In this document: one piece after another, positions 1 to 64,000 of the stretch | How positions within the stretch are numbered: position 1 is the first letter of the stretch | How the letters are laid out: each line of letters opens with the position of its first letter | NCBI GenBank assembly: GCA_009697105.1 | Contig: SIAQ01000007.1 | Location: forward strand, 1-64,000 | DNA: 64,000 nucleotides | From: Gemmataceae bacterium | Lineage (GTDB): Bacteria; Planctomycetota; Planctomycetia; Gemmatales; Gemmataceae | Reading direction: 5' to 3' | The notes under the pieces: generated by a model | Told to the model about the DNA's origin: nothing | The model's database searches: none | What the model saw: only the letters and a program-made list of their open reading frames with translations | Made by a program: the position numbers and the translations under genes

Positions 1-289
1 CCTTCGGATTGAGCACGGGAAGATACTGGGCAAGAATCATCGTTTTGTCGGCAGGTGCCGCCAGATCGGACTTCATGATTTTTTCGATATGAAACTCGGT
101 CGTGCCTTTGCCGTCGGGACCCAGCTTGGGATTGGCGAGCACGCCGAAGGCGACCATCGAGGCTTCCTGATATTCGTAAACGATGGAGCGGCCGGCAGCG
201 AACGATCCGCACAAACTACACGCTGGCGCGGGGCAGGGCAGGGCGAGGCACAGGACGAGGCAGCCGATCGACAAGCAACGCGATAGCAT
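1..289 (-). CDS. Secreted CxxC protein, partial (3' end outside the window)
   Basis: The reverse strand reads from an ATG at 289 and stays open to the left edge, so only the first 96 or so residues are present. They begin with a hydrophobic signal peptide (MLSRCLSIGCLVLCLALPC) followed by a CSLC motif. The mature start aligns by eye with the next gene upstream (416-1609). Both have a CxxC just after the signal peptide, then a block ending in F.IE.I / FVIEEVIK, then a conserved ILAQYLPVLNPK / ILTLPKPFIDPK stretch. I infer two tandem paralogues on the same strand, separated by one long palindrome. The function is unknown. The paired cysteines could bind metal or form a disulfide outside the cytoplasm. 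Confidence 0.7.
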   Translation of the reverse strand, partial: MLSRCLSIGCLVLCLALPCPAPACSLCGSFAAGRSIVYEYQEASMVAFGVLANPKLGPDGKGTTEFHIEKIMKSDLAAPADKTMILAQYLPVLNPK

Positions 290-320
290 GAGAACTCCGT
301 TTCGTGCGATAAAAATCAGG

Positions 321-404
321 CAAGCCCATGGGTGAGGTACTCCGAACCCTTGGGATCGATCAAGCGTGATCCCAGGGGTTCGGAGTACCTCACCCATGGG
401 CTTG
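321..404. repeat. Inverted repeat, family A (37-nt arms)
   Basis: Arms at 321-357 and 368-404 are reverse complements with one mismatch and a 10-nt loop. The core contains GGTGAGGTACTCCGAACC. A diverged second copy lies at 43802-43886. It sits between two tandem genes and could also act as an RNA hairpin or terminator. Confidence 0.9.
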
Positions 405-415
405 AAAGGGATTCC

Positions 416-1609
416 TTATTTCTTCCCCGTCGTGCTCGTAACGGCAGCGGGCGTTTCCAGATCGAGAAGTTCGCGCGTATCAGTAACCCATTCGGCGTCG
501 CGCTTGCGTTGCTCGGCCACGAACTCGACGGCTCGTTTGTTGGGACATTGAATCGCGTAACGCAGGATCGACTTGCGAATGATCGGCGTGTTGTAGGTCT
601 TCTGACCATACATGCCGATGATCTGGTCGCAGAATTCCCAGCGTTTCCAGCGGCGCAGATCCTCGATAGCGAAGTCGGCCATGTCGGCGACTTCCAGTAC
701 GCCCGCCAGCCCTTTGACGATCTCCGCCCGGGCAGACGTGTCATCTTTCGCGATTAAGTCGGGTCGGCTTTCCCAGAAAAACCGCATCGACTGCAAGCCG
801 GCAAAGCGGACGAGGAACGGCTGCTCCGCATCGCGCACGAGTGACTTCACCATGTTCCAGCCCTTGGCCGTGTCGAGCATCGTATACGCTGCCATCAAAC
901 CATGCAAGCCGGACCCCTGGCGTTTCTCGGGGTCTTGAATCATAGAGAGCAGTAGCTCCGCGTCCTTGGCGCCGCCACAATGGCCCAGGAGCGAGGCATA
1001 AAGCCCATAGCGAAACGACGGCGTCTTCGGATCCTTCAGCCAGCCGGCGATCTTGTCGGCTGGCAGCTTTTTGGCTATCTCTTTGTAGTCGCCATAGTCG
1101 GCCTTGGCGAATTCACGATAGGCGTCGAGCGCGACTTCGATTTCCGGGCTGTTCAGGAAATCGAACGCGTACCGCAACCGCTCGGGTTGCTTCTTGTCCT
1201 TCAGCTTGACCGCGCCGGTGAGATATTGCCTCATCTCGCTGTCTTTGGTCAGCTGTACGCCCTTGTATGGGTCGAGTTTGCCCTCGTAGATTTCAAAAAA
1301 CACGATGAATTTGACCTTGGGGTCGATGAACGGCTTTGGCAGCGTTAGTATCTTTTTCCCTTTAACCATGTCATGGGGCTTGATAACTTCTTCGATGACG
1401 AAATCCGATTCGCCGGGATCGATGCCGTTCTTGGCAAAACGCGGATTCTCGAAATGCCCGTAGAGGATAATATGCGCTTGCTCGAACTCTCCGGTGAGCG
1501 TCGGGCCTTTCTCGGTTTCGCAAAACGGGCAAAATGCTTGCGTCCTGTTCACAGCAACAAAGAGGACGACCGCCACGATGAACCAGGTGTAACGATTTAG
1601 CGTATTCAT
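416..1609 (-). CDS. Secreted protein with CxxC motif and HEAT-like C-terminal helices
   Basis: The 397-residue product begins with a signal peptide (residues 1-25). It is followed by CPFC (27-30), which resembles the CSLC of the partial paralogue at 1-289. Residues 30-140 look like a beta-rich domain. Residues 150-380 are helical and recall HEAT-like repeats, with recurrent patterns such as ALDAYREFA, YGLYASLLGHCG and FAGLQSMRFF. No catalytic motif is recognised. It is probably extracytoplasmic. Upstream, 1610-1770 holds only a degenerate palindrome. The HEAT assignment comes from pattern reading and is tentative. Confidence 0.8.
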   Translation of the reverse strand: MNTLNRYTWFIVAVVLFVAVNRTQAFCPFCETEKGPTLTGEFEQAHIILYGHFENPRFAKNGIDPGESDFVIEEVIKPHDMVKGKKILTLPKPFIDPKVKFIVFFEIYEGKLDPYKGVQLTKDSEMRQYLTGAVKLKDKKQPERLRYAFDFLNSPEIEVALDAYREFAKADYGDYKEIAKKLPADKIAGWLKDPKTPSFRYGLYASLLGHCGGAKDAELLLSMIQDPEKRQGSGLHGLMAAYTMLDTAKGWNMVKSLVRDAEQPFLVRFAGLQSMRFFWESRPDLIAKDDTSARAEIVKGLAGVLEVADMADFAIEDLRRWKRWEFCDQIIGMYGQKTYNTPIIRKSILRYAIQCPNKRAVEFVAEQRKRDAEWVTDTRELLDLETPAAVTSTTGKK

Positions 1610-1710
1610 GAGTCAACCTCGCCAAGGGTAATGGAGCAGGCTCAACATATATATTATCGCGGATTAGATGGATAATGTGCAATGGCGAAATCGACGGATT
1701 TTATTGTATT

Positions 1711-1763
1711 CCGCTTGCGGCTTAGCGCTCGATATATCCAACGCGAACGCTTCGCCGCATGCG
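1711..1763. repeat. Degenerate inverted repeat, family C
   Basis: The left arm CCGCTTGCGGCTTAGCGCTC faces a mutated right arm (GCGAACGCTTCGCCGCATGCG). It is an eroded member of the family seen intact at 51235-51288 and 37597-37648. Confidence 0.45.
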
Positions 1764-1769
1764 ATTGGC

Positions 1770-3911
1770 CTATTTGAGATAGATATCCGGATCGGGCGGG
1801 CAGGTTTCGATGTCCTTGGTGTCCCAAACAGTCAGAATTGTAAGGAACGAGCCATTGCCCCGGTCGCGAAATTCCACTTTACCCGTGACCTTCACCCATT
1901 CCGTTTCCCGAAAGCCAACTACAGGCTCGCGCGAAATCATCGGCACATTGAGTTGGATGACATCGCTCGCGCAGCAGTTGATCTTCAACCGAACCAGCAT
2001 GAACTGATGCGGATTCGCCGAGAACGGCATGAACTGGCCGCGCACCGTTACGAGCTTGCTACCCCACTGCTCGCGGAGGTCCGATCTTAGCGACAGCGAC
2101 TCCAGGTGCTTAAAGTCAATCGGCTCACCCTTGCCCGATGGTCGCAATGCGATACCCAGGAATCCGACTTGCACCATCGGATCATCGCCGAGAAAGATTG
2201 CCGAGAGGAAAATATCACTCTTCGCGGAAACGAGGTACTTGGCATCGGTCTCCAGCGTTGTTTTCTGCGATTCGATCGGATGATCTCTACCGAAAAGGTA
2301 ATGCGCTGCCATTGTGTAGGCAAATACCTGCACAACGAGAGCCATCACTATCGTCGCAATCAAACGCCCACGAAACACACGAGTGAACATCAGCAGCAGC
2401 TTGAGGTCAAGCATCGGCCCGAGCACCATGAAGGCGAGTTTCGAGCCGTCGGGCCAAAAGATCGGAAAATTAGCGGCGACAAATGCATCCGCCTCGCTGC
2501 ACAGACAGAACAAAATCGCGACGCCCATCAACACCAGGATAGCGATGGCCGGCGTCTGCTGAATCGATTCTTGAATATCGGTTGCCTTGATGACGAATTT
2601 TCCGCCGGCCGCAAGCATGGCGCCGAGCACGAGAAACGCCATGATATCAACGAAATCGTTGAGCGACGTCTTGGAAATGGCGTTCCAGCGTTCGCTCCAT
2701 AAGCGATGAGCGACGACGTCGTCGCCGGCAGCGGTGCCGCGCAGCCCTTGCAAGACGCTTGGATGCAGCAAGGCCCGATCCTGCCCGTGTGCCTGCCAGT
2801 GCACGATGACAGCCGTAATGCACGCCACGATATACGCCAATCCGACACGCAAGCCAACAACCCACAGCGTGCCGCCGAGCACGTCATTGCGGCCCTCCTC
2901 GTTGTAGCCGCTAAACGCTACATATGTGCTTGTGATGACAATGACATTAATCACCGGCCCGGCTAGCATGTAGGCAACACAGACGCTTAACGGCAGCCCC
3001 TTTCGCAAGAGCCGCTTCATGACCACGATGATGCCACACTCGCACATCGGAAAGATTAAACCAAGCAAACCACCGATCATGATCGCAAGAACGTGATTAC
3101 GCGGCACGATCTTGGCGATCGCCTGCTGCGGCACGAATTCTTCCAGCAATCCCGCCAGCAGCACGCCCAGCACGATGAAAGGCAGTGCTTCGTAAATAAT
3201 GCTCGTGAAATCGAGAATGAGTTGCTTGTAGTCGATCGCCGTCTGGGCCATCTCGAACCCGCGCAACTTCGGCGGTTCGTCCGGCAAGCCAAGCAAGAAC
3301 AGGATGATCGGCACGAGAATCACGGCGTAGCGCCACGGCGCCCAGCCATGATCGTGGTCGGCAGCCTCGTGATCGTGATGGGCGTGCCCGTGCGTGTGTG
3401 TATGAGCGTGCTCATGGCCACACGTTTCGTCCGGAGCGTGGTCGTGTCCGCAGGCCGGCGCCGGCGTCATCGGCAGGGCAGTTGTTTGTATGCTAGTGTG
3501 CGGTGAGGCATCGTGGATCGCTTCCGTGTGCTTGTGCTCATGTTCGTGATGATCGTGCTGGTGATCGTGTGTCAGTCGAAATGACGGGTCGCGTGACTGA
3601 TTCCAGAGAATAACGCCACGGCCAAAGGCGACAATCACGAGCGCGATTCCGCTCAGCAGGACATAGATGTGAAATTGGTCGGCAAGCATCGTCTTGAGCA
3701 TCTTGGTTTGCCAAAACCAAAGGCAGAGGCAGATGACGCCAAACGCGCCGGACAGACCGACCATGCAGAGCTGATCAATGAAGTAGCTGTCTTCGTCGTC
3801 ATGGTGATGATGCCCGTGGCCATGTTCGTGAGCAGGTGAATGACCGGCGCCGGCATGATCGGAGTGGGCGTGGCCATGATTGTGCCCATGAGGATGGGAA
3901 TGGTCAGACAT
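1770..3911 (-). CDS. His-rich UPF0718-type permease fused to a TIGR03943-like domain
   Basis: The 713-residue product begins with a strongly His-rich stretch (residues 4-37). Two membrane segments follow (about 46-67 and 81-102), then a second His-rich block with CGHDHAPDETCGHEH (about 115-188). Next is a polytopic permease of the UPF0718/DUF318 type (about 195-540) with the motif MCECG at 289-293 and SEADAF near 472. The C-terminal 150 residues include RLKINCCASD (641-650), the pattern I associate with TIGR03943 proteins, which in some bacteria are a separate gene beside the permease. Family knowledge suggests transport of a metal or metal-linked ligand. The His-rich segments and the neighbouring Zn/Mn-type ABC permease gene support a zinc-related role, which is inference. 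Confidence 0.8.
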   Translation of the reverse strand: MSDHSHPHGHNHGHAHSDHAGAGHSPAHEHGHGHHHHDDEDSYFIDQLCMVGLSGAFGVICLCLWFWQTKMLKTMLADQFHIYVLLSGIALVIVAFGRGVILWNQSRDPSFRLTHDHQHDHHEHEHKHTEAIHDASPHTSIQTTALPMTPAPACGHDHAPDETCGHEHAHTHTHGHAHHDHEAADHDHGWAPWRYAVILVPIILFLLGLPDEPPKLRGFEMAQTAIDYKQLILDFTSIIYEALPFIVLGVLLAGLLEEFVPQQAIAKIVPRNHVLAIMIGGLLGLIFPMCECGIIVVMKRLLRKGLPLSVCVAYMLAGPVINVIVITSTYVAFSGYNEEGRNDVLGGTLWVVGLRVGLAYIVACITAVIVHWQAHGQDRALLHPSVLQGLRGTAAGDDVVAHRLWSERWNAISKTSLNDFVDIMAFLVLGAMLAAGGKFVIKATDIQESIQQTPAIAILVLMGVAILFCLCSEADAFVAANFPIFWPDGSKLAFMVLGPMLDLKLLLMFTRVFRGRLIATIVMALVVQVFAYTMAAHYLFGRDHPIESQKTTLETDAKYLVSAKSDIFLSAIFLGDDPMVQVGFLGIALRPSGKGEPIDFKHLESLSLRSDLREQWGSKLVTVRGQFMPFSANPHQFMLVRLKINCCASDVIQLNVPMISREPVVGFRETEWVKVTGKVEFRDRGNGSFLTILTVWDTKDIETCPPDPDIYLK

Positions 3912-4020
3912 CGTTATTGCTACTTTAGAAAATTCAGGGAGGGCCGACGGTACTTTCCATACGCAAGCAAGGGCGATTCGGTTCGTGCTTAGAGGTTAGT
4001 GGTTCGCCGCTCGCCACTAT

Positions 4021-4959
4021 TCACGCCTGCCGCACCCAGCGGCCGATTACCATCGTTGACGCAAAGGTTAACACGCTGAGGACGACGATCGTGCCGCTGA
4101 TACCGACGGTGAATGTTTGGTGAAACTGGCAGCTGATTTCCCAGCTCAGGACATAGCCGACGCCGCCGATCGCCACAGCGAGAACAATGGACCACCAGAA
4201 CATTTGGCGTAGGTTGTTGGCGACGTTCGCCGCCGCTGCCGCTGGGACGATCAGCAAGCCGTTTATCAGCAACGTGCCGACGATCTGCTGGCTGAGGTTG
4301 ACCATGAGCGCCAGCAAGATAATGAACAAATACCGCGAAAGCCGAACGGGAACACGCCGCGACAGCGCCAGAGACGGATTTGCGCTAGCGAGCACGATCC
4401 AGTTGTACATAAAAATGAGGAAGACCGCCGTGGCGACGGCCAAGCCGATGAGAAGCACGACTTCCCAGGAGCGTGCCGAGGTCGGATTGCCGAAGATGAA
4501 ATCCTCGATGCTGAAAAACTGCCGACGTTGGACGACGCGCGTAAAGATTGCGCCAAGTCCGATCGACCCCGCATAAAAGACGCCGATGACGGTGTCGCTT
4601 GCCAAGCCCGTCTTCTCGCGCACATAGGCGATCATGATACCGATGCTGACGCCGAACGCGACCATGATGAGCGTGATTCGCTGCCGAATCAGATCGTCTG
4701 GGGTATCGGCTAGCAGGCAAATGAGCAAACCAAGGCCCACGCCGGCAAACGCGCAATGCGCCAGGGCATCGCTGAAAAACGCCATACGGTTGCCGACGAC
4801 AAGCGAGCCTAGCGCGCCACAGACAAAGCACACAACCAACGTCGCGATAATGCCGCGGACGTTGTCATGATGCGTCATGAACGTGCCCGGCAACCACACC
4901 GGCAGCCGACGGATCACGTCTATCAGTAGGTCCAGGAACTCGGCGGGGTAATCCAGCAT
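4021..4959 (-). CDS. Zn/Mn-type ABC transporter, membrane permease
   Basis: This is a polytopic membrane protein of the ABC-3 family (ZnuB/MntB type), about 312 residues from the ATG at 4959. It carries the family's characteristic features: DALAHCAFAGVGLG, the helix with ASDTVIGVFYAGSIGLG, and VGTLLINGLLIVPAAAA. A longer frame begins at 5013, but its first 18 residues are encoded by an AT-rich palindrome, so MLDYPAEF at 4959 is preferred. No ATPase or substrate-binding gene lies next to it in this window. It follows the aminotransferase and precedes the His-rich permease on the same strand. Its substrate is probably zinc or manganese. Confidence 0.88.
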   Translation of the reverse strand: MLDYPAEFLDLLIDVIRRLPVWLPGTFMTHHDNVRGIIATLVVCFVCGALGSLVVGNRMAFFSDALAHCAFAGVGLGLLICLLADTPDDLIRQRITLIMVAFGVSIGIMIAYVREKTGLASDTVIGVFYAGSIGLGAIFTRVVQRRQFFSIEDFIFGNPTSARSWEVVLLIGLAVATAVFLIFMYNWIVLASANPSLALSRRVPVRLSRYLFIILLALMVNLSQQIVGTLLINGLLIVPAAAAANVANNLRQMFWWSIVLAVAIGGVGYVLSWEISCQFHQTFTVGISGTIVVLSVLTFASTMVIGRWVRQA

Positions 4960-4966
4960 AAGATCA

Positions 4967-5051
4967 TTGCAGATTGCAAATTGCAAATTGCAAATTGAAA
5001 GGCCAATATGCACTTGGCGTTTTCAATCTGAAATCTGCAATTTGAAATCTT
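4967..5051. repeat. AT-rich imperfect inverted repeat
   Basis: Repeated GCAAATTGCAAATTG on the left faces CAATCTGAAATCTGCAATTTG on the right. It fills the gap between the aminotransferase stop and the ABC permease start. A single-arm relative lies inside uvrA at 17038-17068. Confidence 0.75.
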
Positions 5052-6423
5052 AAATTCTCCCGAGGGTTCGATACATCAGATCCATCGCCTGCTGCGATTC
5101 GGTTTCGGTGATGACGAGCGGCGGCGAGATTCGGACGACTTTCTTCGCTAGCGGGCCGAGCAGATGGATGCCGAGATCGCCTTCGCCTTTGTAGCAAGCG
5201 AGAACGACAGCATTGGCCCAATCGGCAGCGGTGCGGCCACCGTGATCGCGCATCTCGACGCCCCAGACCATGCCGCCTTTTTCGCCTCGCACATGAGCGA
5301 CGAACGGCAACTCTTTAAGCCTGACCAGCCCGCGTTCGATGACAGCGGACGATCGCCGAGTCGCTTCGATGACGCCGCCGCGTGCGAATTCATCGAGTGT
5401 CGCCAGCACGGCGGCGCAACAGACGGGATTCGCACTCCAGGTGTCGGAGCCTTCGCCATATTCGAGTGCGCCGAACAGTGCGGGCGGACCCACCGCCGCT
5501 GCGACCGGAATGCCGTTACCCAGCCCCTTGCCGAGCACGACGATGTCGGGTTCGAGACCATACGTCTCGTACGCAAACAGGTCGCCGGTGCGACCAAAGT
5601 TTGATTGCACTTCGTCAAGAATGAAGACAATATCGTTGTCATGGCAAAAGGTTTGAATCGCCTGAAGATAGAGTTTGTTGGGATGGTACGACCCGCCGCC
5701 GCCGATGTAGGGTTCTGTGATTAGCGCAGTTAGCTTGCGGCCAAATTGATGCTTCAGTGTTTCCAATTCCTGCACATACGGCCAAGGATCAAACGGCTCG
5801 TCGCGCAACGACACGTCGAGACATTCGCACATGGGAAAGCTGATGAAGCGAACTCGCGGATCGCGATCCCGATCGGTTTCGGAGCCGGTGACCGCGCCGG
5901 CGATGCCCTTCTTGCCGTGAAAACCGAATCGTGTTGCGATGAGCATGTCGCGTGTTCGATCGCGTGCCAGCGCCGCCCAGAGTGCCTTCTGGATCGCTTC
6001 CGAACCGGATGCTGCCCACATCACTTGCTGCAATCGTTTGCCACCCGGTCGGCTTTGCAGCAGTTCGGCCAAGCGCTGGCTGGCTTGCACTTCGACGGGG
6101 GTGACCGCGTTGTATGCCGTGAGGGGAAGGGCAGGGAAGTATGCGCTGCCCGACACTTTCCACGGATCGCCCGACCAGCCCATGTAGCGTGTGAATTTTT
6201 CCATCCAGGCCGACGGGTTGTGGCCGAGATTCGCGACTAGCACGCCGGACGAAAAGTCGAACAGTTTCCGACCTTCCGGCGTCCAGTGAAAGACGCCGGC
6301 GCTCTTCGCCAACACCGCTTGCGTCGGCGTATAGGTTCGTAAACTTTTCGGCTCGAAACGCAGGGCCAGCTCGCGATCCACGTTTGAGGTCGGCTCGTTG
6401 AGGTGGCGAATGATGTCGGTCAT
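5050..6423 (-). CDS. Class III PLP-dependent aminotransferase
   Basis: The 457-residue length is normal for fold-type I class III aminotransferases (4-aminobutyrate/ornithine type). The PLP site is complete: ASGSEA (138-143) for phosphate binding, the DEVQSNFGRTG block with D270 contacting the pyridine nitrogen, and the Schiff-base lysine K299 in VLGKGLGNG. ITEPYIGGGG (235-244) is also typical of the family. It is cytosolic and transfers an amino group between an amine or amino acid and a 2-oxo acid. The exact substrate cannot be read from sequence. The neighbours do not form an obvious pathway. Confidence 0.9.
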   Translation of the reverse strand: MTDIIRHLNEPTSNVDRELALRFEPKSLRTYTPTQAVLAKSAGVFHWTPEGRKLFDFSSGVLVANLGHNPSAWMEKFTRYMGWSGDPWKVSGSAYFPALPLTAYNAVTPVEVQASQRLAELLQSRPGGKRLQQVMWAASGSEAIQKALWAALARDRTRDMLIATRFGFHGKKGIAGAVTGSETDRDRDPRVRFISFPMCECLDVSLRDEPFDPWPYVQELETLKHQFGRKLTALITEPYIGGGGSYHPNKLYLQAIQTFCHDNDIVFILDEVQSNFGRTGDLFAYETYGLEPDIVVLGKGLGNGIPVAAAVGPPALFGALEYGEGSDTWSANPVCCAAVLATLDEFARGGVIEATRRSSAVIERGLVRLKELPFVAHVRGEKGGMVWGVEMRDHGGRTAADWANAVVLACYKGEGDLGIHLLGPLAKKVVRISPPLVITETESQQAMDLMYRTLGRI

Positions 6424-6556
6424 CAGTGTGCTCCGTTAGGCGTGCTACGTCTGTTATACGGTTCGCCCCGTAATTCGGCACATCGTTTAGCCTGGCGTCT
6501 TTGGCGAACACGAACTGCATTACCTGCCGATTGCAATGTCGAAATCGATTTCATCG

Positions 6557-7074
6557 TCATTCCGCTACGCGCAGAAATTCCGGCAGGACGCGCTCGGTCA
6601 GCCAAACGCCGTTCTCCGAGCGGAAATACAGATGCCCGCGGGAGTGCATTGCGGCAGCGTCGATGATGAGAATGACTGGCTTTCCGCGGCGCTGCCCAAC
6701 TTTTTTCGCCGTCTCCATATCCGGTGAAAGATGAACATGGTGGCGTTTCATCTTCAGTAAGCCGAGTGCGAAGATTTCCGGTATGACCTTAGCAACGGTC
6801 CCGTGATAAAGGACCGCGGGCGGAGCGATCGGTTCAAGCTGCAAATCGACCGCCGTCGAATGGCCCTGGTTTGCGCGAATGCGTGTGCCCGTGTCGTTCA
6901 TTGCAAGCCTTTGCTTTTCGCAGTTGCGCACGACCTCGTCGAGTTCCTCCGGTGCGATGGAGACGCCGTGCGAACCGAACGAGGCAAGCAGCGATTCAGG
7001 CCGATGGCCTCCGGCTGGTGACGAAGGTGTTTGGAAAAAAGCTTGCTAATCGCGATCCGGTGTGTGTGGTCCAT
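6557..7074 (-). pseudogene. kptA: RNA 2'-phosphotransferase KptA, disrupted by a deletion and frameshift
   Basis: From the ATG at 7074 the first frame reads ISKLFSKHLRHQPEAIGL, the N-terminal KptA signature. It then goes into nonsense and ends at 6898. The remainder lies in another frame: SIAPEELDEVVRNCEKQR, TRIRANQGHS, YHGT and NGVWLTERVLPEF, ending at 6557. Between them the usual D..GW..V segment (about ten residues) is missing. The second frame picks up at ESLLASF, which matches the family's helix after that segment. I therefore infer a small non-triplet deletion near 6993-7000. KptA normally transfers a 2'-phosphate from RNA to NAD+. All the later motifs persist, so the lesion is recent or is a sequence error. 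Confidence 0.8.
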
Positions 7075-7119
7075 GAATGTAGCTCCCATAGGTGATGTTT
7101 TGTATGGTAGTTTTTCGTA

Positions 7120-8409
7120 TTACACCCGCCCCGCATACAACACCGTCGCCTCGGCGTTGCCCGGCTTAAGCAGCACGAGACCGCCGCGCGGGCCGTTGAC
7201 CTCGACGACGCCTGCCGGTCGGCCGCTCGCCTGGCGAGTGAGCAATGCCTCCATCGCTTGCACAATGGCGACGGCGTTGCGGTCGGCACTGACATCGTTG
7301 TAAGTCAAGGCACGCATCGCCGTCAAGCGATCCGCACGCAAGGCAGGGGGGCCGGCGTGTTCGACATAGGCGACCTCTTCGAAAAACTTCTGGATGATCT
7401 CGATACCGTAGCCGCGTTGCGAGCGTTCGCCCCAGGGTTCCAAAAAACTCCCATTGTAATGATGGTTGGGAGTGATCTTGAGTTCGCTTGGCGTGCGATT
7501 TTCGATCGTCACCTCGACTCCGCGTTTGCGTTGATGGGCGTTCCAGATGCCGTTATCGAAGCGGAATTGCACTTCTTGATCGACGTAACCGGGAAAGTTG
7601 TCGGGCGTGACCCAGCTGGTGTGGATGTCGAACGCCGCCTCGCGTCCGTCAGGGTAGGCGTAGGTGATTTGAAGCTGCACGGAGTCCCATGTCGTCCCGC
7701 CGGGCACGCCGACGAGGCCGCGCTGGCCGTTGCAGGTAATGCGGGCGAGACGCCAGGCGGAATTGGCAAAGGTAAAATCGATCAGCTTGATGTAGTGCAC
7801 CGCGACGTACGTGCCAGGATTGCGGCCCTGGATCCATTCCGCGAATTGGCTGCCGCTGATCGACTTCGGCTCAAGCAGGGTGCAGTATCCGTTATTGACG
7901 TGCTTGAGGTTGCCATCCACATAGTGCGTGTGAAGTTTCTTGTGGTCGGGATCGCCGAGCTTGTGATAGACGATTTTTGCAAGCACGTTATTCTTGCGAG
8001 CGAGCATATCGAGCGAGTCCAACTCTTGCAACGTGAGGACGGATGGCTTCTCGATCAAGACGTGTTTGCCTGCTTCGAGCGCGGCCCTGGCCGACTCGAA
8101 ATGGCGATCGTCGGGCGTCGCCACACAGACAGCATCGACGCCATGTACCAGCAGCTGCTGTGTCGAGTTCGCGCCGGCGAAACTAACAAACGGCACCACT
8201 CGGCCTACGGCGTCCTTGCGATATCTCTCCGCGCGACTGCCGGTTCGGCTGGCGACGGCGCTGAGTTCCACTTCGACGACGCCGAAGTCACGCCGATACA
8301 GACCTTGCTGGTGCACGTGCTCGAAAAAGGGCCGATAGGTATCGTCGAAGATCATGCCCATGCCGACCATGCCGGCGCGGATTTTCTTTTGGGAGGGAGT
8401 TGTATTCAT
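7120..8409 (-). CDS. Gfo/Idh/MocA-family oxidoreductase
   Basis: The 429-residue protein has an N-terminal Rossmann fold (GMVGMGMIFDD at 13-23, a glycine motif with an altered third position) and the family's EKP motif at 120-122, where K121 is the usual catalytic lysine. The C-terminal half has the large beta-sheet substrate-binding domain, including a H...GSFLEPWGERSQRGYG region. Such enzymes are NAD(P)-dependent dehydrogenases acting on sugars, inositols or related polyols. The substrate is not deducible. No signal peptide or Tat motif is visible, so it is cytosolic. A degenerate family C palindrome remnant lies just upstream, near 8440-8475. Confidence 0.88.
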   Translation of the reverse strand: MNTTPSQKKIRAGMVGMGMIFDDTYRPFFEHVHQQGLYRRDFGVVEVELSAVASRTGSRAERYRKDAVGRVVPFVSFAGANSTQQLLVHGVDAVCVATPDDRHFESARAALEAGKHVLIEKPSVLTLQELDSLDMLARKNNVLAKIVYHKLGDPDHKKLHTHYVDGNLKHVNNGYCTLLEPKSISGSQFAEWIQGRNPGTYVAVHYIKLIDFTFANSAWRLARITCNGQRGLVGVPGGTTWDSVQLQITYAYPDGREAAFDIHTSWVTPDNFPGYVDQEVQFRFDNGIWNAHQRKRGVEVTIENRTPSELKITPNHHYNGSFLEPWGERSQRGYGIEIIQKFFEEVAYVEHAGPPALRADRLTAMRALTYNDVSADRNAVAIVQAMEALLTRQASGRPAGVVEVNGPRGGLVLLKPGNAEATVLYAGRV

Positions 8410-8487
8410 GCGGACTATGATAGGAGCAAACGGAGTTTACGTTTAGCGCTCGCTTGGTGCCACGCGCGCATTAAACACAAATGCGAA

Positions 8488-9822
8488 TCACCGCCCCGCC
8501 ATAAGATATGCCCGCAGTTCGCGGCTGATTTGATCGCAGAATTGCTTTTGGGCCCGCACGCGTTCCATGGAATCTCCCGGGCCGATGGGGCGAACGACGG
8601 TGATATCGACGAGGCTGCGCGAGCCGACCTGTTTCTTTTTCATGAACAGATCGAGCGCAACCCATTCGACCTGCTGTTCCGCCTTGCCGCCGAAGAAGCC
8701 GAACATGCTTTTCTTCGCGACAGTTTCAGTGACCTTGGGTAACTTCACGCGAATGACGCCTGCCTCGCTTTCCACGACCTGCCCGCCGACGGCATCGACG
8801 AAGCCGCGCAGTTTCATCGCTGCCATCTGTTCGACCATGGTGGCTTCAAACTGGTCGATTACGGTGCGGGGATCGATCTTGTAGCGATCCTGCAACGACG
8901 ACACGGCATTCTGCGCCGAGGTCGCGAACGCCTGCTCGTCAATGAGCCTGCAAGCGATCGCCTTTTCGTAGGCCTCGATCAGGGCCCGCGCCGTTTCAGG
9001 ACGTTCATTCGGGGACTTACTCAAACACGACATCACAACCGCTTCCACCGCTGGCGATACGTCGCGAATCTGCCAATGGCTAAACTGCGGCGGTGGTTGC
9101 GTGATCTGCGCTTGCATGATTTCGTACGGGTCAGTCAACGTTTCAAAAGGCACATGCCCCGTGAGCAAGCCATAGAGCAGCACGCCGACGCTGTAAAGGT
9201 CGCCTCGCTGATCGACCTGCCGGCCTTGCACCTGCTCGGGGCAGATGTAATCGGGCGTGCCGCCGTCGATTCCGCTACTGTCATTGTTCAGCTGGCCGGA
9301 CGGGATATAGAAGCCTATCCGCCTCGCCAGGCCGAAATCCATGACCTTGACTGTCTCGCGCGGCGTCGCTTCGTTGACGATCATGATGTTGGCCGGCGTG
9401 AGATCACGATGCAGCAGTCCGTTGTCGTGGGCCGTTTGCAAAAACAGGCAGAGCGGGGCCATCAGCTTCCCAACACGCAGCGCTGGCAGTCGGCCATGCT
9501 TCTGCATGAGCTGATCAAGCGTAATGCCGCGGACGAATTCCATCACGATAAACGGAGGCATGGCGCCATCCGCCGAGGCGGCGATGAACCGCACTGCGTT
9601 CGGATGGCGAAACCGGCGCATCAAATCGGCCTCTTGCTCAAAGCGCTGCAGCGTTTTGGTTTCGCGAAGGAGATGCTCGTGAACGACCTTGACGACCACG
9701 ATCTCGCGCGTCAAACGATGATGGGCAAGATAGACCTTACCCATCCCGCCTTCGCCAAGTTGCTTGTCGAGGTCGTAATCGTTCAGCCCATGGATTTTCG
9801 GCAGGGAGGCTAGCGCGGTCAT
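8488..9822 (-). CDS. Soluble Hanks-type Ser/Thr protein kinase
   Basis: A kinase domain occupies residues about 16-295. It has the glycine loop GEGGMGKV (23-30), the ATP-anchoring lysine K45, the catalytic loop HRDLTPANIM (from 138), DFG at 162-164 and GTPDYICPEQ for the activation segment. The usual lysine after HRDL is a threonine here. The last 150 residues form an unrecognised domain with no membrane segment and no PASTA or sensor domain, so the kinase is probably cytosolic. Planctomycetes encode many such kinases. The targets are unknown. The start MTALASLPKI is chosen because the kinase fold follows directly. Confidence 0.9.
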   Translation of the reverse strand: MTALASLPKIHGLNDYDLDKQLGEGGMGKVYLAHHRLTREIVVVKVVHEHLLRETKTLQRFEQEADLMRRFRHPNAVRFIAASADGAMPPFIVMEFVRGITLDQLMQKHGRLPALRVGKLMAPLCLFLQTAHDNGLLHRDLTPANIMIVNEATPRETVKVMDFGLARRIGFYIPSGQLNNDSSGIDGGTPDYICPEQVQGRQVDQRGDLYSVGVLLYGLLTGHVPFETLTDPYEIMQAQITQPPPQFSHWQIRDVSPAVEAVVMSCLSKSPNERPETARALIEAYEKAIACRLIDEQAFATSAQNAVSSLQDRYKIDPRTVIDQFEATMVEQMAAMKLRGFVDAVGGQVVESEAGVIRVKLPKVTETVAKKSMFGFFGGKAEQQVEWVALDLFMKKKQVGSRSLVDITVVRPIGPGDSMERVRAQKQFCDQISRELRAYLMAGR

Positions 9823-9912
9823 TGGCCGACCCTTTGCGAGAATTCGGAATATCCGCGCAAGAATAGGTCGGAAATCGAGGGAAAGCCAATAAACTCTGTA
9901 CGAATTATCGAT

Positions 9913-10695
9913 TCACTCACTTTTCCGAACTTTTAATGTGAAGCCACCCGTTTCGCTGCCGTCAAGCGACGTGGCGACAATGTGATGGACGCCGTCCCGC
10001 ACCGCGCGAAAGGTGATGCGCGAGTTGAGATCGCCGCCAGAGTCGTCGTCCTGGGCGAGTAGTTTGCTCTTCGAGTCGAAAAGGTAGAGATAGCTATCGA
10101 CATCCGAACTTTCGAGGTCGATTGTGTAAGTGACGCCGGCTTTCATTTCGATGCTGAATGTCTTCCCGAGCTTACCAAAGGCGGTGGTGTTGCCGGCCTG
10201 AATCTGGTCATTGATGGTCAGACCGTCCTTGGCAATGGCTCGCGGCTTGGCTTCGCCGTTGAGCGTGAACTCTCGCACGCGGAGGTTGAACTTGCCGACC
10301 TGACCATCGAACGTGGTCACGACAATCTGGTGATCCTCGGTTTTTGCAGGCGAGTAGATGATCCGCGCGTTAAGGTCGCCGCCCTCGTCGTCGTCCTCGG
10401 CCAACTGGTCACCTGCCTTGTCGAGAAGGCGAAGGTAGGAGTCGAAATCACCGCTGGCGAGATCGATGATGTACGATTTGTCTTTTTGCAATCTAACCGT
10501 GTAGCGTTTGGAAGGAGCGTCGAGTTTCGCATCCTTTGCGTCCTTGACGTTCAAGTCGCCGTTGATTTCGATGGGCTTGAAGGCCAACTCTTTTTTCGGC
10601 TCCACTTTCTTTTCCGCAGGCACCGGTTTGCCAACGACAACATCAAGCATGACAACCGAAGTGAACGCCATTACGAGCAACGTGCGACCGAACAT
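9913..10695 (-). CDS. Secreted protein with two PPC-like domains
   Basis: From the ATG at 10695 the protein is 260 residues with a signal peptide (MFGRTLLVMAFTSVVML). It contains two repeats of about 75 residues. Each has a pattern YxIDLxSxDxDSYLxLxD followed by AxDDDxGGDLNxRI and a final IVxTxxDG. This is the layout of bacterial pre-peptidase C-terminal (PPC) domains, beta-sandwich modules usually appended to secreted proteases. Here the two PPC-like modules stand alone, without a catalytic domain. A longer frame starting at 10770 adds 25 residues without signal-peptide character and is rejected. The aspartates could bind calcium, which is inference. Confidence 0.82.
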   Translation of the reverse strand: MFGRTLLVMAFTSVVMLDVVVGKPVPAEKKVEPKKELAFKPIEINGDLNVKDAKDAKLDAPSKRYTVRLQKDKSYIIDLASGDFDSYLRLLDKAGDQLAEDDDEGGDLNARIIYSPAKTEDHQIVVTTFDGQVGKFNLRVREFTLNGEAKPRAIAKDGLTINDQIQAGNTTAFGKLGKTFSIEMKAGVTYTIDLESSDVDSYLYLFDSKSKLLAQDDDSGGDLNSRITFRAVRDGVHHIVATSLDGSETGGFTLKVRKSE

Positions 10696-10773
10696 GTTTG
10701 TATCTCCGAAGGGACAGCGTATTCTCACCTCACCATTTGTCGCCGATAGACGATCGAAATGCAAGAGCAACAG

Positions 10774-11286
10774 TTATTTTTTCCCGACTGGATCGGCGAT
10801 GTTGCCCAGCCTAAGCACGACCAGGATGCTGCCACGCAGGGTCGCCTCGCGAATCGCATCCTCGCCCGCGGCGAGGGCGACGTTTTCGCCGGCGCCGTCA
10901 TTCGGAAGATAAATCACCTTGGTGAGATAGTTGCCGCGCGTCACGAGTTTGACCTCGTCATCGGTGATCGCGATCGGCACGGCATTGTGCGCGAGGAAAT
11001 CACGCACGCGCGGATTCGCGGGCGCGACGATCTCAAGCGTCGGATACAACTCCAGGCCCGCATGCCGGGGCAGATGCGTCACTTTGAGCCGATAGACCGC
11101 TCCCGAGATAAAGTTGAACCGGCCCGGCGTTTCGAGCGGCGTCGTGGAATAAGAAGCCTTACCGTCGCGCACGATGAACCAGAATACCTTCATGCCGACC
11201 GGTTCCTTGAACAGCACCTGCGTGCGAAGCTGAGCGGTCGCGGTGGACGCGAAAGCAAGCAGAATGCAGAGCGTGATCGTACGCAT
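10774..11286 (-). CDS. Secreted protein of unknown function
   Basis: This 170-residue protein has a clear signal peptide ending near ALATAQ-type residues (MRTITLCILLAFASTATAQ). The mature part has mixed beta content with QVLFKEPVGMKVFWF at its start and no recognised catalytic motif. It lies upstream of the PPC-like protein on the same strand with a gap of about 80 nt, so the two may be co-transcribed. I do not recognise the family. Confidence 0.75.
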   Translation of the reverse strand: MRTITLCILLAFASTATAQLRTQVLFKEPVGMKVFWFIVRDGKASYSTTPLETPGRFNFISGAVYRLKVTHLPRHAGLELYPTLEIVAPANPRVRDFLAHNAVPIAITDDEVKLVTRGNYLTKVIYLPNDGAGENVALAAGEDAIREATLRGSILVVLRLGNIADPVGKK

Positions 11287-11298
11287 GTTCCCTCGACT

Positions 11299-11327
11299 CG
11301 TTTAGCCGTTCGCCTTTGGCGAACGCG
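11299..11327. repeat. Single arm of a family B palindrome
   Basis: GTTTAGCCGTTCGCCTTTGG continues into CGAACGCG. It matches one arm of the 12641-12701 element and is itself a short hairpin. It lies just upstream of the 10774-11286 gene start. Confidence 0.7.
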
Positions 11328-11348
11328 GTGAAAATAGATGCCACCCGC

Positions 11349-11451
11349 AATCAATTAAACATAAGAGCTATTATCGGACGTTCATTGTTGCACGAAAATC
11401 AGGCCTCGCCAAAGGCCAACGTCCGATAATGTCCGTTATGTTTAATTGATT
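11349..11451. repeat. Long nested inverted repeat
   Basis: Outer arms AATCAATTAAACATAA (11349-11364) and TTATGTTTAATTGATT (11436-11451) enclose inner arms TTATCGGACGTT and AACGTCCGATAA, then a small GGCCT hairpin. It forms a cruciform-capable structure of about 100 nt between accA and the gene downstream of it. I saw no second copy in the window. Confidence 0.85.
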
Positions 11452-11465
11452 TCGTTGTCATAAAG

Positions 11466-11567
11466 TCAAGTCGACGGAGATTGGCAAAATGTGAAGACTG
11501 AGCTATTCTGCTTTGCTCGGATTGCCTCGATCGTTTGCATCATTTCCTCGACGGTTAACTCGATCAT
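11466..11567 (-). CDS. Possible short ORF downstream of accA
   Basis: A 33-residue frame starts one base after the accA stop codon (MIELTVEEMMQTIEAIRAKQ then 13 more residues). The tight spacing suggests translational coupling. The MIELT start recalls small antitoxin-like proteins of planctomycetes, but the frame ends before any such domain could fold. It may be a remnant or not a gene. Confidence 0.3.
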   Translation of the reverse strand: MIELTVEEMMQTIEAIRAKQNSSVFTFCQSPST

Positions 11568-11568
11568 G

Positions 11569-12567
11569 TCACTGCCCCTCCGCCACCGCCACCGTCTCGA
11601 CGCCCTCCTCGAAGACACCCATGCGGCGGAATTTTTGGTAGCGCTGTTCGAGCAACTCAGGAAGCGGGATTTTTTTGAGGTCGCGCAGATAGCGCAGCAG
11701 ATATTGCTTGAGGAAGTTGCCCATTTGCTGCGGGTCGCGGTGGGCGGCACCGAGCGGTTCGGGGATGATGTCGTCGATCACGCGAAGTTTGAAGAGATCG
11801 CGGGCGGTGAGCTTCAACGCGTCAGCGGCTAGGCGTTTGGTTTCGTCGTTCGCTTCCTTCCAGAGGATGCCGGCGCAGCCTTCGGGGCTGATGACGGAGT
11901 AGTAGCTAAATTCGAGCATGCTGACGCGATCGCCGATGCCGATGCCCAGCGCTCCTCCGGACCCACCTTCCCCGATGACGACGCAGACGATCGGCGTTTC
12001 GAGCCGAGCCATTTCGAGTAGACTCGTGGCGATGAGCTGCGCCTGGCCGCGCTCTTCGGCCCCGATGCCGGGGTAGGCGCCGGGCGTGTCGATCAGGCAG
12101 ATGATCGGTTGTTTGAACTTGGCGGCTAGCTTCATCTTGTTGAGCGCCTTGCGGTATCCTTCGGGATGCGCGCAGCCGAACAGGCACTCGTTCTTCTCTT
12201 TGAGATTGTGCCCCTTCTGATGGCCAACCAATAGCACACGATGATCGCCGATGCGTGCGAAACCGGTGCGGATCGCCCGGTCGTCGCCGATCGCGCGGTC
12301 GCCGTGGAGTTCGACGAACTCATCAAAGATCATCTGGATGTAGTCGGTAGTTTGCGGTCGGTTCGGATGGCGTGAGACAAGCACGGTCTCCCATGCCGAG
12401 AGGTTCATGTAAACATTGCGGGTCAGGTTCGCGAGTTCACGGCGAATACGGCGAATTTCTTCGAGCGTATCGCCTTGCTCATCTGCGCGGCTTTCCAGCG
12501 ACGCGAGTAGCGCCTCCATCTGCTGGATTTCTTTTTCAAATGGCAATGAAGCTATCGGCTTCGACAT
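11569..12567 (-). CDS. accA: Acetyl-CoA carboxylase carboxyltransferase subunit alpha
   Basis: The 332-residue length fits AccA. The protein matches the family throughout: the N-terminal coiled coil (EKEIQQMEALLASLE), GFARIGDHRVLLVGHQKG, CLIDTPGAYPGIGAEERGQ, VIGEGGSGGALGIGIGDRV and the SVISPEGCAGILWK block. With AccD it transfers CO2 from biotin on AccB to acetyl-CoA, giving malonyl-CoA for fatty-acid synthesis in the cytosol. An AGG-containing sequence precedes the ATG. accD is not adjacent. Confidence 0.97.
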   Translation of the reverse strand: MSKPIASLPFEKEIQQMEALLASLESRADEQGDTLEEIRRIRRELANLTRNVYMNLSAWETVLVSRHPNRPQTTDYIQMIFDEFVELHGDRAIGDDRAIRTGFARIGDHRVLLVGHQKGHNLKEKNECLFGCAHPEGYRKALNKMKLAAKFKQPIICLIDTPGAYPGIGAEERGQAQLIATSLLEMARLETPIVCVVIGEGGSGGALGIGIGDRVSMLEFSYYSVISPEGCAGILWKEANDETKRLAADALKLTARDLFKLRVIDDIIPEPLGAAHRDPQQMGNFLKQYLLRYLRDLKKIPLPELLEQRYQKFRRMGVFEEGVETVAVAEGQ

Positions 12568-12640
12568 GAGACCTGCGCTCCGTCGGTGGTTAATTTCAAC
12601 CGATAATCTACGGGATGAACGAGCGAAATGGAAGGGATTT

Positions 12641-12701
12641 GTTTAGCCGTTCGCCTTTGGCGAACGCGAAGTACGCGCTCGCCAAAGGCGAACGGCTAAA
12701 C
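12641..12701. repeat. Inverted repeat, family B
   Basis: GTTTAGCCGTTCGCCTTTGG and its complement form 28-nt arms with a 5-nt loop, with one mismatch. The element ends 4 nt before the stop codon of the anti-sigma-like gene and could act as its terminator. Related elements: 17942-18003, 28344-28436, 36566-36646 and 40892-40984. Confidence 0.92.
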
Positions 12702-12704
12702 GGA

Positions 12705-13859
12705 TCACTCTTGATGGATGCGAATGAGCACCTGCAAAGTGCCAGGGCGCGGCAATTGGCGCCCCGCAGCGAATTGGCGAACCTCATTCGACATCCCTGC
12801 GGATGGATTCGCCGGCAGCAGCACGGCCTGACGTTCGATCTTCGGCGTGGGCGTGGGCTTCACGAGCTTGCCGTCCTTCGGTTCAAGCATCGCCGCCTCG
12901 ACGCCCAGCAGCTTGGCGACCTTCTGCCGATCGTCACCAGCGAGCTTACTGACGGCGACTTTTTGGTACGGCGAGGGTTCCTGGCGTTCGGTGCTTTTTT
13001 GGCCGACGACTACGGTTTGGCTCAATTCACCCATGATTTTCGCAAGTTCATCCGAGGTCAGATTCTCGGCGAACACAAGATACTCGACCTTCGCCTGATT
13101 CTTGTCACGCAGCTTCTTGGAAGCCGTCGGATCGGACACCAGCAACACACCACGTTCGAGCAACACGGCACGCAATCGATCCATCGCAAACGCGTTGTTT
13201 TTTACTGTGATATCCAGCTGCACGGCCTTGCTGCGGTCGAGCTCGTAGGCAAGTTGCCCCGAGGCGGTGCCCTCTTTTTGCAGATCGCGGAACTGGGCGA
13301 GGAACGGACGATCCACCGGAATCGGCGCACCGAAGTCGCGGAACGTGCCGTCGATGAGATTCGCCAGCAGCGGGTTCGGTGTCGCTTTCTTCGGCGGCGT
13401 TTCCAGGGTGGGCTTTGTCTCAGGTTTCTTCTCGGGAAGAACCTTCGCTTCAGGCTTCTTCTCTATTTTTCCCTTCGCTATGGGCAAGTTCACGTCGCCT
13501 TTGTCGTCCGTCATCGATTGATAGTAAAACGTCCCAAGCACGCCAATTATGATCGATGCCGCCAGAGATGCAGTGAGGAATGGCATCCAACGACGACCCG
13601 CTCGTTTCGGTTTGGCGCTCGCAGCGGCGGGTATCGCCTTCGCCTCGGCGATACTACGAAGGACGTCCTCGACGAGGCTCGGCTCGACCTTACGGCGAGG
13701 AAGTTGTTTGAGCTTGTTCGCGTTTTCCTGAAGCTGACGAACCAGTTCCCTCGCTTCGGATGACTTATTGAGCAAGCGCAGCACTTCTTCGCGCTGGCGC
13801 GGGTTCAACTCGCCATCCACAAACGCAGTCAGAAGCTGTAGCACTTGATCAGAGAGCAT
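12705..13859 (-). CDS. Membrane protein, probable anti-sigma factor
   Basis: From the ATG at 13859 (MLSDQVLQLLTAFVDGELNP) the protein has 384 residues. An N-terminal helical domain (1-75) resembles anti-sigma zinc-finger domains in layout but lacks the His-x3-Cys-x2-Cys ligands. One membrane helix follows at about 91-113. Then come a Lys/Pro/Glu-rich linker (115-165) and a C-terminal domain of about 215 residues with no recognised catalysis. The gene lies directly downstream of an ECF sigma factor gene, a standard arrangement for a membrane anti-sigma factor. A longer frame from 13943 begins inside a palindrome and is rejected. The role is inferred from layout and position. Confidence 0.72.
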   Translation of the reverse strand: MLSDQVLQLLTAFVDGELNPRQREEVLRLLNKSSEARELVRQLQENANKLKQLPRRKVEPSLVEDVLRSIAEAKAIPAAASAKPKRAGRRWMPFLTASLAASIIIGVLGTFYYQSMTDDKGDVNLPIAKGKIEKKPEAKVLPEKKPETKPTLETPPKKATPNPLLANLIDGTFRDFGAPIPVDRPFLAQFRDLQKEGTASGQLAYELDRSKAVQLDITVKNNAFAMDRLRAVLLERGVLLVSDPTASKKLRDKNQAKVEYLVFAENLTSDELAKIMGELSQTVVVGQKSTERQEPSPYQKVAVSKLAGDDRQKVAKLLGVEAAMLEPKDGKLVKPTPTPKIERQAVLLPANPSAGMSNEVRQFAAGRQLPRPGTLQVLIRIHQE

Positions 13860-13881
13860 AACACAAACCCAAAAAAAAAGC

Positions 13882-13988
13882 TTTGAACCACAGAGACACA
13901 GAGAAAATACGCGGAATAATAAATCGGTGAATACACTCGCCACTTGCCCTTTGTTTTCTCTGTGTCCTCTGTGCCTTTGTGGTTCAAA
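13882..13988. repeat. Inverted repeat of the CCACAGAG type
   Basis: TTTGAACCACAGAGACACAG (from 13882) pairs imperfectly with the mirror ending at 13988 (CTCTGTGCCTTTGTGGTTC). The loop is about 45 nt. It occupies the whole gap between the sigma factor and its putative partner gene. Confidence 0.88.
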
Positions 13989-13995
13989 TTAACGT

Positions 13996-14571
13996 TTATG
14001 CCTGGTCTTTCGGTTCAGCCAACTTCTGGAGCAAGTCGCGCATCTCTAGACGAGCGCGATGCAGGCGGCTGCGGATCGTGCCGATCGGGACGCCGAGAAT
14101 CTCGGCAATGTCTTCGTACTTCATCCCGTCCATGTCTTTCATTACCAACACAGCACGATGCTCGGATGAGAGCTTGGCCAACGCGGCATGAACCTGGTGT
14201 TCTTCTTCCGCCATTTCAAGTGCGTGGCCAGGCCGATTCGTCTCGGCGGGATCAAGCGGGTCGATAGCCTTGCCGTCGTCGCCTGTCGGGTTGATGCTGA
14301 GCACGATTCGCTTTTTTCGTCGGCTGCTGATCGCCGTGTTAAAGGCGATACGGTAAAGCCAAGTAAAAAAGAGCGAATCCCCTTTGAACGTACGCAGCGA
14401 TTGGTAGGCATGTAGGAAGGCTTCTTGCACTACGTCCCGCGCGTCCTCGGCATTATCCACCAGACGCAATACCGTGTTAAACAGGCGATCCTGATAGCGT
14501 GCCACCAGCTCGCCAAACGCGGCGGTGTGGCCCTCTCGGCACTCGGTAATCAGGCGGTTATCGTCTTTCAC
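13996..14571 (-). CDS. ECF-type RNA polymerase sigma factor
   Basis: The 191-residue protein has sigma region 2 (ELVARYQDRLFNTVLRL, DARDVVQEAFLHAYQSL, FFTWLYRIAFN) and region 4 with the helix-turn-helix MKYEDIAEILGVPIGTIRSR. A 35-residue linker holds NPTGDDGKAIDPLDPAE. No C-terminal extension is present. It directs RNA polymerase to alternative promoters. Its activity is probably controlled by the membrane protein encoded just downstream (12705-13859). The signal is unknown. Confidence 0.95.
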   Translation of the reverse strand: MKDDNRLITECREGHTAAFGELVARYQDRLFNTVLRLVDNAEDARDVVQEAFLHAYQSLRTFKGDSLFFTWLYRIAFNTAISSRRKKRIVLSINPTGDDGKAIDPLDPAETNRPGHALEMAEEEHQVHAALAKLSSEHRAVLVMKDMDGMKYEDIAEILGVPIGTIRSRLHRARLEMRDLLQKLAEPKDQA

Positions 14572-14873
14572 TATGCCCTATTGGGGGTATGACGCTCAAA
14601 GCCAACCTAAAGTTCCAGATTCGCCAGGAATCTTCCTTATCGTTAGATATACTCGAATTTGCCGCTAGCGGCTTAGCGTTCGCAGGGCGCCTCACGAACG
14701 CTAAGCCGCTAGCGGCAATTGGGAACTCGCACCTGCCCTATGGACGGCCTCCTATCTTATACAGGAGTGCACAATCGTTGACATGCGTAGTCAGAAATCG
14801 GATGCCTTCGCAGCACGGCATCATGCGAACACTAAACGTAAACTAGGCCAGCCACGGACTACGGACTAATTTC
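14572..14873. other. Divergent intergenic region, sigma factor / uvrA
   Basis: This 302-nt gap between divergent genes must hold both promoters, but I could not identify -35/-10 boxes with confidence. The only clear structure is the palindrome at 14656-14720. Confidence 0.6.
14656..14720. repeat. Inverted repeat, family C variant
   Basis: AATT(T)GCCGCTAGCGGCTTAGCGTTCG on the left and its complement on the right (14695-14720) leave a 12-nt loop. The GCTTAGCG core is shared with the elements at 37597 and 51235. Confidence 0.9.
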
Positions 14874-17800
14874 ATGGACTCCCCCAACATCATAATCCGC
14901 GGCGCTCGCGAACACAATCTACAGAACGTCGACCTCGAACTGCCTCGCAATAAACTGATCTGCTTCACAGGAGTCAGCGGGTCGGGCAAGTCGTCGCTCG
15001 CTTTCGACACGCTTTATGCAGAGGGGCAGCGGCGCTACGTCGAGTCGCTGTCATCGTACGCTCGGCAGTTCCTGGGGCAGTTGCAAAAGCCCGATGTCGA
15101 TTATCTCGCAGGACTGTCGCCTTCCATTAGCATCCAGCAGAAGACTGCCGGCAAGAACCCGCGTTCGACCGTCGGCACGATCACAGAAATCCACGACTAC
15201 TTGCGCGTACTCTACGCCCGGGTCGGCCAGGGGCATTGCTCCATCTGTGATCGCCCCATTACCGCTCAATCGCGTGAGCAGATACTTGATCGCATCCTTG
15301 CCCTGCCGATCGGCACCAAGTTCCTCGTGCTCGCGCCTGTCGTCCGCGGGCAGAAGGGCGAGTACAAGGATCTCTTCCAAGAGATGCTGCAACGCGGCTA
15401 TCTGCGAGCGCGCGTCGATGGCCAAATCGTTCGTCTAACCGACGACCTCAAGCTCGATCGGCGAATCAAGCACGACATCGCCATCGTTGTCGATCGCTTG
15501 ACCGTTGACGCAAAGCAGCGAACGCGATTGGCGGAAGCCGTCGAGCAGGCGCTGAATCTGGCGGAGGGGAATATTGTTGTCGCGGTCGAGGCAGAAGATG
15601 AAACCAAGACAAAGAGCGAAGAGCGAAGAGCGAAGAGTGAAGAACAGGAGGACGACCCCAAGGAATCGCTGCGCTCATCCTTGGGCTTGTGGGACATTAT
15701 TCTCTCCGCCCATTATGCCTGCACGCACTGCAACAAGAGCTACGAGCCGCCGTCGCCTCAACTTTTCAGCTTCAACAGTCCGCATGGCATGTGCCTGGAT
15801 TGCGATGGACTTGGCACTCGCTATGCCTTCGATCGCGACTTGCTGATACCCGATGCGACGAAGAGCTTCTACGACGGCGCCGTCCCCATTGTTGGCCCAC
15901 TCCGCGGCATGGGACGCTGGCGCAAGCACATTTACGAAGGCGTCGGCAAGGCGTTTGGCATCGATCTCAAACTCCCCTGGAGCGATCTCGCCGACGAGCA
16001 CAAGAACATCCTGCTCGATGGCGTGGGCGCTACGCACATCGCCTACGAGTGGAAGATGCGCGGCGGCAAAATCTGGAAGCATGGCGGAACTTGGGAAGGC
16101 GTCATCCCGCAACTCATGTCGAGCTTCAAGAAAACCGCCGCAGGGCCACGCCGGTTGCAACTCGAAAAGTACATGCGCGTCATGCGTTGCCCGACTTGCG
16201 ATGGCAAGCGTCTCAACGATCAGGCCCGCGCCGTGCGCGTCAGCGGCGTCACGCTGATCGAAGCCGAGGCGATGCCGATCGGCGACCTGGCCGAGTGGCT
16301 GGGTGATGGCGAGCCTAGCCGCGTAAGCGGCAGGTTGGCTTCGGCGAACCATGCAATCAATCAACCTGCCGTTTACGCGGCTAGGCTCGCCGACGAAACT
16401 CTCGAAGATTCTCTCGACGCCACGCAGCGAAAGATTGCTGTGGAGGTGTTGAAGGAAATCCGCGCTCGCGTTCGCTTCCTGCTCAACGTCGGCTTGCACT
16501 ACCTGTCGCTCGACCGCACCGCCCCTACCCTGTCCGGCGGTGAGGCGCAGCGTATTCGCCTCGCGGGCCAAATCGGGTCCGGTCTCGTCGGCGTGCTCTA
16601 CATCCTCGACGAACCGTCGATCGGCCTGCATCCGCGCGACAACGACCGTTTGTTGCGCAGCCTCGAACAACTGCGTGACATGGGCAACACCGTGCTCGTC
16701 GTCGAACACGACGAAGACACGATGCGGGCCGCCGACCATATCGTCGATTTCGGCCCCGGCCCCGGCGTGCGCGGCGGGCATGTCGTCGCGTCTGGCTCAT
16801 ACGACAATATCGTCAGCAAACCCGAAAGCGTCACCGGCCAATACCTCTCGGGGGCCAAATCCATCGCGATCCCGGCGAAACGCCGCAAACCGAGCGAACG
16901 CAAGATCACCATCGTCGGCGCGAGGCACAACAATCTCAAGAACGTTACCGTCGATATCCCGCTCGGCCTATTCGTCAGCGTGACCGGCGTCAGCGGGTCG
17001 GGGAAGTCGTCTTTGGTGAATGACATCCTTCGCTCTGGATTGCAAATTGCAAATGTCAAATTTCAAACTGACGAAGATGAAGACCCGGATTCCAATCAAC
17101 CATCAGCAATCACCACTCAGCAATCGGAAGTGGCAAAACGGTTCGAGACGATGCGAGGGCAGGATCAGATCGACAAGATCATCGACATCGACCAGTCGCC
17201 GATCGGGCGGACGCCGCGCTCGAATCCAGGGACGTATATCAAGGTTTTCGATCAGATTCGCGACATGTATGCCCTCGTGCCCGAGGCCAAGGTGCGCGGC
17301 TACAAACCAGGCCGATTCAGTTTCAACAGGCCCGGCGGTCGTTGCGAAGCGTGCGAAGGCAACGGGTCGAATCGGCTCGAGATGGACTTCCTCGCTGACG
17401 TTTGGGTGAAATGTCCCGTTTGCGAAGGCCATCGCTTCAACCGCGAGACGATGCAAGTCCGCTTCAAGGACAAGAACATTCACGACGTGCTTGAAATGGA
17501 CGTTCAGGAAGCGCTCGAACATTTCGTGAACATCCCCAAGATTCATGAGATGTTGAAGACGCTGCACGAAGTCGGCCTTGACTACATCAAACTCGGGCAG
17601 CCCTCCCCTACCCTGTCCGGCGGCGAAGCGCAGCGTGTCAAGCTCGCCAAGGAGCTGTGCCGCCGTTCGACCGGTAAGACGTTGTACATCCTCGACGAGC
17701 CGACGACGGGGTTGCACTTTGACGATATCCAAAAGCTCTTGCAAGTGCTGCACGGTTTCGTTGACGCGGGCAATACGGTCGTGGTCATCGAGCACAATCT

Positions 17801-20800
17801 CGATGTCATCAAGACCGCCGACTGGGTCATCGATCTCGGTCCCGAAGGCGGTGCCGGCGGTGGGAACATCGTCAGTGCGGGCACACCGGAGACCGTGGCG
17901 CGGTGCGAGGCGTCGTTTACCGGGCAGGCGCTGCACGACCTGTTTAGCCGCTCGCCTTTGGCGAGCGCGGGCGCCCGCGCTCGCCAAAGGCGAGCGGCTA
18001 AACGGGAACCAATCCCGGCACACACACACCTTATCGTCCAGGGCGCCCGCGAGCACAACCTGAAGAACATCGACGTGGCAATACCGCGCGACAAGATGAC
18101 TGTCTGCTGTGGCCCCAGCGGATCGGGCAAGTCGTCGCTGGCGATGGACACGATCTTTGCCGAGGGGCAACGCCGATACGTCGAGTCGCTTTCGTCTTAC
18201 GCCCGCCAATTTCTCGGCCAGGTGCAGAAGCCGCGCGTGGAGCATGTCAGCGGACTCTCGCCGGCCATCGCCATCGAGCAACAGACGACCAGCAAAAGCC
18301 CGCGTTCGACGGTCGGCACGGTCACCGAAATCTATGACTATCTTCGCATCCTCTTCGCTCGGCTCGGCCAACCGCACTGCCCGAAATGCGCACTTAAGAT
18401 CGGCACGCAAACTTCCGACGAGATCATCGAGAAGATTCTGAATCTACCCGAAGGCTCACGACTCTACGTCATGGCGCCCTACGAACGCCGGGGGCAGGAG
18501 AAGTACGAAGCGGTCTTCGACGAAATTCGCCGCAGCGGGTTTGTGCGCATGCGTGTCGATGGCAAATCGTTCAGCGTCGATGCGCCGCCGACGATCGACC
18601 ATCGCCGCAAGCATTTGATTGAGGTGATCGTTGATCGCATCATTGTACGCAAGAATCAGCGTGGCCGACTGGCGGACACGGTGGAGACGGCGCTCGATCT
18701 TGGCAAGGGCGTGATGCACATTGCGCATGTGGACGACACGCGTGAGGAGCCGAAATGGCGAGTCGATCGCTTCAGCCAGCATTTTGCGTGTGACCATTGT
18801 GGGCGAAGTTTCGAGCCGCTCAATCCGCATCATTTCTCGTTTAACAGCGTGCTCGGCTGGTGCCCGGCGTGCGAAGGACTCGGAGCACAGAAGGGCGCTA
18901 ACCCCGCCGTGCTCGTGCGCGACCCCGCGATGACGCTACGCAACGGCGTGCTGGCGGCCTGGCCGGAGTTAACGGCCGAGCAGCCGTTCACACGCTTCGC
19001 GGAGGCGCTGGCCAGGCACGGCGGGTTCTCGCTCGATACGCCCTGGCAGCAGATGGACGCCGCGCATCAACGCATGCTCCTATACGGGACCGGCGATGCG
19101 TGGATTGGTCTCGAACCCGTAAGCCCGAAGCGCAAACGAGGGGCGAATGATCCAACCTTTCAGTACAAGGGCGTCATGCCCGCGCTCAGCGAGGCGACGC
19201 GCGTCAGCTTTGTCTATCGCCAGCGCCTCGATTACCTCGTCAGCGATGTGCCCTGCTGTACTTGCGCTGGTTCACGACTGCGCGATTACGCCGGTGCGTG
19301 CAAGTTCATGGGCCACACGATTGGTGAGCTGTGTTCCTGGCCGTTGCGGCGAATCTATGACTTCTTCAACACGCTCGATCTCACCAAAGATCAACGCAAG
19401 ATTGCGGGCGAAGTGCTGCGCGAAGTACAGAATCGTGTACGGTTCCTCGTCGATGTCGGCCTCGACTACGTAACGCTCGCCCGCTCCACGCCGACGCTAT
19501 CCGGCGGCGAATCGCAGCGCATCCGCCTGGCGAGCCAAATCGGCAGCGGCCTGACTGGCGTGCTGTACGTGCTCGACGAACCGACGATCGGCCTGCATCC
19601 GCGCGACAACCAGCGTCTGCTCAAAGCGCTGAAGAATCTGCGTGACCTTGGCAATACGCTAGTGCTCGTCGAGCACGATCGTGAGGTCATCGCCGCCGCC
19701 GATCATCTGCTCGACTTCGGCCCCGGCGCCGGCGACCAAGGCGGCGAGATCACGGCATCGGGTACGCCCCGGCAGATTCAAAAGTCGAAAGCGTCGCTGA
19801 CGGGACAATATTTGTCAGGGAAAAAGAGCATTCCGGTGCCGACAAATCGCCGAATTGCAATGAGGAATGAGGAACGAGGAATTAAGAACGAGGAAGTGAT
19901 AGCCAAGGCACTTCCTCATTCCTCGTTCCTCGTTCCTCGTTCCTCATTGCTTTGGGTGAAAGGCGCACGTCAGAATAACTTAAAGAACATCGATGTCGCC
20001 TTTCCCCTCGGCGCGTTCATCGCCGTCACCGGTGTTTCTGGTTCGGGTAAGAGTTCGCTCGTGCATGAGATTCTCTACAACGCCCTTGCCCGCAAGCTGC
20101 ATCGTGCAGCCACCGTCGTCGGAGCACATGACGAGATCGTCGGCCTGGACCTCATCGACAAGGTCATCAACGTCGATCAGGACCCGCTCGGCAATTCACC
20201 CAGTTCCAACCCCGCGACCTACACCGGCGTGTTCGATCTCATCCGCCAACTTTTTGCACAGCTCCCCGATTCGCGCGTGCGCGGCTGGCAGCCGAAACGC
20301 TTCAGCTTCAACAAGCCCGGCGGCCGTTGCGAGACGTGCGAAGGCAACGGCCAGAAAAAGATCGAGATGCACTTCCTGCCCGATGTCTGGGTCGATTGCG
20401 ATGTCTGCGAAGCCAAACGCTACAACCCCGAAACGCTGGCTGTCAAGTACAAGACCAAGAACATCGCCGACGTGCTCAGCATGCGCATCAGCGAGGCGCT
20501 CGAACTGTTCAGCAACATCCCGAAGATTCGGCAGATTCTGCAAACGCTCGCGGATGTCGGTCTGGAGTACCTCGCGCTCGGGCAACCGGCCCCTACCCTG
20601 TCCGGCGGCGAAGCGCAGCGCGTCAAGCTTGCGGCCGAGTTGGCTCGCCCGAACACCGGCAAGACCGTCTACATCCTCGACGAGCCGACCACCGGCCTTC
20701 ACTTCGACGACATTCGCAAGCTGTTGGAAGTGCTGAATCGGCTCGTCGATCTGGGCAACACCGTCATCGTCGTCGAGCACAATCTTGACGTCATCAAGAC

Positions 20801-21971
20801 GGCGGACTGGATTATCGATCTCGGCCCCGAAGCAGGCCACGACGGCGGGCGCGTCGCCTTCGCGGGCACTCCCGAAGGATTGGCGGCGGATACGAATGTT
20901 TCCCATACGGCAAAGTTCGTTAAGTATGTTCTCTTAGCCGGCCCGCATATCGAACGTGTCAAGTATGATCCACTTGCAAGCATTGCAAAGCGAGAAGGCG
21001 ACATCGCGCTCGAGAAAGTCGGCAAGGATTCCGCTATGCCCTGGCAGGTCGATGGCAAACTCTGGCATACGAAGAACCGCCTATCAGGCGACGGCAAGTT
21101 CTGTCACTGGGACGGCGAAATCCTCACCTGGATCGATGACAAAATCCACGCTCTCGGCGACTTCGCTCCGACCAACTGGAAGCACCAATCGACCATCGAA
21201 ATCGCCGCCGGCACCAAATCGCTCGGCTGGTTTTTTCACGCTCATACCAGCATGGAATGGCTCGTGCGGCTTATCTTTCGCGTCTCCAAGAATACGTTCA
21301 GGCAGGAAGATTTGAATCGCAAACTCGGCCTGCCGACTCTCAACGAGACTGCGGGCATTCAGGTCTACTCGAACGAGCCGCGCATTCACGTCGCCAATCG
21401 CAAAGGCATGTGGCAAGAAGTCTGGATGCTAATTCACAAGCGTGAGGAGATCGACACGCCGGCGTTCGACGAGTTTCTGCGCAAGGCGGCCGGTTCGTTC
21501 CTCGGTGCCTTGAAGAGAATGGATGCGAAGCCCGAAGACGTGATGCCATGGAAAGTCAACGGCGAACGCTGGCACCTGAGCGAGAAAGGCTTTCCGCCGG
21601 GCCGAAAGTTGCAATGGGACCGCACGATTCTGCCACGCGTTTTGGATGTGCTGCGCAAGGTCGAGCCGGAACTCGAAATCGCATGGGACAATCGCGGCCA
21701 CATCGGCATCAACGTGCCAGGGGTGAGCCGAGCGTGGGCGGTTCTTCGTACGAAGGACAGTGACGCGCTGCACTGTCGTTTTCTGGGCAAGAAGGGCCAG
21801 TTCAACCTGAATCAGATCGAGAAGTTCGGCGTCGAACCGACGTTGCAATCCTCGGCAGAGGGCGAGGCGATGGTGCTGCGGTTCACGCATGACAACCACC
21901 TTCACCCGCAGGCGCTGCGGGAGATATTGGTGAAGCACCTGGAAGGTTTCCGCGATGCGTTTGGTGATTGA
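14874..21971 (+). CDS. uvrA: Tandem (double-length) UvrA with duplicated C-terminal module
   Basis: The 2365-residue protein carries two full UvrA units, about 1-1022 and 1045-2030. Each has two ABC ATPase halves. Walker A motifs lie near 33-41, 705-713, 1080-1088 and 1720-1728. There are four LSGGE signatures and four DEP[TS].GLH Walker B motifs. Cysteine pairs of the zinc modules are present in both copies ([22 protein letters not shown]). UvrA recognises DNA damage as a dimer and loads UvrB, so this chain may be a covalent dimer. Copy 1 keeps IGRTPRSNP; copy 2 has LGNSPSSNP at the same place. Residues 2055-2215 and 2224-2365 are two related modules, each starting MPW.V.G..WH, of unknown function. 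Palindromic or repetitive inserts sit at about 247-257, 479-506, 722-752, 1023-1044 and 1662-1693. The frame stays open throughout. Confidence 0.93.
15611..15644. repeat. Short tandem repeat inside uvrA
   Basis: Four near-identical copies of an AAGAGCG / GAAGAGCG-type octamer encode a charged [12 protein letters not shown] stretch just before the second zinc-binding segment of copy 1. The insert is in frame and absent from ordinary UvrA proteins as I know them. Confidence 0.75.
16308..16391. repeat. Inverted repeat inserted in frame in uvrA (copy 1)
   Basis: Arms of about 31 nt (GGCGAGCCTAGCCGCGTAAG onwards, and its complement ending at 16391) flank a loop of about 22 nt. It encodes residues about 479-506, a loop ahead of the first signature helix region. 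The reading frame continues on both sides into conserved UvrA sequence. Confidence 0.9.
17038..17128. repeat. Repeat-derived insert in uvrA (copy 1)
   Basis: GGATTGCAAATTGCAAATG and TCAAATTTCAAAC resemble one arm of the AT-rich element at 4967-5051. They are followed by a CAATCA-rich stretch. The insert encodes a polar, Asp/Gln-rich loop shortly after a Walker A helix, replacing the shorter loop seen in standard UvrA. Confidence 0.65.
17942..18003. repeat. Perfect 62-nt palindrome, family B, linking the two UvrA units
   Basis: Positions 17942-17972 and 17973-18003 are exact reverse complements with no spacer (arm begins GTTTAGCCGCTCGCCTTTGG). It lies exactly where the first UvrA unit ends and the second begins. 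It is read through as an Arg/Ala-rich linker ([18 protein letters not shown]...). Confidence 0.96.
19857..19950. repeat. Inverted repeat inserted in frame in uvrA (copy 2)
   Basis: GCAATGAGGAATGAGGAACG onwards (19857-19898) pairs with 19909-19950, leaving a 10-nt loop. Both arms are made of GAGGAAC/GTTCCTC-type repeats. It encodes residues about 1662-1693 in the linker between the two ATPase halves of copy 2. Confidence 0.9.
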
Positions 21972-22044
21972 TCGGCGATTGAAACTGCCCGTCCTCGGCG
22001 TATGATAAATCTCTAAATCGTAGGAAACACGCCAAGGGTGCATC

Positions 22045-22836
22045 ATGTTTCGCGTCATCGCTTCCGCTGTCACATTGACATTACTGGCGTCCGCCGGCTC
22101 CGCTCATTACAATATGCTGTTGCCCTCGAAACCATGGGCGGAGAAGGGCGAGAAGGTCACGTTTACCTATCAGTTCGGGCATCCTTACGAGCATGAACTT
22201 GTGGATGCACCGAAACCGCTTAGAATTGGCGTCATAAAACCCAATGGATTACGCGAAGGAATTGTTGCCTCCAAATCGCTGATGGCGATCAAGAACGGCG
22301 GAGCCGAAGGCAAGAAGGTTGTCGTCTGGCAGTTTGACTATACACCGGCTGAGCGTGGCGATCACATATTTTTGCTAAGAACACCGCCCATCGATCACGG
22401 TGACGGTATCACAATGCAGGACCGTGTCCGCGTTGTCTTACACGTTCAAACGCAAAAGGGCTGGGATGTGCCCGTTGGCGATTATGATAGCGGCCTCGAT
22501 CTTTGGCCATACACCCGGCCCTACGGCCTACTTCCTGGTATGGTATTCAAGGGGCGCATCCTATGGCTTCCGTTCAAAGATGCGTTTGAAAAGCGATCTC
22601 TCGATGGCGTTGATGGCCTTCACGTCGAAATCGAAAAATACAATCCCAAACCACCGAAAAATTTGCCGCCGGATGAGTTGATTACGTTTAGAACGAAGAC
22701 CGGCCCAAACGGTTTCTTCGTGACGACGCTGCCCGAATCGGGTTGGTGGGGCATTACCGCGACGACGGCTCGGGGCATGAAGACGAAGTCGATTCAACGC
22801 GCCACGCACTGGGTTCACGTGGACGAGAAGAAGTGA
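22045..22836 (+). CDS. DUF4198-type secreted protein
   Basis: The 263-residue protein has a signal peptide (MFRVIASAVTLTLLASAGSA) followed at once by HYNMLLPSKPWAEKGEKV, the start pattern of DUF4198 proteins. Later segments include WQFDYTPAERGDHIF and a C-terminal beta-sandwich part (TFRTKTGPNGFFVTTLPESG). DUF4198 proteins often occur with nickel or cobalt uptake genes. Here the stop codon shares one base with the start of a CbiM-like gene (TGATG), so translation is probably coupled. A mature N-terminal His suggests metal binding, which is inference. Confidence 0.85.
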   Translation: MFRVIASAVTLTLLASAGSAHYNMLLPSKPWAEKGEKVTFTYQFGHPYEHELVDAPKPLRIGVIKPNGLREGIVASKSLMAIKNGGAEGKKVVVWQFDYTPAERGDHIFLLRTPPIDHGDGITMQDRVRVVLHVQTQKGWDVPVGDYDSGLDLWPYTRPYGLLPGMVFKGRILWLPFKDAFEKRSLDGVDGLHVEIEKYNPKPPKNLPPDELITFRTKTGPNGFFVTTLPESGWWGITATTARGMKTKSIQRATHWVHVDEKK

Positions 22837-23690
22837 TGTTGTTCGCGGTGCATATCAGCGACGGCGTGCTGTCCTGGCCCTGGCTTGCCGTCGGGTTTGC
22901 CGGGGCGGGAATTTTGCTCGTGCTGGCCGCACATCGAATCCGCGACGAGGAGATACCGCGTGTCGCCCTGCTGACGGCGGCGTTTTTCGTGGCGTCGCTG
23001 ATCCACGTCAAAGTCGGCCCGACATCGATCCATCTCTTGCTCAACGGCCTCATCGGCGTCTTTCTCGGCAGGCGAGCGGCGCTGGCGGTCTTCGTCGGTC
23101 TATTGTTACAAGCGGTGCTCATGCAGCACGGGGGATTTCTGGTGCTCGGCGTCAACGCATGCGTCATGACCGCCCCTGCCCTGCTCTCTTTCGCGATCTA
23201 TCGCTCGCTGCATCGCATTCCGTGGATCAAGTCGCCGATCGCGCGAATGCTACTTGTCGGCATCGGCGCGTTCTTGTGGGCGCTGAGCGCGATTTATAGC
23301 ATCACGCTACTTTGCAACACGTCACTTACGACTATCGACGAGTCCGCCTTCGCGATCGCCAATGAGCGAATCACGAATGTGTGGTTCCTTGTCCCCTCGG
23401 TCCTTTTCGCCATCGTTGCGATCGTGATTGAACGCCGACTGGAGAACGCGCCGGAGTTTCCGCTTGGGTTTCTGATCGGCGAGCTTTCGGTGCTGATGAC
23501 GGCTGCCTTGAATTGCGTGGTTTTGGTTCTCGGCGGCGTCGAGCATTGGCCCGTGGCGCCGCTGCTGCTCGTGATCGCGCATCTGCCGTTTGCCGTCGTT
23601 GAGGGCGTTGTGCTCGGCTTTCTGGTCGGTTTCCTGGCGAAAGTAAAGCCGGAGATGCTTGGCCCGATCGACGATTACGCCCCGAAGTAG
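22836..23690 (+). CDS. CbiM-like membrane component of a nickel/cobalt transporter
   Basis: From the overlapping ATG at 22836 the protein has 284 residues. It starts MLFAVHISDGVLSWPW, corresponding to the N-terminal MHI.DG.L of CbiM/NikM proteins, where the free amine and histidine bind the metal. Here five residues precede HISDG, which moves the histidine from position 2 to position 6. Further CbiM features are SIHLLLNGLIGVFLGRRA, QHGGFLVLGVNA and about seven membrane helices. The expected partners (CbiQ-like and ATPase) do not follow; the next gene is convergent. The longer frame from 22743 is an overlap artefact. Confidence 0.85.
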   Translation: MLFAVHISDGVLSWPWLAVGFAGAGILLVLAAHRIRDEEIPRVALLTAAFFVASLIHVKVGPTSIHLLLNGLIGVFLGRRAALAVFVGLLLQAVLMQHGGFLVLGVNACVMTAPALLSFAIYRSLHRIPWIKSPIARMLLVGIGAFLWALSAIYSITLLCNTSLTTIDESAFAIANERITNVWFLVPSVLFAIVAIVIERRLENAPEFPLGFLIGELSVLMTAALNCVVLVLGGVEHWPVAPLLLVIAHLPFAVVEGVVLGFLVGFLAKVKPEMLGPIDDYAPK

Positions 23691-24265
23691 CCGCGAAGGC
23701 GTTGGATGGCTTTGTATTTTTCGTCGCTGACGCGTTCCGGCGCAACCCCAAGTTCGCTGGCGATTTCCGCCACGTCGTAGCCGTCGCAGAGGAGGTTGAG
23801 GATAAGCTGCTGACGCGGACTAAGCACACGGTCGGCGGCGATCCGAATCGCCTGACGGTCGTCACTGCGTTCAGCCGCTTGCTGATCGCGAACGTCGGCG
23901 ACGAGATCGGGCGCCAGCGGTGAACGCGTCCGATTGCGCTGGAAACGCTTCTTGACGGCATCGATCGCTCGCACGAACTCACGGCGTTCCTCGGTCTCAT
24001 GCTTCAGCAGATCGCTCCACGCCCGCAGCGGCACCGACTTCAACAGCCGACAAAGCACCTCCTGGGTGCAATCGTTCCAGTCGTCCTGCGGCAAGCGTGC
24101 GTTGCGCCAACATGCCGTGCAGTAGCGCGTGACGTTGTTGATCGCCGTCGGCGAAATCTCACTCGCTTCGGCGGGCGTGTCAGCACCCATCGTCGCCAGG
24201 GCCGTGCCGAGCACAACGGCCATGAAGTAGGGTTTACGAATGGTGTTGGTAATCGAGCTTTTCAT
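23675..24265 (-). CDS. Sigma-70-like protein with a hydrophobic N-terminus
   Basis: The 196-residue protein has a C-terminal region 4-like helix-turn-helix (VLSPRQQLILNLLCDGYDVAEIASELGVAPERVS). Its middle part resembles sigma region 2 (DDWNDCTQEVLCRLLK). The first 35 residues (MKSSITNTIRKPYFMAVVLGTALATMGADTPAEA) look like a signal peptide or membrane segment, unusual for a DNA-binding protein. GAGGA lies about four bases before this ATG, supporting it. Internal ATGs at codons 15 and 26 would remove the hydrophobic part. The gene converges on the CbiM-like gene and overlaps its 3' end by 16 nt. Confidence 0.7.
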   Translation of the reverse strand: MKSSITNTIRKPYFMAVVLGTALATMGADTPAEASEISPTAINNVTRYCTACWRNARLPQDDWNDCTQEVLCRLLKSVPLRAWSDLLKHETEERREFVRAIDAVKKRFQRNRTRSPLAPDLVADVRDQQAAERSDDRQAIRIAADRVLSPRQQLILNLLCDGYDVAEIASELGVAPERVSDEKYKAIQRLRGYFGA

Positions 24266-24410
24266 GAGATCCTCGCACGAAAGAACGTCGCAACTTTATT
24301 ATATCGGACATTGGCCTCGCGAAATCTCGTCGATTTTTATTTGCAAATTGGAAAAAATTGTCTACTCTCAGAATCAACGGACGATCAGAAAAAATGAATG
24401 TCCCTATTCC

Positions 24411-24464
24411 CCGCTTGTCGTTTAGCGCTCGCGTGGGATTCCTCGATCGCTAAACGGCAAGCGG
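24411..24464. repeat. Inverted repeat, family C
   Basis: CCGCTTGTCGTTTAGCGCTCG pairs with CGATCGCTAAACGGCAAGCG around a 12-nt loop, with a few mismatches. It lies 35 nt upstream of the Tat-exported protein gene. Confidence 0.88.
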
Positions 24465-24498
24465 CATACAACACCTGACTTTAGAATGGAAACCGAAC

Positions 24499-25368
24499 AT
24501 GGACACAACCCGTCGTGATTTTCTGGCCGCCACCGGCGTGGGCGTGGTCGCCGCCAATCTTGCCGATGCGAAACCACCGCAGGTCGTGCATCCGTTGCGA
24601 TATCGGCTCGGTATCGTGACGTACAATATCGCCGCGAATTGGGACCAAGCGGCGCTTATCCGCATTTGCCGGGCCGTTGGCTTGGGTCCAGTCGAGCTAC
24701 GAACCACGCATCGGCACGGTGTCGAGCCATCGCTCACCGCGGCCCAACGGCGTGAAGTCCGCCAACGCTTCCAGGATGCCGGCGTCGAGATATGGGGCAG
24801 CGGCTCGGTATGCGAATTCCACTCGCCCGATCCCGTTGTCGTTCGGCGAAACATCGACACCTGCCGACAGTTCTGCGAACTCGTCCGCGACATCGGCGGG
24901 CGCGGCGTCAAAGTTCGGCCCAACGATCTGCCCGCCAACGTGCCGACCGAACGCACGCTCGCCCAGATCGGGAGATCGCTCAACGAGTGTGGCCGAATCG
25001 CTGCGGACTGCGGCGTCGAGATTTGGGTCGAAGTGCATGGCCGAGGCACGGCTCACCCGCCGCACATGCGCACCATCATGCAAGCAGCCGACCATCGCAG
25101 CGTCGGCGTGACCTGGAACTCGAACCCGACCGATGTCGTCAATGGCTCCGTCGCCGAGTATTTCCGCATGTTGCAGCCGTGGATCAAATCGTGCCACATC
25201 AACGAACTGCACAACGGCTATCCATATCGCGAACTGTTCCGCCTGCTACGTGAAATGAACTACGACCGCTGCACTCTCGCTGAGATTCAGGGCATGCCCG
25301 ACGAAACGACGGGCGAACGCCTGATGCGCTTCTACAAGGCGCTGTGGACGGAGTTGGCGCGGGCGTGA
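24499..25368 (+). CDS. Tat-exported sugar phosphate isomerase/epimerase-like protein
   Basis: The 289-residue protein starts MDTTRRDFLAATGVGVVAA, a twin-arginine signal. The rest fits the xylose-isomerase-like TIM barrel family: RLGIVTYNIAANWD, LGPVELRTTHRHGVEP, GVEIWVEVHGRGT, and a late TLAEIQGMPDE strand. Members bind a divalent metal through Glu, Asp and His residues; E and H candidates are visible (E in VEVHG, H in KSCHINELH). The substrate is unknown. It is probably folded in the cytoplasm and exported. Confidence 0.83.
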   Translation: MDTTRRDFLAATGVGVVAANLADAKPPQVVHPLRYRLGIVTYNIAANWDQAALIRICRAVGLGPVELRTTHRHGVEPSLTAAQRREVRQRFQDAGVEIWGSGSVCEFHSPDPVVVRRNIDTCRQFCELVRDIGGRGVKVRPNDLPANVPTERTLAQIGRSLNECGRIAADCGVEIWVEVHGRGTAHPPHMRTIMQAADHRSVGVTWNSNPTDVVNGSVAEYFRMLQPWIKSCHINELHNGYPYRELFRLLREMNYDRCTLAEIQGMPDETTGERLMRFYKALWTELARA

Positions 25369-25390
25369 ACCTAAACTTGCACTTATTTGC

Positions 25391-25416
25391 GTTTAGCGCT
25401 CGCGCGAGCGCTAAAC
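25391..25416. repeat. Perfect 26-nt palindrome, family C
   Basis: GTTTAGCGCTCGC followed directly by its exact complement, without a spacer. It lies in the gap between the TIM-barrel and acylase genes and is read through by the artificially long upstream frame of the acylase. Confidence 0.9.
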
Positions 25417-25451
25417 GACAAGCCAGGAAACTCCATCTCCTCGGTGAAATC

Positions 25452-27791
25452 ATGCGCCAAACCCTAGCCGTTTTCCTGCTCGTCAGCCTTACAACGCCGA
25501 CCTTCGCACAGGAAAATTTCCTCCAACAAGCGAAAGCGGTGCTCGCTACCATCGACGGCGAGATCGTCGTTGCCGGTCTGAGGACGCCGGTCGAGGTGTT
25601 GCGTGATCGCTGGGGTGTGCCGCATATTTATGCGAAAAACTCCGACGACCTGTTCTTCTCGCAGGGTTTCGTCGCCGCTCAGGATCGGCTATTTCAGATC
25701 GACCTTTGGCGACGCATCGCGCTCGGCGAAACCGCCGACATTCTCGGACCCAGCGGCATCGAGGGCGATACCTTCGCCCGGCTCATCCGCTATCGGGGCG
25801 ACATGGATGCGGAATGGCGCAGTTACTCGGCTGACACCAAACAAATCGCGACGGCGTTCACCAACGGCATCAACGCCTACATCAAGCTCTCCGCCAAGAA
25901 GCTGCCGATCGAGTTTCAGATTCTCGGCCATCGGCCCAAGCTTTGGCAGCCAGAGGATGTGCTTGGCCGCATGTCCGGCATCATCATGTCGCGCAATTTT
26001 ACCGATGAAGTGCTGCGAGCGCATCTCGTCGACAAGCTAGGCCTGGACAAGGCACGCATGCTGATGCCGACCGATCCGCGCAAAGACACTGTGCCGGTGT
26101 TCGACCTGATGGGCATCGACGCGAAAATTTTGAAGGGGTTCCATGCGGCATCGAAGAACATACAGTTTCCGGTGATTCAGACGGAGAGCAACAACTGGAC
26201 GATATCGGGTGAGAAATCGGCGTCGGGCAAGCCGATGCTGGCGAGCGATCCACATCGAGCCTTGGGCTTGCCGGCACTGCGCAATCTCGTGCACCTAAAC
26301 GCTCCGGGGTGGAACGTCATCGGCGCCGGCGAACCGGGGCTTCCAGGCGTGGCACTCGGGCATAATGAGAAGATCGCCTGGGGCATCACCATTGTCGGCA
26401 CGGACCAGGCGGACATCTACGTCGAGGAAACCGACCCGGAAATGCCGACGAATTACAAAGTCGCCGGCAAATGGGAGCCGATGAAAATCGTGCACGAGGA
26501 ACTCCACGTGCGCGGGCAAAGTGCATACCACTCGGCCGAGCTGCGTTTCACGCGGAATGGACCGGTGCTGTATCAGGATGCAAAGCTCAACCGCGCGTAT
26601 GTGCTGAAGTGGGCCGGCGCGGAGCCAGGCGGGGCGGCGTATCTGCCCGCACTTGCGGTGTCGAGGGCCAGGAACCACAACGAGTTTTTGAACGCGCTCG
26701 AGCGTTGGAAGATACCGAGTTTGAATTTCATGTATGCGGATGTAGATGGGAACATCGCCTGGGTCGCCGCCGCCGCCACGCCGATCCGCCCAAAACACGA
26801 CGGCCTGCTGCCCGTGCCTGCGAATGCCGGTTACGACTGGAAGGGATATCTGAAGGTCAAGGATTTTCCCCAAGATTTGAACCCCGAATCGGGCTGGTTG
26901 GCGACGGCGAATCACAACATTGTTCCAAAAGGTTTTCCGAACCCGATCGCCTACGAGTTCGCGCCGCCCTACCGTTATTTGCGATTGAAAGCGAATCTCG
27001 AAGCGAAGAAAAAGTTTACCATCGAGGACTTTCAAAAAATCCAACACGACGATGTCTCGATCCCCGGGCACCGGCTCGCACGGTTGCTCGGCAACGTCAA
27101 ATTCACCGATCCCGTTGTCGAGAATTACGCGAAGATTTTGCGAGGATGGGACGGCAAATTGTCGCGTGATTCGCAAGCCGGCGTGCTGTACGCACTCTGG
27201 TTGGCCGAGTTGCAGCAAGCCGTCTTCGCCAGAGTCGTGCCCAAGGAACTGGTGAAGGAGATCGCGGCCAAGAGCGGCGTCACGGTCCTGTTGCAAGCAC
27301 TCGAGCAACCCGATGCACGCTGGTTTGGCAAGTACACAACACCGATGCGCAACGCGGTCTTGGCTTCCACCTTCGAGCAGGCCGTCAAGCAGGCGACGAC
27401 GCGATTCCCGAAACTGCACAACATGCGCTGGGGCGCGATGCACACCGCGACGTTTCGGCATCCGTTGGCATCGGTAAATTCTCTGTACGAAAAACTTCTG
27501 AACGTCGGCCCATTCGAGCGCTCCGGCGACGCGAACACGCCAAACAACACACGCTATGACGACGCCTATCGCCAAATCCACGGCGCGACGTATCGCCACG
27601 TCTTCGATCTCGCCGACTGGGACAAGGGCGTCGCCACCAGCGCTCCCGGCCAATCCGGTCAATTCGGCAGCCCGCATTACGCCGACCTCGCGCCGCTCTG
27701 GGCCAATGGCGAATACTTCCCGCTCGCCTATTCGCGCAAAATGGTCGAATCGGTGACGAAGAATCGGATGCTGCTGCGGCCTGGGAATTAG
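25452..27791 (+). CDS. Penicillin-acylase-family (Ntn) hydrolase
   Basis: From the ATG at 25452 the product has 779 residues with a signal peptide (MRQTLAVFLLVSLTTPTFAQ). Early motifs VLRDRWGVPHIYA and QGFVAAQDRLFQIDLWRR are typical of the alpha chain of penicillin G/cephalosporin acylases. The predicted N-terminal nucleophile is S246 in ESNNW, where the precursor would cleave itself; SDPH, LGHNEKIAWG and the beta-chain region follow. The enzyme probably acts in the periplasm on an amide bond of an acylated amine; acyl-homoserine lactones are a known substrate class for relatives. The actual substrate is unknown. Confidence 0.9.
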   Translation: MRQTLAVFLLVSLTTPTFAQENFLQQAKAVLATIDGEIVVAGLRTPVEVLRDRWGVPHIYAKNSDDLFFSQGFVAAQDRLFQIDLWRRIALGETADILGPSGIEGDTFARLIRYRGDMDAEWRSYSADTKQIATAFTNGINAYIKLSAKKLPIEFQILGHRPKLWQPEDVLGRMSGIIMSRNFTDEVLRAHLVDKLGLDKARMLMPTDPRKDTVPVFDLMGIDAKILKGFHAASKNIQFPVIQTESNNWTISGEKSASGKPMLASDPHRALGLPALRNLVHLNAPGWNVIGAGEPGLPGVALGHNEKIAWGITIVGTDQADIYVEETDPEMPTNYKVAGKWEPMKIVHEELHVRGQSAYHSAELRFTRNGPVLYQDAKLNRAYVLKWAGAEPGGAAYLPALAVSRARNHNEFLNALERWKIPSLNFMYADVDGNIAWVAAAATPIRPKHDGLLPVPANAGYDWKGYLKVKDFPQDLNPESGWLATANHNIVPKGFPNPIAYEFAPPYRYLRLKANLEAKKKFTIEDFQKIQHDDVSIPGHRLARLLGNVKFTDPVVENYAKILRGWDGKLSRDSQAGVLYALWLAELQQAVFARVVPKELVKEIAAKSGVTVLLQALEQPDARWFGKYTTPMRNAVLASTFEQAVKQATTRFPKLHNMRWGAMHTATFRHPLASVNSLYEKLLNVGPFERSGDANTPNNTRYDDAYRQIHGATYRHVFDLADWDKGVATSAPGQSGQFGSPHYADLAPLWANGEYFPLAYSRKMVESVTKNRMLLRPGN

Positions 27792-27799
27792 GCGAATTT

Positions 27800-27835
27800 G
27801 TTTAGCGCCCGCATGACGCCGCGCGGGCGCTAAAC
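27800..27835. repeat. Inverted repeat, family C variant
   Basis: GTTTAGCGCCCGC and GCGGGCGCTAAAC flank a 10-nt loop. It fills the gap between the acylase stop and the Nudix gene start. Confidence 0.88.
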
Positions 27836-27848
27836 GGGGAGGAAAAAC

Positions 27849-28349
27849 ATGAACCCCGCCGATGAACTCGTGGATGTCATCGACGACATCGGCAACACCA
27901 TCGCTGTCGTCACGCGGCGCGAGATGCGCATTCGCAAGCTGCCACATCGCTGCACCTACGTGCTCGTTTTCAACACGCGCGGCGAGTTGTTCATTCACCT
28001 TCGCACAGCAACCAAGGATGTCTATCCGAGCCACTGGGATGTCTGCGTCGGTGGTGTGCTGGCGACGGGCGAGACGTTTGCGCAAGGCGTGCGACGTGAA
28101 ATACGCGAGGAGATCGGCGTGGATGCCGAAGCGGAAGAATTGTTCCCGATCAACTATCAGGACGACGCCACTTTCGCTCACGGCATGGCGTATCGCGCGA
28201 TCCACGACGGGCCGTTCACACTGCAAATCGAAGAGGTGGTGCGCGGCGAGTTCGTGCCGTTGGCAGAGGTGTTGGAACGGGTGAGATGCGAGCCGTTCTG
28301 TCCCGATGGCGTGCTGGTGTTGGAGCGGTATGTGCGAGAATTTGTTTAG
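27849..28349 (+). CDS. Nudix hydrolase (isopentenyl-diphosphate isomerase-like subfamily)
   Basis: The 166-residue protein has a complete Nudix box starting at GGVLATGETFAQGVRREIRE and ending EEIGV, with the REUXEEXGU core. The opening DVIDDIGNTIAVVTRREM and HRCTYVLVFNTRGELFIHLRT match the YfcD-type group, which resembles IPP isomerase. It is cytosolic and hydrolyses a nucleoside-diphosphate-linked compound; the substrate is unknown. The stop codon TAG is supplied by the first bases (GTTTAG) of a family B palindrome, so the current C-terminus may have been set by that insertion. Confidence 0.92.
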   Translation: MNPADELVDVIDDIGNTIAVVTRREMRIRKLPHRCTYVLVFNTRGELFIHLRTATKDVYPSHWDVCVGGVLATGETFAQGVRREIREEIGVDAEAEELFPINYQDDATFAHGMAYRAIHDGPFTLQIEEVVRGEFVPLAEVLERVRCEPFCPDGVLVLERYVREFV

Positions 28350-28436
28350 CCGCTCGCCTTTGGCGAGCGCGGACGTTACGTTTTGCAATCACGGCGAATC
28401 GCCGCGCACGCGCTCGCCAGAGGCGAGCGGCTGAAC
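28344..28436. repeat. Inverted repeat, family B
   Basis: GTTTAGCCGCTCGCCTTTGG onwards pairs with the arm ending at 28436. The loop holds a secondary hairpin (GCAATCACGGCGAATCGC). It overlaps the last six bases of the Nudix gene. Confidence 0.92.
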
Positions 28437-28444
28437 GATTTCGA

Positions 28445-29968
28445 TCACTTCGCCGGCACATATCCCGGCGGCGAGACGACGACCTCGAAGTCGCTGCCAC
28501 GAACTCGGCGAAGCTCCTCGTGCAACACCGGAATACGTGGATCGGGTGCGACGGAGATCGCCCAGTCGATGCCGTTGTCGGCGCACAACATGCCGTACTT
28601 CTGCAAACCCTTCAAGATCGCTTGCACCTCGGGTGAGAATCCTTTCGTATCGAAGTCTTTTCGCAGGCGAAAGCGTTCACCCATCCTCGGCAGGTTTTCG
28701 TCTTTCCACTTGCTGGCGTAGTGCGTCGCAGGATGGACATACGCGTGGCGAGTCTTTACGAATGTGACACGCAGAGCATGTTCGACGATGCCGCGTTTGA
28801 GTTCGTCGTAGCGCACGACTGAGGGAAAAATCGGGAGGCCGGCGGCGTCGGCGCTGGTCCAGGTGTCGGGCCGGAGCTTGTTCGATGCCAGGTCGAAAAT
28901 CGACGACTGGGCCGCCGTCCAGCCGGCGTCGGTCTTTTTCATGACGAAGAACTCGTAGAGCTTCCGGTTAATCGGATCAACGATGATGGCATGTCGATCG
29001 CCGCCGTTCTTGGGATTGTCGCGTTGCACGTCATCGAGCGATAGTTTCTTGAGCAACGGATTGCGCATATAGTGGATCGGCCAACCTTCGATTGGCGTGT
29101 TGTCGGGCACGGGGAATGGGCCGGGGTCGGATTCGCCGGGGTAACCGACGATTTTCACGTCAACCTTCTTCTGGTCGGGCGGCACAATGAGAAAGCCCAT
29201 ATCGGGGTTGTAGCGCAGCACCTTTTTGCCGCCGATCGTGTTGACGATATTTTTCGAATTTGGATGCACTGGCCAATCTTCGATGACGAGGTTCCAGGCG
29301 TTGTTTTCCGGGTAGACTTCAAGAGCCGAGCAGATCGCGTCGGCTTCGGGCGTGTTGAACATGATCGGCTTGTCGAACTTCGGCATCGTGGCGGCGCGGA
29401 TACGGTTGAGGCGGGCTGGGTCGCTGGCGACGGTGATCGGTTTGCCGGCGGCGCCTTCGAGCCAAACATCGCCGAGAAAGAGTGTGACGGGTTGATTGGT
29501 CGCGAGATACCAGTGTTTGATGTCGGATAGATCCGGCGCGGAACCGTTGGCGTTCTCGAGATCGGCTAGGGTGAGCCGAATCTCGTTTCTGCCCGGTTTG
29601 ACGGTCACGGGAATGTCAATGCGTGTGGCGTAGTTCTTGGTCTGGGCGTGCTTGACGTTGAGCTTGAGTGCCAGGTTGCCCATGTCGTGTTTGCCGAGTT
29701 GAAGCACTAGCGTTGAGAAGCCGGCCCAGTTTTTGACGATCGGCTTGGATTGCCCGATGCTGTCGGCGAGCGCGACGTTGAACACCGTGCCGAACTGGGC
29801 ATCGTTGATCTTCGTGAACGTTGTCTTCGGACTACCGGTGTCATTGGGTTGCTGGTCCGCCACGGCATTGAGGAGGTAGGTTCGCGAGGTTTTGGGTTGG
29901 CCAAAGGCGTTGACGGTAAAGCAGCCAAGCAACACGAATCCGATGTAGGCGAGATGAAATTTTAGCAT
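28445..29968 (-). CDS. Secreted protein of unknown function (507 residues)
   Basis: From the ATG at 29968 the protein has a signal peptide (MLKFHLAYIGFVLLGCFTVNAFG). An N-terminal beta-rich part (FGTVFNVALADS, WAGFSTLVLQLG) resembles a carbohydrate-binding fold. A larger C-terminal part contains RHAIIVDPINRKLYEFFVM, IFPSVVRYDELKRGIVEHALRV and HPATHYASK. This C-terminal pattern occurs in secreted proteins of several soil bacteria, but I cannot assign an activity. The upstream 50-residue extension in the same frame lacks signal character and is rejected. Confidence 0.78.
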   Translation of the reverse strand: MLKFHLAYIGFVLLGCFTVNAFGQPKTSRTYLLNAVADQQPNDTGSPKTTFTKINDAQFGTVFNVALADSIGQSKPIVKNWAGFSTLVLQLGKHDMGNLALKLNVKHAQTKNYATRIDIPVTVKPGRNEIRLTLADLENANGSAPDLSDIKHWYLATNQPVTLFLGDVWLEGAAGKPITVASDPARLNRIRAATMPKFDKPIMFNTPEADAICSALEVYPENNAWNLVIEDWPVHPNSKNIVNTIGGKKVLRYNPDMGFLIVPPDQKKVDVKIVGYPGESDPGPFPVPDNTPIEGWPIHYMRNPLLKKLSLDDVQRDNPKNGGDRHAIIVDPINRKLYEFFVMKKTDAGWTAAQSSIFDLASNKLRPDTWTSADAAGLPIFPSVVRYDELKRGIVEHALRVTFVKTRHAYVHPATHYASKWKDENLPRMGERFRLRKDFDTKGFSPEVQAILKGLQKYGMLCADNGIDWAISVAPDPRIPVLHEELRRVRGSDFEVVVSPPGYVPAK

Positions 29969-30026
29969 AAAAATCTCCCAGAGAGGCAACAAAATCGCTG
30001 TCAATTGGCAATGCAGATCGCTTGGT

Positions 30027-30964
30027 TCAATCCAGCTTCCGTAGCTCGATTCCACGGAAGTTGGCCGGGGCGCCGGGCGGGCGCCAGTGCATCGTATTTC
30101 CAGTGCGTGTGACTTCATATTTGATCTGCAGGAAAAAGTGCAATGTCAATTCGCTGCCGTTCTGCGTGTAGGTAAAGTTCTGCGTCATGAGATTCATGCC
30201 ACCAAACCCGCGTGGCGTCTGTGTCGCCGAGCCGTCGGCGCGAAACTCATAGACCATCAGGCCCGGCACCTGCTCCCAGCGTCCGACGATATCGGGCTTT
30301 GAGTTTCCGAACCATAGCATCGCAACGATGCCCGTTACGCAACACAGCAGCAATATGATGACCGCTCCGCCGATACCCGCGATGAGCAGAATCGGGGGGC
30401 CTTTTTCTCGTCTTTCTTGCGGTCGGATGCGGATTCATCGCCATCATCATCATCGGCATCGCGGCGCCGACTTTTTCGTCGTGGCCTATCGTCATCGACT
30501 TCGTCATCGTCGTCACGTCGTTTTTTTCGCGAACGCGGTTCGTCTTCGCCCTCATCCTTACGGCGATTCTTTCGTGTATGCGACACATCATCGGCGACTT
30601 CGATGCCGATCGCGGCGAATTCGCCCGCGCCATCGGGTTCGTCTACTTCGTCAACTTCATCGACCTCGTCCACAGCGTCGTCGGCTTCCGTCGCATCGGG
30701 TTCTTCGTAAGCGGACGGCTCCGGTTCAGGTGGCGGAGGCTCCGGTTCAGGCTGCGGCGGTTCAGGCGGTTGCTCGGCTTCATCCGGCGGCAGCGGATCA
30801 GGAACCTGGGCGGCGAGCGAGGTTTTCGCCGAAGCGGCACGCGATGCCGCCGGCGTCGTGAAGCTTTCCTTGCACTTCGGGCACTTCACGTTCCGGCCCG
30901 CGGGAATGGGCGTCGGCGATTTTAACACCGCTTGGCAATGAACGCACTGGATCGAGTAGCTCAT
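30027..30964 (-). pseudogene. Zinc-ribbon membrane protein, interrupted by a single-base frameshift
   Basis: From the ATG at 30964 the product starts with a zinc ribbon (MSYSIQCVHC ... VKCPKC). A Pro/Glu-rich and then Asp/Arg/Lys-rich disordered region follows. At a run of six G (30394-30399) the frame is lost and ends in nonsense. One extra base there restores GPPILLIAGIGGAVIILLLC, a membrane helix, and leads into the frame ending at 30027 (IVGRWEQVPGLMVYEFRADG...), a lipocalin-like beta domain. The architecture ribbon - linker - one helix - extracytoplasmic domain is common in planctomycetes. A homopolymer sequencing error, slippage during expression or true decay are all possible. Confidence 0.8.
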
Positions 30965-31242
30965 GTGTGCGAGACTCTTGACCGGTTTCGACACGCGCGG
31001 GAGCGAAGTGCATGTAAAAAAAAACACTACGAATTTATTCGTGGTTCACAGATCGTTCTATGCCTCGTCGATATAATGGTCAAAATCGATTCAGATTGAT
31101 CTGGATTGAACCCACCTGTTTGCAGTAGGATTAACCTTATGGCAATTCGCTTCCGATACTACTTTCCTGGACCGCGGAATGACATTCATCCCGACCAGAT
31201 CGTAGGTTGTTGTAAGTCGGACTTTCATCACGGAGAAAAATT

Positions 31243-31713
31243 ATGATCCGCAATACCACCGCATTCGCGTGTCTCACGATTGCCCTATCCACGCTCACGC
31301 TGGCGTCCCAGGCCGGCGCGCCAAAGTCGGCGGACCAGGTTAAGGCGGTTGCAACGGCGACAAAAACTGACGCCAAGGGCACACAGACCGTGACCATCAC
31401 CCTCGACATCGTTAAAGGCTGGCATCTCTACGCCAACCCAGTTAATCACAACAACGACTTCCTCGGCGGCGCCCAGACTCGCGTCAAAGTTGCTGCGAAG
31501 GAAAAAGTAGAAGCGAGCGTAAAATATCCGGTCGGTAAAACGCACGTTGACGGGAAACAAAAGTATGACATCTACGAAGGCAAGGTCACGATCCAGGTCG
31601 GTGTCCAACGTACTGCCGGCGACATAAGTCCGCTTGAAATTGTCATCGACGTTCAAGCGTGCGACAGCAAGTTCTGCCTGATGCCGAGCAAGATCAAACT
31701 GCAAATTCCCTAA
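31243..31713 (+). CDS. Stand-alone secreted DsbD-N-like domain
   Basis: The 156-residue protein has a signal peptide (MIRNTTAFACLTIALSTLTLASQAGA) and one immunoglobulin-like domain. The segment VQACDSKFCLMPSKI carries the paired cysteines of the DsbD N-terminal domain (C-x4-C followed by a proline). GWHLYANPV near the start also fits that family. In DsbD the domain passes electrons to periplasmic partners. Here neither the membrane domain nor the thioredoxin domain is present. GGAG lies upstream of the ATG at suitable distance. Confidence 0.82.
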   Translation: MIRNTTAFACLTIALSTLTLASQAGAPKSADQVKAVATATKTDAKGTQTVTITLDIVKGWHLYANPVNHNNDFLGGAQTRVKVAAKEKVEASVKYPVGKTHVDGKQKYDIYEGKVTIQVGVQRTAGDISPLEIVIDVQACDSKFCLMPSKIKLQIP

Positions 31714-31802
31714 GTGGCATCTCCGCGATTATCCGAGCCAGAGCGCCAGCGATGGACCAAGCGGCAGGCTTGGCGCTGTCGACAGAATTCGATTTTTCTA
31801 GT

Positions 31803-31857
31803 GAGCCGGAAGCGCAAGAGACGGTTATTACCTGACCGTCGCTTATGCTTTCGGCTC
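31803..31857. repeat. Inverted repeat, family D
   Basis: GAGCCGGAAGCGCAAGAGAC faces GTCGCTTATGCTTTCGGCTC with a few mismatches. Relatives lie at 35009-35067 and 38303-38362. A partial arm of another family (GAGCCAGAGCGCCAGCGA) lies at 31735-31752. Confidence 0.85.
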
Positions 31858-31907
31858 GAAAAACGACTCGAGTCGGGCGCCTCATCCTTCTCGGACCATG
31901 AATTCAA

Positions 31908-32369
31908 TTACTTCGCGCTTTGTTTCACTTCGTTGGTGGCGGCAAGTCCCAAGTCGGCAAGAATCTGAGCCGCGCGGTTGGCATCGTCGACGGTGTCGAA
32001 TGCCGCGTAACCGATGAATTTCATACCGATGACGGCCATCGTGAGGCCCTGAAGCGTGATGCCGGCGATCGCCCATTTCTGCGTCAAATGATGCGCCAAT
32101 CCCGCTTCGTTGTCGCCCTCGATTCGCCTCAACACGGGGGAATCGGTTTCTTGCATGCCTGCGTCCTTGGCGGCACGCGTCTGCGCTGGGCCGGTGACGG
32201 GTGCAACGTAAAGAACACCGAAGCCGGGTTTGCTCAGTAGGCGTTTGGTGAAGACATACTCAAGGTTTGCCTCGGCCTGAGCGAGATGGGCCAGTTTGCT
32301 CGATACGCCGCCAATGGCGTCGGCCACTTCGCAACTCCACACATGTACGCGGTCCCATTTGAAGCTCAT
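31908..32369 (-). CDS. ACT-domain-like protein
   Basis: The 153-residue protein begins KWDRVHVWSCEVADAIGGVSSKLAHLAQ, the strand-helix pattern of an ACT domain. A second possible half (GDNEAGLAHHLTQKWAIAGI) follows, giving a possible two-ACT layout. Such domains bind amino acids or other small ligands and usually regulate an enzyme, but none is fused here. No signal peptide. The ligand is unknown, and the family call rests on pattern only. Confidence 0.6.
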   Translation of the reverse strand: MSFKWDRVHVWSCEVADAIGGVSSKLAHLAQAEANLEYVFTKRLLSKPGFGVLYVAPVTGPAQTRAAKDAGMQETDSPVLRRIEGDNEAGLAHHLTQKWAIAGITLQGLTMAVIGMKFIGYAAFDTVDDANRAAQILADLGLAATNEVKQSAK

Positions 32370-32748
32370 CTCCCACCACCTTTCGCTAAAGGATTGCCGA
32401 ATTTGCGTCCGGAATCAGGATATGGTACCGACAAAAACCCCATCGGCAGCATATCCCGCACAACGATGTATGCCAACTATAATTATGGTTCTCTGCCAGC
32501 AATTAGGAAAAAAGCGCACGCCACGGCGAAAAGACCCTTAAGAAGAGGAAGCGATAAACGAACGCCTTCATCGTTTTGAATTCTTGCTTTGCGTCTTTGC
32601 GTGAGGTTGCATTTCTTGATTCGAGAGTGGAATTATTGAAAGGGGAGGATTTCGGTGTTGCATCTCTTCGTTTTTTTCAGGACAATAGGGGAATGGAATA
32701 AAGGAATCGATCGTTCGGGCCAACTCTGCGAATAATAAAGGGGATCCC
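32370..32748. other. Divergent intergenic region without a gene
   Basis: No coding frame with support. It contains a CTTTGCGTCTTTGCGTGAG fragment (about 32588-32606), a remnant of a common repeat type. AAAGGGG lies 6 nt before the ATG at 32749 and is a plausible ribosome binding site. Confidence 0.6.
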
Positions 32749-34893
32749 ATGCTCCAACGAATGCTATTGCTCCTGGCGATGCTGCTGGGAGCTTCGACAG
32801 CACGCGCGGATTATGTCATTGTGCGGATCAATGTCAATCAGATGAACTTCATTCCGATGGCACCGCCTGGATTTGCTGGCGGTGTTCCTGGCGCAAACGT
32901 CGGCGGCCTCCCTGGCGCAAACGTCGGCGGCCTCCCTGGCGCAAACGTCGGCGGCCTCCCCGGCGCTCTCCTTGGAGGGCTCCCGGGAAATATCGCCGGC
33001 GGGGCGCTTGGTACGCCCGCAGCTGCGTTTGTCGGCCTCTTCCCAGGCGGCGGAATGGGTTTCGGCGGCGTGCAGCCCCAACCTGGCGAGCCCAACCCAA
33101 TGCCCGGCGGCCTGCCAGGCATCATGGCTGAAGATCCAAATGCTAAGTACATCACCGCTGTCCTCGAGATGCGCAACTATTCCAAACCTGCGCCTACGCC
33201 GTTCGGCCTGGTCTTCAAGTACGATCACGAATGGGGCACGAACAACTGGCTGTTGCTCTCGCCCCTCGCGCCGATGTTCGTCGGTCAATTCGAAGCGAAG
33301 ACTTTCTGGGCGGAGCTGAATCCCGAACTCAGCAAGGCCAAGGCAGCCAAGAACGTCGAAGACCTACTCCACCTCGCGCGTCGCTGTATCGCGCATGGCA
33401 AATTGTCGACGTTCCATCGCGTAATGGAAGATGTGGTCAAGCTCGATCCGAGGCATCTCAACGTCAAAAACTACCTGAAGGTCCAGCGGGATTTGGCAAA
33501 GGCGCCGACTGCCGAGGATCCTGCCCAACGAGAATTAATCGACCGCTGGCGCGAGGATAAATATCGCACGCACACGAGCAAGAAAGGCCGCTACCGAATC
33601 TACGCCCAGATCGTTGGATCCGACCGGGCCACGGAAAAAAACATCGAAACTCGATTGGCGATGTTCGACGATGTTTTGGAGACGTTCTACTACTTTTTCG
33701 CAGCCCAACGGGACAACACGATGTTACCCGCGATGCCTAAATACATTCTGCCTGTGTTATTGACGGGTTCAAAGACCGAATTGGCCAATCGTCGGCTCCA
33801 TTGGGGCAACGAGCCGATGACCACTGAAGGATTTACACCTCGGCGTGACAATGTGATTATTATGCCCGCCAAGGTTCGAGAAAACGACGCCATATTCATG
33901 GATTTTGAGAGAATTCTCGACGAGAAGATTCGCAGTGCGAATGAACAATTCGCGGAATTGGGCATTCGCGTCACGATGACCAAAGATAACCTGCTTTCGG
34001 GCAAGATCACCGAATCCAAGGAGGCTGGCAAAGCGGCGGCTTTCATCGCACTCGCTCAGACCGCCGTCGCGCTTTGGTATTCCCAGCAACTTGATGCGGA
34101 ACGCCATGCCGTCACCCATGAAGGCGTGCGTCAGCTGTTGACCGCCTCCAACCTGTTCCCACGCAATGTGCAAACGCCCGATTGGCTCGTCGTCGGTCTG
34201 GCGACGCTCCTCGAAACTCCTGCGGGCGCGGTGCATCCGACGATTGGCACGCCGAGTTGGACCCATCTGGTCAACTTCAAGCACTACCGCAACGCCAAGG
34301 TATTGGAGAATCCCTCTCAAGTGATGCAGGCCGTTGTCAGCGACAAATATTTCCATGAAGCACGTCGGCTGGCGAAATTGGCAGACGATAGTCCGAACGA
34401 AAAATCGATAATCGCCGCTCGGGAATCCTGGGAATTGGCGTCTTCGACTTCGTGGGCATTGGTTTATTACCTGTCACAGAGCAATCGTCTGGACCATTTC
34501 TTTAAATATGGCAAGGAACTCGACAAGCTGCCTCGCGATCTTGATTTGTCCAGTGCGATTATGGAGGGGTGCCTTGCCAAGGCATTCGACATCGCCGACG
34601 CTCGTGATCCCCGGCGGATCAATCGCACGCGGTTTGACGCCTTGGCCGCCAATTGGTTCGATGTGATGCAAGGTACCAACTTGGCTCATCCGAAGTTGCA
34701 GGGCCATTTCGAGCGAATGCGGGCGATGCGGGCCGGTACGACGATACCAGGCGGCGTGATCTCGATGCCCGCTCCGGGTGGCGTTGTTCCGCCGAATCCG
34801 GCAATCGTGCCTCCGGTTCCTGGACAACCGGTTAATCCTGGCGGACCTGCTCCGCCGCGAGTTCCCGCACATCCCGGCTCCGGCGCGGGGTGA
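32749..34893 (+). CDS. Secreted DUF1570-like protein with collagen-like Gly-rich repeats
   Basis: The 714-residue product has a signal peptide (1-20), then a Gly/Pro-rich region (about 40-125) with repeated PGANVGGL units, and a Pro/Gly-rich tail (670-714). The middle resembles DUF1570 proteins: AVTHEGVRQLL followed by PDWLVVGLATLLE recalls the HE-x2-H and glutamate of zinc peptidases. Here the second histidine is replaced by arginine (H457, E458, R461), so the metal site looks incomplete. It is probably periplasmic or surface-exposed. Whether it retains any enzymatic role is doubtful. Confidence 0.8.
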   Translation: MLQRMLLLLAMLLGASTARADYVIVRINVNQMNFIPMAPPGFAGGVPGANVGGLPGANVGGLPGANVGGLPGALLGGLPGNIAGGALGTPAAAFVGLFPGGGMGFGGVQPQPGEPNPMPGGLPGIMAEDPNAKYITAVLEMRNYSKPAPTPFGLVFKYDHEWGTNNWLLLSPLAPMFVGQFEAKTFWAELNPELSKAKAAKNVEDLLHLARRCIAHGKLSTFHRVMEDVVKLDPRHLNVKNYLKVQRDLAKAPTAEDPAQRELIDRWREDKYRTHTSKKGRYRIYAQIVGSDRATEKNIETRLAMFDDVLETFYYFFAAQRDNTMLPAMPKYILPVLLTGSKTELANRRLHWGNEPMTTEGFTPRRDNVIIMPAKVRENDAIFMDFERILDEKIRSANEQFAELGIRVTMTKDNLLSGKITESKEAGKAAAFIALAQTAVALWYSQQLDAERHAVTHEGVRQLLTASNLFPRNVQTPDWLVVGLATLLETPAGAVHPTIGTPSWTHLVNFKHYRNAKVLENPSQVMQAVVSDKYFHEARRLAKLADDSPNEKSIIAARESWELASSTSWALVYYLSQSNRLDHFFKYGKELDKLPRDLDLSSAIMEGCLAKAFDIADARDPRRINRTRFDALAANWFDVMQGTNLAHPKLQGHFERMRAMRAGTTIPGGVISMPAPGGVVPPNPAIVPPVPGQPVNPGGPAPPRVPAHPGSGAG
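32888..32959 (+). repeat. 24-nt tandem repeat (3 perfect copies)
   Basis: Three identical 24-nt units starting CCTGGCGCAAACGTCGGCGG encode PGANVGGL each time. Degenerate copies follow to about 33000. Identical codons indicate recent expansion. Confidence 0.95.
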
Positions 34894-35310
34894 GTGTGAT
34901 CGATCCGTTCACTTTTTGCACCCTAAAACTTCCAAAACGCTCACCGTCCATTGGCGGTGGGCGGTTCTTGTTTTCGCTTCCGGCGATGCCTTTGACATAA
35001 TTCGTGTTACGACCCGGAAGCGTAAGCAACGGTTTTCACGAATCCGTTGCTTACGCTTCCGACTCGTACTTTCGAGGGGGTCGCGTCAAAGTTGGCAAAC
35101 CTTGCCGATTGTTCCGCCGCTAACGATTTGGCCGTTGGTAGCGAAAATGCACCCGCTTCGTGTCAAATTGCGTACACTTTGGCGGATAGTTGCGTTCTGC
35201 GGGGCCGATCTATTCGATAGTATCGGTATCACCGCTTCACGTGGTTTTACGTGATCACATAGTGCGGAACGAATAACCAGGACGAGCCCCCGTCAATTCA
35301 AGGATGTCCC
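34894..35310. other. Intergenic region with one palindrome
   Basis: 417 nt between two same-strand secreted-protein genes. Apart from the family D palindrome (35009-35067) I see no gene. AAGGATG lies just before the BBP7 ATG at 35311. The palindrome may end transcription of the upstream gene. Confidence 0.6.
35009..35067. repeat. Inverted repeat, family D
   Basis: ACGACCCGGAAGCGTAAGCA pairs with the arm ending CGACTCGT at 35067 around an 11-nt loop. Confidence 0.92.
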
Positions 35311-36543
35311 ATGAGACGCACTCTGCTCCCCATCGTCTGCTTGCTTCTTGGCACGCCGATGTTGCTCGGCCAGCCGACGTTCTTGCCTCCGCCGAGAATC
35401 ACGACACTTCCTGCCGAGATAACGCCGATGCGGGAAAGCGTGGCGCCCGTCAATTTCAACGAACCTAGCCAGGACACGCCTCGCTGGTCGTTGACGGCGG
35501 AATACCTGCTCTGGTCGACGTCGCGCAGCCCGGTCCCGGTGCCCTTGGTCACGACCGGCGACACCAGCCGGACGGCCGGCGGTTTCATTGGCGACCAGAG
35601 TACCCGCGTTCTGGTCGGCAATTCCAACATCGACTTCGGTGAAATTTCCGGCGGACGAATCGGCTTAACACGCTGGGTGGACTGCGACCGCGTCCTCGGC
35701 ATCGAAGGCAGCGCGTTCGTGTTGGGACGCCAAGAGACGAGCAACCTCACCGCGTCCGATACGGCCGGCAGCCCTCTGCTCGTTTTTCCCTACCAAACAC
35801 CAGCCGGCGTAGCGACGGGACTCATAATCTCCGATCCCGATCCAAAGGCGAGGGGCAACGTGCGTGTAAACATTTCGAACCGCTTTTGGGGCGCGGATAC
35901 CAACGGCGTCTACAACATTTACCAGCAACAATGGCTCGCCGTTGACGCCCTGCTCGGCTTCCGATACTTCGATCTTGGCGATAGCCTTGAGATTGTCTCC
36001 AACTCGGAAAACCCGAGTACTCTCAACAACTACTCCGCTGTGGAAACATTTCGCACCCGCAATCAGTTTTTCGGCGGTCAACTCGGTTCGCGCGTCGGCC
36101 TCCAACAAGGCCGTGTTTCGGCCGACTTCACCAGCTTCATCGCGCTAGGCTCGACGGAGCAAGTCGTGAGTATCGTCGGCACGAGCAACTTCTCCGGCGC
36201 CAGCGCCACCCCGGCAGGCACGCGGTCCGGCTTCCTCTATACGCAACAGTCGAACATCGGCAACCGCCGACACCGCGAGTTTTCCGCCATCCCGCAGATG
36301 CAAGCCAAGCTTGGCTTTGATCTTACCTGCAAGTTTCGCGCGACGGTCGGCTACGATGCAATCTGGTGGAACAACGTCGTCCGCCCCGGCGACCAGATCG
36401 ACCGCGTCATTAACCTAACGCAGGCATCGCCGAACATCGGCGGCATAGGCGTTCTCAGTGGCGCCGCTCGCCCGGCGCCACTCAACACGACCAGCGATTT
36501 CTGGGCACACGGCGTCAGCTTCGGTTTGGAATATCGCTGGTAA
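35311..36543 (+). CDS. BBP7-family outer membrane beta-barrel protein
   Basis: The 410-residue protein has a signal peptide (MRRTLLPIVCLLLGTPMLLG). Alternating polar/nonpolar strands follow: WSLTAEYLLWSTSRSPVPVPLVTTG near 58-82, GGRIGLTRWVD, LLGFRYFDLGDSLEI and the last strand GVSFGLEYRW ending in Trp. EYLLWW-like openings and the terminal aromatic residue are typical of BBP7 proteins of planctomycetes, thought to be outer-membrane barrels. Its cargo is unknown. Confidence 0.87.
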   Translation: MRRTLLPIVCLLLGTPMLLGQPTFLPPPRITTLPAEITPMRESVAPVNFNEPSQDTPRWSLTAEYLLWSTSRSPVPVPLVTTGDTSRTAGGFIGDQSTRVLVGNSNIDFGEISGGRIGLTRWVDCDRVLGIEGSAFVLGRQETSNLTASDTAGSPLLVFPYQTPAGVATGLIISDPDPKARGNVRVNISNRFWGADTNGVYNIYQQQWLAVDALLGFRYFDLGDSLEIVSNSENPSTLNNYSAVETFRTRNQFFGGQLGSRVGLQQGRVSADFTSFIALGSTEQVVSIVGTSNFSGASATPAGTRSGFLYTQQSNIGNRRHREFSAIPQMQAKLGFDLTCKFRATVGYDAIWWNNVVRPGDQIDRVINLTQASPNIGGIGVLSGAARPAPLNTTSDFWAHGVSFGLEYRW

Positions 36544-36565
36544 TGAGAATGGAAATTCGATTTCC

Positions 36566-36646
36566 GTTTAGCCGCTCGCCTTTGACGAGCGCGAGCTATG
36601 TATCGTGCAATACACGTTCGCGCTCGCCAAAGGCGAGCGGCTAAAC
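36566..36646. repeat. Inverted repeat, family B
   Basis: Arms GTTTAGCCGCTCGCCTTTGA and its complement ending at 36646, with a loop of about 24 nt. It lies between the convergent BBP7 and rsmA genes, where it could terminate both. Confidence 0.92.
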
Positions 36647-36653
36647 GAACTTT

Positions 36654-37565
36654 TCACTCGCTGAACGTCTCGCAGAGTTGGAGGTGCTGATCGATCGACA
36701 GCGTCTCCGCTCGCTCGGTTCCAGAATAGCCCAATTCAGCCAACTTGCGATCGACGACTTCCTTGGAATGCTGATTGCCTGTCGCGCTAATCAACCCGCC
36801 GCGAAGATTCTTGCGGCGATGAGAGTAAAGATCGCGCAAAAAGTAGCGAAGCTTTTGCACGTCTTTCACTTTGGCACGCTTCTCAGCGTTCGGCCGCACG
36901 CAGACGATTCCGGAATCGACCTTGGGGCGAGGCCAAAAGACGTCCGGCGGCAGTCGACGCAGAATTTCCACATCCGCCAGACTCTGCACCATGACCGCCA
37001 GGGCGCCATATTCTTTCGTGTGAGGCTTGGAGATCAGCTTCTCCGCGATCTCCCATTGCACCATCACCACCATGCGCTCGAGTTCCACGCCCGCGATCAG
37101 CAGGTTGGAAATCACCGGCGTGGCAACCGCATACGGCAGGTTTGCGACGAGCTTGCGCTTCTGCGGTTTGTAGGTTCGCGATAAATCTTCGAAGTGTTCG
37201 AGAATCTCAGGATTGAGTTGGTTCTTGTTCTTCAGAATGTCGGCCTTCACCATGCGTGCGTGGCTGAACGCATGCACCGTTTCGCACGCCAGGTCGTAGA
37301 ACGCGGGATCGATCTCAACGCTCAGCACCGCGCCGGCCTGCTCGGCAAGGTGCGCTGTGAGGCTGCCAGTACCCGAGCCTACTTCCAGCACAAGATCGGC
37401 ACGCGTCAACTCCGCGGCGGCGACAACGAAATCGACCAGATTCAAATCGATCAGGAAGTTCTGCCCGAGGCTACTCTTCGGATGCAGCCGATGCGATCCG
37501 AAGAGGTTTCGTAAGTAGGATTGCGTCTGCCGCGGCGCGGGATGTTCGTTTGATGTTGTCTGCAT
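36654..37565 (-). CDS. rsmA: 16S rRNA dimethyladenosine transferase
   Basis: From the ATG at 37565 the protein has 303 residues. Motifs of RsmA/KsgA are complete: LGQNFLID (33-40), the SAM-binding EVGSGTGSLT (61-70), acidic VEIDPAFYD, the catalytic NLPY (142-145), and FWPRPKVDSG. It dimethylates two adjacent adenines near the 3' end of 16S rRNA during 30S assembly. The frame continues upstream to 37628 through a palindrome, and that part is not conserved, so the later ATG is chosen. The gene group rsmA-ribE-pssA is on one strand with a palindrome in each gap. Confidence 0.95.
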   Translation of the reverse strand: MQTTSNEHPAPRQTQSYLRNLFGSHRLHPKSSLGQNFLIDLNLVDFVVAAAELTRADLVLEVGSGTGSLTAHLAEQAGAVLSVEIDPAFYDLACETVHAFSHARMVKADILKNKNQLNPEILEHFEDLSRTYKPQKRKLVANLPYAVATPVISNLLIAGVELERMVVMVQWEIAEKLISKPHTKEYGALAVMVQSLADVEILRRLPPDVFWPRPKVDSGIVCVRPNAEKRAKVKDVQKLRYFLRDLYSHRRKNLRGGLISATGNQHSKEVVDRKLAELGYSGTERAETLSIDQHLQLCETFSE

Positions 37566-37596
37566 TGGAATATTGTATGGGTACTTGAGCCTACCT

Positions 37597-37648
37597 GCAT
37601 GCGGCTTAGCGCTCGCAAGGCACCACACGAGCGCTAAGTCGCAAGTGC
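37597..37648. repeat. Inverted repeat, family C
   Basis: GCATGCGGCTTAGCGCTCG pairs with CGAGCGCTAAGTCGCAAGTGC around an 11-nt loop. It sits in the ribE-rsmA gap. Confidence 0.9.
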
Positions 37649-37664
37649 AAGCGCTAACACAAGT

Positions 37665-38267
37665 TCAAATCGGCCGCTCCATCTGCTCGATGCACTTGAA
37701 GACATACTTCGCGAACATATCGATTTCGAGATTCACTTTATCGCCGGGTTGTTTGAAGCCGAGCATGGTGACAGCCAAGGTGTGCGGAATGAGCGCGACG
37801 CTGAACTGGGTTGGCGTGACATCGACGAGCGTCAAGCTCACGCCATCGACGGTGATCGAGCCTTTGCGGATCATCTGCCGGGCGAGATCGGGCGGGCAGT
37901 CGAACCAGATCGTTTCCCAATCGCCCTGTCGTTCCCGGCGAGCGATGGTCCCGACGCCATCGACATGGCCTTGAACGATATGTCCGCCGAGCCGATCGCC
38001 GATGCGCAACGCACGCTCGAGATTCACGCGAGCACCGGCACGCAATTCGCTAAGGTTTGTGAGCCGCAACGTTTCCGGCCCGGCCTGGAATAAGAACGCC
38101 CAATCATCGCGTGCAACGACTGTCAGGCAAACGCCATTGACGGCGACGCTAGCGCCGATGGGTAGGTCGGCGGCGATCGTTGGCTCTTCGATGTGCAGCA
38201 ACGTTCCTGTGCCATCCGTGGTGACGCTGCGAACCGTGCCGAGTCTCTCAACTAAACCGGTGAACAT
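37665..38267 (-). CDS. ribE: Riboflavin synthase alpha chain
   Basis: The 200-residue length and internal duplication are typical of this enzyme. The N-terminal barrel starts MFTGLVERLG and has NGVCLTV; the second barrel has GHIVQGHVDGVGTI and DGVSLTLVDV. It dismutates two molecules of 6,7-dimethyl-8-ribityllumazine to riboflavin in the cytosol. Other rib genes are not adjacent. The name ribE follows common usage for this family, though ribC is used in some species. Confidence 0.95.
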   Translation of the reverse strand: MFTGLVERLGTVRSVTTDGTGTLLHIEEPTIAADLPIGASVAVNGVCLTVVARDDWAFLFQAGPETLRLTNLSELRAGARVNLERALRIGDRLGGHIVQGHVDGVGTIARRERQGDWETIWFDCPPDLARQMIRKGSITVDGVSLTLVDVTPTQFSVALIPHTLAVTMLGFKQPGDKVNLEIDMFAKYVFKCIEQMERPI

Positions 38268-38302
38268 GCATCACCCCATCCAGCACTTTCAATAGTCGTT
38301 TC

Positions 38303-38362
38303 ACGAGCCGGAAGCGTAATCGACGGATAGGAGAAAACCGTCGCTTACGCTTCCGGCTCGTT
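38303..38362. repeat. Inverted repeat, family D
   Basis: AC(GAGCCGGAAGCGTAATCGACGG) faces CCGTCGCTTACGCTTCCGGC and continues to 38362, with a 10-nt loop and one or two mismatches. It fills the pssA-ribE gap. Confidence 0.93.
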
Positions 38363-38383
38363 AATTTTCGGGGCACGGCAGGT

Positions 38384-39232
38384 TTACAACTTATGCGGAG
38401 CGTGTTCGTCCATTGGTGCGGGTTCGGGCCGAGTGCCGCTCGCCACGAGAGCACGTAGCGGGAAGATGAACGCGTAGATCCAGAACACAAGCAGTGGGGT
38501 GGCGGAGCGGAACATCACCAAGATGAATCCCACCAGCAGCACCTGGATGAGATGCCCGATATACTTCTTGCCGCGAAAAACTTTTCCTGTGAAATGCGGA
38601 TACGGCACGTTCGATACCATCAACAAGGCGACGACGAGAGTGCCCACTGGTGCGGCAATTTCGACGGCACGCTCAACGATTGGCCGCCACGCTTCGATAT
38701 CGATATTCACGCTCGGCATGCGGATCTTCAGCGAATTCAAGAACTCGCCGCGGAAGATCGCGAGGCCCGCTAAACAGCCAGCGGCACCAGGCGAGGGCAG
38801 GCCTTTGAATCGCTTATGACTCGACGGATCGGGATCGTTTTCGACGTTGAAGCGTGCCAGTCGCAGTGCCGCGCAGGAAAAGTACAACGCTGCGATGCCC
38901 GCTACCAGCTGATGGAGGAATGGGCTAGGCTCCCAGCCGGGACCGAGCTTGAGCAGTAAAAACGCCGGTGCCACGCCGAAACTGACGACATCGCACAGGC
39001 TATCGAGTTCGCCGCCGAAATCGCTCGCGGTTTTGGATAGACGTGCGACATAGCCGTCGAGCATGTCGAACAGCATCGCGAGAAGTATGAACCAGCCAGT
39101 CCACGCGAAGTAGATATCGTTGTTGGCGGGCGTTTCCCAAGGGCCGATTTTGCTGATGAACGTGATGGCAACGAACCCGCAAATGCCGTTGCCCAGCGTC
39201 AACAGTGTTGGCACGATAGCGATCTTTTTCAC
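38384..39232 (-). CDS. pssA: CDP-diacylglycerol-serine O-phosphatidyltransferase-like protein
   Basis: The 282-residue membrane protein carries the CDP-alcohol phosphatidyltransferase signature DG-x2-AR-x8-G-x3-D-x3-D at D59, G60, A63, R64, G73, D77 and D81. The start MKKIAIVPTLLTLGNGICGF and the motif in the second helix pair fit the PssA group. It would make phosphatidylserine from CDP-diacylglycerol and serine in the inner membrane. Other alcohol acceptors cannot be excluded. Several more helices follow. Confidence 0.85.
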   Translation of the reverse strand: MKKIAIVPTLLTLGNGICGFVAITFISKIGPWETPANNDIYFAWTGWFILLAMLFDMLDGYVARLSKTASDFGGELDSLCDVVSFGVAPAFLLLKLGPGWEPSPFLHQLVAGIAALYFSCAALRLARFNVENDPDPSSHKRFKGLPSPGAAGCLAGLAIFRGEFLNSLKIRMPSVNIDIEAWRPIVERAVEIAAPVGTLVVALLMVSNVPYPHFTGKVFRGKKYIGHLIQVLLVGFILVMFRSATPLLVFWIYAFIFPLRALVASGTRPEPAPMDEHAPHKL

Positions 39233-39600
39233 AGCGAGATTCCTTCGATCAAATCAGCTGATTGGGAAGCCTCCACTCCTATTATACGTTACCCGCACGA
39301 GAAACGATTTGCCAACGAAAATTCCGATTTCTTTTCACGGTCAGCAGAATATGTCGAAATCGTACGGTGTGTCAAGCGTCAGCGCCGACGCACCACGAAC
39401 CTGCGGTCATCAGGAGAGACCGTTAGTGCTCCGATCAGCTGGTGGGGCCAGGCTTTTCAGCCTGGCCAGGCTGTGGAAAGCCTGGCCCCACGGACTTGTC
39501 AACTCTGCCTTTTCGCACCACGAGAGGTGTAACTTGAACAACTGCCTGCGTATAATATGAGAGCGCCCAACTACCGCACTCTTAACACCGGAAAACCTTC
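39233..39600. other. Divergent intergenic region, pssA / lysA
   Basis: 368 nt containing one palindrome (39442-39491) and no supported ORF. Both promoters should lie here; I could not place them reliably. Confidence 0.6.
39442..39491. repeat. Inverted repeat, family G
   Basis: GTGGGGCCAGGCTTT pairs exactly with AAAGCCTGGCCCCAC around a 20-nt loop that itself holds GCCTGGCC. It is a different sequence family from the other elements. Confidence 0.9.
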
Positions 39601-40884
39601 ATGGACCATTTTTCTTACCGCAATCGAATCCTCCACTGCGATGACGTGCCCGTGCCAGCCTTGGCGGAAAAATATGGCACACCGCTTTATGTATACAGCA
39701 AGAAAACGCTGACACATCATCTCAAGCAGATACAGACGGCGTTTCTTGCCGTGAATCCGCTCGTCTGTTATAGCATCAAAACCAATGGCAACATCCACAT
39801 CGCCAAGCTGATGGTCGATGGCGGCGCGGGCTGCGATGTCACAAGCGGCGGCGAACTGTTTCGCGCTCTCAAAGCGGGCTGCCCCGGCGAGAAGATCGTC
39901 TTCGCCGGCGTGGGCAAGACCGATGCCGAGCTTCGCATGGCGTTCGAGGCGGGCGTCTTTCTCTTCAACGTCGAAAGCGAGGGTGAACTGTTCGCCATCG
40001 CCGACGTCGCCAAATCAATGAACCGCGTGGCCAAGGTCGCCCTGCGTGTGAACCCCGATCTGCCGCCCAAGACCCATGCGAAAACCGATACCAGCGTCAA
40101 AGGCGTCAAGTTCGGGCTGGATATCGACACCGTCCTCGAATTCGCAGCGAAAGTCGTCAAAAATCCGCACGTCAAGGTGGTAGGATTGCATATGCACCTT
40201 GGCTCGCCGATCCTCTCCGCCGATCCGTATCGGCAAGGGATCGAGAAGGGCTTGATCCTGATCGATAAGCTGCGCGCTCAGGGACATCAGATCAACGTGT
40301 GGAATATGGGCGGCGGGTTTGGCATTCATTATCGCAAGCAAGAAGCGCTGCCAGCGAGCGCCTTCGCCGAGGTCATCGTGCCGGGCATCCAGAAATCGGG
40401 ATGCCAACTCGTGTTGGAACCAGGGCGATTTATCGTGGGCAACGCCGGGCTGCTCGTGAGCCGAGTGATCTACACGAAGGATTCGGGCGGCAAGCATTTC
40501 GTCATCCAAGATGCGGCGATGAACGACCTGGTCCGGCCAACGCTGTACGATTCGTTCCACCGCATTTGGCCTGTCGCACCAGCGGCTGACTTGGCGGCAC
40601 CGCCTAGCGATTACGAAATCGCCAACCCCGGCACGCGGAAGGTCGATGTCGTCGGCCCGGTATGCGAGTCCGGCGACTTCCTCGCCAAGGATCGCTACCT
40701 CCCGCCCGTCCAGAGCGGCGACCTGTTGGCGACGTTCAGCGCCGGTGCCTACGGCATGTCGATGTCGTCCAACTACAACGGACGACCGCGTGCGGCGGAG
40801 ATCCTCGTCGATGGCGGCGAGCATCATCTGATTCGACGCCGTGAGACATTTGACGATCTGATTCGGCCTGAGGTGGAGTGTTAG
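39601..40884 (+). CDS. lysA: Diaminopimelate decarboxylase
   Basis: The 427-residue protein matches LysA. K60 in YSIKTNGN is the PLP lysine. GCDVTSGGELFRALKAG, HMHLGSPI, NMGGGFGIHY, LEPGRFIVGNAG and VCESGDFLAKDR follow in the right order; the last supplies the catalytic cysteine and acidic residues across the dimer. It converts meso-diaminopimelate to lysine, the last step of lysine synthesis, in the cytosol. A family B palindrome begins 7 nt after the stop. No other lysine genes are adjacent. Confidence 0.96.
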   Translation: MDHFSYRNRILHCDDVPVPALAEKYGTPLYVYSKKTLTHHLKQIQTAFLAVNPLVCYSIKTNGNIHIAKLMVDGGAGCDVTSGGELFRALKAGCPGEKIVFAGVGKTDAELRMAFEAGVFLFNVESEGELFAIADVAKSMNRVAKVALRVNPDLPPKTHAKTDTSVKGVKFGLDIDTVLEFAAKVVKNPHVKVVGLHMHLGSPILSADPYRQGIEKGLILIDKLRAQGHQINVWNMGGGFGIHYRKQEALPASAFAEVIVPGIQKSGCQLVLEPGRFIVGNAGLLVSRVIYTKDSGGKHFVIQDAAMNDLVRPTLYDSFHRIWPVAPAADLAAPPSDYEIANPGTRKVDVVGPVCESGDFLAKDRYLPPVQSGDLLATFSAGAYGMSMSSNYNGRPRAAEILVDGGEHHLIRRRETFDDLIRPEVEC

Positions 40885-40891
40885 GCGATTC

Positions 40892-40984
40892 GTTTAGCTG
40901 CTCACCTTTGGCGAGTGCGGGCATCGCGTTTTGCAATTGTCGCGAATCGCCATTGCCGCGCTCGCCAAAGGTGAGCGGCTAAAC
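40892..40984. repeat. Inverted repeat, family B
   Basis: GTTTAGCTGCTCACCTTTGG faces its complement ending at 40984; the loop again carries a GCAATTGTCGCGAATCGC-type segment as at 28344-28436. It fills the lysA-to-next-gene gap. Confidence 0.92.
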
Positions 40985-41008
40985 GACCTAGTTTGCGGAG
41001 TAGCCTTT

Positions 41009-43801
41009 ATGAAATTCCTGCCTGCGTTTCCGTTGTTCTTCGTTGGCGTATTGGCGTTCATCACTCCGACACCGAGTTACGCTCAACCAAAACCAATGCG
41101 CGATGAACGCGAAGTCACGAAGGATCTGTTGCGCAAAGCTGAGGACGAATACCGCACCTTTTTCGAGCGGCCCGACAAAGCACCGAACAAAACGCTCGCC
41201 TATTGGGCCGCCATCAAGATCGAGATGGAACTCGGCAAATTCGACTTGGCTGGCCTACATCTCAAACGTCTGCTCGGAAAAGACCCCCATCCCGATCTCA
41301 AGGTCGATCCGCCCGAGGTTGTCGATCTCGATCTTGTCAAGATCGAAGCCGCGGAGGGGCTCTCCGCATTTCTACGGCTCAAGCAAGTTCGACCCGAATT
41401 CTGGTCGGAGCTTCCGAAAACTCAGAAAGAAACGGTCGGCGACATTGATGACCTCATCGACCGCATCGGTAAAGCAGTCGAGAAGCACCTGAGTGATCCG
41501 GTACGCATCCGCAAATTCATCGGTCGGCTGGGCGCGTTCACGGAAGAAGAACGCGCTTTCGCCTACGTGCAGATCGCTCGCTCCCGTGAGCGCGCCGTTC
41601 CATACCTGATCGAGGCGTTGCGGACAAATATCGACAAACCGCTCCTTGGCCGAATCCGCGAAATGCTGCTTCGTATCGGTCCCGAATCGGTGCCAGTCTA
41701 TCTCGAAATATTCAAGGCTGTGGACGCCAAGGACGCCCGCGATATCGAAATGCGCTTGGAGATGCTCAACATCGTTCAACGCCGAGACGACAAGCGTGCC
41801 GTGCCTTACCTTTGGCATCTGTCGGCGGCGAAACAGTACCCCGATGTCGTTCGACAAAAGGCCAAGTCCGTACTATCGTCCTTACTGCGCACACGCGAAG
41901 AAGACCTCATTTCTGCGAAGGAAGTCCTCACAGCGATGGCGGAGAAACACTACCAGGGAAGAGTGAAATACGACCGCGAGGAGACCATCATTTGGCCTTG
42001 GGACGGCGAGGCGATCTCGCTCAAGCCCGTGAAATTGAAGCCCGTGTTCGCCGAGGAGTATTTCGGTGAACGCTATGCTCGCGAAGCATTGGATATCGAC
42101 CCACGCTATCAGCCTGCTCAAGTCGTGTTCCTGAGCATGATGCTCGATCGCCAATATGCCAAGGAGTTGGATCAAGCACTGATTCGACCGATGGCCCCGA
42201 AAACGCACGAATTGCTGACATCGCTTGAGTCGGACTTGATGACGCGCACGCTGGAGAAGGCGATGCTAGAGCGCCGTCTGCCGGTCATCCTACCGTTGAT
42301 CCAGTCGCTCGGAGCACGTGGCGAGATTCGGGCGGCCCTGACGTCAAATGGCCCGATTGCGAGAGCCTTATATTATCCCGATCGCCGCGTGCAATTTGCC
42401 GCCATGCAAGCGATGCTGAAGATGCCGACCTCGGGCAATCCACCCGTCGCGTCGGATCGAATCGTCGATCTCTCACGCCGATTCCTGTCGAATTCACTGA
42501 CGCCGAAAGCGCTGATCGTTCACCCAATCGAGGGCGAGGAAGCGGCGCTGACGCAAATCGTCAAAGGCATGGGCTACGAGGCGGTGTTTGCGCGAACCAT
42601 CAATGGGGCGGTGCAAAAGGCTCGCGACAGCGCCGACTTCGATCTTGTCGTGCTGCATCGCGGCATGCCGGCTGTCGATTTCTCGTTTATCTACGAACAA
42701 CTGCGCCAGAACTACGACATCGGCGGCTTGCCGATGGTCATCGTCGTTGACAAAAAGGCCAGGCCCACGCCCAAGGCGCTCGTCGTCTACACGCCCGACG
42801 GCGACGAGGCCAAGACGCGGTTGCTCGTTCAGGAACTCGGCTACACGCCAACGCTGGTGCCGACGCTGCGCCAGGTTTTGGACATTGAACGAGCCAATCT
42901 TGCGGAGTTTGAACTTGTGATCCTCCATCACGGCGTAACCGACACGGAGTTCGGCGATGTCTACGTGAAACTTCGTAGGCATGATCCGCTCGGGCTGGTT
43001 CCACTCTTGATCGTTACGAAGGAGGATCGCGAAGCGGAAGTTCAGAAAATGATCGCCAACAATCCACGCGCGTTTCTTGTGGGGGACGATCGCTTCAAGG
43101 CCAACGAAGCCCTTAAAAATCTCGTCGAAACCCGCATCAAGGCCGTACAGGTCATCAAAGTCACGCCCAACGAATTGCAGCAAATGTCGCGCGAAAACCT
43201 TTTGAAGCGCATGACGGCGTCGAATCCAAGCGCACTCATCGTGCTCGACGATCGCTTTCGCTCAGGCGAAGAGAAGGATCGCATCGAGGCCCACATCCGC
43301 GCTATCCAGGGTGCCAAGTTCTCGCCGGCCGAGCACAAAGCGTTCGCCAGGACATCGATGGATACGCTGTATCGCATTGCCAAGGGAGAGTACACCGGCT
43401 ACGATCTCCGTGCCGCTTATCCTGCAATCTACGATCAACTGCTGAAGCCGGAGTTCGCGGTGGAGGCGGTCGAGATTCTCGGACTGCAGAGCGGCAAGGA
43501 GTTTCAGATCAAACTCGCCGGTTTGGCGACTGATCCCAACGGCGGCAAGCTGCGCATCACCGCGACACAAGAGCTGAACCGCCATTTGCAGAAGAACGGC
43601 GTGCAGATCGACAAGAACCTGCAAGCTTCACTCCGTGATGCGCATCAGGCTGCGGGCGATCCGATTCTGCGAGCACACCTGACGGTTACGGTGAGTCTGT
43701 TTAGCCGTTCGACGGGTGCCCGAGCCGGTGCTGATTTGTTGAAGTTTCAACCCGATCAGCCGGCGGCACCGAAAGAGAAGGCAGAGAAGAAGGATAATTA
43801 A
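41009..43801 (+). CDS. Secreted protein with degenerate receiver-like domains
   Basis: From the ATG at 41009 the product has 930 residues with a signal peptide (MKFLPAFPLFFVGVLAFITP). Residues 30-480 are helical with HEAT-like character. Two segments (about 500-590 and 589-680) resemble response-regulator receiver folds: ALIVHPIEGEEAALTQIVK and KALVVYTPDGDEAKTRLLV, each followed by a hydrophobic strand. In those strands the phosphoacceptor aspartate position is histidine (H550 in VVLHRGMP, H640 in VILHHGV). A third degenerate part follows. A phosphorelay role is therefore unlikely, particularly outside the cytoplasm. A longer frame starting at a TTG inside the palindrome is rejected. Confidence 0.72.
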   Translation: MKFLPAFPLFFVGVLAFITPTPSYAQPKPMRDEREVTKDLLRKAEDEYRTFFERPDKAPNKTLAYWAAIKIEMELGKFDLAGLHLKRLLGKDPHPDLKVDPPEVVDLDLVKIEAAEGLSAFLRLKQVRPEFWSELPKTQKETVGDIDDLIDRIGKAVEKHLSDPVRIRKFIGRLGAFTEEERAFAYVQIARSRERAVPYLIEALRTNIDKPLLGRIREMLLRIGPESVPVYLEIFKAVDAKDARDIEMRLEMLNIVQRRDDKRAVPYLWHLSAAKQYPDVVRQKAKSVLSSLLRTREEDLISAKEVLTAMAEKHYQGRVKYDREETIIWPWDGEAISLKPVKLKPVFAEEYFGERYAREALDIDPRYQPAQVVFLSMMLDRQYAKELDQALIRPMAPKTHELLTSLESDLMTRTLEKAMLERRLPVILPLIQSLGARGEIRAALTSNGPIARALYYPDRRVQFAAMQAMLKMPTSGNPPVASDRIVDLSRRFLSNSLTPKALIVHPIEGEEAALTQIVKGMGYEAVFARTINGAVQKARDSADFDLVVLHRGMPAVDFSFIYEQLRQNYDIGGLPMVIVVDKKARPTPKALVVYTPDGDEAKTRLLVQELGYTPTLVPTLRQVLDIERANLAEFELVILHHGVTDTEFGDVYVKLRRHDPLGLVPLLIVTKEDREAEVQKMIANNPRAFLVGDDRFKANEALKNLVETRIKAVQVIKVTPNELQQMSRENLLKRMTASNPSALIVLDDRFRSGEEKDRIEAHIRAIQGAKFSPAEHKAFARTSMDTLYRIAKGEYTGYDLRAAYPAIYDQLLKPEFAVEAVEILGLQSGKEFQIKLAGLATDPNGGKLRITATQELNRHLQKNGVQIDKNLQASLRDAHQAAGDPILRAHLTVTVSLFSRSTGARAGADLLKFQPDQPAAPKEKAEKKDN

Positions 43802-43886
43802 GCAAACCCAAGGGTGAGGCACTCCGAACCCTTGGGATGAGCGCCAAGGAGCCCAACGGTTCGGAGTACCTCACCCTTGGGCTTGC
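43802..43886. repeat. Inverted repeat, family A
   Basis: Arms 43802-43836 and 43851-43886 share the GTGAGG..CTCCGAACC core of the 321-404 element. It lies between two convergent genes and may terminate both. Confidence 0.9.
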
Positions 43887-43899
43887 GTCAAATCCACAA

Positions 43900-46686
43900 T
43901 CACTTCTGCGTCAACGGCACGCGCAACACCTTGCCCTCTTGGGATCGCAGAATTTGCAGCATCTGCTCGCGTGGCATCTTACCGGTGAGCATCGCAGCAG
44001 TTGTGCCGGCGGCGAAAGCGGCCGATACGCTCGTGCCGAACGCGCCGCCAGGTGCCAATTCTAACTCGTCAAAGGCATACAGCCACGGCCGAGACGCCAT
44101 TTCCATTCCCGCCGGTGAGCCGAATGCGCTATACGACTGCCGCTTGTTTTTGAAGTTCGCCGCTCCGACCGAGATGACGTTCCGTGCATCGGCGGGCATT
44201 CCGATTGCGCCCGCGTCGGTTGGGAAATCCGCAAACACCACACGACCCTGCACGCGATTCGGCTCGTCAAGCACATCCACGAACACGCGCGGACGCAGGT
44301 CCCAGTCTTTTTCCAACGCCGGTAACGTCGGCACGCCAATGGGCCGAATGCCAGTTGGCGTCAATCCACGCAGCAACTGAAAAGTTTGCGTGCGTCTCAC
44401 GTCATGCGGCGCCAGCACCCATTGTTCACTCACCGGTTTCTCCATGCGAATCGCAAAAACGCCGGCCTGATCGAGCGAGGTCTCTAACACCTGCTCATAC
44501 AGCGAACCGTTTGGTAAATGCTCGATCCGCTCGGCCCAGTTGCCTGTGCGGGCAACCGACGCGAAGGCGTCGGCAGGCCACGTCTTACTTCCGGGATCGC
44601 GCTGTCTCAGTATATGCAAACGCACCCCGGCGAGTGGCTTTACGTAAAGGTCGTCTTCGCCGCCACGCGCAAAATAATCAGGATCGTGCGGTTCACGCCA
44701 TTGTACGGTGAACCGCACCCGCAGCTTGTTGGGGAGGTCTGCCGCCGATTTGCCTTGATAGGGATGCCAGGCCAGAAATTGCACCTCATTCGACCAGCGT
44801 CCTTTTGGCAACGGAGCACCATCGGGTACGAATTTCATCGCAGGATCGCCGATTGTGTGGCGGAAAGGCCCATACCAAACCTGTCCACGCGTGTTGCCAA
44901 CTGCTTGAAACCACAGCGGGCCAGTCGGATCGTCGAGCGCTTTGGCAAGTGGACTGCCCGCACCGAGCGGATACCCCGAGTTCCAGCTCAACGCATTGAC
45001 AAGGATCGGGATGCCTTCGAGCGAGCGGACCGTTTTCATGAATTGGCGGAAACGCTCGTCGCGTGCTCGCTGTTCGGCTTCAAGCTTGCGGTGGTAGTCC
45101 ATACGCTTGTAATGCCATTCGCGATCGCTGTACAGCCAGCCGAAGAACGGACCGAGAAACTCGAGGTGTGCGCGCAGATCGGTCTCGTCGGTGAAATCGT
45201 CGAGGATGATTTTGCGTTCTTTGAGCAAATGCTCACGGCGGTTTTGTAGCTGCGTGCCACGCGATAGCAGTTCGCTGTGACGGTACTCGATCATGGCGGA
45301 AAATCGCCCGCCCTGGACATAGCGAAGAATGTCGTGAAGTTGATGCGGATCACCGATCTCGGCGCGGATAAGGACGATGTTCGCCTGTGGCGCGGCGAGG
45401 GCGGCGGCCTGCGCCAGCGCGGCTCCATGCCCGATACCCGCGGGATCGCTGGCGTATTTGGCGGGTTCGACCTCAGCATCAAATTCGGTCGTCAGATCTA
45501 CGATCGTCGTTGTCGCGGGCAGTTGCTTCTTTTTGACGAGTTCCTCCCAGCCACGAAAATCGGCATCGATGATGCCGATGCGCACGCCCTCGCCCGTGTA
45601 GCCACGTGCGTGCAGTTCATTCAGACCGGTGAGATTGAGCGCCTTGCCATTGTCGCCTTTGCCGACCAACTTTGGATCGATATCCACGCTCGGCACTCGC
45701 GGCATGCGAATGAACGACACGCTCGGCGAAGCCGCGATGCGCCGCACCTGCTCGATCAGCACCATCGCCGTCACGTAGGAGCCAAACTGACCTTCAACGA
45801 TATGGCCCGGGGCGGCATCGCGGAGCATCTGCTTCCATTCGCGATCCTCGGGTTGCAGCGTGCCGGCGAAACCGATCTGCACGCGAATCGGCGTCGACGG
45901 CAGTCCTTTCGCATTGACCAGATTCCACAGATCGGCACTGATCTTTTCGAGATACATCGTCTCGCGCGGTAGCGGATCGGCCAGCTCTTTGATCGGCGTC
46001 TTGTCGCGCAGCACCTCGATGACGCGGATCGGATTCATGTCACGCAATGGCAGCGGTATCTCGTCGCGCGGAATGATCGGCCCGAGCCAACCTGCGGGGT
46101 GTGAGCGCATGTCGCGGTTGAGAAGGTCGAATTTGCCGCGCGGAATCGTGCCGACGATGCGTGTGTAAGGCTTGCGCGTGTAGCCGAAATGATCGTAGCC
46201 AGGCGCTTCCTTGAAGCCATTCTCGCGCAGAAGGACGCGAGCTTGATTTTGCAGTTCGCGCTGCCGATCGGTAGACAGCCCGCCCGGTAGTTCGAGCCTC
46301 ACATGGACGGGTTCGTCAGGGTTTTCGGGCAGCGAGAATTCGTCCGGGGCCGCGGGGATCAGCGAGATCGATTGCACGCTCGTCGCATCCAGAATGCGCG
46401 TTGCATTGTCCGAGGCGATGAAGCCGTGGATGTAGTTCTTGGCGCGATCCTCGCGATCGGTTTCGGGATGCCGTTCGAGCGGCGGATCGAACTCGAAACC
46501 GATGCGAACGAGATGCCGAATCATCGCGTCGTAATGGCGAACATGTTCATCGCGCGGCGCCGGGATGAAGTAGCGCAGCGTGCATTTGAATTTCGCCGGT
46601 GCCGGCGGCCCCGGTGGTTGCGATTGAAGCAACGTAACCGAGACGCCCACCGACAGCACCACCAGTAGAAATGCGCGGAGTATCAT
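43900..46686 (-). CDS. Subtilisin-like (S8) serine protease, secreted
   Basis: The 928-residue protein has a signal peptide (MILRAFLLVVLSVGVSVTLL). The subtilase triad is visible but spread out: D374 in VRIGIIDAD, H420 in GIGHGAALAQ, and S886 in GTSVSAAFAAG near the C-terminus. A large insert of about 450 residues lies between the His and Ser blocks. A 350-residue N-terminal region contains repeated arm-like segments (RYFIPAPRDEH, HVRLELPGGL). It is probably exported. The HGT glycine-threonine pattern is HGA here. The small frames upstream on the same strand may form an operon with it. Confidence 0.85.
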   Translation of the reverse strand: MILRAFLLVVLSVGVSVTLLQSQPPGPPAPAKFKCTLRYFIPAPRDEHVRHYDAMIRHLVRIGFEFDPPLERHPETDREDRAKNYIHGFIASDNATRILDATSVQSISLIPAAPDEFSLPENPDEPVHVRLELPGGLSTDRQRELQNQARVLLRENGFKEAPGYDHFGYTRKPYTRIVGTIPRGKFDLLNRDMRSHPAGWLGPIIPRDEIPLPLRDMNPIRVIEVLRDKTPIKELADPLPRETMYLEKISADLWNLVNAKGLPSTPIRVQIGFAGTLQPEDREWKQMLRDAAPGHIVEGQFGSYVTAMVLIEQVRRIAASPSVSFIRMPRVPSVDIDPKLVGKGDNGKALNLTGLNELHARGYTGEGVRIGIIDADFRGWEELVKKKQLPATTTIVDLTTEFDAEVEPAKYASDPAGIGHGAALAQAAALAAPQANIVLIRAEIGDPHQLHDILRYVQGGRFSAMIEYRHSELLSRGTQLQNRREHLLKERKIILDDFTDETDLRAHLEFLGPFFGWLYSDREWHYKRMDYHRKLEAEQRARDERFRQFMKTVRSLEGIPILVNALSWNSGYPLGAGSPLAKALDDPTGPLWFQAVGNTRGQVWYGPFRHTIGDPAMKFVPDGAPLPKGRWSNEVQFLAWHPYQGKSAADLPNKLRVRFTVQWREPHDPDYFARGGEDDLYVKPLAGVRLHILRQRDPGSKTWPADAFASVARTGNWAERIEHLPNGSLYEQVLETSLDQAGVFAIRMEKPVSEQWVLAPHDVRRTQTFQLLRGLTPTGIRPIGVPTLPALEKDWDLRPRVFVDVLDEPNRVQGRVVFADFPTDAGAIGMPADARNVISVGAANFKNKRQSYSAFGSPAGMEMASRPWLYAFDELELAPGGAFGTSVSAAFAAGTTAAMLTGKMPREQMLQILRSQEGKVLRVPLTQK

Positions 46687-46689
46687 AGT

Positions 46690-46970
46690 TTAAGTATGAC
46701 ACAAACTCGGCCCGAACCCAAGCAATTTCTTGCGGCACATACTCTCACGCCCGTAGCACGATCGGCAAAGGTGGTAGGGTTCGCCGTCGACCACCGTAGC
46801 CATCATCCTTCGCGTGATGGTACGGTACAATTCTTCGGAATTCGCATCGTCCACGGCAAATTCGGCGTAGTGCCATCGCGAGGCGCGCAGTGGCAGTAGA
46901 CATATGTCTCGCTGTATTCACAAGCCCATTGGTAGGCGAGGCATCGCGAGAACGCCAAATAGAGAATCAC
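46690..46970 (-). pseudogene. Possible frameshifted small Cys-rich ORF
   Basis: Between the SGNH and subtilase genes the reverse strand is coding-like in two frames. One reads ...CEYSETYVYCHCA from a GTG at 46970. The other reads RWHYAEFAVDDANSEELY ... GEPYHLCRSCYGRESMC and stops at 46690, three bases before the subtilase ATG. A single-base change near 46875 would join them into a protein of about 90 residues with CxC and CxxC pairs. The family is not recognised. Confidence 0.35.
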
Positions 46971-46975
46971 GTATA

Positions 46976-47816
46976 CTACAGCACTCGCCGTTTGATCTCA
47001 GCCACTTTTTGCACCGTAAGCCAACCGCGTAGTTGATACCCGCTCTTGCGTAGGTTTTCGAACGTCGGTTCCGCGCTGGGGCTGCCGCCGGTTTCGCTTG
47101 CGGTGAGGTGGATGCGTTTCATGAGCGTGCCGAACCAGTCGTTCGGACGGCGGGTGAGAATCTCGCGTTCCAGGTCGAGGACGGGCGTGCCTCGCTCCTT
47201 GGCGATGGCTCGCAGAACATCGTTGAATTGTTTTGTTTTCTCAAACTGTGCCTTGAACGGCGGGATCGTATGTAAGAATCGGAATCGATCCACGGTCAAG
47301 GATCATGTCAAGCGCTTTGGCCATATCCTTGCGATAGGCGTCGATTGGGGTTCCATCCTCGATGTCGTAGATGCCGCACTCGATGGTTACGATGCGTGGT
47401 TTCGTCTTGTCGAGTATTTTTTCAAGTGTCGGCAGGCCGCGTTTCCCGCCGGCGAAGAGCATCGCCGCCTTCAATCCGCTTTCCGACGTGTGAGCACGAT
47501 AGGAAACGACCTCGGTTCGGCACAGCCACCAGCCGTCGGATTTGTCCTTCTTGTCGGTGTGCATCCACTTGAGGATCGCCACGTCGTCGGGAGTCTTGCC
47601 CTTGCCGCTACGAGCCCAGGTTCCGTAGGGATTGGCAATGGTCATCGATCCGCCGACGTGAATGACGACGCCTTCCGTGCCGCGAAACCGGGCGACGACC
47701 TTCTTCATCGGTGCGGCGTAGTCCCAGTCCTCGGCGATCGGCTTGACCGAAGGCGATTGCCCAAGGCTGATGCTCGCCAAGAACAAGAAGGCGAGAACGG
47801 TAAGACGTAATTGCAT
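46976..47816 (-). pseudogene. SGNH/GDSL-type hydrolase, interrupted by a one-base frameshift
   Basis: The first frame starts at 47816 with a signal peptide (MQLRLTVLAFLFLASISLG). It runs through VVIHVGGSMTIANPYGTWA (the GDS-like block, here GGS) and ends SIPILTYDPAVQGTV. The second frame continues TIPPFKAQFEKTKQFNDVLR and ends at 46976 after IHLTASETGG. Removing one base near 47270 joins them as SIPILT-TIPPF, the usual family sequence. SGNH enzymes are esterases or lipases acting on esters outside the cytoplasm. The lesion may be a sequencing error. Confidence 0.8.
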
Positions 47817-47841
47817 CGCGGTGCCTCGTGAACCACAAACC

Positions 47842-49941
47842 TTACTGCTGATCCAGCGAATCGATCCAGCGTATGACTTCGCGGAGTTGCTTGTCGTTCA
47901 GGTAATCGCGACCACGCTCGGGATGCTGACGGTAAAAGGCAGGGTAGCGGCGTTCCGCCAGGCGGGTGCGACCTTCGGCGATGCTCTTGGCGAGCGGGTC
48001 GAGTTCGCCCGTCGTCAGGTAGAACGACAGCCGTTGCCCGGCGATGTTGTCCTTGAACTGAATCGGAGCAGCACCGACGGCGCAAACGCCACGGAAGAGG
48101 TCGCGATGACTGAACCCAAGGTGAATCGCCATATTCCCGCCCACGCCCCAGCCATGTGCGATCACACGCTGCCGATCGACCGTGTAACGGGTCATCGCAT
48201 CGCGCGTCGCAGCCGTCACGAAATCCGAGAAGCTGGGAATCCACTCGTCCTTGTCCATCACCGGCATTACGAGAATTAGGTGATTGGCCTTGCAATAGTC
48301 TTCCCACACTTCTTGAAACGCTTCAAAATCTTCTTTGTTCTTCTTGCCAGCTGGGTGAAGCCAAACGAGCAGCGCATGGGCAACGTTCGGATCGTAGTCT
48401 TCGTGCACGAAAAGCCAATATTTGTGCTCGCCATCGGGCGTGTTACGAAGCATCAATCCCGTTTCGGGCATCGGCGGCTTTTCTTCGACAATCTTCGGCG
48501 GCTTAACGTTCGGATTGCCCGATTCCAACGGTGCCAACGCTTTCTTCACCGACGCGAGCTCCGGCAATTTATCAAGCACATCCACCGGCGCCCCGGGCAA
48601 GGCACCCGGCAGATTATCGAGCACAAGCGTGATGACTTCTGCCTTGTCGGCTCCCTTGCGTTTCACCTCAAGCTTCGCTTCCGTCCCCGGCGTAACCGTG
48701 GCCAGCCACTCGAACAACTGGGCCCGCCCTCGCTTCGTGTCGCCGATGAAGGCGGTGAGTTGCTTCTCGTCCACGCCAAATTTCACGATGCGGTCGCCTA
48801 CTTTGAGACCGGTCTTATCGGCAGGGCTTTTGTCGAAGACATGGCGAATTTCGACGCCGAGCTTCGGGTCGTCTCGTAACGGCAGGATGCCAAGGAACGG
48901 CTGCGCGATGACCTGGATTTTTCCGACCAGTTCGAGCGATTTGATTTCCTTGACTTCGCCGCCGCGTTTGTACTTGAGCGAAATCTTGTCGCCTTCGTAT
49001 TTCACGCCAAGGGCGTGAAGCACCTGGGCCATGCGATCGACCGGCTTGCCATCGATTTCGGTGATAATGTCGCCCAGCTTCAGGCCGGATTTGGAAGCAG
49101 CCGAGTTCGGCTGCACGAGACCAATCTCGGGCAGAACGCCGTACATATCCTGACTCTTCATGGCCACGCCGAGCAGGCCTTTTTGCAGGTCCTTGCCATC
49201 CTTCAAGCGAGGCAACACCGCGAGAATGTCTTCCATTGGAATGGCGAAACCAATGCCTGAATCGTACCATTCGAACCCGGCCGTCTCATCGTCCCCTTTG
49301 GGAGAGGCGGGAATGAGCACACCCTGCACCCGGCCCTTCATGTCAACAATTGGGCCGCCGTAGTTGATCGGCGAGACCTTGGCGTCGGTCTGAATCGCCT
49401 TGCCCCAAACCCGATTCGTCGCGCTGATGATGCCGACGCAAATTGTCGGAGTCTTGTCAAGTTTCACGTCGAGCGCCCGGCCCAGAGCGATAGACCATTG
49501 CCCTTCCTTGATGTCCTTCTTCGGAACGAAATCCGGAACCACCAAGCCTTTCGCCTCTACTTTGAGCAACGTCAGCATGCGCGATTTGTCGGTCGCCACG
49601 CGAGTGGCAACCAACGGCTCGTTCGCCTTACCGGGAAATCGCACGAGGATGGTGGTCGGATTATTAAGAAAGTTAAACGCGCTGGAAATGATGTAGCCAT
49701 CGGCGGCCACGATGACGCCAGTGGTTGGCCCTAATGCCGTACGAAACACCTGCCCCTTAGGCCCGGCGACGACGAGGTCGGTGCCGCCGCGAGTTTCGAT
49801 CTGCACCACGCTCTCGCCGGCTTTCTTGGCTGCGTCCTTCGTCAACTTCTCGAGTTGATCGTTCAGGTCCTCCTGAGCAGACACCGAACGAACGCTCAGA
49901 ACCAATACCACCGCCGCCAATATGCTTATGCGTCGAAACAT
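47842..49941 (-). CDS. Catalytically incomplete HtrA-like / PDZ / alpha-beta hydrolase-like fusion
   Basis: From the ATG at 49941 (MFRRISILAAVVLVLSVRS, a signal peptide) the protein has 699 residues. A trypsin-like domain (about 30-265) keeps the fold pattern (TGVIVAADGYIISS, INYGGPIVDM), but all three catalytic positions are changed: His to F89, Asp to M122 and Ser to Y194. Two PDZ domains follow (about 275-355 and 365-455). Residues 500-699 resemble an alpha/beta hydrolase, but the nucleophile elbow reads GWGVGG, without the central serine. It may be a scaffold or binding protein. An ATG at 49959 is an alternative start. It is the first of three related genes on this strand. Confidence 0.8.
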   Translation of the reverse strand: MFRRISILAAVVLVLSVRSVSAQEDLNDQLEKLTKDAAKKAGESVVQIETRGGTDLVVAGPKGQVFRTALGPTTGVIVAADGYIISSAFNFLNNPTTILVRFPGKANEPLVATRVATDKSRMLTLLKVEAKGLVVPDFVPKKDIKEGQWSIALGRALDVKLDKTPTICVGIISATNRVWGKAIQTDAKVSPINYGGPIVDMKGRVQGVLIPASPKGDDETAGFEWYDSGIGFAIPMEDILAVLPRLKDGKDLQKGLLGVAMKSQDMYGVLPEIGLVQPNSAASKSGLKLGDIITEIDGKPVDRMAQVLHALGVKYEGDKISLKYKRGGEVKEIKSLELVGKIQVIAQPFLGILPLRDDPKLGVEIRHVFDKSPADKTGLKVGDRIVKFGVDEKQLTAFIGDTKRGRAQLFEWLATVTPGTEAKLEVKRKGADKAEVITLVLDNLPGALPGAPVDVLDKLPELASVKKALAPLESGNPNVKPPKIVEEKPPMPETGLMLRNTPDGEHKYWLFVHEDYDPNVAHALLVWLHPAGKKNKEDFEAFQEVWEDYCKANHLILVMPVMDKDEWIPSFSDFVTAATRDAMTRYTVDRQRVIAHGWGVGGNMAIHLGFSHRDLFRGVCAVGAAPIQFKDNIAGQRLSFYLTTGELDPLAKSIAEGRTRLAERRYPAFYRQHPERGRDYLNDKQLREVIRWIDSLDQQ

Positions 49942-49962
49942 GGAAAACACCTTGTTCATTAG

Positions 49963-50074
49963 TGACGCCACCGACAAAAGTCGATTTCCCTTCCGAGGCT
50001 GAAGCGTAAGCGAGGCATTCTGGCCGCCTCGCTTACGCTTCAGCCTCGGAAATACACTTTTGTCGGTGGCGTCA
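49963..50074. repeat. 112-nt inverted repeat, first of two near-identical copies
   Basis: Outer arms TGACGCCACCGACAAAAGT and its complement ending at 50074 enclose an inner family D-like hairpin (CTTCCGAGGCTGAAGCGTAA ... CCTCGGAA). The copy at 54515-54626 differs at only a few positions. Confidence 0.95.
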
Positions 50075-50092
50075 GTCACTCACCACTCACCA

Positions 50093-51184
50093 CTAATTCA
50101 CCGTTTTCGGCGGGTTGGCGAGTTTCAGCTTCACGTTTTCGAGCTTGTTGCCTCGCTGAAGTTGCATGCTGATCTCGCGGCCTGGCTCGTATTGCTTTAG
50201 GGTCTCTCGCCAAATCTTGATCGTGGGCACCGAGAAGCCTTCGACATACAGGATCAGATCGTCCGGCCTCAAGCCAGCGATGGCGGCCGGCGAACCGCTG
50301 ACGATTTCCTCAACGTACGGCGGCGTCGAACTCACCGCATTGACGACGAGAATGATGCCGTGGTAACCGCCCTTATCTTCACGCCTGATCTTGACGGTTT
50401 CCTGGTAATTACCCATTAGCGCCTTGTGGACGAAGGTGATAACGCTTTCCTTTTCCATGATCGATTTCCCGGTCTTCTTGTCTTCACGCTGCACCTCGAT
50501 TTTGAACTGAATCGGCACGGCATAGTTGATCCAGGTATCGATGCGGTTGTCCTTCAGCTCCCTGCCGATGATGCCAAGCAACTCGCCTTTGCGTGTCGTG
50601 ATCGCTCCGCCGGCGGCACCGGGGTTGCATACGATATTGTCGAGGAAATAAACATCGCCCGAATACGGCGCATCGAAGATGCCCCGTCGGCCTTTGAGAT
50701 CGGCAACGGTGAGGATCGCACCGCGCTGCACTGACATCGGCTCGTCGCCCTGGGCGATCTTGAATTGGTTGGAAAACGCCAGTACCCAGTCGCCAGTCTC
50801 CGCCATCGCCTTTTCCGCGGTCTTGTCAAAAACAAAGTGCGGCAGGAAATCGACATCCTCGTCGATTTTGAGCAAGGCGACATCCAACTCCGGTTCACGG
50901 ACCAACACCTTGGCTTGATAACGCCGGCCATCGTAAAGATGCACGACAATGCCGGGCGTATTCAAAATGTGGTTGTTGACTGTGAGAATATGCCCCTTCG
51001 CCGACACGAGCAATCCGGTCCCGTACGACGGCAGGCCCTTGAAGCCGCCGATGCCGAACAGCTTGACCATCTTCCGGTTGACTTGCTCCGATGCTGCCGT
51101 GACGGAATTCTGGGCACGCAATTCCCCCACGGCTAAGAGCATCATCGCTATTCCGAGCAAGCGATAAGTAATTATATAGTTCAT
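50093..51184 (-). CDS. HtrA-like protein with the catalytic serine replaced
   Basis: The 363-residue protein has a signal-like N-terminus (MNYIITYRLLGIAMMLLAVG), a trypsin-like domain and one C-terminal PDZ domain. The histidine (H72 in VNNHIL) and aspartate (D101 in ELDVALLKID) are present, but GNSGG is changed to GAAGG, with alanine 191 in place of the nucleophilic serine. A protease role is therefore unlikely. It may bind peptides through its PDZ domain (from about residue 270). It lies between a fully degenerate and an intact homologue on the same strand. Confidence 0.85.
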   Translation of the reverse strand: MNYIITYRLLGIAMMLLAVGELRAQNSVTAASEQVNRKMVKLFGIGGFKGLPSYGTGLLVSAKGHILTVNNHILNTPGIVVHLYDGRRYQAKVLVREPELDVALLKIDEDVDFLPHFVFDKTAEKAMAETGDWVLAFSNQFKIAQGDEPMSVQRGAILTVADLKGRRGIFDAPYSGDVYFLDNIVCNPGAAGGAITTRKGELLGIIGRELKDNRIDTWINYAVPIQFKIEVQREDKKTGKSIMEKESVITFVHKALMGNYQETVKIRREDKGGYHGIILVVNAVSSTPPYVEEIVSGSPAAIAGLRPDDLILYVEGFSVPTIKIWRETLKQYEPGREISMQLQRGNKLENVKLKLANPPKTVN

Positions 51185-51234
51185 CGGTGTCGTTCCCTGT
51201 GGTGTGTCGCGATCGGTTCTTGGGTGCGTTCTTC

Positions 51235-51288
51235 CCGCTTGCGGCTTAGCGCTCCCGTGGGCCCTTGCGAGCGCTAAGCCGCAAGCGG
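51235..51288. repeat. Inverted repeat, family C
   Basis: CCGCTTGCGGCTTAGCGCTC pairs with GCGCTAAGCCGCAAGCGG around a loop of about 16 nt. It lies in the gap between two HtrA-like genes. Confidence 0.92.
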
Positions 51289-51301
51289 CAATTGCAAGTT
51301 T

Positions 51302-53068
51302 CTAATTTCCCGCCACCTTGTAACTGCCGACCGTGAATGTTCCGTAGTGGACATCCTTGTAATAGACCTGCATGCGGTGAGGCAACTGTCGGCCGTCGAC
51401 GACGCGATAATCCGAGAAGTACACTTCGCAGGGATCCTCGTTCGCTTCTTGCAATCGAAGCTCCATGCCGATCAGCTTCTGGTCCGATTTCGCGAAAAAG
51501 AACTTGGTCAGGTAGATGCCTGTGCGAGCATTCAGCACCTCGGCATCGACGCGTTGGGCAAGCCAATTCTTGACGGTGGAATTATCCGTCGGCGGCATAT
51601 AGATCGGCTCCATGCCACCGTGATGGCATTCCGACGTGAAGCCTTTGTCGCCTTCCAGCAGCAGGTGACGCCAAACAAAAAGGGCGGGCAGGAATCCGCC
51701 GCTGCCGTTCGGCTTTCGCAATTCGTTAACATTCGCGTTGTTGGGATCGACCATGTCGGGGAACGCGCCAATCTTGAGCGTGACCAACGGCTTCTCGCTC
51801 TTGCCGATCTTTTCGTCTTTGATCTCCGCTGTGAACGGGCTATCGGTGCGAGCCTTCAGTAGCGTCACGCGGCCTTCAAACGACCAGGTTCCGCCCTTAC
51901 CCGCGAAGTCGCCTTGTCTCTTGAACGCCGTCATCAAGCGGGCTTTCTCCTGACGGTTGAAGTAATAATTCGCAAACCCCGCCTTGGCCTCGTAATACTT
52001 TGCGGCCGGCCCTTGCGGACCTTTGACCGGTGGGCCTTTCGGTTGCTTCATCGGATCGGGTTCGTCGAGTTCCTTGCGCTGCACGCCCATCAGGCGGACG
52101 AGGATTTCCTTGCGGTCGTCGCCACGGCGATATTCCAACGGCACACGCCAATCGCGCGGATACAAACCGACGACGTTCTTGTAGTGATTGTCGCTCGTCA
52201 CCTGCCGCCCAGCGAACGAGAATATCTCGTCCTCTTGATCCAGCCCGCGGCGATAGGCATCGGACTCGACGAGAATCGACGTGATGCGCGTCTTGCCCAG
52301 GCCAAAATTTTCAACATCGGTGCGGATCAACGCGCCCAGGCTGGCGTGATCGGCATCCAGTCCCGCGTGCAGATGACCCATGAAGTTTTTGATCTGGTTG
52401 ATCGAGATCGCATAGCCGACGCCCGAATTGATGCGTGCACGCTTATCGAACGAACCACGACCGTTGATGCCGATGACCTCACCCTTGAGGTTGAACAACG
52501 GCCCACCTGAGTTGCCGGGATTGATTGACGTATCGATCTGGATGCAATCGGTGTACTCAAGAAATAGGCCCGCAGGCGGCTGATACCGATTAACCCCGGA
52601 GACCAAACCGAAGGTGACGGTCGGCGTAAAATCGGTCGCCAGGAGGAACGGATTACCCATCGCGATCGACCAATCGCCTTCACGCACCCTGCCCGAATCG
52701 CCCATGACGGCAAACGGGAATTTGTCGCCGTCCTTCTTGGGCAGCAATTTGATCAACGCGACATCGCCGACTTTGTCCCAGCCGACGAGTACGCCTTCAT
52801 AAAGCACGCCGTCGGCCAAGCCGCACTGCATCGTCGGGCCGGTCGGTTGGACGACGTGGAAATTCGTGAGGGCGTAGCCGTCGTCGGAGATCAAAACCCC
52901 CGTGCCGCCGCCCTGTCCGCCGCGTGCGAAAATCGCGACGACCGACGGCTTGACCTTCTCGATCACCGCCACGCGATCGCTCTCTGACTTAAACGCCGCC
53001 GGCGATTGCGCAAACCCTAGCGAAGCGAATAGTACCAGCGATGCCAGCGACGAGATGAGTATTTTCAC
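51302..53068 (-). CDS. HtrA-like trypsin-family serine protease, intact triad
   Basis: From the GTG at 53068 the protein has 588 residues with a signal peptide (VKILISSLASLVLFASLGFA). The S1C triad is complete: H71 in NFHVV, D102 in GDVALIK and S187 in NPGNSGGPLF. A PDZ-like region follows (about 225-335) and then a C-terminal domain of about 230 residues without recognised motifs. It is expected to degrade or process proteins in the periplasm. The TTG at 53113 would add 15 residues and is a less likely start. It is the upstream member of the three-gene HtrA-like set. Confidence 0.88.
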   Translation of the reverse strand: MKILISSLASLVLFASLGFAQSPAAFKSESDRVAVIEKVKPSVVAIFARGGQGGGTGVLISDDGYALTNFHVVQPTGPTMQCGLADGVLYEGVLVGWDKVGDVALIKLLPKKDGDKFPFAVMGDSGRVREGDWSIAMGNPFLLATDFTPTVTFGLVSGVNRYQPPAGLFLEYTDCIQIDTSINPGNSGGPLFNLKGEVIGINGRGSFDKRARINSGVGYAISINQIKNFMGHLHAGLDADHASLGALIRTDVENFGLGKTRITSILVESDAYRRGLDQEDEIFSFAGRQVTSDNHYKNVVGLYPRDWRVPLEYRRGDDRKEILVRLMGVQRKELDEPDPMKQPKGPPVKGPQGPAAKYYEAKAGFANYYFNRQEKARLMTAFKRQGDFAGKGGTWSFEGRVTLLKARTDSPFTAEIKDEKIGKSEKPLVTLKIGAFPDMVDPNNANVNELRKPNGSGGFLPALFVWRHLLLEGDKGFTSECHHGGMEPIYMPPTDNSTVKNWLAQRVDAEVLNARTGIYLTKFFFAKSDQKLIGMELRLQEANEDPCEVYFSDYRVVDGRQLPHRMQVYYKDVHYGTFTVGSYKVAGN

Positions 53069-53155
53069 GGAACACCCGAGAGCAAGTAAAATGGACAAAG
53101 TAAAAAGGACCAACTGCTGACCGACAATTCCTGGTACCCGACCACGGACTAAGGA

Positions 53156-54340
53156 TTACTGACTAACATGAGCATTCGCCAGCGTCGCATGGCCGGAGAA
53201 GTTCGTGAAGTTCGAACCGGACACCACGACACGAAGCGATGTAACATCCTTGACGTTGATGGAGATCGGCTGCGGATTCATTACCGAGACGATGTAGGTC
53301 TGCCGTTTCTCGCGGTCGCAATAGATGGTGACGGTGACCTTGCCCTGCCCTTCCTCGGCAATGCGGGCGTCGGCGCCGACCACGGCCTTGAACTCCTTGT
53401 ATTTCCCGCCAAGATTGTATTCCAGATCGGCGCCGGCGTAGATCGATAGCCCTTTGTCGTATTTCTTGTTTTGCAGCATGATCGGATCGCCGTCGAGATT
53501 AACATCCCGGCGGACCGGATTGAAGCCGCCCAGTAAGATCGCAACCGGCGATTTCGGTTCGAGATCGGAGAGGTATGTCAGTCGGCCAAAATTGAAATCG
53601 AACCGTGCGATTGTCTTGCCATCCAGCGCGATCTTATGCCCGAACGGCGTCGTCAGATTCACTGTCGTCCCATCGTAGCTGAGTTTCGAGACCACCAGCA
53701 TGTTGCCGTCCACGTCGTAGACCCGACATAGATTCGCCTCGGAGGCAGTGTCGGTACGAGCGAATTGCAGGCCTTGCAGTTTTTCGATTTGCGGCTCAAT
53801 ATCGCCGGCGCCATCCACTTTGAACTTGATGGTCTGCTTGGCGTCATCGACGGTGCCGAGTGTTCCGGGGATCGGGTTTAAGTCGCCCTGGCGAAGCGTA
53901 AAAATGCGATCCTTGCGGCTCTTGTCGCGAATCAGTTTTTCCCACTGCTTGCGGATATTATCATCCTGGGCGTCGCGAAGGATTGTCAACAAAGCGGAGA
54001 TCGGGACCTTCACGCTTGCGCCGGTTGTCAGATCGATCTTCGCATCCTGCCCGGTGAATGCAATCTTGGTGCAGCGTAGCAGCGATTCATCGGCGAGTTG
54101 GACTTCGATGTATTTGTCAACTGTCGGCTTCGCGTTCGCTGTGCGGAAATGAATGTCGAGCACCTGGGCCAATGGCGTCGAGACCGGAGCCGTCGGTGTC
54201 TTGACGACGATTTCGCTGTCGGTGATTTTTTCGATCGTGCCCGAGATCGTCTTGCCGGTGAGCGTCTTCACATCGTCAGCAAGGACGGGGAACGCCAGGA
54301 CAAGAACAGCGAGAAGCGAAACGGATTTAGGCCGAAACAT
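53156..54340 (-). CDS. Secreted NPCBM-like protein
   Basis: From the ATG at 54340 the protein has 394 residues with a signal peptide (MFRPKSVSLLAVLVLAFPVLA). The middle is beta-rich (KTLTGKTISGTIEKITDSEIV). The C-terminal 120 residues have KGLSIYAGADLEYNLGGKYKEF and VVGADARI, the pattern of NPCBM/NEW2 carbohydrate-binding modules. It may attach to a glycan. It lies upstream of the HtrA-like set on the same strand (gap of about 90 nt), so co-expression is possible. Confidence 0.75.
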   Translation of the reverse strand: MFRPKSVSLLAVLVLAFPVLADDVKTLTGKTISGTIEKITDSEIVVKTPTAPVSTPLAQVLDIHFRTANAKPTVDKYIEVQLADESLLRCTKIAFTGQDAKIDLTTGASVKVPISALLTILRDAQDDNIRKQWEKLIRDKSRKDRIFTLRQGDLNPIPGTLGTVDDAKQTIKFKVDGAGDIEPQIEKLQGLQFARTDTASEANLCRVYDVDGNMLVVSKLSYDGTTVNLTTPFGHKIALDGKTIARFDFNFGRLTYLSDLEPKSPVAILLGGFNPVRRDVNLDGDPIMLQNKKYDKGLSIYAGADLEYNLGGKYKEFKAVVGADARIAEEGQGKVTVTIYCDREKRQTYIVSVMNPQPISINVKDVTSLRVVVSGSNFTNFSGHATLANAHVSQ

Positions 54341-54691
54341 GACAAGCCTCAAGCCAATAGGTGTGCATCATGAAGTTTATTCAGAGCCGGAAGCGTAAGC
54401 GACGAAATACTCAAACCGTCTCTGAGACATCGACAAATCGCTAAAGGCCGAGGGCCACGGCGAATCCGGGGAACCACGGCCTTGGTGCGAAATATCCTTC
54501 GCAGGGAGTAAGATTGACGCGACCGACAAAAGTCGATTTTCCTTCCGAGGCCGAAGCGTAAGCGAGGCATTCTGGCCGCCTCGCTTACGCTTCAGCCTCG
54601 GAAATACACTTTTGTCGGTGGCGTCAAGATTGTCGTAGCCACAAGCTGGCAGCCTTTGGCTACGACTGTCCCACCCCGCCTGCGGTATTTG
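54341..54691. other. Intergenic region with palindromes
   Basis: 351 nt between same-strand genes. It holds one arm of family D (near 54380-54402) and the 112-nt inverted repeat (54515-54626). No gene is supported. Confidence 0.65.
54515..54626. repeat. 112-nt inverted repeat, second of two near-identical copies
   Basis: Same structure as 49963-50074, with only a few differences (for example GACCGAC for CACCGAC, and GGCC for GGCT). The arm-plus-loop architecture is preserved, which implies recent copying. Confidence 0.95.
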
Positions 54692-55828
54692 TTACTTACG
54701 ATTCAGGGCGGGGTTATTCAGGTTGCGGAAGTACGCTTCGATGGCCTCGCGGTGGCGCGGCGACAGACCGTTGGTCAGTTCTTGCAAAGCCCGTTCCCGT
54801 TCACGCGGGGGCAGGCGGCCGAATTCGGAAACCATTTTCTTGAACTTGGCAGGATCAACGGTGCCTTTAGAGCTTCCGGTTGGATCGAAGACGTCCTGAC
54901 CGGGAGCTTGCGGAGGCGAGGTGTCGCCCTTATTGCCCGGCTTGCTGCCAGGACCAGGCTTGCCGCCATCGGGGCATTCATCCTCACCGTTGCCATCTTT
55001 CGGCGGGCCATCTTTCGGATCGCCCTCTTTCGGGTCGCCGTCTTTCTTCTTCTTGTCTTTGTTTTCGAGCTTCTTAATCAGCTCGTCGAGACGGTTGAGA
55101 ACTTCCTTCTGCTGGCGTTGCGTTTCCGGGCCGCCGCGAGCGATTTCGAGTCGGCGTTCGATGTTGTCCATCTTGCGAGCGATATCGCCGAGGTCCTTAT
55201 CGCGCCAGGTGTGCATGTCGAGCAGGATGAGCGTCGCGACAGTCTTGTAGCGTTCCGGTGCGATCGCTGAACCTTCCTCGAGCAATCGCGTGATCGACTT
55301 GGTCGCCTCGGGCTTGCGTTGCAGGGCATGCTCGCAAACCGCACGATGGAAGAGATACGCAGCAGGGTCGAGCGTTTCGTCGGCCCCGAACTGTTTCAGC
55401 GTGTCCAGCGCTTCTTCATACACGCGGCGATTGGCCAAGGCGCGGGCATAAACGAGGCCGAGGTTCGCGCGATAAAAGGCTGCCGACTTTGCGTTTTTGA
55501 AAACATCAGGCAACACGATCGGAGCAGCAGCCTGCGGATCGCGTGCGTCGCTGATGAGCTTGGCAGCGACAGCGTCGCCCAAGGCCAGCGAATCGGCCAC
55601 GCGGTCAAGCACACTGCGGGTTTCGTCTTTCCAGATCGCGTCGACTTTCTGAGCCGTGGCAGCGTCGGATTTACCGACTTCTTTCAGCCAAGCCAGGACG
55701 CGCGGCTTGGCGATCTCGGCGGTCACCGATTCAAACGTCCCGAAGGACGGTTTTCGGTCGTTACCGATGGCCGTGCTGCTGGTCGCAAACACGATAGACA
55801 GCACGGCGGTGATGAGGAAGCGTTTCAC
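54692..55828 (-). CDS. Secreted helical protein with Asp/Lys/Gly/Pro-rich linker
   Basis: The start is a GTG at 55828, overlapping the upstream stop codon as GTGA. The 378-residue product has a signal peptide (MKRFLITAVLSIVFATSST). Residues 60-230 are helical and TPR-like. Residues 245-315 are a repetitive KKKDGDPKEGDPKDGPPKDG-type linker. The last 60 residues form another helical part (REALQELTNGLSPRHREAIE-like). The four-base overlap makes translation coupled to the gene above. It belongs to a set of four large proteins and I cannot assign a function. Confidence 0.75.
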   Translation of the reverse strand: MKRFLITAVLSIVFATSSTAIGNDRKPSFGTFESVTAEIAKPRVLAWLKEVGKSDAATAQKVDAIWKDETRSVLDRVADSLALGDAVAAKLISDARDPQAAAPIVLPDVFKNAKSAAFYRANLGLVYARALANRRVYEEALDTLKQFGADETLDPAAYLFHRAVCEHALQRKPEATKSITRLLEEGSAIAPERYKTVATLILLDMHTWRDKDLGDIARKMDNIERRLEIARGGPETQRQQKEVLNRLDELIKKLENKDKKKKDGDPKEGDPKDGPPKDGNGEDECPDGGKPGPGSKPGNKGDTSPPQAPGQDVFDPTGSSKGTVDPAKFKKMVSEFGRLPPRERERALQELTNGLSPRHREAIEAYFRNLNNPALNRK

Positions 55829-58014
55829 TTGTTGTCTCCCTTCGCAATTCGGCTGACGATTTCCTGGATACGCAACTGACGCTCGGCCAAGTTCCGCAGT
55901 TCCGTAACCGTCTGCGGATCGCGGGTCTGTTCCTGGCCAGGGAACCGTTTCGCATAACCGACGGTACGATCATTGACGCGTTTCTGGAGGGAACGAACCA
56001 TCTTCAATTCTTGAATCAACTCAAGCAGCTTCTTGTCGCCTTGACCCTGCTTGCCTGCTTTCCCGGACTTGCCCGGCTTACTATCGGATTTATTGTCTTC
56101 CTGGGCCTTCTTGAGGGCGTCGATCATTTCCTTGAGCGTATCGATGATGTCGCGTTCGATACCTTGCGTGACGCCGGAGACATCAGTCAATTCGAGCCGC
56201 TTCTGCACATGAATCATGTCCTGGCGAATTTGCTGGAATACTTCAGGGAAGGCGACGGCGGACCCTTCGGATTCCAGAATCGTGATGCATTTGTTGCATT
56301 CCTGCACGATGTCCTTCTGCTTGTCGGCCAAGCCGAGCGATGCGAGCTTGTTGTCGCGGTTGGGTTTCTTGTCGGCGTTTTTGAGAATTGACCTGTCGGT
56401 ATCTTCCGTGCCGAGAAGAACCTGCTTCTGCATCTCAAGCATTTTTACGCAACGATTTTCGAGGGCGGCGAGGACGCGTTCGATTTCTTCTTCACGCAGT
56501 TGCTGAAGGAGCTTTTCGAGGCGTTTCTTCGCGGCCTCAAGCTCCTTGATCGCATTGGCCTGCTTGTCGCTCGCCTGCTTGTTGTCGCCCTTATTGATAT
56601 TGTCGGTGGCGGCCTTCTGCTCGTAGCCAGCTTCTTCGATCTTCTTCTTGGTTTGCTGCACTTCCTGATCTTGCTTGTCGCCGCTCGGCGGGTTGTTGGC
56701 CTGGGGTGGTTCGCCACCCTTTTGCTGCGGCTGCTGAGCCTGCTGGCCCGGCATTGGCGGCGCACCACCGTCTTTAGCCTCACCCTGACCGGACTTGGAA
56801 TCGCCAGGCTTAGCATCGCCTTGCTTGGCTTCGCCGCCCTTGTCGCTCGGCTTGGCGTCGCCGGGCTTGGACTGAGCAGCTTCTTTGCCGCCGGCTTTGG
56901 CTTCTTTGGCGCCGCCTTGCTTGGCATCGGGCTGACCGGGCTTGGCCTGGCTGTCGGGCTTACCCTGAGCTTTTTCGCCGCCCGCTTTCTTGTCCTCGCC
57001 TGGCTTCGCGGCACCTTGCGGGCCGTCTTTTTTATCGCCGTCGGCTTTGGCGTTGCCTTCTTGGCCCTTCATCGGAGATTTCTCGCCTGCATTGGGCTTG
57101 GCGGAACCTTCCTGGCCTTTGCCAGCATTCTTATCGTCTTTGGCACCGGGCTTGGCGTCGCCCTCTTTGCCGGATTTGTCGCCAGGCTTCGCGTCGGACT
57201 TTTTGCCTTCGCCAGCCTTCGGATCCTGGCCGAACTTTGCTTCGCCTTTGGCGCCCTTGGCTTCTGGACCGGCTTGCTTGGCCTCGCCTCGTTTGGTTTC
57301 TTTTTGCTCCCGGCCATCGTTCTTCGATTCGCCCTTGCTGCCTTCTTCTTTGCCGGGGTCTTTGTTCTCGCCCTTCAGGTTAGCCGCCTCGCCGACTTTG
57401 CCGTCCTTTTTCAGGAATTGATCGATACTCTTGCCGATCTCGGCAGTCTTCTTGTTGACTCCTTCTTGAATCTGCTTCAACTCATCTTTGTCGGTCTTGT
57501 TGCGATCGGTCTGTCCCTGGGCCGCACGTTGGGCGTCGATGGCCTTTTGAATCTGCAGAACGATCTTCGCAAGGTCTTCGCGATCTTTGGAGAAATCGAG
57601 CGAACGATCCTGCAGCATGTCGTAGATCTTTTTCAGCCGTTCAGCGAGCAAGGCGCTTTGTTCCTTAGCCTTGATCGCGTCGGTCGTTGTCGTGAACTTG
57701 GCCAAGCGCAGGATCTCGATCATCTTCGAAAATTCCTGGTTGATCGCCAGGTTCTTGCATTCGTCGATGACCTTGTCGAGCACTTCCGCGCGGCGTTTTT
57801 CTTCCGGCGTGCCACGTGAGAGACGCTGTTTCAAGCGTAACAGCGCGTCCTGAAAGTCCGCGAACCCGCGGGCCAGTTGTTGTTCGGTCGTGATGATTTT
57901 GCCGGTGTCTGGGCCGGTGTTGCCCTTATTCGGCTGAGTGGTGGATTGCTGGGCCAACGCAAATAGCGTGATCGCCATGAAGCCAATGCTGGCCAACAAA
58001 AGACGCGCTTTCAT
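55825..58014 (-). CDS. Large secreted coiled-coil protein with Lys/Gly/Asp/Ala-rich repeat region
   Basis: From the ATG at 58014 the protein has 729 residues with a signal peptide (MKARLLLASIGFMAITLFALA). TCCTCCCC on the plus strand (58023-58030) is GGGGAGGA on the coding strand, a strong ribosome binding site at about 8 nt. Helical coiled-coil regions lie at 25-190 and 455-729. Between them (about 190-450) is a low-complexity stretch of repeated KPGDAK, GEAKQG and EAKAG units. It could be an extended spacer or cell-surface linker. It overlaps the downstream gene by four bases. Confidence 0.78.
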   Translation of the reverse strand: MKARLLLASIGFMAITLFALAQQSTTQPNKGNTGPDTGKIITTEQQLARGFADFQDALLRLKQRLSRGTPEEKRRAEVLDKVIDECKNLAINQEFSKMIEILRLAKFTTTTDAIKAKEQSALLAERLKKIYDMLQDRSLDFSKDREDLAKIVLQIQKAIDAQRAAQGQTDRNKTDKDELKQIQEGVNKKTAEIGKSIDQFLKKDGKVGEAANLKGENKDPGKEEGSKGESKNDGREQKETKRGEAKQAGPEAKGAKGEAKFGQDPKAGEGKKSDAKPGDKSGKEGDAKPGAKDDKNAGKGQEGSAKPNAGEKSPMKGQEGNAKADGDKKDGPQGAAKPGEDKKAGGEKAQGKPDSQAKPGQPDAKQGGAKEAKAGGKEAAQSKPGDAKPSDKGGEAKQGDAKPGDSKSGQGEAKDGGAPPMPGQQAQQPQQKGGEPPQANNPPSGDKQDQEVQQTKKKIEEAGYEQKAATDNINKGDNKQASDKQANAIKELEAAKKRLEKLLQQLREEEIERVLAALENRCVKMLEMQKQVLLGTEDTDRSILKNADKKPNRDNKLASLGLADKQKDIVQECNKCITILESEGSAVAFPEVFQQIRQDMIHVQKRLELTDVSGVTQGIERDIIDTLKEMIDALKKAQEDNKSDSKPGKSGKAGKQGQGDKKLLELIQELKMVRSLQKRVNDRTVGYAKRFPGQEQTRDPQTVTELRNLAERQLRIQEIVSRIAKGDNK

Positions 58015-58248
58015 AGAACAAGTCCTCCCCATGCTTGGGTGACAAACCTTAGCGGTTTCGCGTTGCCTCACCCATGTTTCTTACATGAGTGAGACGATTT
58101 TGGACACGGTGTGCTCGTCAACGGCGATATTATGACGAACTGAATTCAATCTCCCAACAAAATTCACAAAAAAACGCATAAGGCTCATTGGCAAATAGTC
58201 GTAGCAGCCTGCCCAACGCATCTTTGTCTAATTTACCATAAATGGCCA

Positions 58249-61200
58249 TCAAGTAATAGGTTGGAAATCGGTATTATCGACAAATTTCGCCGATTCCACC
58301 AGTCGATCCTTGGCCATTCGCTTTCGCCAGGCAACATCCAGCTGTGAGCTTTGGATACTGCACGTGGATCGACTTGGTTGGTTCGAGCTTGAGCGCCGGC
58401 CAAGGGCCGCTTGGTGCCCGTGCCCTTCGCCGGCGCTAAGGCTCGGAAAGAGCGTTCCGTTCAGCTGGCTCGTTTTCTCTGGCGGTAGCTTAGGCTGTTC
58501 CTTGGGCTGTTCCTTCTTTGGCGTCAGGTCGTCTTTCAGGAGGTTCTCCAGCTCTTTCTGGACGATATCGAGGTAAATCTGGTTGAATAAGCGAGTCTTG
58601 TCACGCTGAATGCGTTCGAGCTCGGCGATCAGGGCGATTAATTTGCTCTCGACGATGCCTTCGCTCATCGCATCGAGCACGAGTCTGATTTCAAAGCTCA
58701 GCTTTCGCATCTGCCTGTCAGCATCATTGATATTGAGCGCGTGCTGCTTACCGTCCGGCTTTCGCTTGAACCCGTGCTCCTCTTCGACCAGCGATATGAC
58801 CTTTCCAAACGCGTCCTCGGCACGCGGGAAACTGCCGCTGCCCGCTTCTACCGGGTTGGCGACGAGGATGCTATCGAGCGGCCAATAGATACTGTCTTGA
58901 ATTCTGGACATACGACTCGATTTCACGCGGTTCACTTTCATTTCGCGAACGATGTTCTCGTAGGCCTTGTGCACGTCGCGAACCTTATTGCCCGATGTAC
59001 CCAGCGCCGTGCGGATTTCGTTCATGCGGATGAGCAGGTTGTCCATGTCGGTGTTCGGATCGCGCGTCTTGACGGATTGCTCACTCAAGCTGAGGACGGC
59101 ATTATCGACGAGGTCCTTGGCAGATTCGAGTTTCTCGAACAACGTCTCTTCTTCGAGGGCGATTTGCGAGAGGAGTTCGTTTTCGCTGACGACGATAAAT
59201 TTCATGTAGCCGTTTTTGTTTCGCCGCAAGGCACCTCGGATCGACTTGCGAACTTGTTTGCCGGTCTCGGGATCGCGATATTCCAAGTCGTGGGCCTGGC
59301 CAGTCTCGACGTTGTTATCGGTCGCCTGCACGCCGATTTCGAGGGCGAAGTGCAGCTGGCCGCCTTTTTCGATATCGACCGATTTGAGTTCTTTGAGATA
59401 CTTCTGCACATCGAAGCCCTCGTCGCCGCTAAACTCAAATTCCCAGCTCTGGGCGGTTCGGCGTTTCGTCAGCATCTCGGCAATCTGGTTTGGGAAGATC
59501 ATGCCCGCCTCGCGATTGCGGACGTTCTCCTCGAAGCGTTCCGCCATCACAAAGCCTTCCTTGAAGCCTTGCGATTGACGCACATCGGCGGCGATATGGT
59601 CAGCGGATTGGGCGACCCATAACGGCCCAAAAAGCCAGGATTGTGGGTTCCCAGGCCAATACTGAAAATTACTTACCGCCCAGGCGGCGCGATAACGGCG
59701 AGCCGCCTGATCGATTTCCAGCGACGGCAGCTTCTTGTTCGACCCGCCGCCGGCGACGAGTTCAAAGTCCACCTTGCGAACCTTATAGTGATAGCCGACG
59801 GCGACCAGGCCGTAATCGTCCTTCACCGGGCACTCGAACGGGAGGCGGGCATCGGGCGTGATGAGGACCGAATTCGCAAGCTCCGCCTGTTCGCGGAAGT
59901 CGCGGGCCGGACCGTCTTTGTCTTTCTCCGAAGGCGCCGACGCCTTGAATCTGGGTTTGCGAAGAATTGCATTGTAGACGTTCAAGTTGCCAATCTGCGG
60001 TTCGACGTCGAACGTGGATTGCACGCGGAAGCGCCGTTTGCCTCGGATGTTGTCTACATCGTAGAACTTGACGGTGAAATCGTATTTGCGGGTGACGTTC
60101 GGCATTTCGATGCTGAATCCCGAGCCATCCTTGTTGCGCGTTACTTTGCCTTTGAAGATGTCGAAGCCGGCTTCGAGAACGGCTGGCTCATCGACGGAGA
60201 GCGACTGATCCTTGCGCAGCGGACGATCGGTCGTCACGCGAATTACCAGATTCGCGCCGGTCGGCACATCAATCGAGTTTACGTCGCCGCTCGTGGGAAG
60301 TTCGAAATCGCGCGTGAGATGGCGATGGCCTCGTAGCGGCGTCTGGTCTGGTCCTCGCAGGCGGTGGTAGATGTAGGCCGGTTCGTCCTTGTCGATTTTG
60401 ATCGTCGCCGACGTTGGCGACGAAACAAGTTCCAGATACCGATTCGGCGTCGCAAAATCCCGTCCGTACACGCGAAACCGGAAAAAACTGGAATCCTTGA
60501 TCGTATCGAGAGGAATGCTGTACTTGTTCCCGGGATCGAGATCGAACGAATCGAGATAATTGACGCCCGTAAGCACGGTGCGTGCTTGCTCGATATCCTG
60601 CTCTTCAAGCCGCTTGCGCTCTTCCTTGCTGGCGTTTTCGTCGATGATCCTCTCGAGACCATACATACGCACATTGATTGCTGCGGGAATATCGAGCTTG
60701 CGGAACGTGCGATACATACTCGGCGCGTCGGCCAACTCGTCAAGCTGTTTGAATATTTCCTCGAAGTGCGAGTAATTGTCCTGTTGGTTGGCCAAATCGC
60801 GAAGCCTCGGCCGAGCCGATTCGTGCTCCATTTGCATGGCGAGCTTGTCCATGGTCCAATTACGCCAGTCGAGCCATTTTCCGAGCGTGACCTTGGCGTC
60901 GAGATCGCGGATCGCCCGCAACGCCCGGGCGTGCTGGCCTTCCATCTTCGAGTCCGGTTGCTTCGCCAGCGCATCGAGCTGCGAAAGGTACGCGTGAATC
61001 TCCCAAGCCGGGCGAACGCGAACATCCGTTCCGAACAACGCATCGACCAGGTTCGGCTCAAGCTCATCGGGATCGACCTGCCAATGATCAAAGGTCTCCG
61101 AAAGACGCACACGAGCGAGCATCGCCTGATCGACGAAACGAGGCAAATCCTGCCAGTACAGCGGACGCCAACCGTACGCCTTGGTGCGATCGGCAACGAC

Positions 61201-62085
61201 GTATTGATACGCTCGAACCTGCATATCCTTGCGCTCCTTCGGCTCATCGCCTGGGATACGCATGATGCGAGGCTGTTTTTCCGACGGTTGAAAACGTTCA
61301 ATTTCCAGGTAAGTACGGCGCGGCCAATAGCTGCTCTGCAACAAGAGATTTCGCTCCGCCCAGATCGAACCGACGTGGAAGAACCGCCAGCCGAACCCGA
61401 TCGGCGAGAGCCCCTTGTCGGCGAACGCATAGGTCCCCGTGCAGACGAACAGCATACTTGTGAGGAGCAGACCGACGGTGCTGACGCCGACCAGCGTCCA
61501 CAACGTGACCAAGCGGCTCCAATTGAACACACTCGAAACCGGCAGTTTTTTCAGAGCGGCCACGGCTTCGAGAATCGTTTTTTCAACCATCACTTGCGAG
61601 AAACCGTACTTCTTGGAGAGGTTCGGATCGGCAAGCTCGATGGCGGTAATCAGGCGGTCGCCAAGTTGCTTGGGGAATCGGCGTTCGAGCACAAGGGCGA
61701 CGGCACGGTCGTTGAAATCGCGCAGCCAGCGCAGGACGACCTTCGTGAATCCTAGCGCGGACAAACCGACCAGTACCACGACAAGCAACACCATCCGGAT
61801 ACCGACGCTGGTAACGCCGCTTGGGTCGAAATCGTTAAGCTCCTGCACCCAATCAACGCCGTGAAAACCGATGCCTTCAAAGTAAAGTTGGTAGAGCCCG
61901 AAATCGAGCGCCAGCCCAAGCCAAAAGAGCGTCGAGATACACAGAATGATGAGGGCGACGCCTTCGAGGATGATATAGCGGCGAATATAAGCACGCACGG
62001 TTTGCAGCGGGCTGCGCACATTCCGTTGGGTTGAGTCGTGGTCGAATACTTCTGTTTTCGTTGCGGTTGCCGATGACATTTTCAA
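58249..62085 (-). CDS. Large membrane protein with extracytoplasmic region (1278 residues)
   Basis: The N-terminus has three or four membrane helices (about 37-62, 95-118 and 187-213; for example YIILEGVALIILCISTLFWLG). A long soluble region follows with beta-rich parts (FRFRVYGRDFATPNRYLEL, KYDFTVKFYDVDNI) and helices. It recalls DUF4175-like proteins in size and layout, but I cannot prove membership. The last 60 residues are encoded across a palindrome and its flank (58382-58446) and look non-conserved (SLSAGEGHGHQAALGRRSSS), so the original C-terminus probably lay near residue 1220. It is the second gene of a four-gene set. Confidence 0.8.
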   Translation of the reverse strand: MKMSSATATKTEVFDHDSTQRNVRSPLQTVRAYIRRYIILEGVALIILCISTLFWLGLALDFGLYQLYFEGIGFHGVDWVQELNDFDPSGVTSVGIRMVLLVVVLVGLSALGFTKVVLRWLRDFNDRAVALVLERRFPKQLGDRLITAIELADPNLSKKYGFSQVMVEKTILEAVAALKKLPVSSVFNWSRLVTLWTLVGVSTVGLLLTSMLFVCTGTYAFADKGLSPIGFGWRFFHVGSIWAERNLLLQSSYWPRRTYLEIERFQPSEKQPRIMRIPGDEPKERKDMQVRAYQYVVADRTKAYGWRPLYWQDLPRFVDQAMLARVRLSETFDHWQVDPDELEPNLVDALFGTDVRVRPAWEIHAYLSQLDALAKQPDSKMEGQHARALRAIRDLDAKVTLGKWLDWRNWTMDKLAMQMEHESARPRLRDLANQQDNYSHFEEIFKQLDELADAPSMYRTFRKLDIPAAINVRMYGLERIIDENASKEERKRLEEQDIEQARTVLTGVNYLDSFDLDPGNKYSIPLDTIKDSSFFRFRVYGRDFATPNRYLELVSSPTSATIKIDKDEPAYIYHRLRGPDQTPLRGHRHLTRDFELPTSGDVNSIDVPTGANLVIRVTTDRPLRKDQSLSVDEPAVLEAGFDIFKGKVTRNKDGSGFSIEMPNVTRKYDFTVKFYDVDNIRGKRRFRVQSTFDVEPQIGNLNVYNAILRKPRFKASAPSEKDKDGPARDFREQAELANSVLITPDARLPFECPVKDDYGLVAVGYHYKVRKVDFELVAGGGSNKKLPSLEIDQAARRYRAAWAVSNFQYWPGNPQSWLFGPLWVAQSADHIAADVRQSQGFKEGFVMAERFEENVRNREAGMIFPNQIAEMLTKRRTAQSWEFEFSGDEGFDVQKYLKELKSVDIEKGGQLHFALEIGVQATDNNVETGQAHDLEYRDPETGKQVRKSIRGALRRNKNGYMKFIVVSENELLSQIALEEETLFEKLESAKDLVDNAVLSLSEQSVKTRDPNTDMDNLLIRMNEIRTALGTSGNKVRDVHKAYENIVREMKVNRVKSSRMSRIQDSIYWPLDSILVANPVEAGSGSFPRAEDAFGKVISLVEEEHGFKRKPDGKQHALNINDADRQMRKLSFEIRLVLDAMSEGIVESKLIALIAELERIQRDKTRLFNQIYLDIVQKELENLLKDDLTPKKEQPKEQPKLPPEKTSQLNGTLFPSLSAGEGHGHQAALGRRSSSNQPSRSTCSIQSSQLDVAWRKRMAKDRLVESAKFVDNTDFQPIT
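58382..58446. repeat. Inverted repeat, family E, inside a coding region
   Basis: TTCGAGCTTGAGCGCCGGC faces GCCGGCGCTAAGGCTCGG, with CCAAGGG and CCCTTCG nearer the loop. It lies within the 3' part of the 1278-residue gene, where it is read through. Confidence 0.8.
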
Positions 62086-62130
62086 CGCCCTCCCGAGGGC
62101 TTTCGATTTATGCGTAAGTTTGATGGAATG

Positions 62131-62190
62131 TCCGAGCCTGAGCGCCAGCGAAGAGCGCTGCGAGGCCCTTCGCTGGCGCTCAGGCTCGGA
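62131..62190. repeat. Inverted repeat, family E
   Basis: TCCGAGCCTGAGCGCCAGCG pairs with the arm ending CAGGCTCGGA at 62190, leaving a loop of about 14 nt. It lies between the two large membrane-protein genes. Confidence 0.94.
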
Positions 62191-62199
62191 TCAAAGTAA

Positions 62200-64000
62200 T
62201 CACGCCAGCCGTAGTAATTTGCGTGCCAGCCATTCGATACCGAGCAGGCTGACAAGCGTCATCATCACAAAAGAAAGCTGCACGGGCAGATACTCGCTGA
62301 GCAGGTCGCTGAAGAAAAAATCGACGCCGACGATTCCCATCGAAAGCGCGAAACAGATGCCGAAAAAAGCGAGCGCGTTGAGCGGTTGCCTCATGATGAG
62401 GAGAAGCACCACGCCAATCAATCCGATGACGAGGGGCATCAGGATTGCCAGCCATTTCGCGGATAGCTCGGGCAGGCCGGTGTCACCGCCCTGGTCCCAC
62501 AAGCGTTCAAACTTGCCCTTGGTCGTTTCCATTTTCGGCGGCACGGGCTGGATGCACTTCGCCACCGCGTCGGCGTTTTGCAGCGGGAAGAACAATCGCT
62601 TTACGCCGCGATCACCGACGCCCGGCGCATCGACGGGAATCTGTATCGCCGACTCGATTTCCTTGCGCACCGCCGCCGGCAGCTTTTGGATGAACGGCCC
62701 GGCATCGCTTGAAAGCTGATAGAGGTAGCCAAAGTTGGTGCGGACGTTATCCATTTCCGGGTTCGGTTTGCGTACGATGACGTTTTGTCGCAGTGTCTCG
62801 TTAGTTCCCGGAACCGGCAGGCGGAATTCGTATTCGCCCGGTTCCGTCAGGCGGAACGTCTCCTGAAAGTAACCACGCCAGTCGTCGTCGCTGGGTTTCG
62901 GTTTCAAGTCGAACTTGCCGGTTTCGCCCTTGTCTTCTTGGAGCTTGTCGATCTTCTTGACAAACACCGTCGGCGTGAGGTCACGCGACAAAGCGAGCAG
63001 ATCCTTGCCCTTCAAATGGGCTTCCACCAAGATTGGCCCAACGGGCACAGATCGCGCGATCAGCAGTCGGCCGTATTTCTTTTGTTGCGTGGCCCCAGCG
63101 GCGACGTAGCGGGCCATCTTGATCCATAGGCGTTCGTGGTAGCCGTCTTTAAACGACCGCAGCCGCCAGAACTCGCCTGAACCGACATAGAGCGTCTTGC
63201 CCGAACCGACGCGCATTGACACGAGGAACGGCTGCTCGTCCTTGCCCGAATTGATGCGTGCCTCCTTCGGCCCCGCAAACGTTGCGATCACGGATGAATC
63301 GGGCTTCAATCGTTCGACAGGGTAGAAGGTGTAGACACCACGTCTCGGCCGTGCGGTTCCATCGGTTGGGCCTTTATAGTTTTCTTCGTTCCAGAAGAAG
63401 GCGTTCCAACCTGCCGTCGGCGACTCGCCGGCCTCGTCGAGTTTGAGAAAGTCGAACTGTTTCGCCGCCGGCGAGAAATTCAACGCATAAGGCCTACTCG
63501 AATCATGGCCAAGCCCCGATCCGGGCAAACCCAGCGCGTGCAGGCGGCTATCCTTCAGGACGACGGGATAGATCGCCAGCAGGGCATTGATGTCACGGCC
63601 GGCAGGTCGTGCGAGCTGGAACGAATGCACCGGCCCAGCGACAAATATGACGCCGCCCGAATGTGTCTCCACCCATTCCTTGAGGTTCTTGAGTTGCTTG
63701 TCGCTCAGCTTCGACCAGTCGGGATCGAAGGCGATGATGATGTCATGATCCGTCAAGCTCATATGCTTTTGGCCGAGGTTCACACCGATCGTGTTTGGGA
63801 AATCGCTGAGCATGCGCTCGGCTTCGACGTCCTGATCGACATGGTCCTCGCGGCCATTTTGCAGGCAGACGCACATCTCCATGCGTTTCTCGCTCATCTC
63901 ACGGAAGATAATGGTGCGGAGGAACTGATACTCACGCGTCGCTCCGCTGGCGAACAATAGCACGCGCAACGCCCGCTTCTGAATCTGCACCTTTACGGGA
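62200..64000 (-). CDS. Large membrane protein with glutamine-amidotransferase-like domain, partial (5' end outside the window)
   Basis: The frame is open to the right edge; the GTG at 63990 is probably not the true start. The visible residues begin PVKVQIQKRALRVLLFASGATREYQFLRTIIF. This resembles the amidotransferase-like (GATase1-like) part of BatA/VWA-type membrane proteins. THSGGVIFVAGPVHS and LALSR-type segments follow, then a beta-rich domain. Three membrane helices lie at the C-terminus (AILMPLVIGLIGVVLLLIM, AFFGICFALSMGIVGVDFFF). It is the first visible gene of the set reaching to 54692. In related genomes such genes often stand next to MoxR and DUF58 genes; here those would lie outside the window. 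Confidence 0.75.
   Translation of the reverse strand, partial: PVKVQIQKRALRVLLFASGATREYQFLRTIIFREMSEKRMEMCVCLQNGREDHVDQDVEAERMLSDFPNTIGVNLGQKHMSLTDHDIIIAFDPDWSKLSDKQLKNLKEWVETHSGGVIFVAGPVHSFQLARPAGRDINALLAIYPVVLKDSRLHALGLPGSGLGHDSSRPYALNFSPAAKQFDFLKLDEAGESPTAGWNAFFWNEENYKGPTDGTARPRRGVYTFYPVERLKPDSSVIATFAGPKEARINSGKDEQPFLVSMRVGSGKTLYVGSGEFWRLRSFKDGYHERLWIKMARYVAAGATQQKKYGRLLIARSVPVGPILVEAHLKGKDLLALSRDLTPTVFVKKIDKLQEDKGETGKFDLKPKPSDDDWRGYFQETFRLTEPGEYEFRLPVPGTNETLRQNVIVRKPNPEMDNVRTNFGYLYQLSSDAGPFIQKLPAAVRKEIESAIQIPVDAPGVGDRGVKRLFFPLQNADAVAKCIQPVPPKMETTKGKFERLWDQGGDTGLPELSAKWLAILMPLVIGLIGVVLLLIMRQPLNALAFFGICFALSMGIVGVDFFFSDLLSEYLPVQLSFVMMTLVSLLGIEWLARKLLRLA

Follow-up and report, generated by a model that had tools for sequence, protein, structure and literature searches.

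A nested ArsP_1-DUF1980 fusion protein beside a lone ABC-3 permease gene in Gemmataceae: domain organisation, distribution and a possible role in zinc handling

Background

The Gemmataceae locus described here raises the question of what function is served by a protein that carries, on one polypeptide, an ArsP_1 permease and its TIGR03943/DUF1980 partner, and that is encoded beside a piece of a zinc-type importer. The ArsP_1/DUF1980 pair is found in several phyla. YcgR/YcgQ of Bacillus subtilis and ScfA/ScfB of Streptococcus pyogenes are taken here to be members of these families and, like SMU.746/SMU.747 of S. mutans, represent the same two families as the parts of the fusion, encoded by adjacent genes. 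According to one report (PMC5584981), B. subtilis ycgRQ is under the control of ECF sigma factors, the ScfAB/SMU.746-747 proteins are associated with host-fitness and acid-stress phenotypes, the streptococcal pair is required in a mouse soft-tissue infection model and, for S. mutans, an amino-acid permease was put forward as a hypothesis.

Results and discussion

Domain organisation of the fusion protein

The window, i.e. the whole stretch of 64,000 nucleotides that was analysed, contains at 1770-3911 on the minus strand a single uninterrupted open reading frame of 713 residues, with the following features.

1770..3911, minus strand: fusion gene, in which the ArsP_1 permease is nested between the N and C parts of DUF1980 (open reading frame, profile matches and alignment to a split orthologue)
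3792..3911, minus strand: N-terminal tail rich in His, with 16 of them in aa 1-40 (residue count)
3591..3800, minus strand: first two membrane helices of the DUF1980 part, at aa 38-66 and 78-107 (structure model and hydropathy)
3342..3578, minus strand: loop rich in His, with 23 of them in aa 112-190, which may be cytoplasmic (residue count and model)
3294..3338, minus strand: third membrane helix of the DUF1980 part, at aa 192-206, within the segment WAPWRY... (model, hydropathy and alignment)
2292..3230, minus strand: inserted ArsP_1 permease, aa 228-540, with a predicted fold like that of the ion transporter superfamily (Pfam and model)
3033..3050, minus strand: PxCECG motif, aa 288-293; P, C, E, C and G in 85/85 family permeases
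2487..2501, minus strand: CSExD motif, aa 471-475; C, S, E and D in 85/85 family permeases
1791..2141, minus strand: DUF1980 C-terminal domain, predicted OB fold, aa 591-707 (profile searches and model)
1962..1976, minus strand: CCxxD motif, aa 646-650; in 79/79 family domains and 31/31 outside the family

The permease part matches ArsP_1 (PF03773, equivalent to UPF0718) in Pfam with 160.2 bits against a cut-off of 32.3 (aa 235-537). For the partner, the NCBIfam TIGR03943 match (aa 615-702) reaches 53.6 bits where the cut-off is 88.8, the DUF1980_C match (aa 616-708) has 23.1 bits against 25.9 on the protein and 26.7, over the cut-off, in the genome search, and Pfam gave no match to DUF1980_N (PF09323) in the protein. 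The UPF0718-TIGR03943 fusion reported by the first-pass annotation is thus real, as are its two His-rich segments, and it is not a simple joining of neighbouring genes. Alignment with a split orthologue from the same genus (residues 19-229 corresponding to residues 1-216 of the fusion, and 237-392 to 560-713) places the permease inside its DUF1980 partner, after helix 3 and before the C-terminal OB-fold domain, and thereby rules out an end-to-end fusion. The DUF1980/TIGR03943 gene contains the permease gene, i.e. the fusion is nested.

The motifs extend beyond the planctomycetes, where P, C, E and C of PxCEC are present in 32 of the 33 permeases (one has a gap) and C, S and D of CSxxD in all 33, the E of CSExD being replaced by T or S in 32/33; PxCEC, CSxxD and CCxxD are common to the window protein and the members from Firmicutes and Verrucomicrobia. 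As judged from these sequences, the invariant Cys/Asp motifs of the permease and of the DUF1980 C domain point to metal as a possible ligand. The window form differs from the YcgRQ/ScfAB pair in being one chain with the permease nested inside DUF1980, in carrying the two large His-rich segments and in having a lone ABC-3 gene upstream.

The structure model (pTM 0.57) is consistent with an OB-like C domain and with a permease fold shared with the ArsB/DASS/AbgT carriers of the ion transporter superfamily. The nearest folds were ArsB (10tp, Z 12.7), NaCT (Z 12.3) and YdaH (Z 12.0), although the identity to these three is just 8-10%, the window protein is nested with additional membrane helices and an OB domain, and a Z of 12.7 is suggestive only, being close to the level reachable by unrelated helical proteins. 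Foldseek found no match to the model at E <= 0.001, and a sequence search of the PDB found nothing at E <= 1. Pseudomonas aeruginosa PA4066 (4hsp), a periplasmic OB-fold-like protein, resembled the model only weakly in structure (Foldseek E 0.027); it belongs to the PA4063-PA4066 zinc operon, in which PA4063 has two His-rich loops and which, as described in the source (PMC8561739), is without the ArsP_1 permease that is present in the window.

Distribution and origin of the fusion in Gemmataceae

Among 85 Gemmataceae neighbourhoods that were read, the two parts are fused in 8 and encoded by separate genes in 73, while for the remaining 4 the stretch read contains no DUF1980; among the split loci, all 69 that have a C-domain match carry DUF1980 downstream of the permease. 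The fusion, sought in other genomes as had been proposed, is therefore present in 8 assemblies including that of the window, the other seven proteins being 41-97% identical to the window protein. A sequencing or assembly artefact might be suspected in a draft genome of 187 contigs, but because the fusion is found in 8 assemblies it is neither chance nor one misassembly, and such an origin is extremely improbable. In a scan of loci from species genomes only one of 65 was fused (L063), the scan being not exhaustive since the fused genomes G161 and G307 are absent from its list. In a draw of 392 genomes of the phylum, evidently poor in Gemmataceae, the genome of the window itself was the only one to match at E <= 1e-100. 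Searches of open-licence papers found no description of such a fusion.

For a single fused clade the concatenated tree gives p-AU 6e-7, and the permease, DUF1980 and ABC-3 trees, tested one by one, reject it as well, making four tests, all on quick trees; a very old fusion followed by many losses is less likely, since it needs far more changes. Two separate origins of the nesting are therefore probable. This repeated origin of the nested fusion would in turn be good evidence that DUF1980 and ArsP_1 assemble into a single complex of fixed geometry.

The lone ABC-3 permease and a probable split importer

The neighbouring genes of the window are as follows.

4021..4959 or 5013, minus strand: ABC-3 (ZnuB/AztB-like) permease, upstream of the fusion
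5050..6423, minus strand: class-III aminotransferase, upstream of ABC-3; present in 67/85 loci
416..1609, minus strand: CxxC protein, probably secreted; its family in 27/85 loci
2..397, minus strand: gene truncated at the contig end, a paralogue of that at 416-1609 (open reading frame and family comparison)

The ABC-3 frame reaches a GTG at 5013, the ATG at 4959 being judged the likelier start. The permease had been noted on the same strand as the fusion, which holds (Pfam 132.7 bits against a cut-off of 20.1), and downstream of it, which does not, since all these genes lie on the minus strand and ABC-3 therefore precedes the fusion in transcription. The zinc permease AztB (NF040871) is its nearest NCBIfam model, at 107.6 bits below the cut-off of 280.

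An ABC-3 gene accompanies the permease/DUF1980 unit in 78 of the 85 family loci, in every one upstream and on the same strand with the domains at most 919 bases apart; the other 7 loci have none in the stretch read, the gene being on another contig in genomes G265 and G145. The ATPase and binding-protein genes, reported as missing nearby, were indeed not found near the window's ABC-3 within the readable stretch, the window starting at a contig end so that the cluster is unreadable beyond position 1 on that side. Nor do they appear to be hidden close by in the family: ZnuA was seen near the permease in none of the 85 stretches read, and the single ATPase match is a 679-residue frame on the opposite strand in one locus (G184).

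A ZnuA of one type (C133) occurs instead at a second locus in 22 of the 25 genomes read, adjoined in 20 of these 22 by an ATPase of matching type, which was not seen at locus L225; the fused genome G223 has no ZnuA of this type among its matches. Except in the one-contig genomes G022 and G030, where ABC-3 lies more than 1 Mb from this ZnuA, no ABC-3 was found on the contig of the ZnuA locus, and six genomes have exactly one ABC-3 and one ZnuA, on different contigs. The partners of the window-type ABC-3 are thus probably the permease-less ZnuA and ATPase pair of the second locus, an example of a 'missing' ATPase and binding protein residing in a second conserved locus. In contrast to the ZnuABC and AztABC importers, the permease is here apart from ZnuA and the ATPase, which pair elsewhere, and no complete operon is present. 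The 'integrated unit' for metal uptake or trafficking proposed by the first-pass annotation accordingly stands in its association with a metal-uptake gene, while integration applies at most in a wider sense, the ATPase and ZnuA being probably encoded at the second locus.

Zinc context outside the family and Zur boxes

Of 32 non-planctomycete loci, only 4 have zinc-uptake genes within ~6 kb of the pair. The association with metal genes in other genomes, on which the earlier interpretation depended, is supported within the family by the ABC-3 gene and, in these few loci, beyond it. At a Spartobacteria locus (Verrucomicrobia, L104) the genes for ZnuA, ATPase, ABC-3, ArsP and DUF1980 follow in a row, the ArsP start lying 4 bases before the ABC-3 end. 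In Bacillus OV166 (L119), genes for COG0523, ZnuA and ZinT lie near the pair, with five Zur-box matches (<=2 mismatches) against 0.08 expected. In a B. anthracis study (PMC6336718), Zur binds in EMSA upstream of an ArsP_1 permease operon, BAS1632, beside yciC, and the same genome has a split ZnuABC, with znuA alone and znuB and znuC in the zur operon. That operon thus has an ArsP_1 permease with zinc genes and known Zur boxes, a fusion not being described there, whereas the window has the fusion and no Zur box was found.

A Zur-like site had been suggested as a check: none of four consensus forms of the Zur box was closely matched upstream of the window genes, and one of these forms had no match within 3 mismatches in the whole window; the planctomycete box may differ from these. 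The window's genome has one FUR-family gene. No palindrome was common to the regions upstream of 22 ZnuA genes; dyads precede 5 of 61 aminotransferase genes against 2-3 in shuffles, a slight excess that may reflect relatedness.

Probable function and alternatives

The location of the fusion beside a piece of a zinc-type importer suggests a role in zinc handling, and a conserved lone ZnuB-like permease, with the remainder of the importer probably elsewhere, gives this a concrete form. We hold it moderately probable that the 713-residue protein is a one-chain carrier of the YcgRQ/ScfAB type that assists a split ZnuABC importer, zinc as the cargo, direction, sidedness and interaction with the ABC proteins being our inference. 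The predicted OB-fold domain, outside the membrane, would catch a soft metal ion, most likely zinc, at the invariant CCxxD and pass it on to the permease core. This core would be of the elevator type and would move the ion across the membrane by means of its PxCECG and CSExD motifs; on the cytoplasmic side, the tail and the loop that are rich in His may receive or buffer it. The fusion would in this way assist an importer with ZnuB from the same cluster and ZnuA and ATPase from the second locus. It is possible, if rather doubtful, that the whole constitutes an undescribed zinc-acquisition machine, in which an elevator-type carrier and an OB-fold acceptor nested in one chain work physically with the two-locus ZnuABC. 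If true, the same nesting occurring twice implies that the carrier is gripped at both ends, by the acceptor helices and by the OB domain; YcgRQ/ScfAB would then function in metal hand-over under zinc limitation.

The same components could be read as an exporter that clears the cytoplasm of a soft metal or metalloid present in excess, such as Cu, Zn, As(III) or a thiol conjugate; the His-rich parts would gather this cargo and the OB domain would let it go on the outer side. The Cys motifs and the nearest solved fold, the arsenite transporter ArsB, agree with this, as do the NCBIfam matches of the permease, the best being the SO_0444 Cu/Zn efflux transporter (NF033936, 68.9 bits against a cut-off of 300) and the others further efflux families; these scores are, however, all far below their cut-offs. 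An exporter also fits poorly with neighbours of the uptake type (ABC-3 in the family, and ZnuA, ZinT and COG0523 with Zur boxes in one Bacillus), and zinc export induced by a lack of zinc makes little sense, which renders this reading unlikely.

That the cargo is not a bare metal, e.g. a chelator or an amino-acid-derived compound produced by the aminotransferase, with an indirect zinc link, appears quite unlikely. Wherever both genes occur (67/67 loci), the class-III aminotransferase does precede ABC-3 on the same strand, and the proposal for S. mutans in PMC5584981 was of this kind. Against it are the metal-type invariant motifs and the distribution of the aminotransferase, which is lacking from the stretch read in 18/85 loci (some reaching contig ends), the two fused loci of the second clade among them, and which BLAST did not find at any of the 32 non-planctomycete loci. 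The planctomycete zinc context could, lastly, be an inherited gene order, the pair serving envelope stress and ABC-3 having no functional contact with it, in line with the ECF sigma control and the stress phenotypes in PMC5584981 and with the absence of zinc genes near most loci outside the planctomycetes. This is very improbable given that the order is kept in 78/78 loci having both genes, though many members are only ~45-55% identical to the window proteins, and that the same partner set recurs in the Verrucomicrobia locus. Several observations weigh against the assisted-importer reading too: the window genes have no Zur-like box upstream and the ZnuA genes share no palindrome, few loci beyond the planctomycetes have zinc genes nearby, 7 family loci show no ABC-3 in the stretch read, genome G223 and locus L225 depart from the ZnuA and ATPase pattern, the permease has a Cu/Zn efflux family as its best NCBIfam match, the structural evidence is modest and ycgRQ is reported to be under ECF sigma control. 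It remains the one we prefer.

Other features of the locus

In the first 10 kb no RNA family scored over the Rfam cut-offs. Predicted promoters numbered 3 against 3.3 in shuffles; terminator-like sites numbered 10 against 6.9. For the CxxC protein at 416-1609, the structure model suggests a TIMP/NTR-like N domain followed by HEAT-like helices, the matches being weak (best E 0.0046).

Nested architecture of the fusion protein

The UPF0718 (ArsP_1) permease and its TIGR03943/DUF1980 partner form one protein with two His-rich segments, as the first-pass annotation had described, encoded by a single open reading frame.

Features of the fusion and its gene cluster
2-397, minus: paralogue of the 416-1609 protein, probably secreted; cut by the contig end
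416-1609, minus: paralogous, probably secreted CxxC protein; downstream of the fusion
1770-3911, minus: fusion ORF, 713 aa
fusion, aa 1-40: His-rich stretch 1, 16 His
fusion, aa 112-190: His-rich stretch 2, 23 His
fusion, aa 235-537: ArsP_1 permease, 160.2 bits
fusion, aa 615-708: TIGR03943/DUF1980_C match, score under curated cut-offs
4021 to 4959 or 5013, minus: ABC-3 permease; upstream of the fusion
5050-6423, minus: class-III aminotransferase; upstream of ABC-3

In G274, a genome (G numbers, Gemmataceae genomes) from the genus of the window's genome, permease and DUF1980 have a gene each. The fusion aligns with the DUF1980 protein of G274 over aa 1-216 (61% identity) and aa 560-713 (43%) and with its permease over aa 226-539 (66% identity), and thus the permease sits between the third membrane helix and the C-terminal domain of DUF1980. 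The order is identical in the fusions of G161 and G307. This nesting of two known partner proteins is real, rare and recurrent, both its architecture and its recurrence being well supported; literature searches found no paper describing it.

The AlphaFold2 model of the fusion (mean pLDDT 66, pTM 0.57; His-rich parts disordered) predicts three membrane helices at the N-terminus, then the permease core (aa 228-540) and, C-terminally, a barrel with five longer strands. By VIA-align of the model, the core is nearest ArsB (Z 12.7), NaCT, NaDC3 and YdaH, a likeness that is suggestive only at such Z for a helical core, and the barrel falls among OB folds (Z about 10.9); a Foldseek search with the model found nothing at E <= 0.001. 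All 85 family permeases have the P, C, E, C and G of PxCECG and the C, S, E and D of CSExD; the D and K of DxK are found in 84, the remaining one having a gap. In permeases from outside the family, PxCEC is retained in 32/33 (one gap) and CSExD keeps its C, S and D in 33/33, with T or S instead of E in 32/33. CCxxD occurs in the DUF1980 C domains (79/79 family, 31/31 outside). From the helix list and what is known of the superfamily, we read the two permease motifs as possibly occupying equivalent places of an inverted repeat. The C domain would, by analogy, lie outside the membrane, because a table in the available part of PMC5020093 counts a DUF1980 protein of S. aureus among lipoproteins.

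Distribution and probable separate origins of the fusion

Matches were identified in 93 of 95 Gemmataceae genomes and 85 neighbourhoods were read (84 relatives and the window), eight genomes with partial or weak matches (G244, G271, G291, G301, G306, G308, G309, G310) being left out. The search of other genomes proposed in the first-pass annotation recovered the fusion in 8 of the 85 neighbourhoods, window counted, and separate genes in 73; DUF1980 was not found in the stretch read at the G300, G082, G288 and G297 loci. Among 65 loci from named genomes, L063 (L numbers, loci read) alone is fused (97% identity).

In the concatenated tree (77 of 85 rows, those >500 letters), the window's genome (G000), G101, G285, G173, G137 and G223 form one fused clade with split G274 as sister, and G161 and G307 another with split G262 as sister. 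Two changes are needed on this tree, and a constraint that unites the fused rows lowers the log-likelihood by 299 units (p-AU 6e-7). A single fused clade is rejected also by each of the permease (37 rows), DUF1980 (34) and ABC-3 (33) trees, which cover a chosen subset of genomes; all trees are quick ones without bootstrap, with G211 on a long branch, and the permease and DUF1980 trees leave G274's position next to the first clade open. The nested fusion probably arose twice.

Two tandem DUF1980 genes follow the permease in G247 (L046, 9615-11522). Such duplications may represent a step towards the nested fusion.

Conserved gene cluster

The ABC-3 permease had been placed downstream of the fusion; since all the genes are on the minus strand, it is upstream. 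Across the 85 family loci, which span 3 to 20 kb and were all chosen for their permease, DUF1980 is found in 81, ABC-3 in 78, the aminotransferase in 67 and the downstream CxxC family in 27, some absences being contig ends. In 78/78 loci ABC-3 and the permease share a strand, with ABC-3 upstream (gap between domains: median 201, maximum 919 bases); the aminotransferase is upstream of ABC-3 in 67/67, and in 69/69 split loci with a C-domain match DUF1980 lies downstream of the permease. Aminotransferases of relatives are ~58-97% identical to the window's (BLAST). In G265 and G145, the genome's only ABC-3 is on a different contig from the permease/DUF1980 pair.

In both CxxC proteins of the window (2-1609, minus) a hydrophobic N-terminus precedes the CxxC (CPFC, CSLC), and neither matched a Pfam or NCBIfam family at E <= 0.1. 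The larger, modelled with pLDDT 87, may have a TIMP/netrin-like domain and then HEAT-like helices. Directly upstream of the cluster is a KptA/Tpt1-type RNA 2'-phosphotransferase (PF01885, 107 bits; 6557-6931, minus).

Probable remaining components of the ABC transporter

The reported lack of a binding-protein gene nearby holds across the family, ZnuA being found in 0/85 loci (3 to 20 kb each). Twenty-five genomes were searched for ABC-3 and ZnuA. In the window's genome, contig C157 carries a complete ZnuA-ATPase-permease-permease locus, and on contig C133 genes for ZnuA (10083-11084) and ATPase (9319-10086) stand without one for a permease. The C133-type ZnuA occurs in 22 of the 25 genomes; at these 22 loci, all read, the C133-type ATPase lies beside it in 20, L219 is cut near a contig end, and in L225 the ATPase was not found in the stretch read. 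ABC-3 shares the contig of this ZnuA in none of the 22 except the one-contig genomes G022 and G030, where they are >1 Mb apart. Only one ABC-3 and one ZnuA, on separate contigs, are present in G161, G196, G262, G253, G265 and G145; G193 has a third, partial ZnuA match, and none was found in G285 (74% complete). As the permease-less pair occurs in most genomes with no ABC-3 near, the lone ABC-3 and this pair are probably one importer split over two loci; the fused G223, with a C157-type ZnuA only, is an unexplained exception. According to the available part of PMC6336718, znuA of B. anthracis is apart from znuB and znuC.

Possible association with zinc

Zinc-uptake genes adjoin the pair in some other phyla: ZnuA, ATPase, ABC-3, ArsP_1 and DUF1980 are consecutive in L104 (Spartobacteria MAG; all Pfam-confirmed); COG0523, ZnuA and ZinT genes surround two ArsP_1/DUF1980 pairs in L119 (Bacillus sp. 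OV166); L120 (Paenibacillus cremeus) has COG0523, ATPase, ABC-3 and ZnuA; and the opposite strand of L111 carries a zinc-type ABC locus (BLAST). These amount to 4/32 non-planctomycete loci, a minority that counts against a zinc link. In a Pfam tally of neighbours (149 of 156 selected, the 7 longest dropped; 33 loci, one planctomycete, L098), metal-transport families are not the commonest: GHL10 (7) and a C4 zinc-ribbon coiled-coil protein (6) outnumber cobW (2), ZnuA (1) and ZinT (1). Owing to ORF choice, the ABC genes in L104 and L111 escaped the tally.

Zur-like sites upstream of the window's genes, suggested as a check, were not found with four consensus forms, which may not be the host's box, and no palindrome common to 22 ZnuA upstream regions was found; the window's genome has one FUR-family gene. 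The zinc link in this organism is based on gene content, not regulation. In L119, five Zur-box matches (<=2 mismatches) occur, one of them perfect, between znuA and arsP. The available text of PMC6336718 reports Zur binding in B. anthracis upstream of an operon with an ArsP_1 permease gene, and its authors inferred positive regulation. For the fusion cluster with its lone zinc-type ABC permease, a role in zinc uptake or hand-over is the best reading, unproven and only slightly favoured.

A term search of the text of PMC2770081 gave no mention of UPF0718. In the parts available, PMC8561739 describes PA4063-PA4066, whose products include one that is periplasmic and OB-fold-like and one that is His-rich, and PMC5584981 describes scfAB as linked genes of unknown function, important in a mouse model of soft-tissue infection; their homologues, ycgRQ among them, occur in streptococci, enterococci and bacilli. 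The two ArsP_1/DUF1980 pairs of L119 lie in a row (5854-9956).
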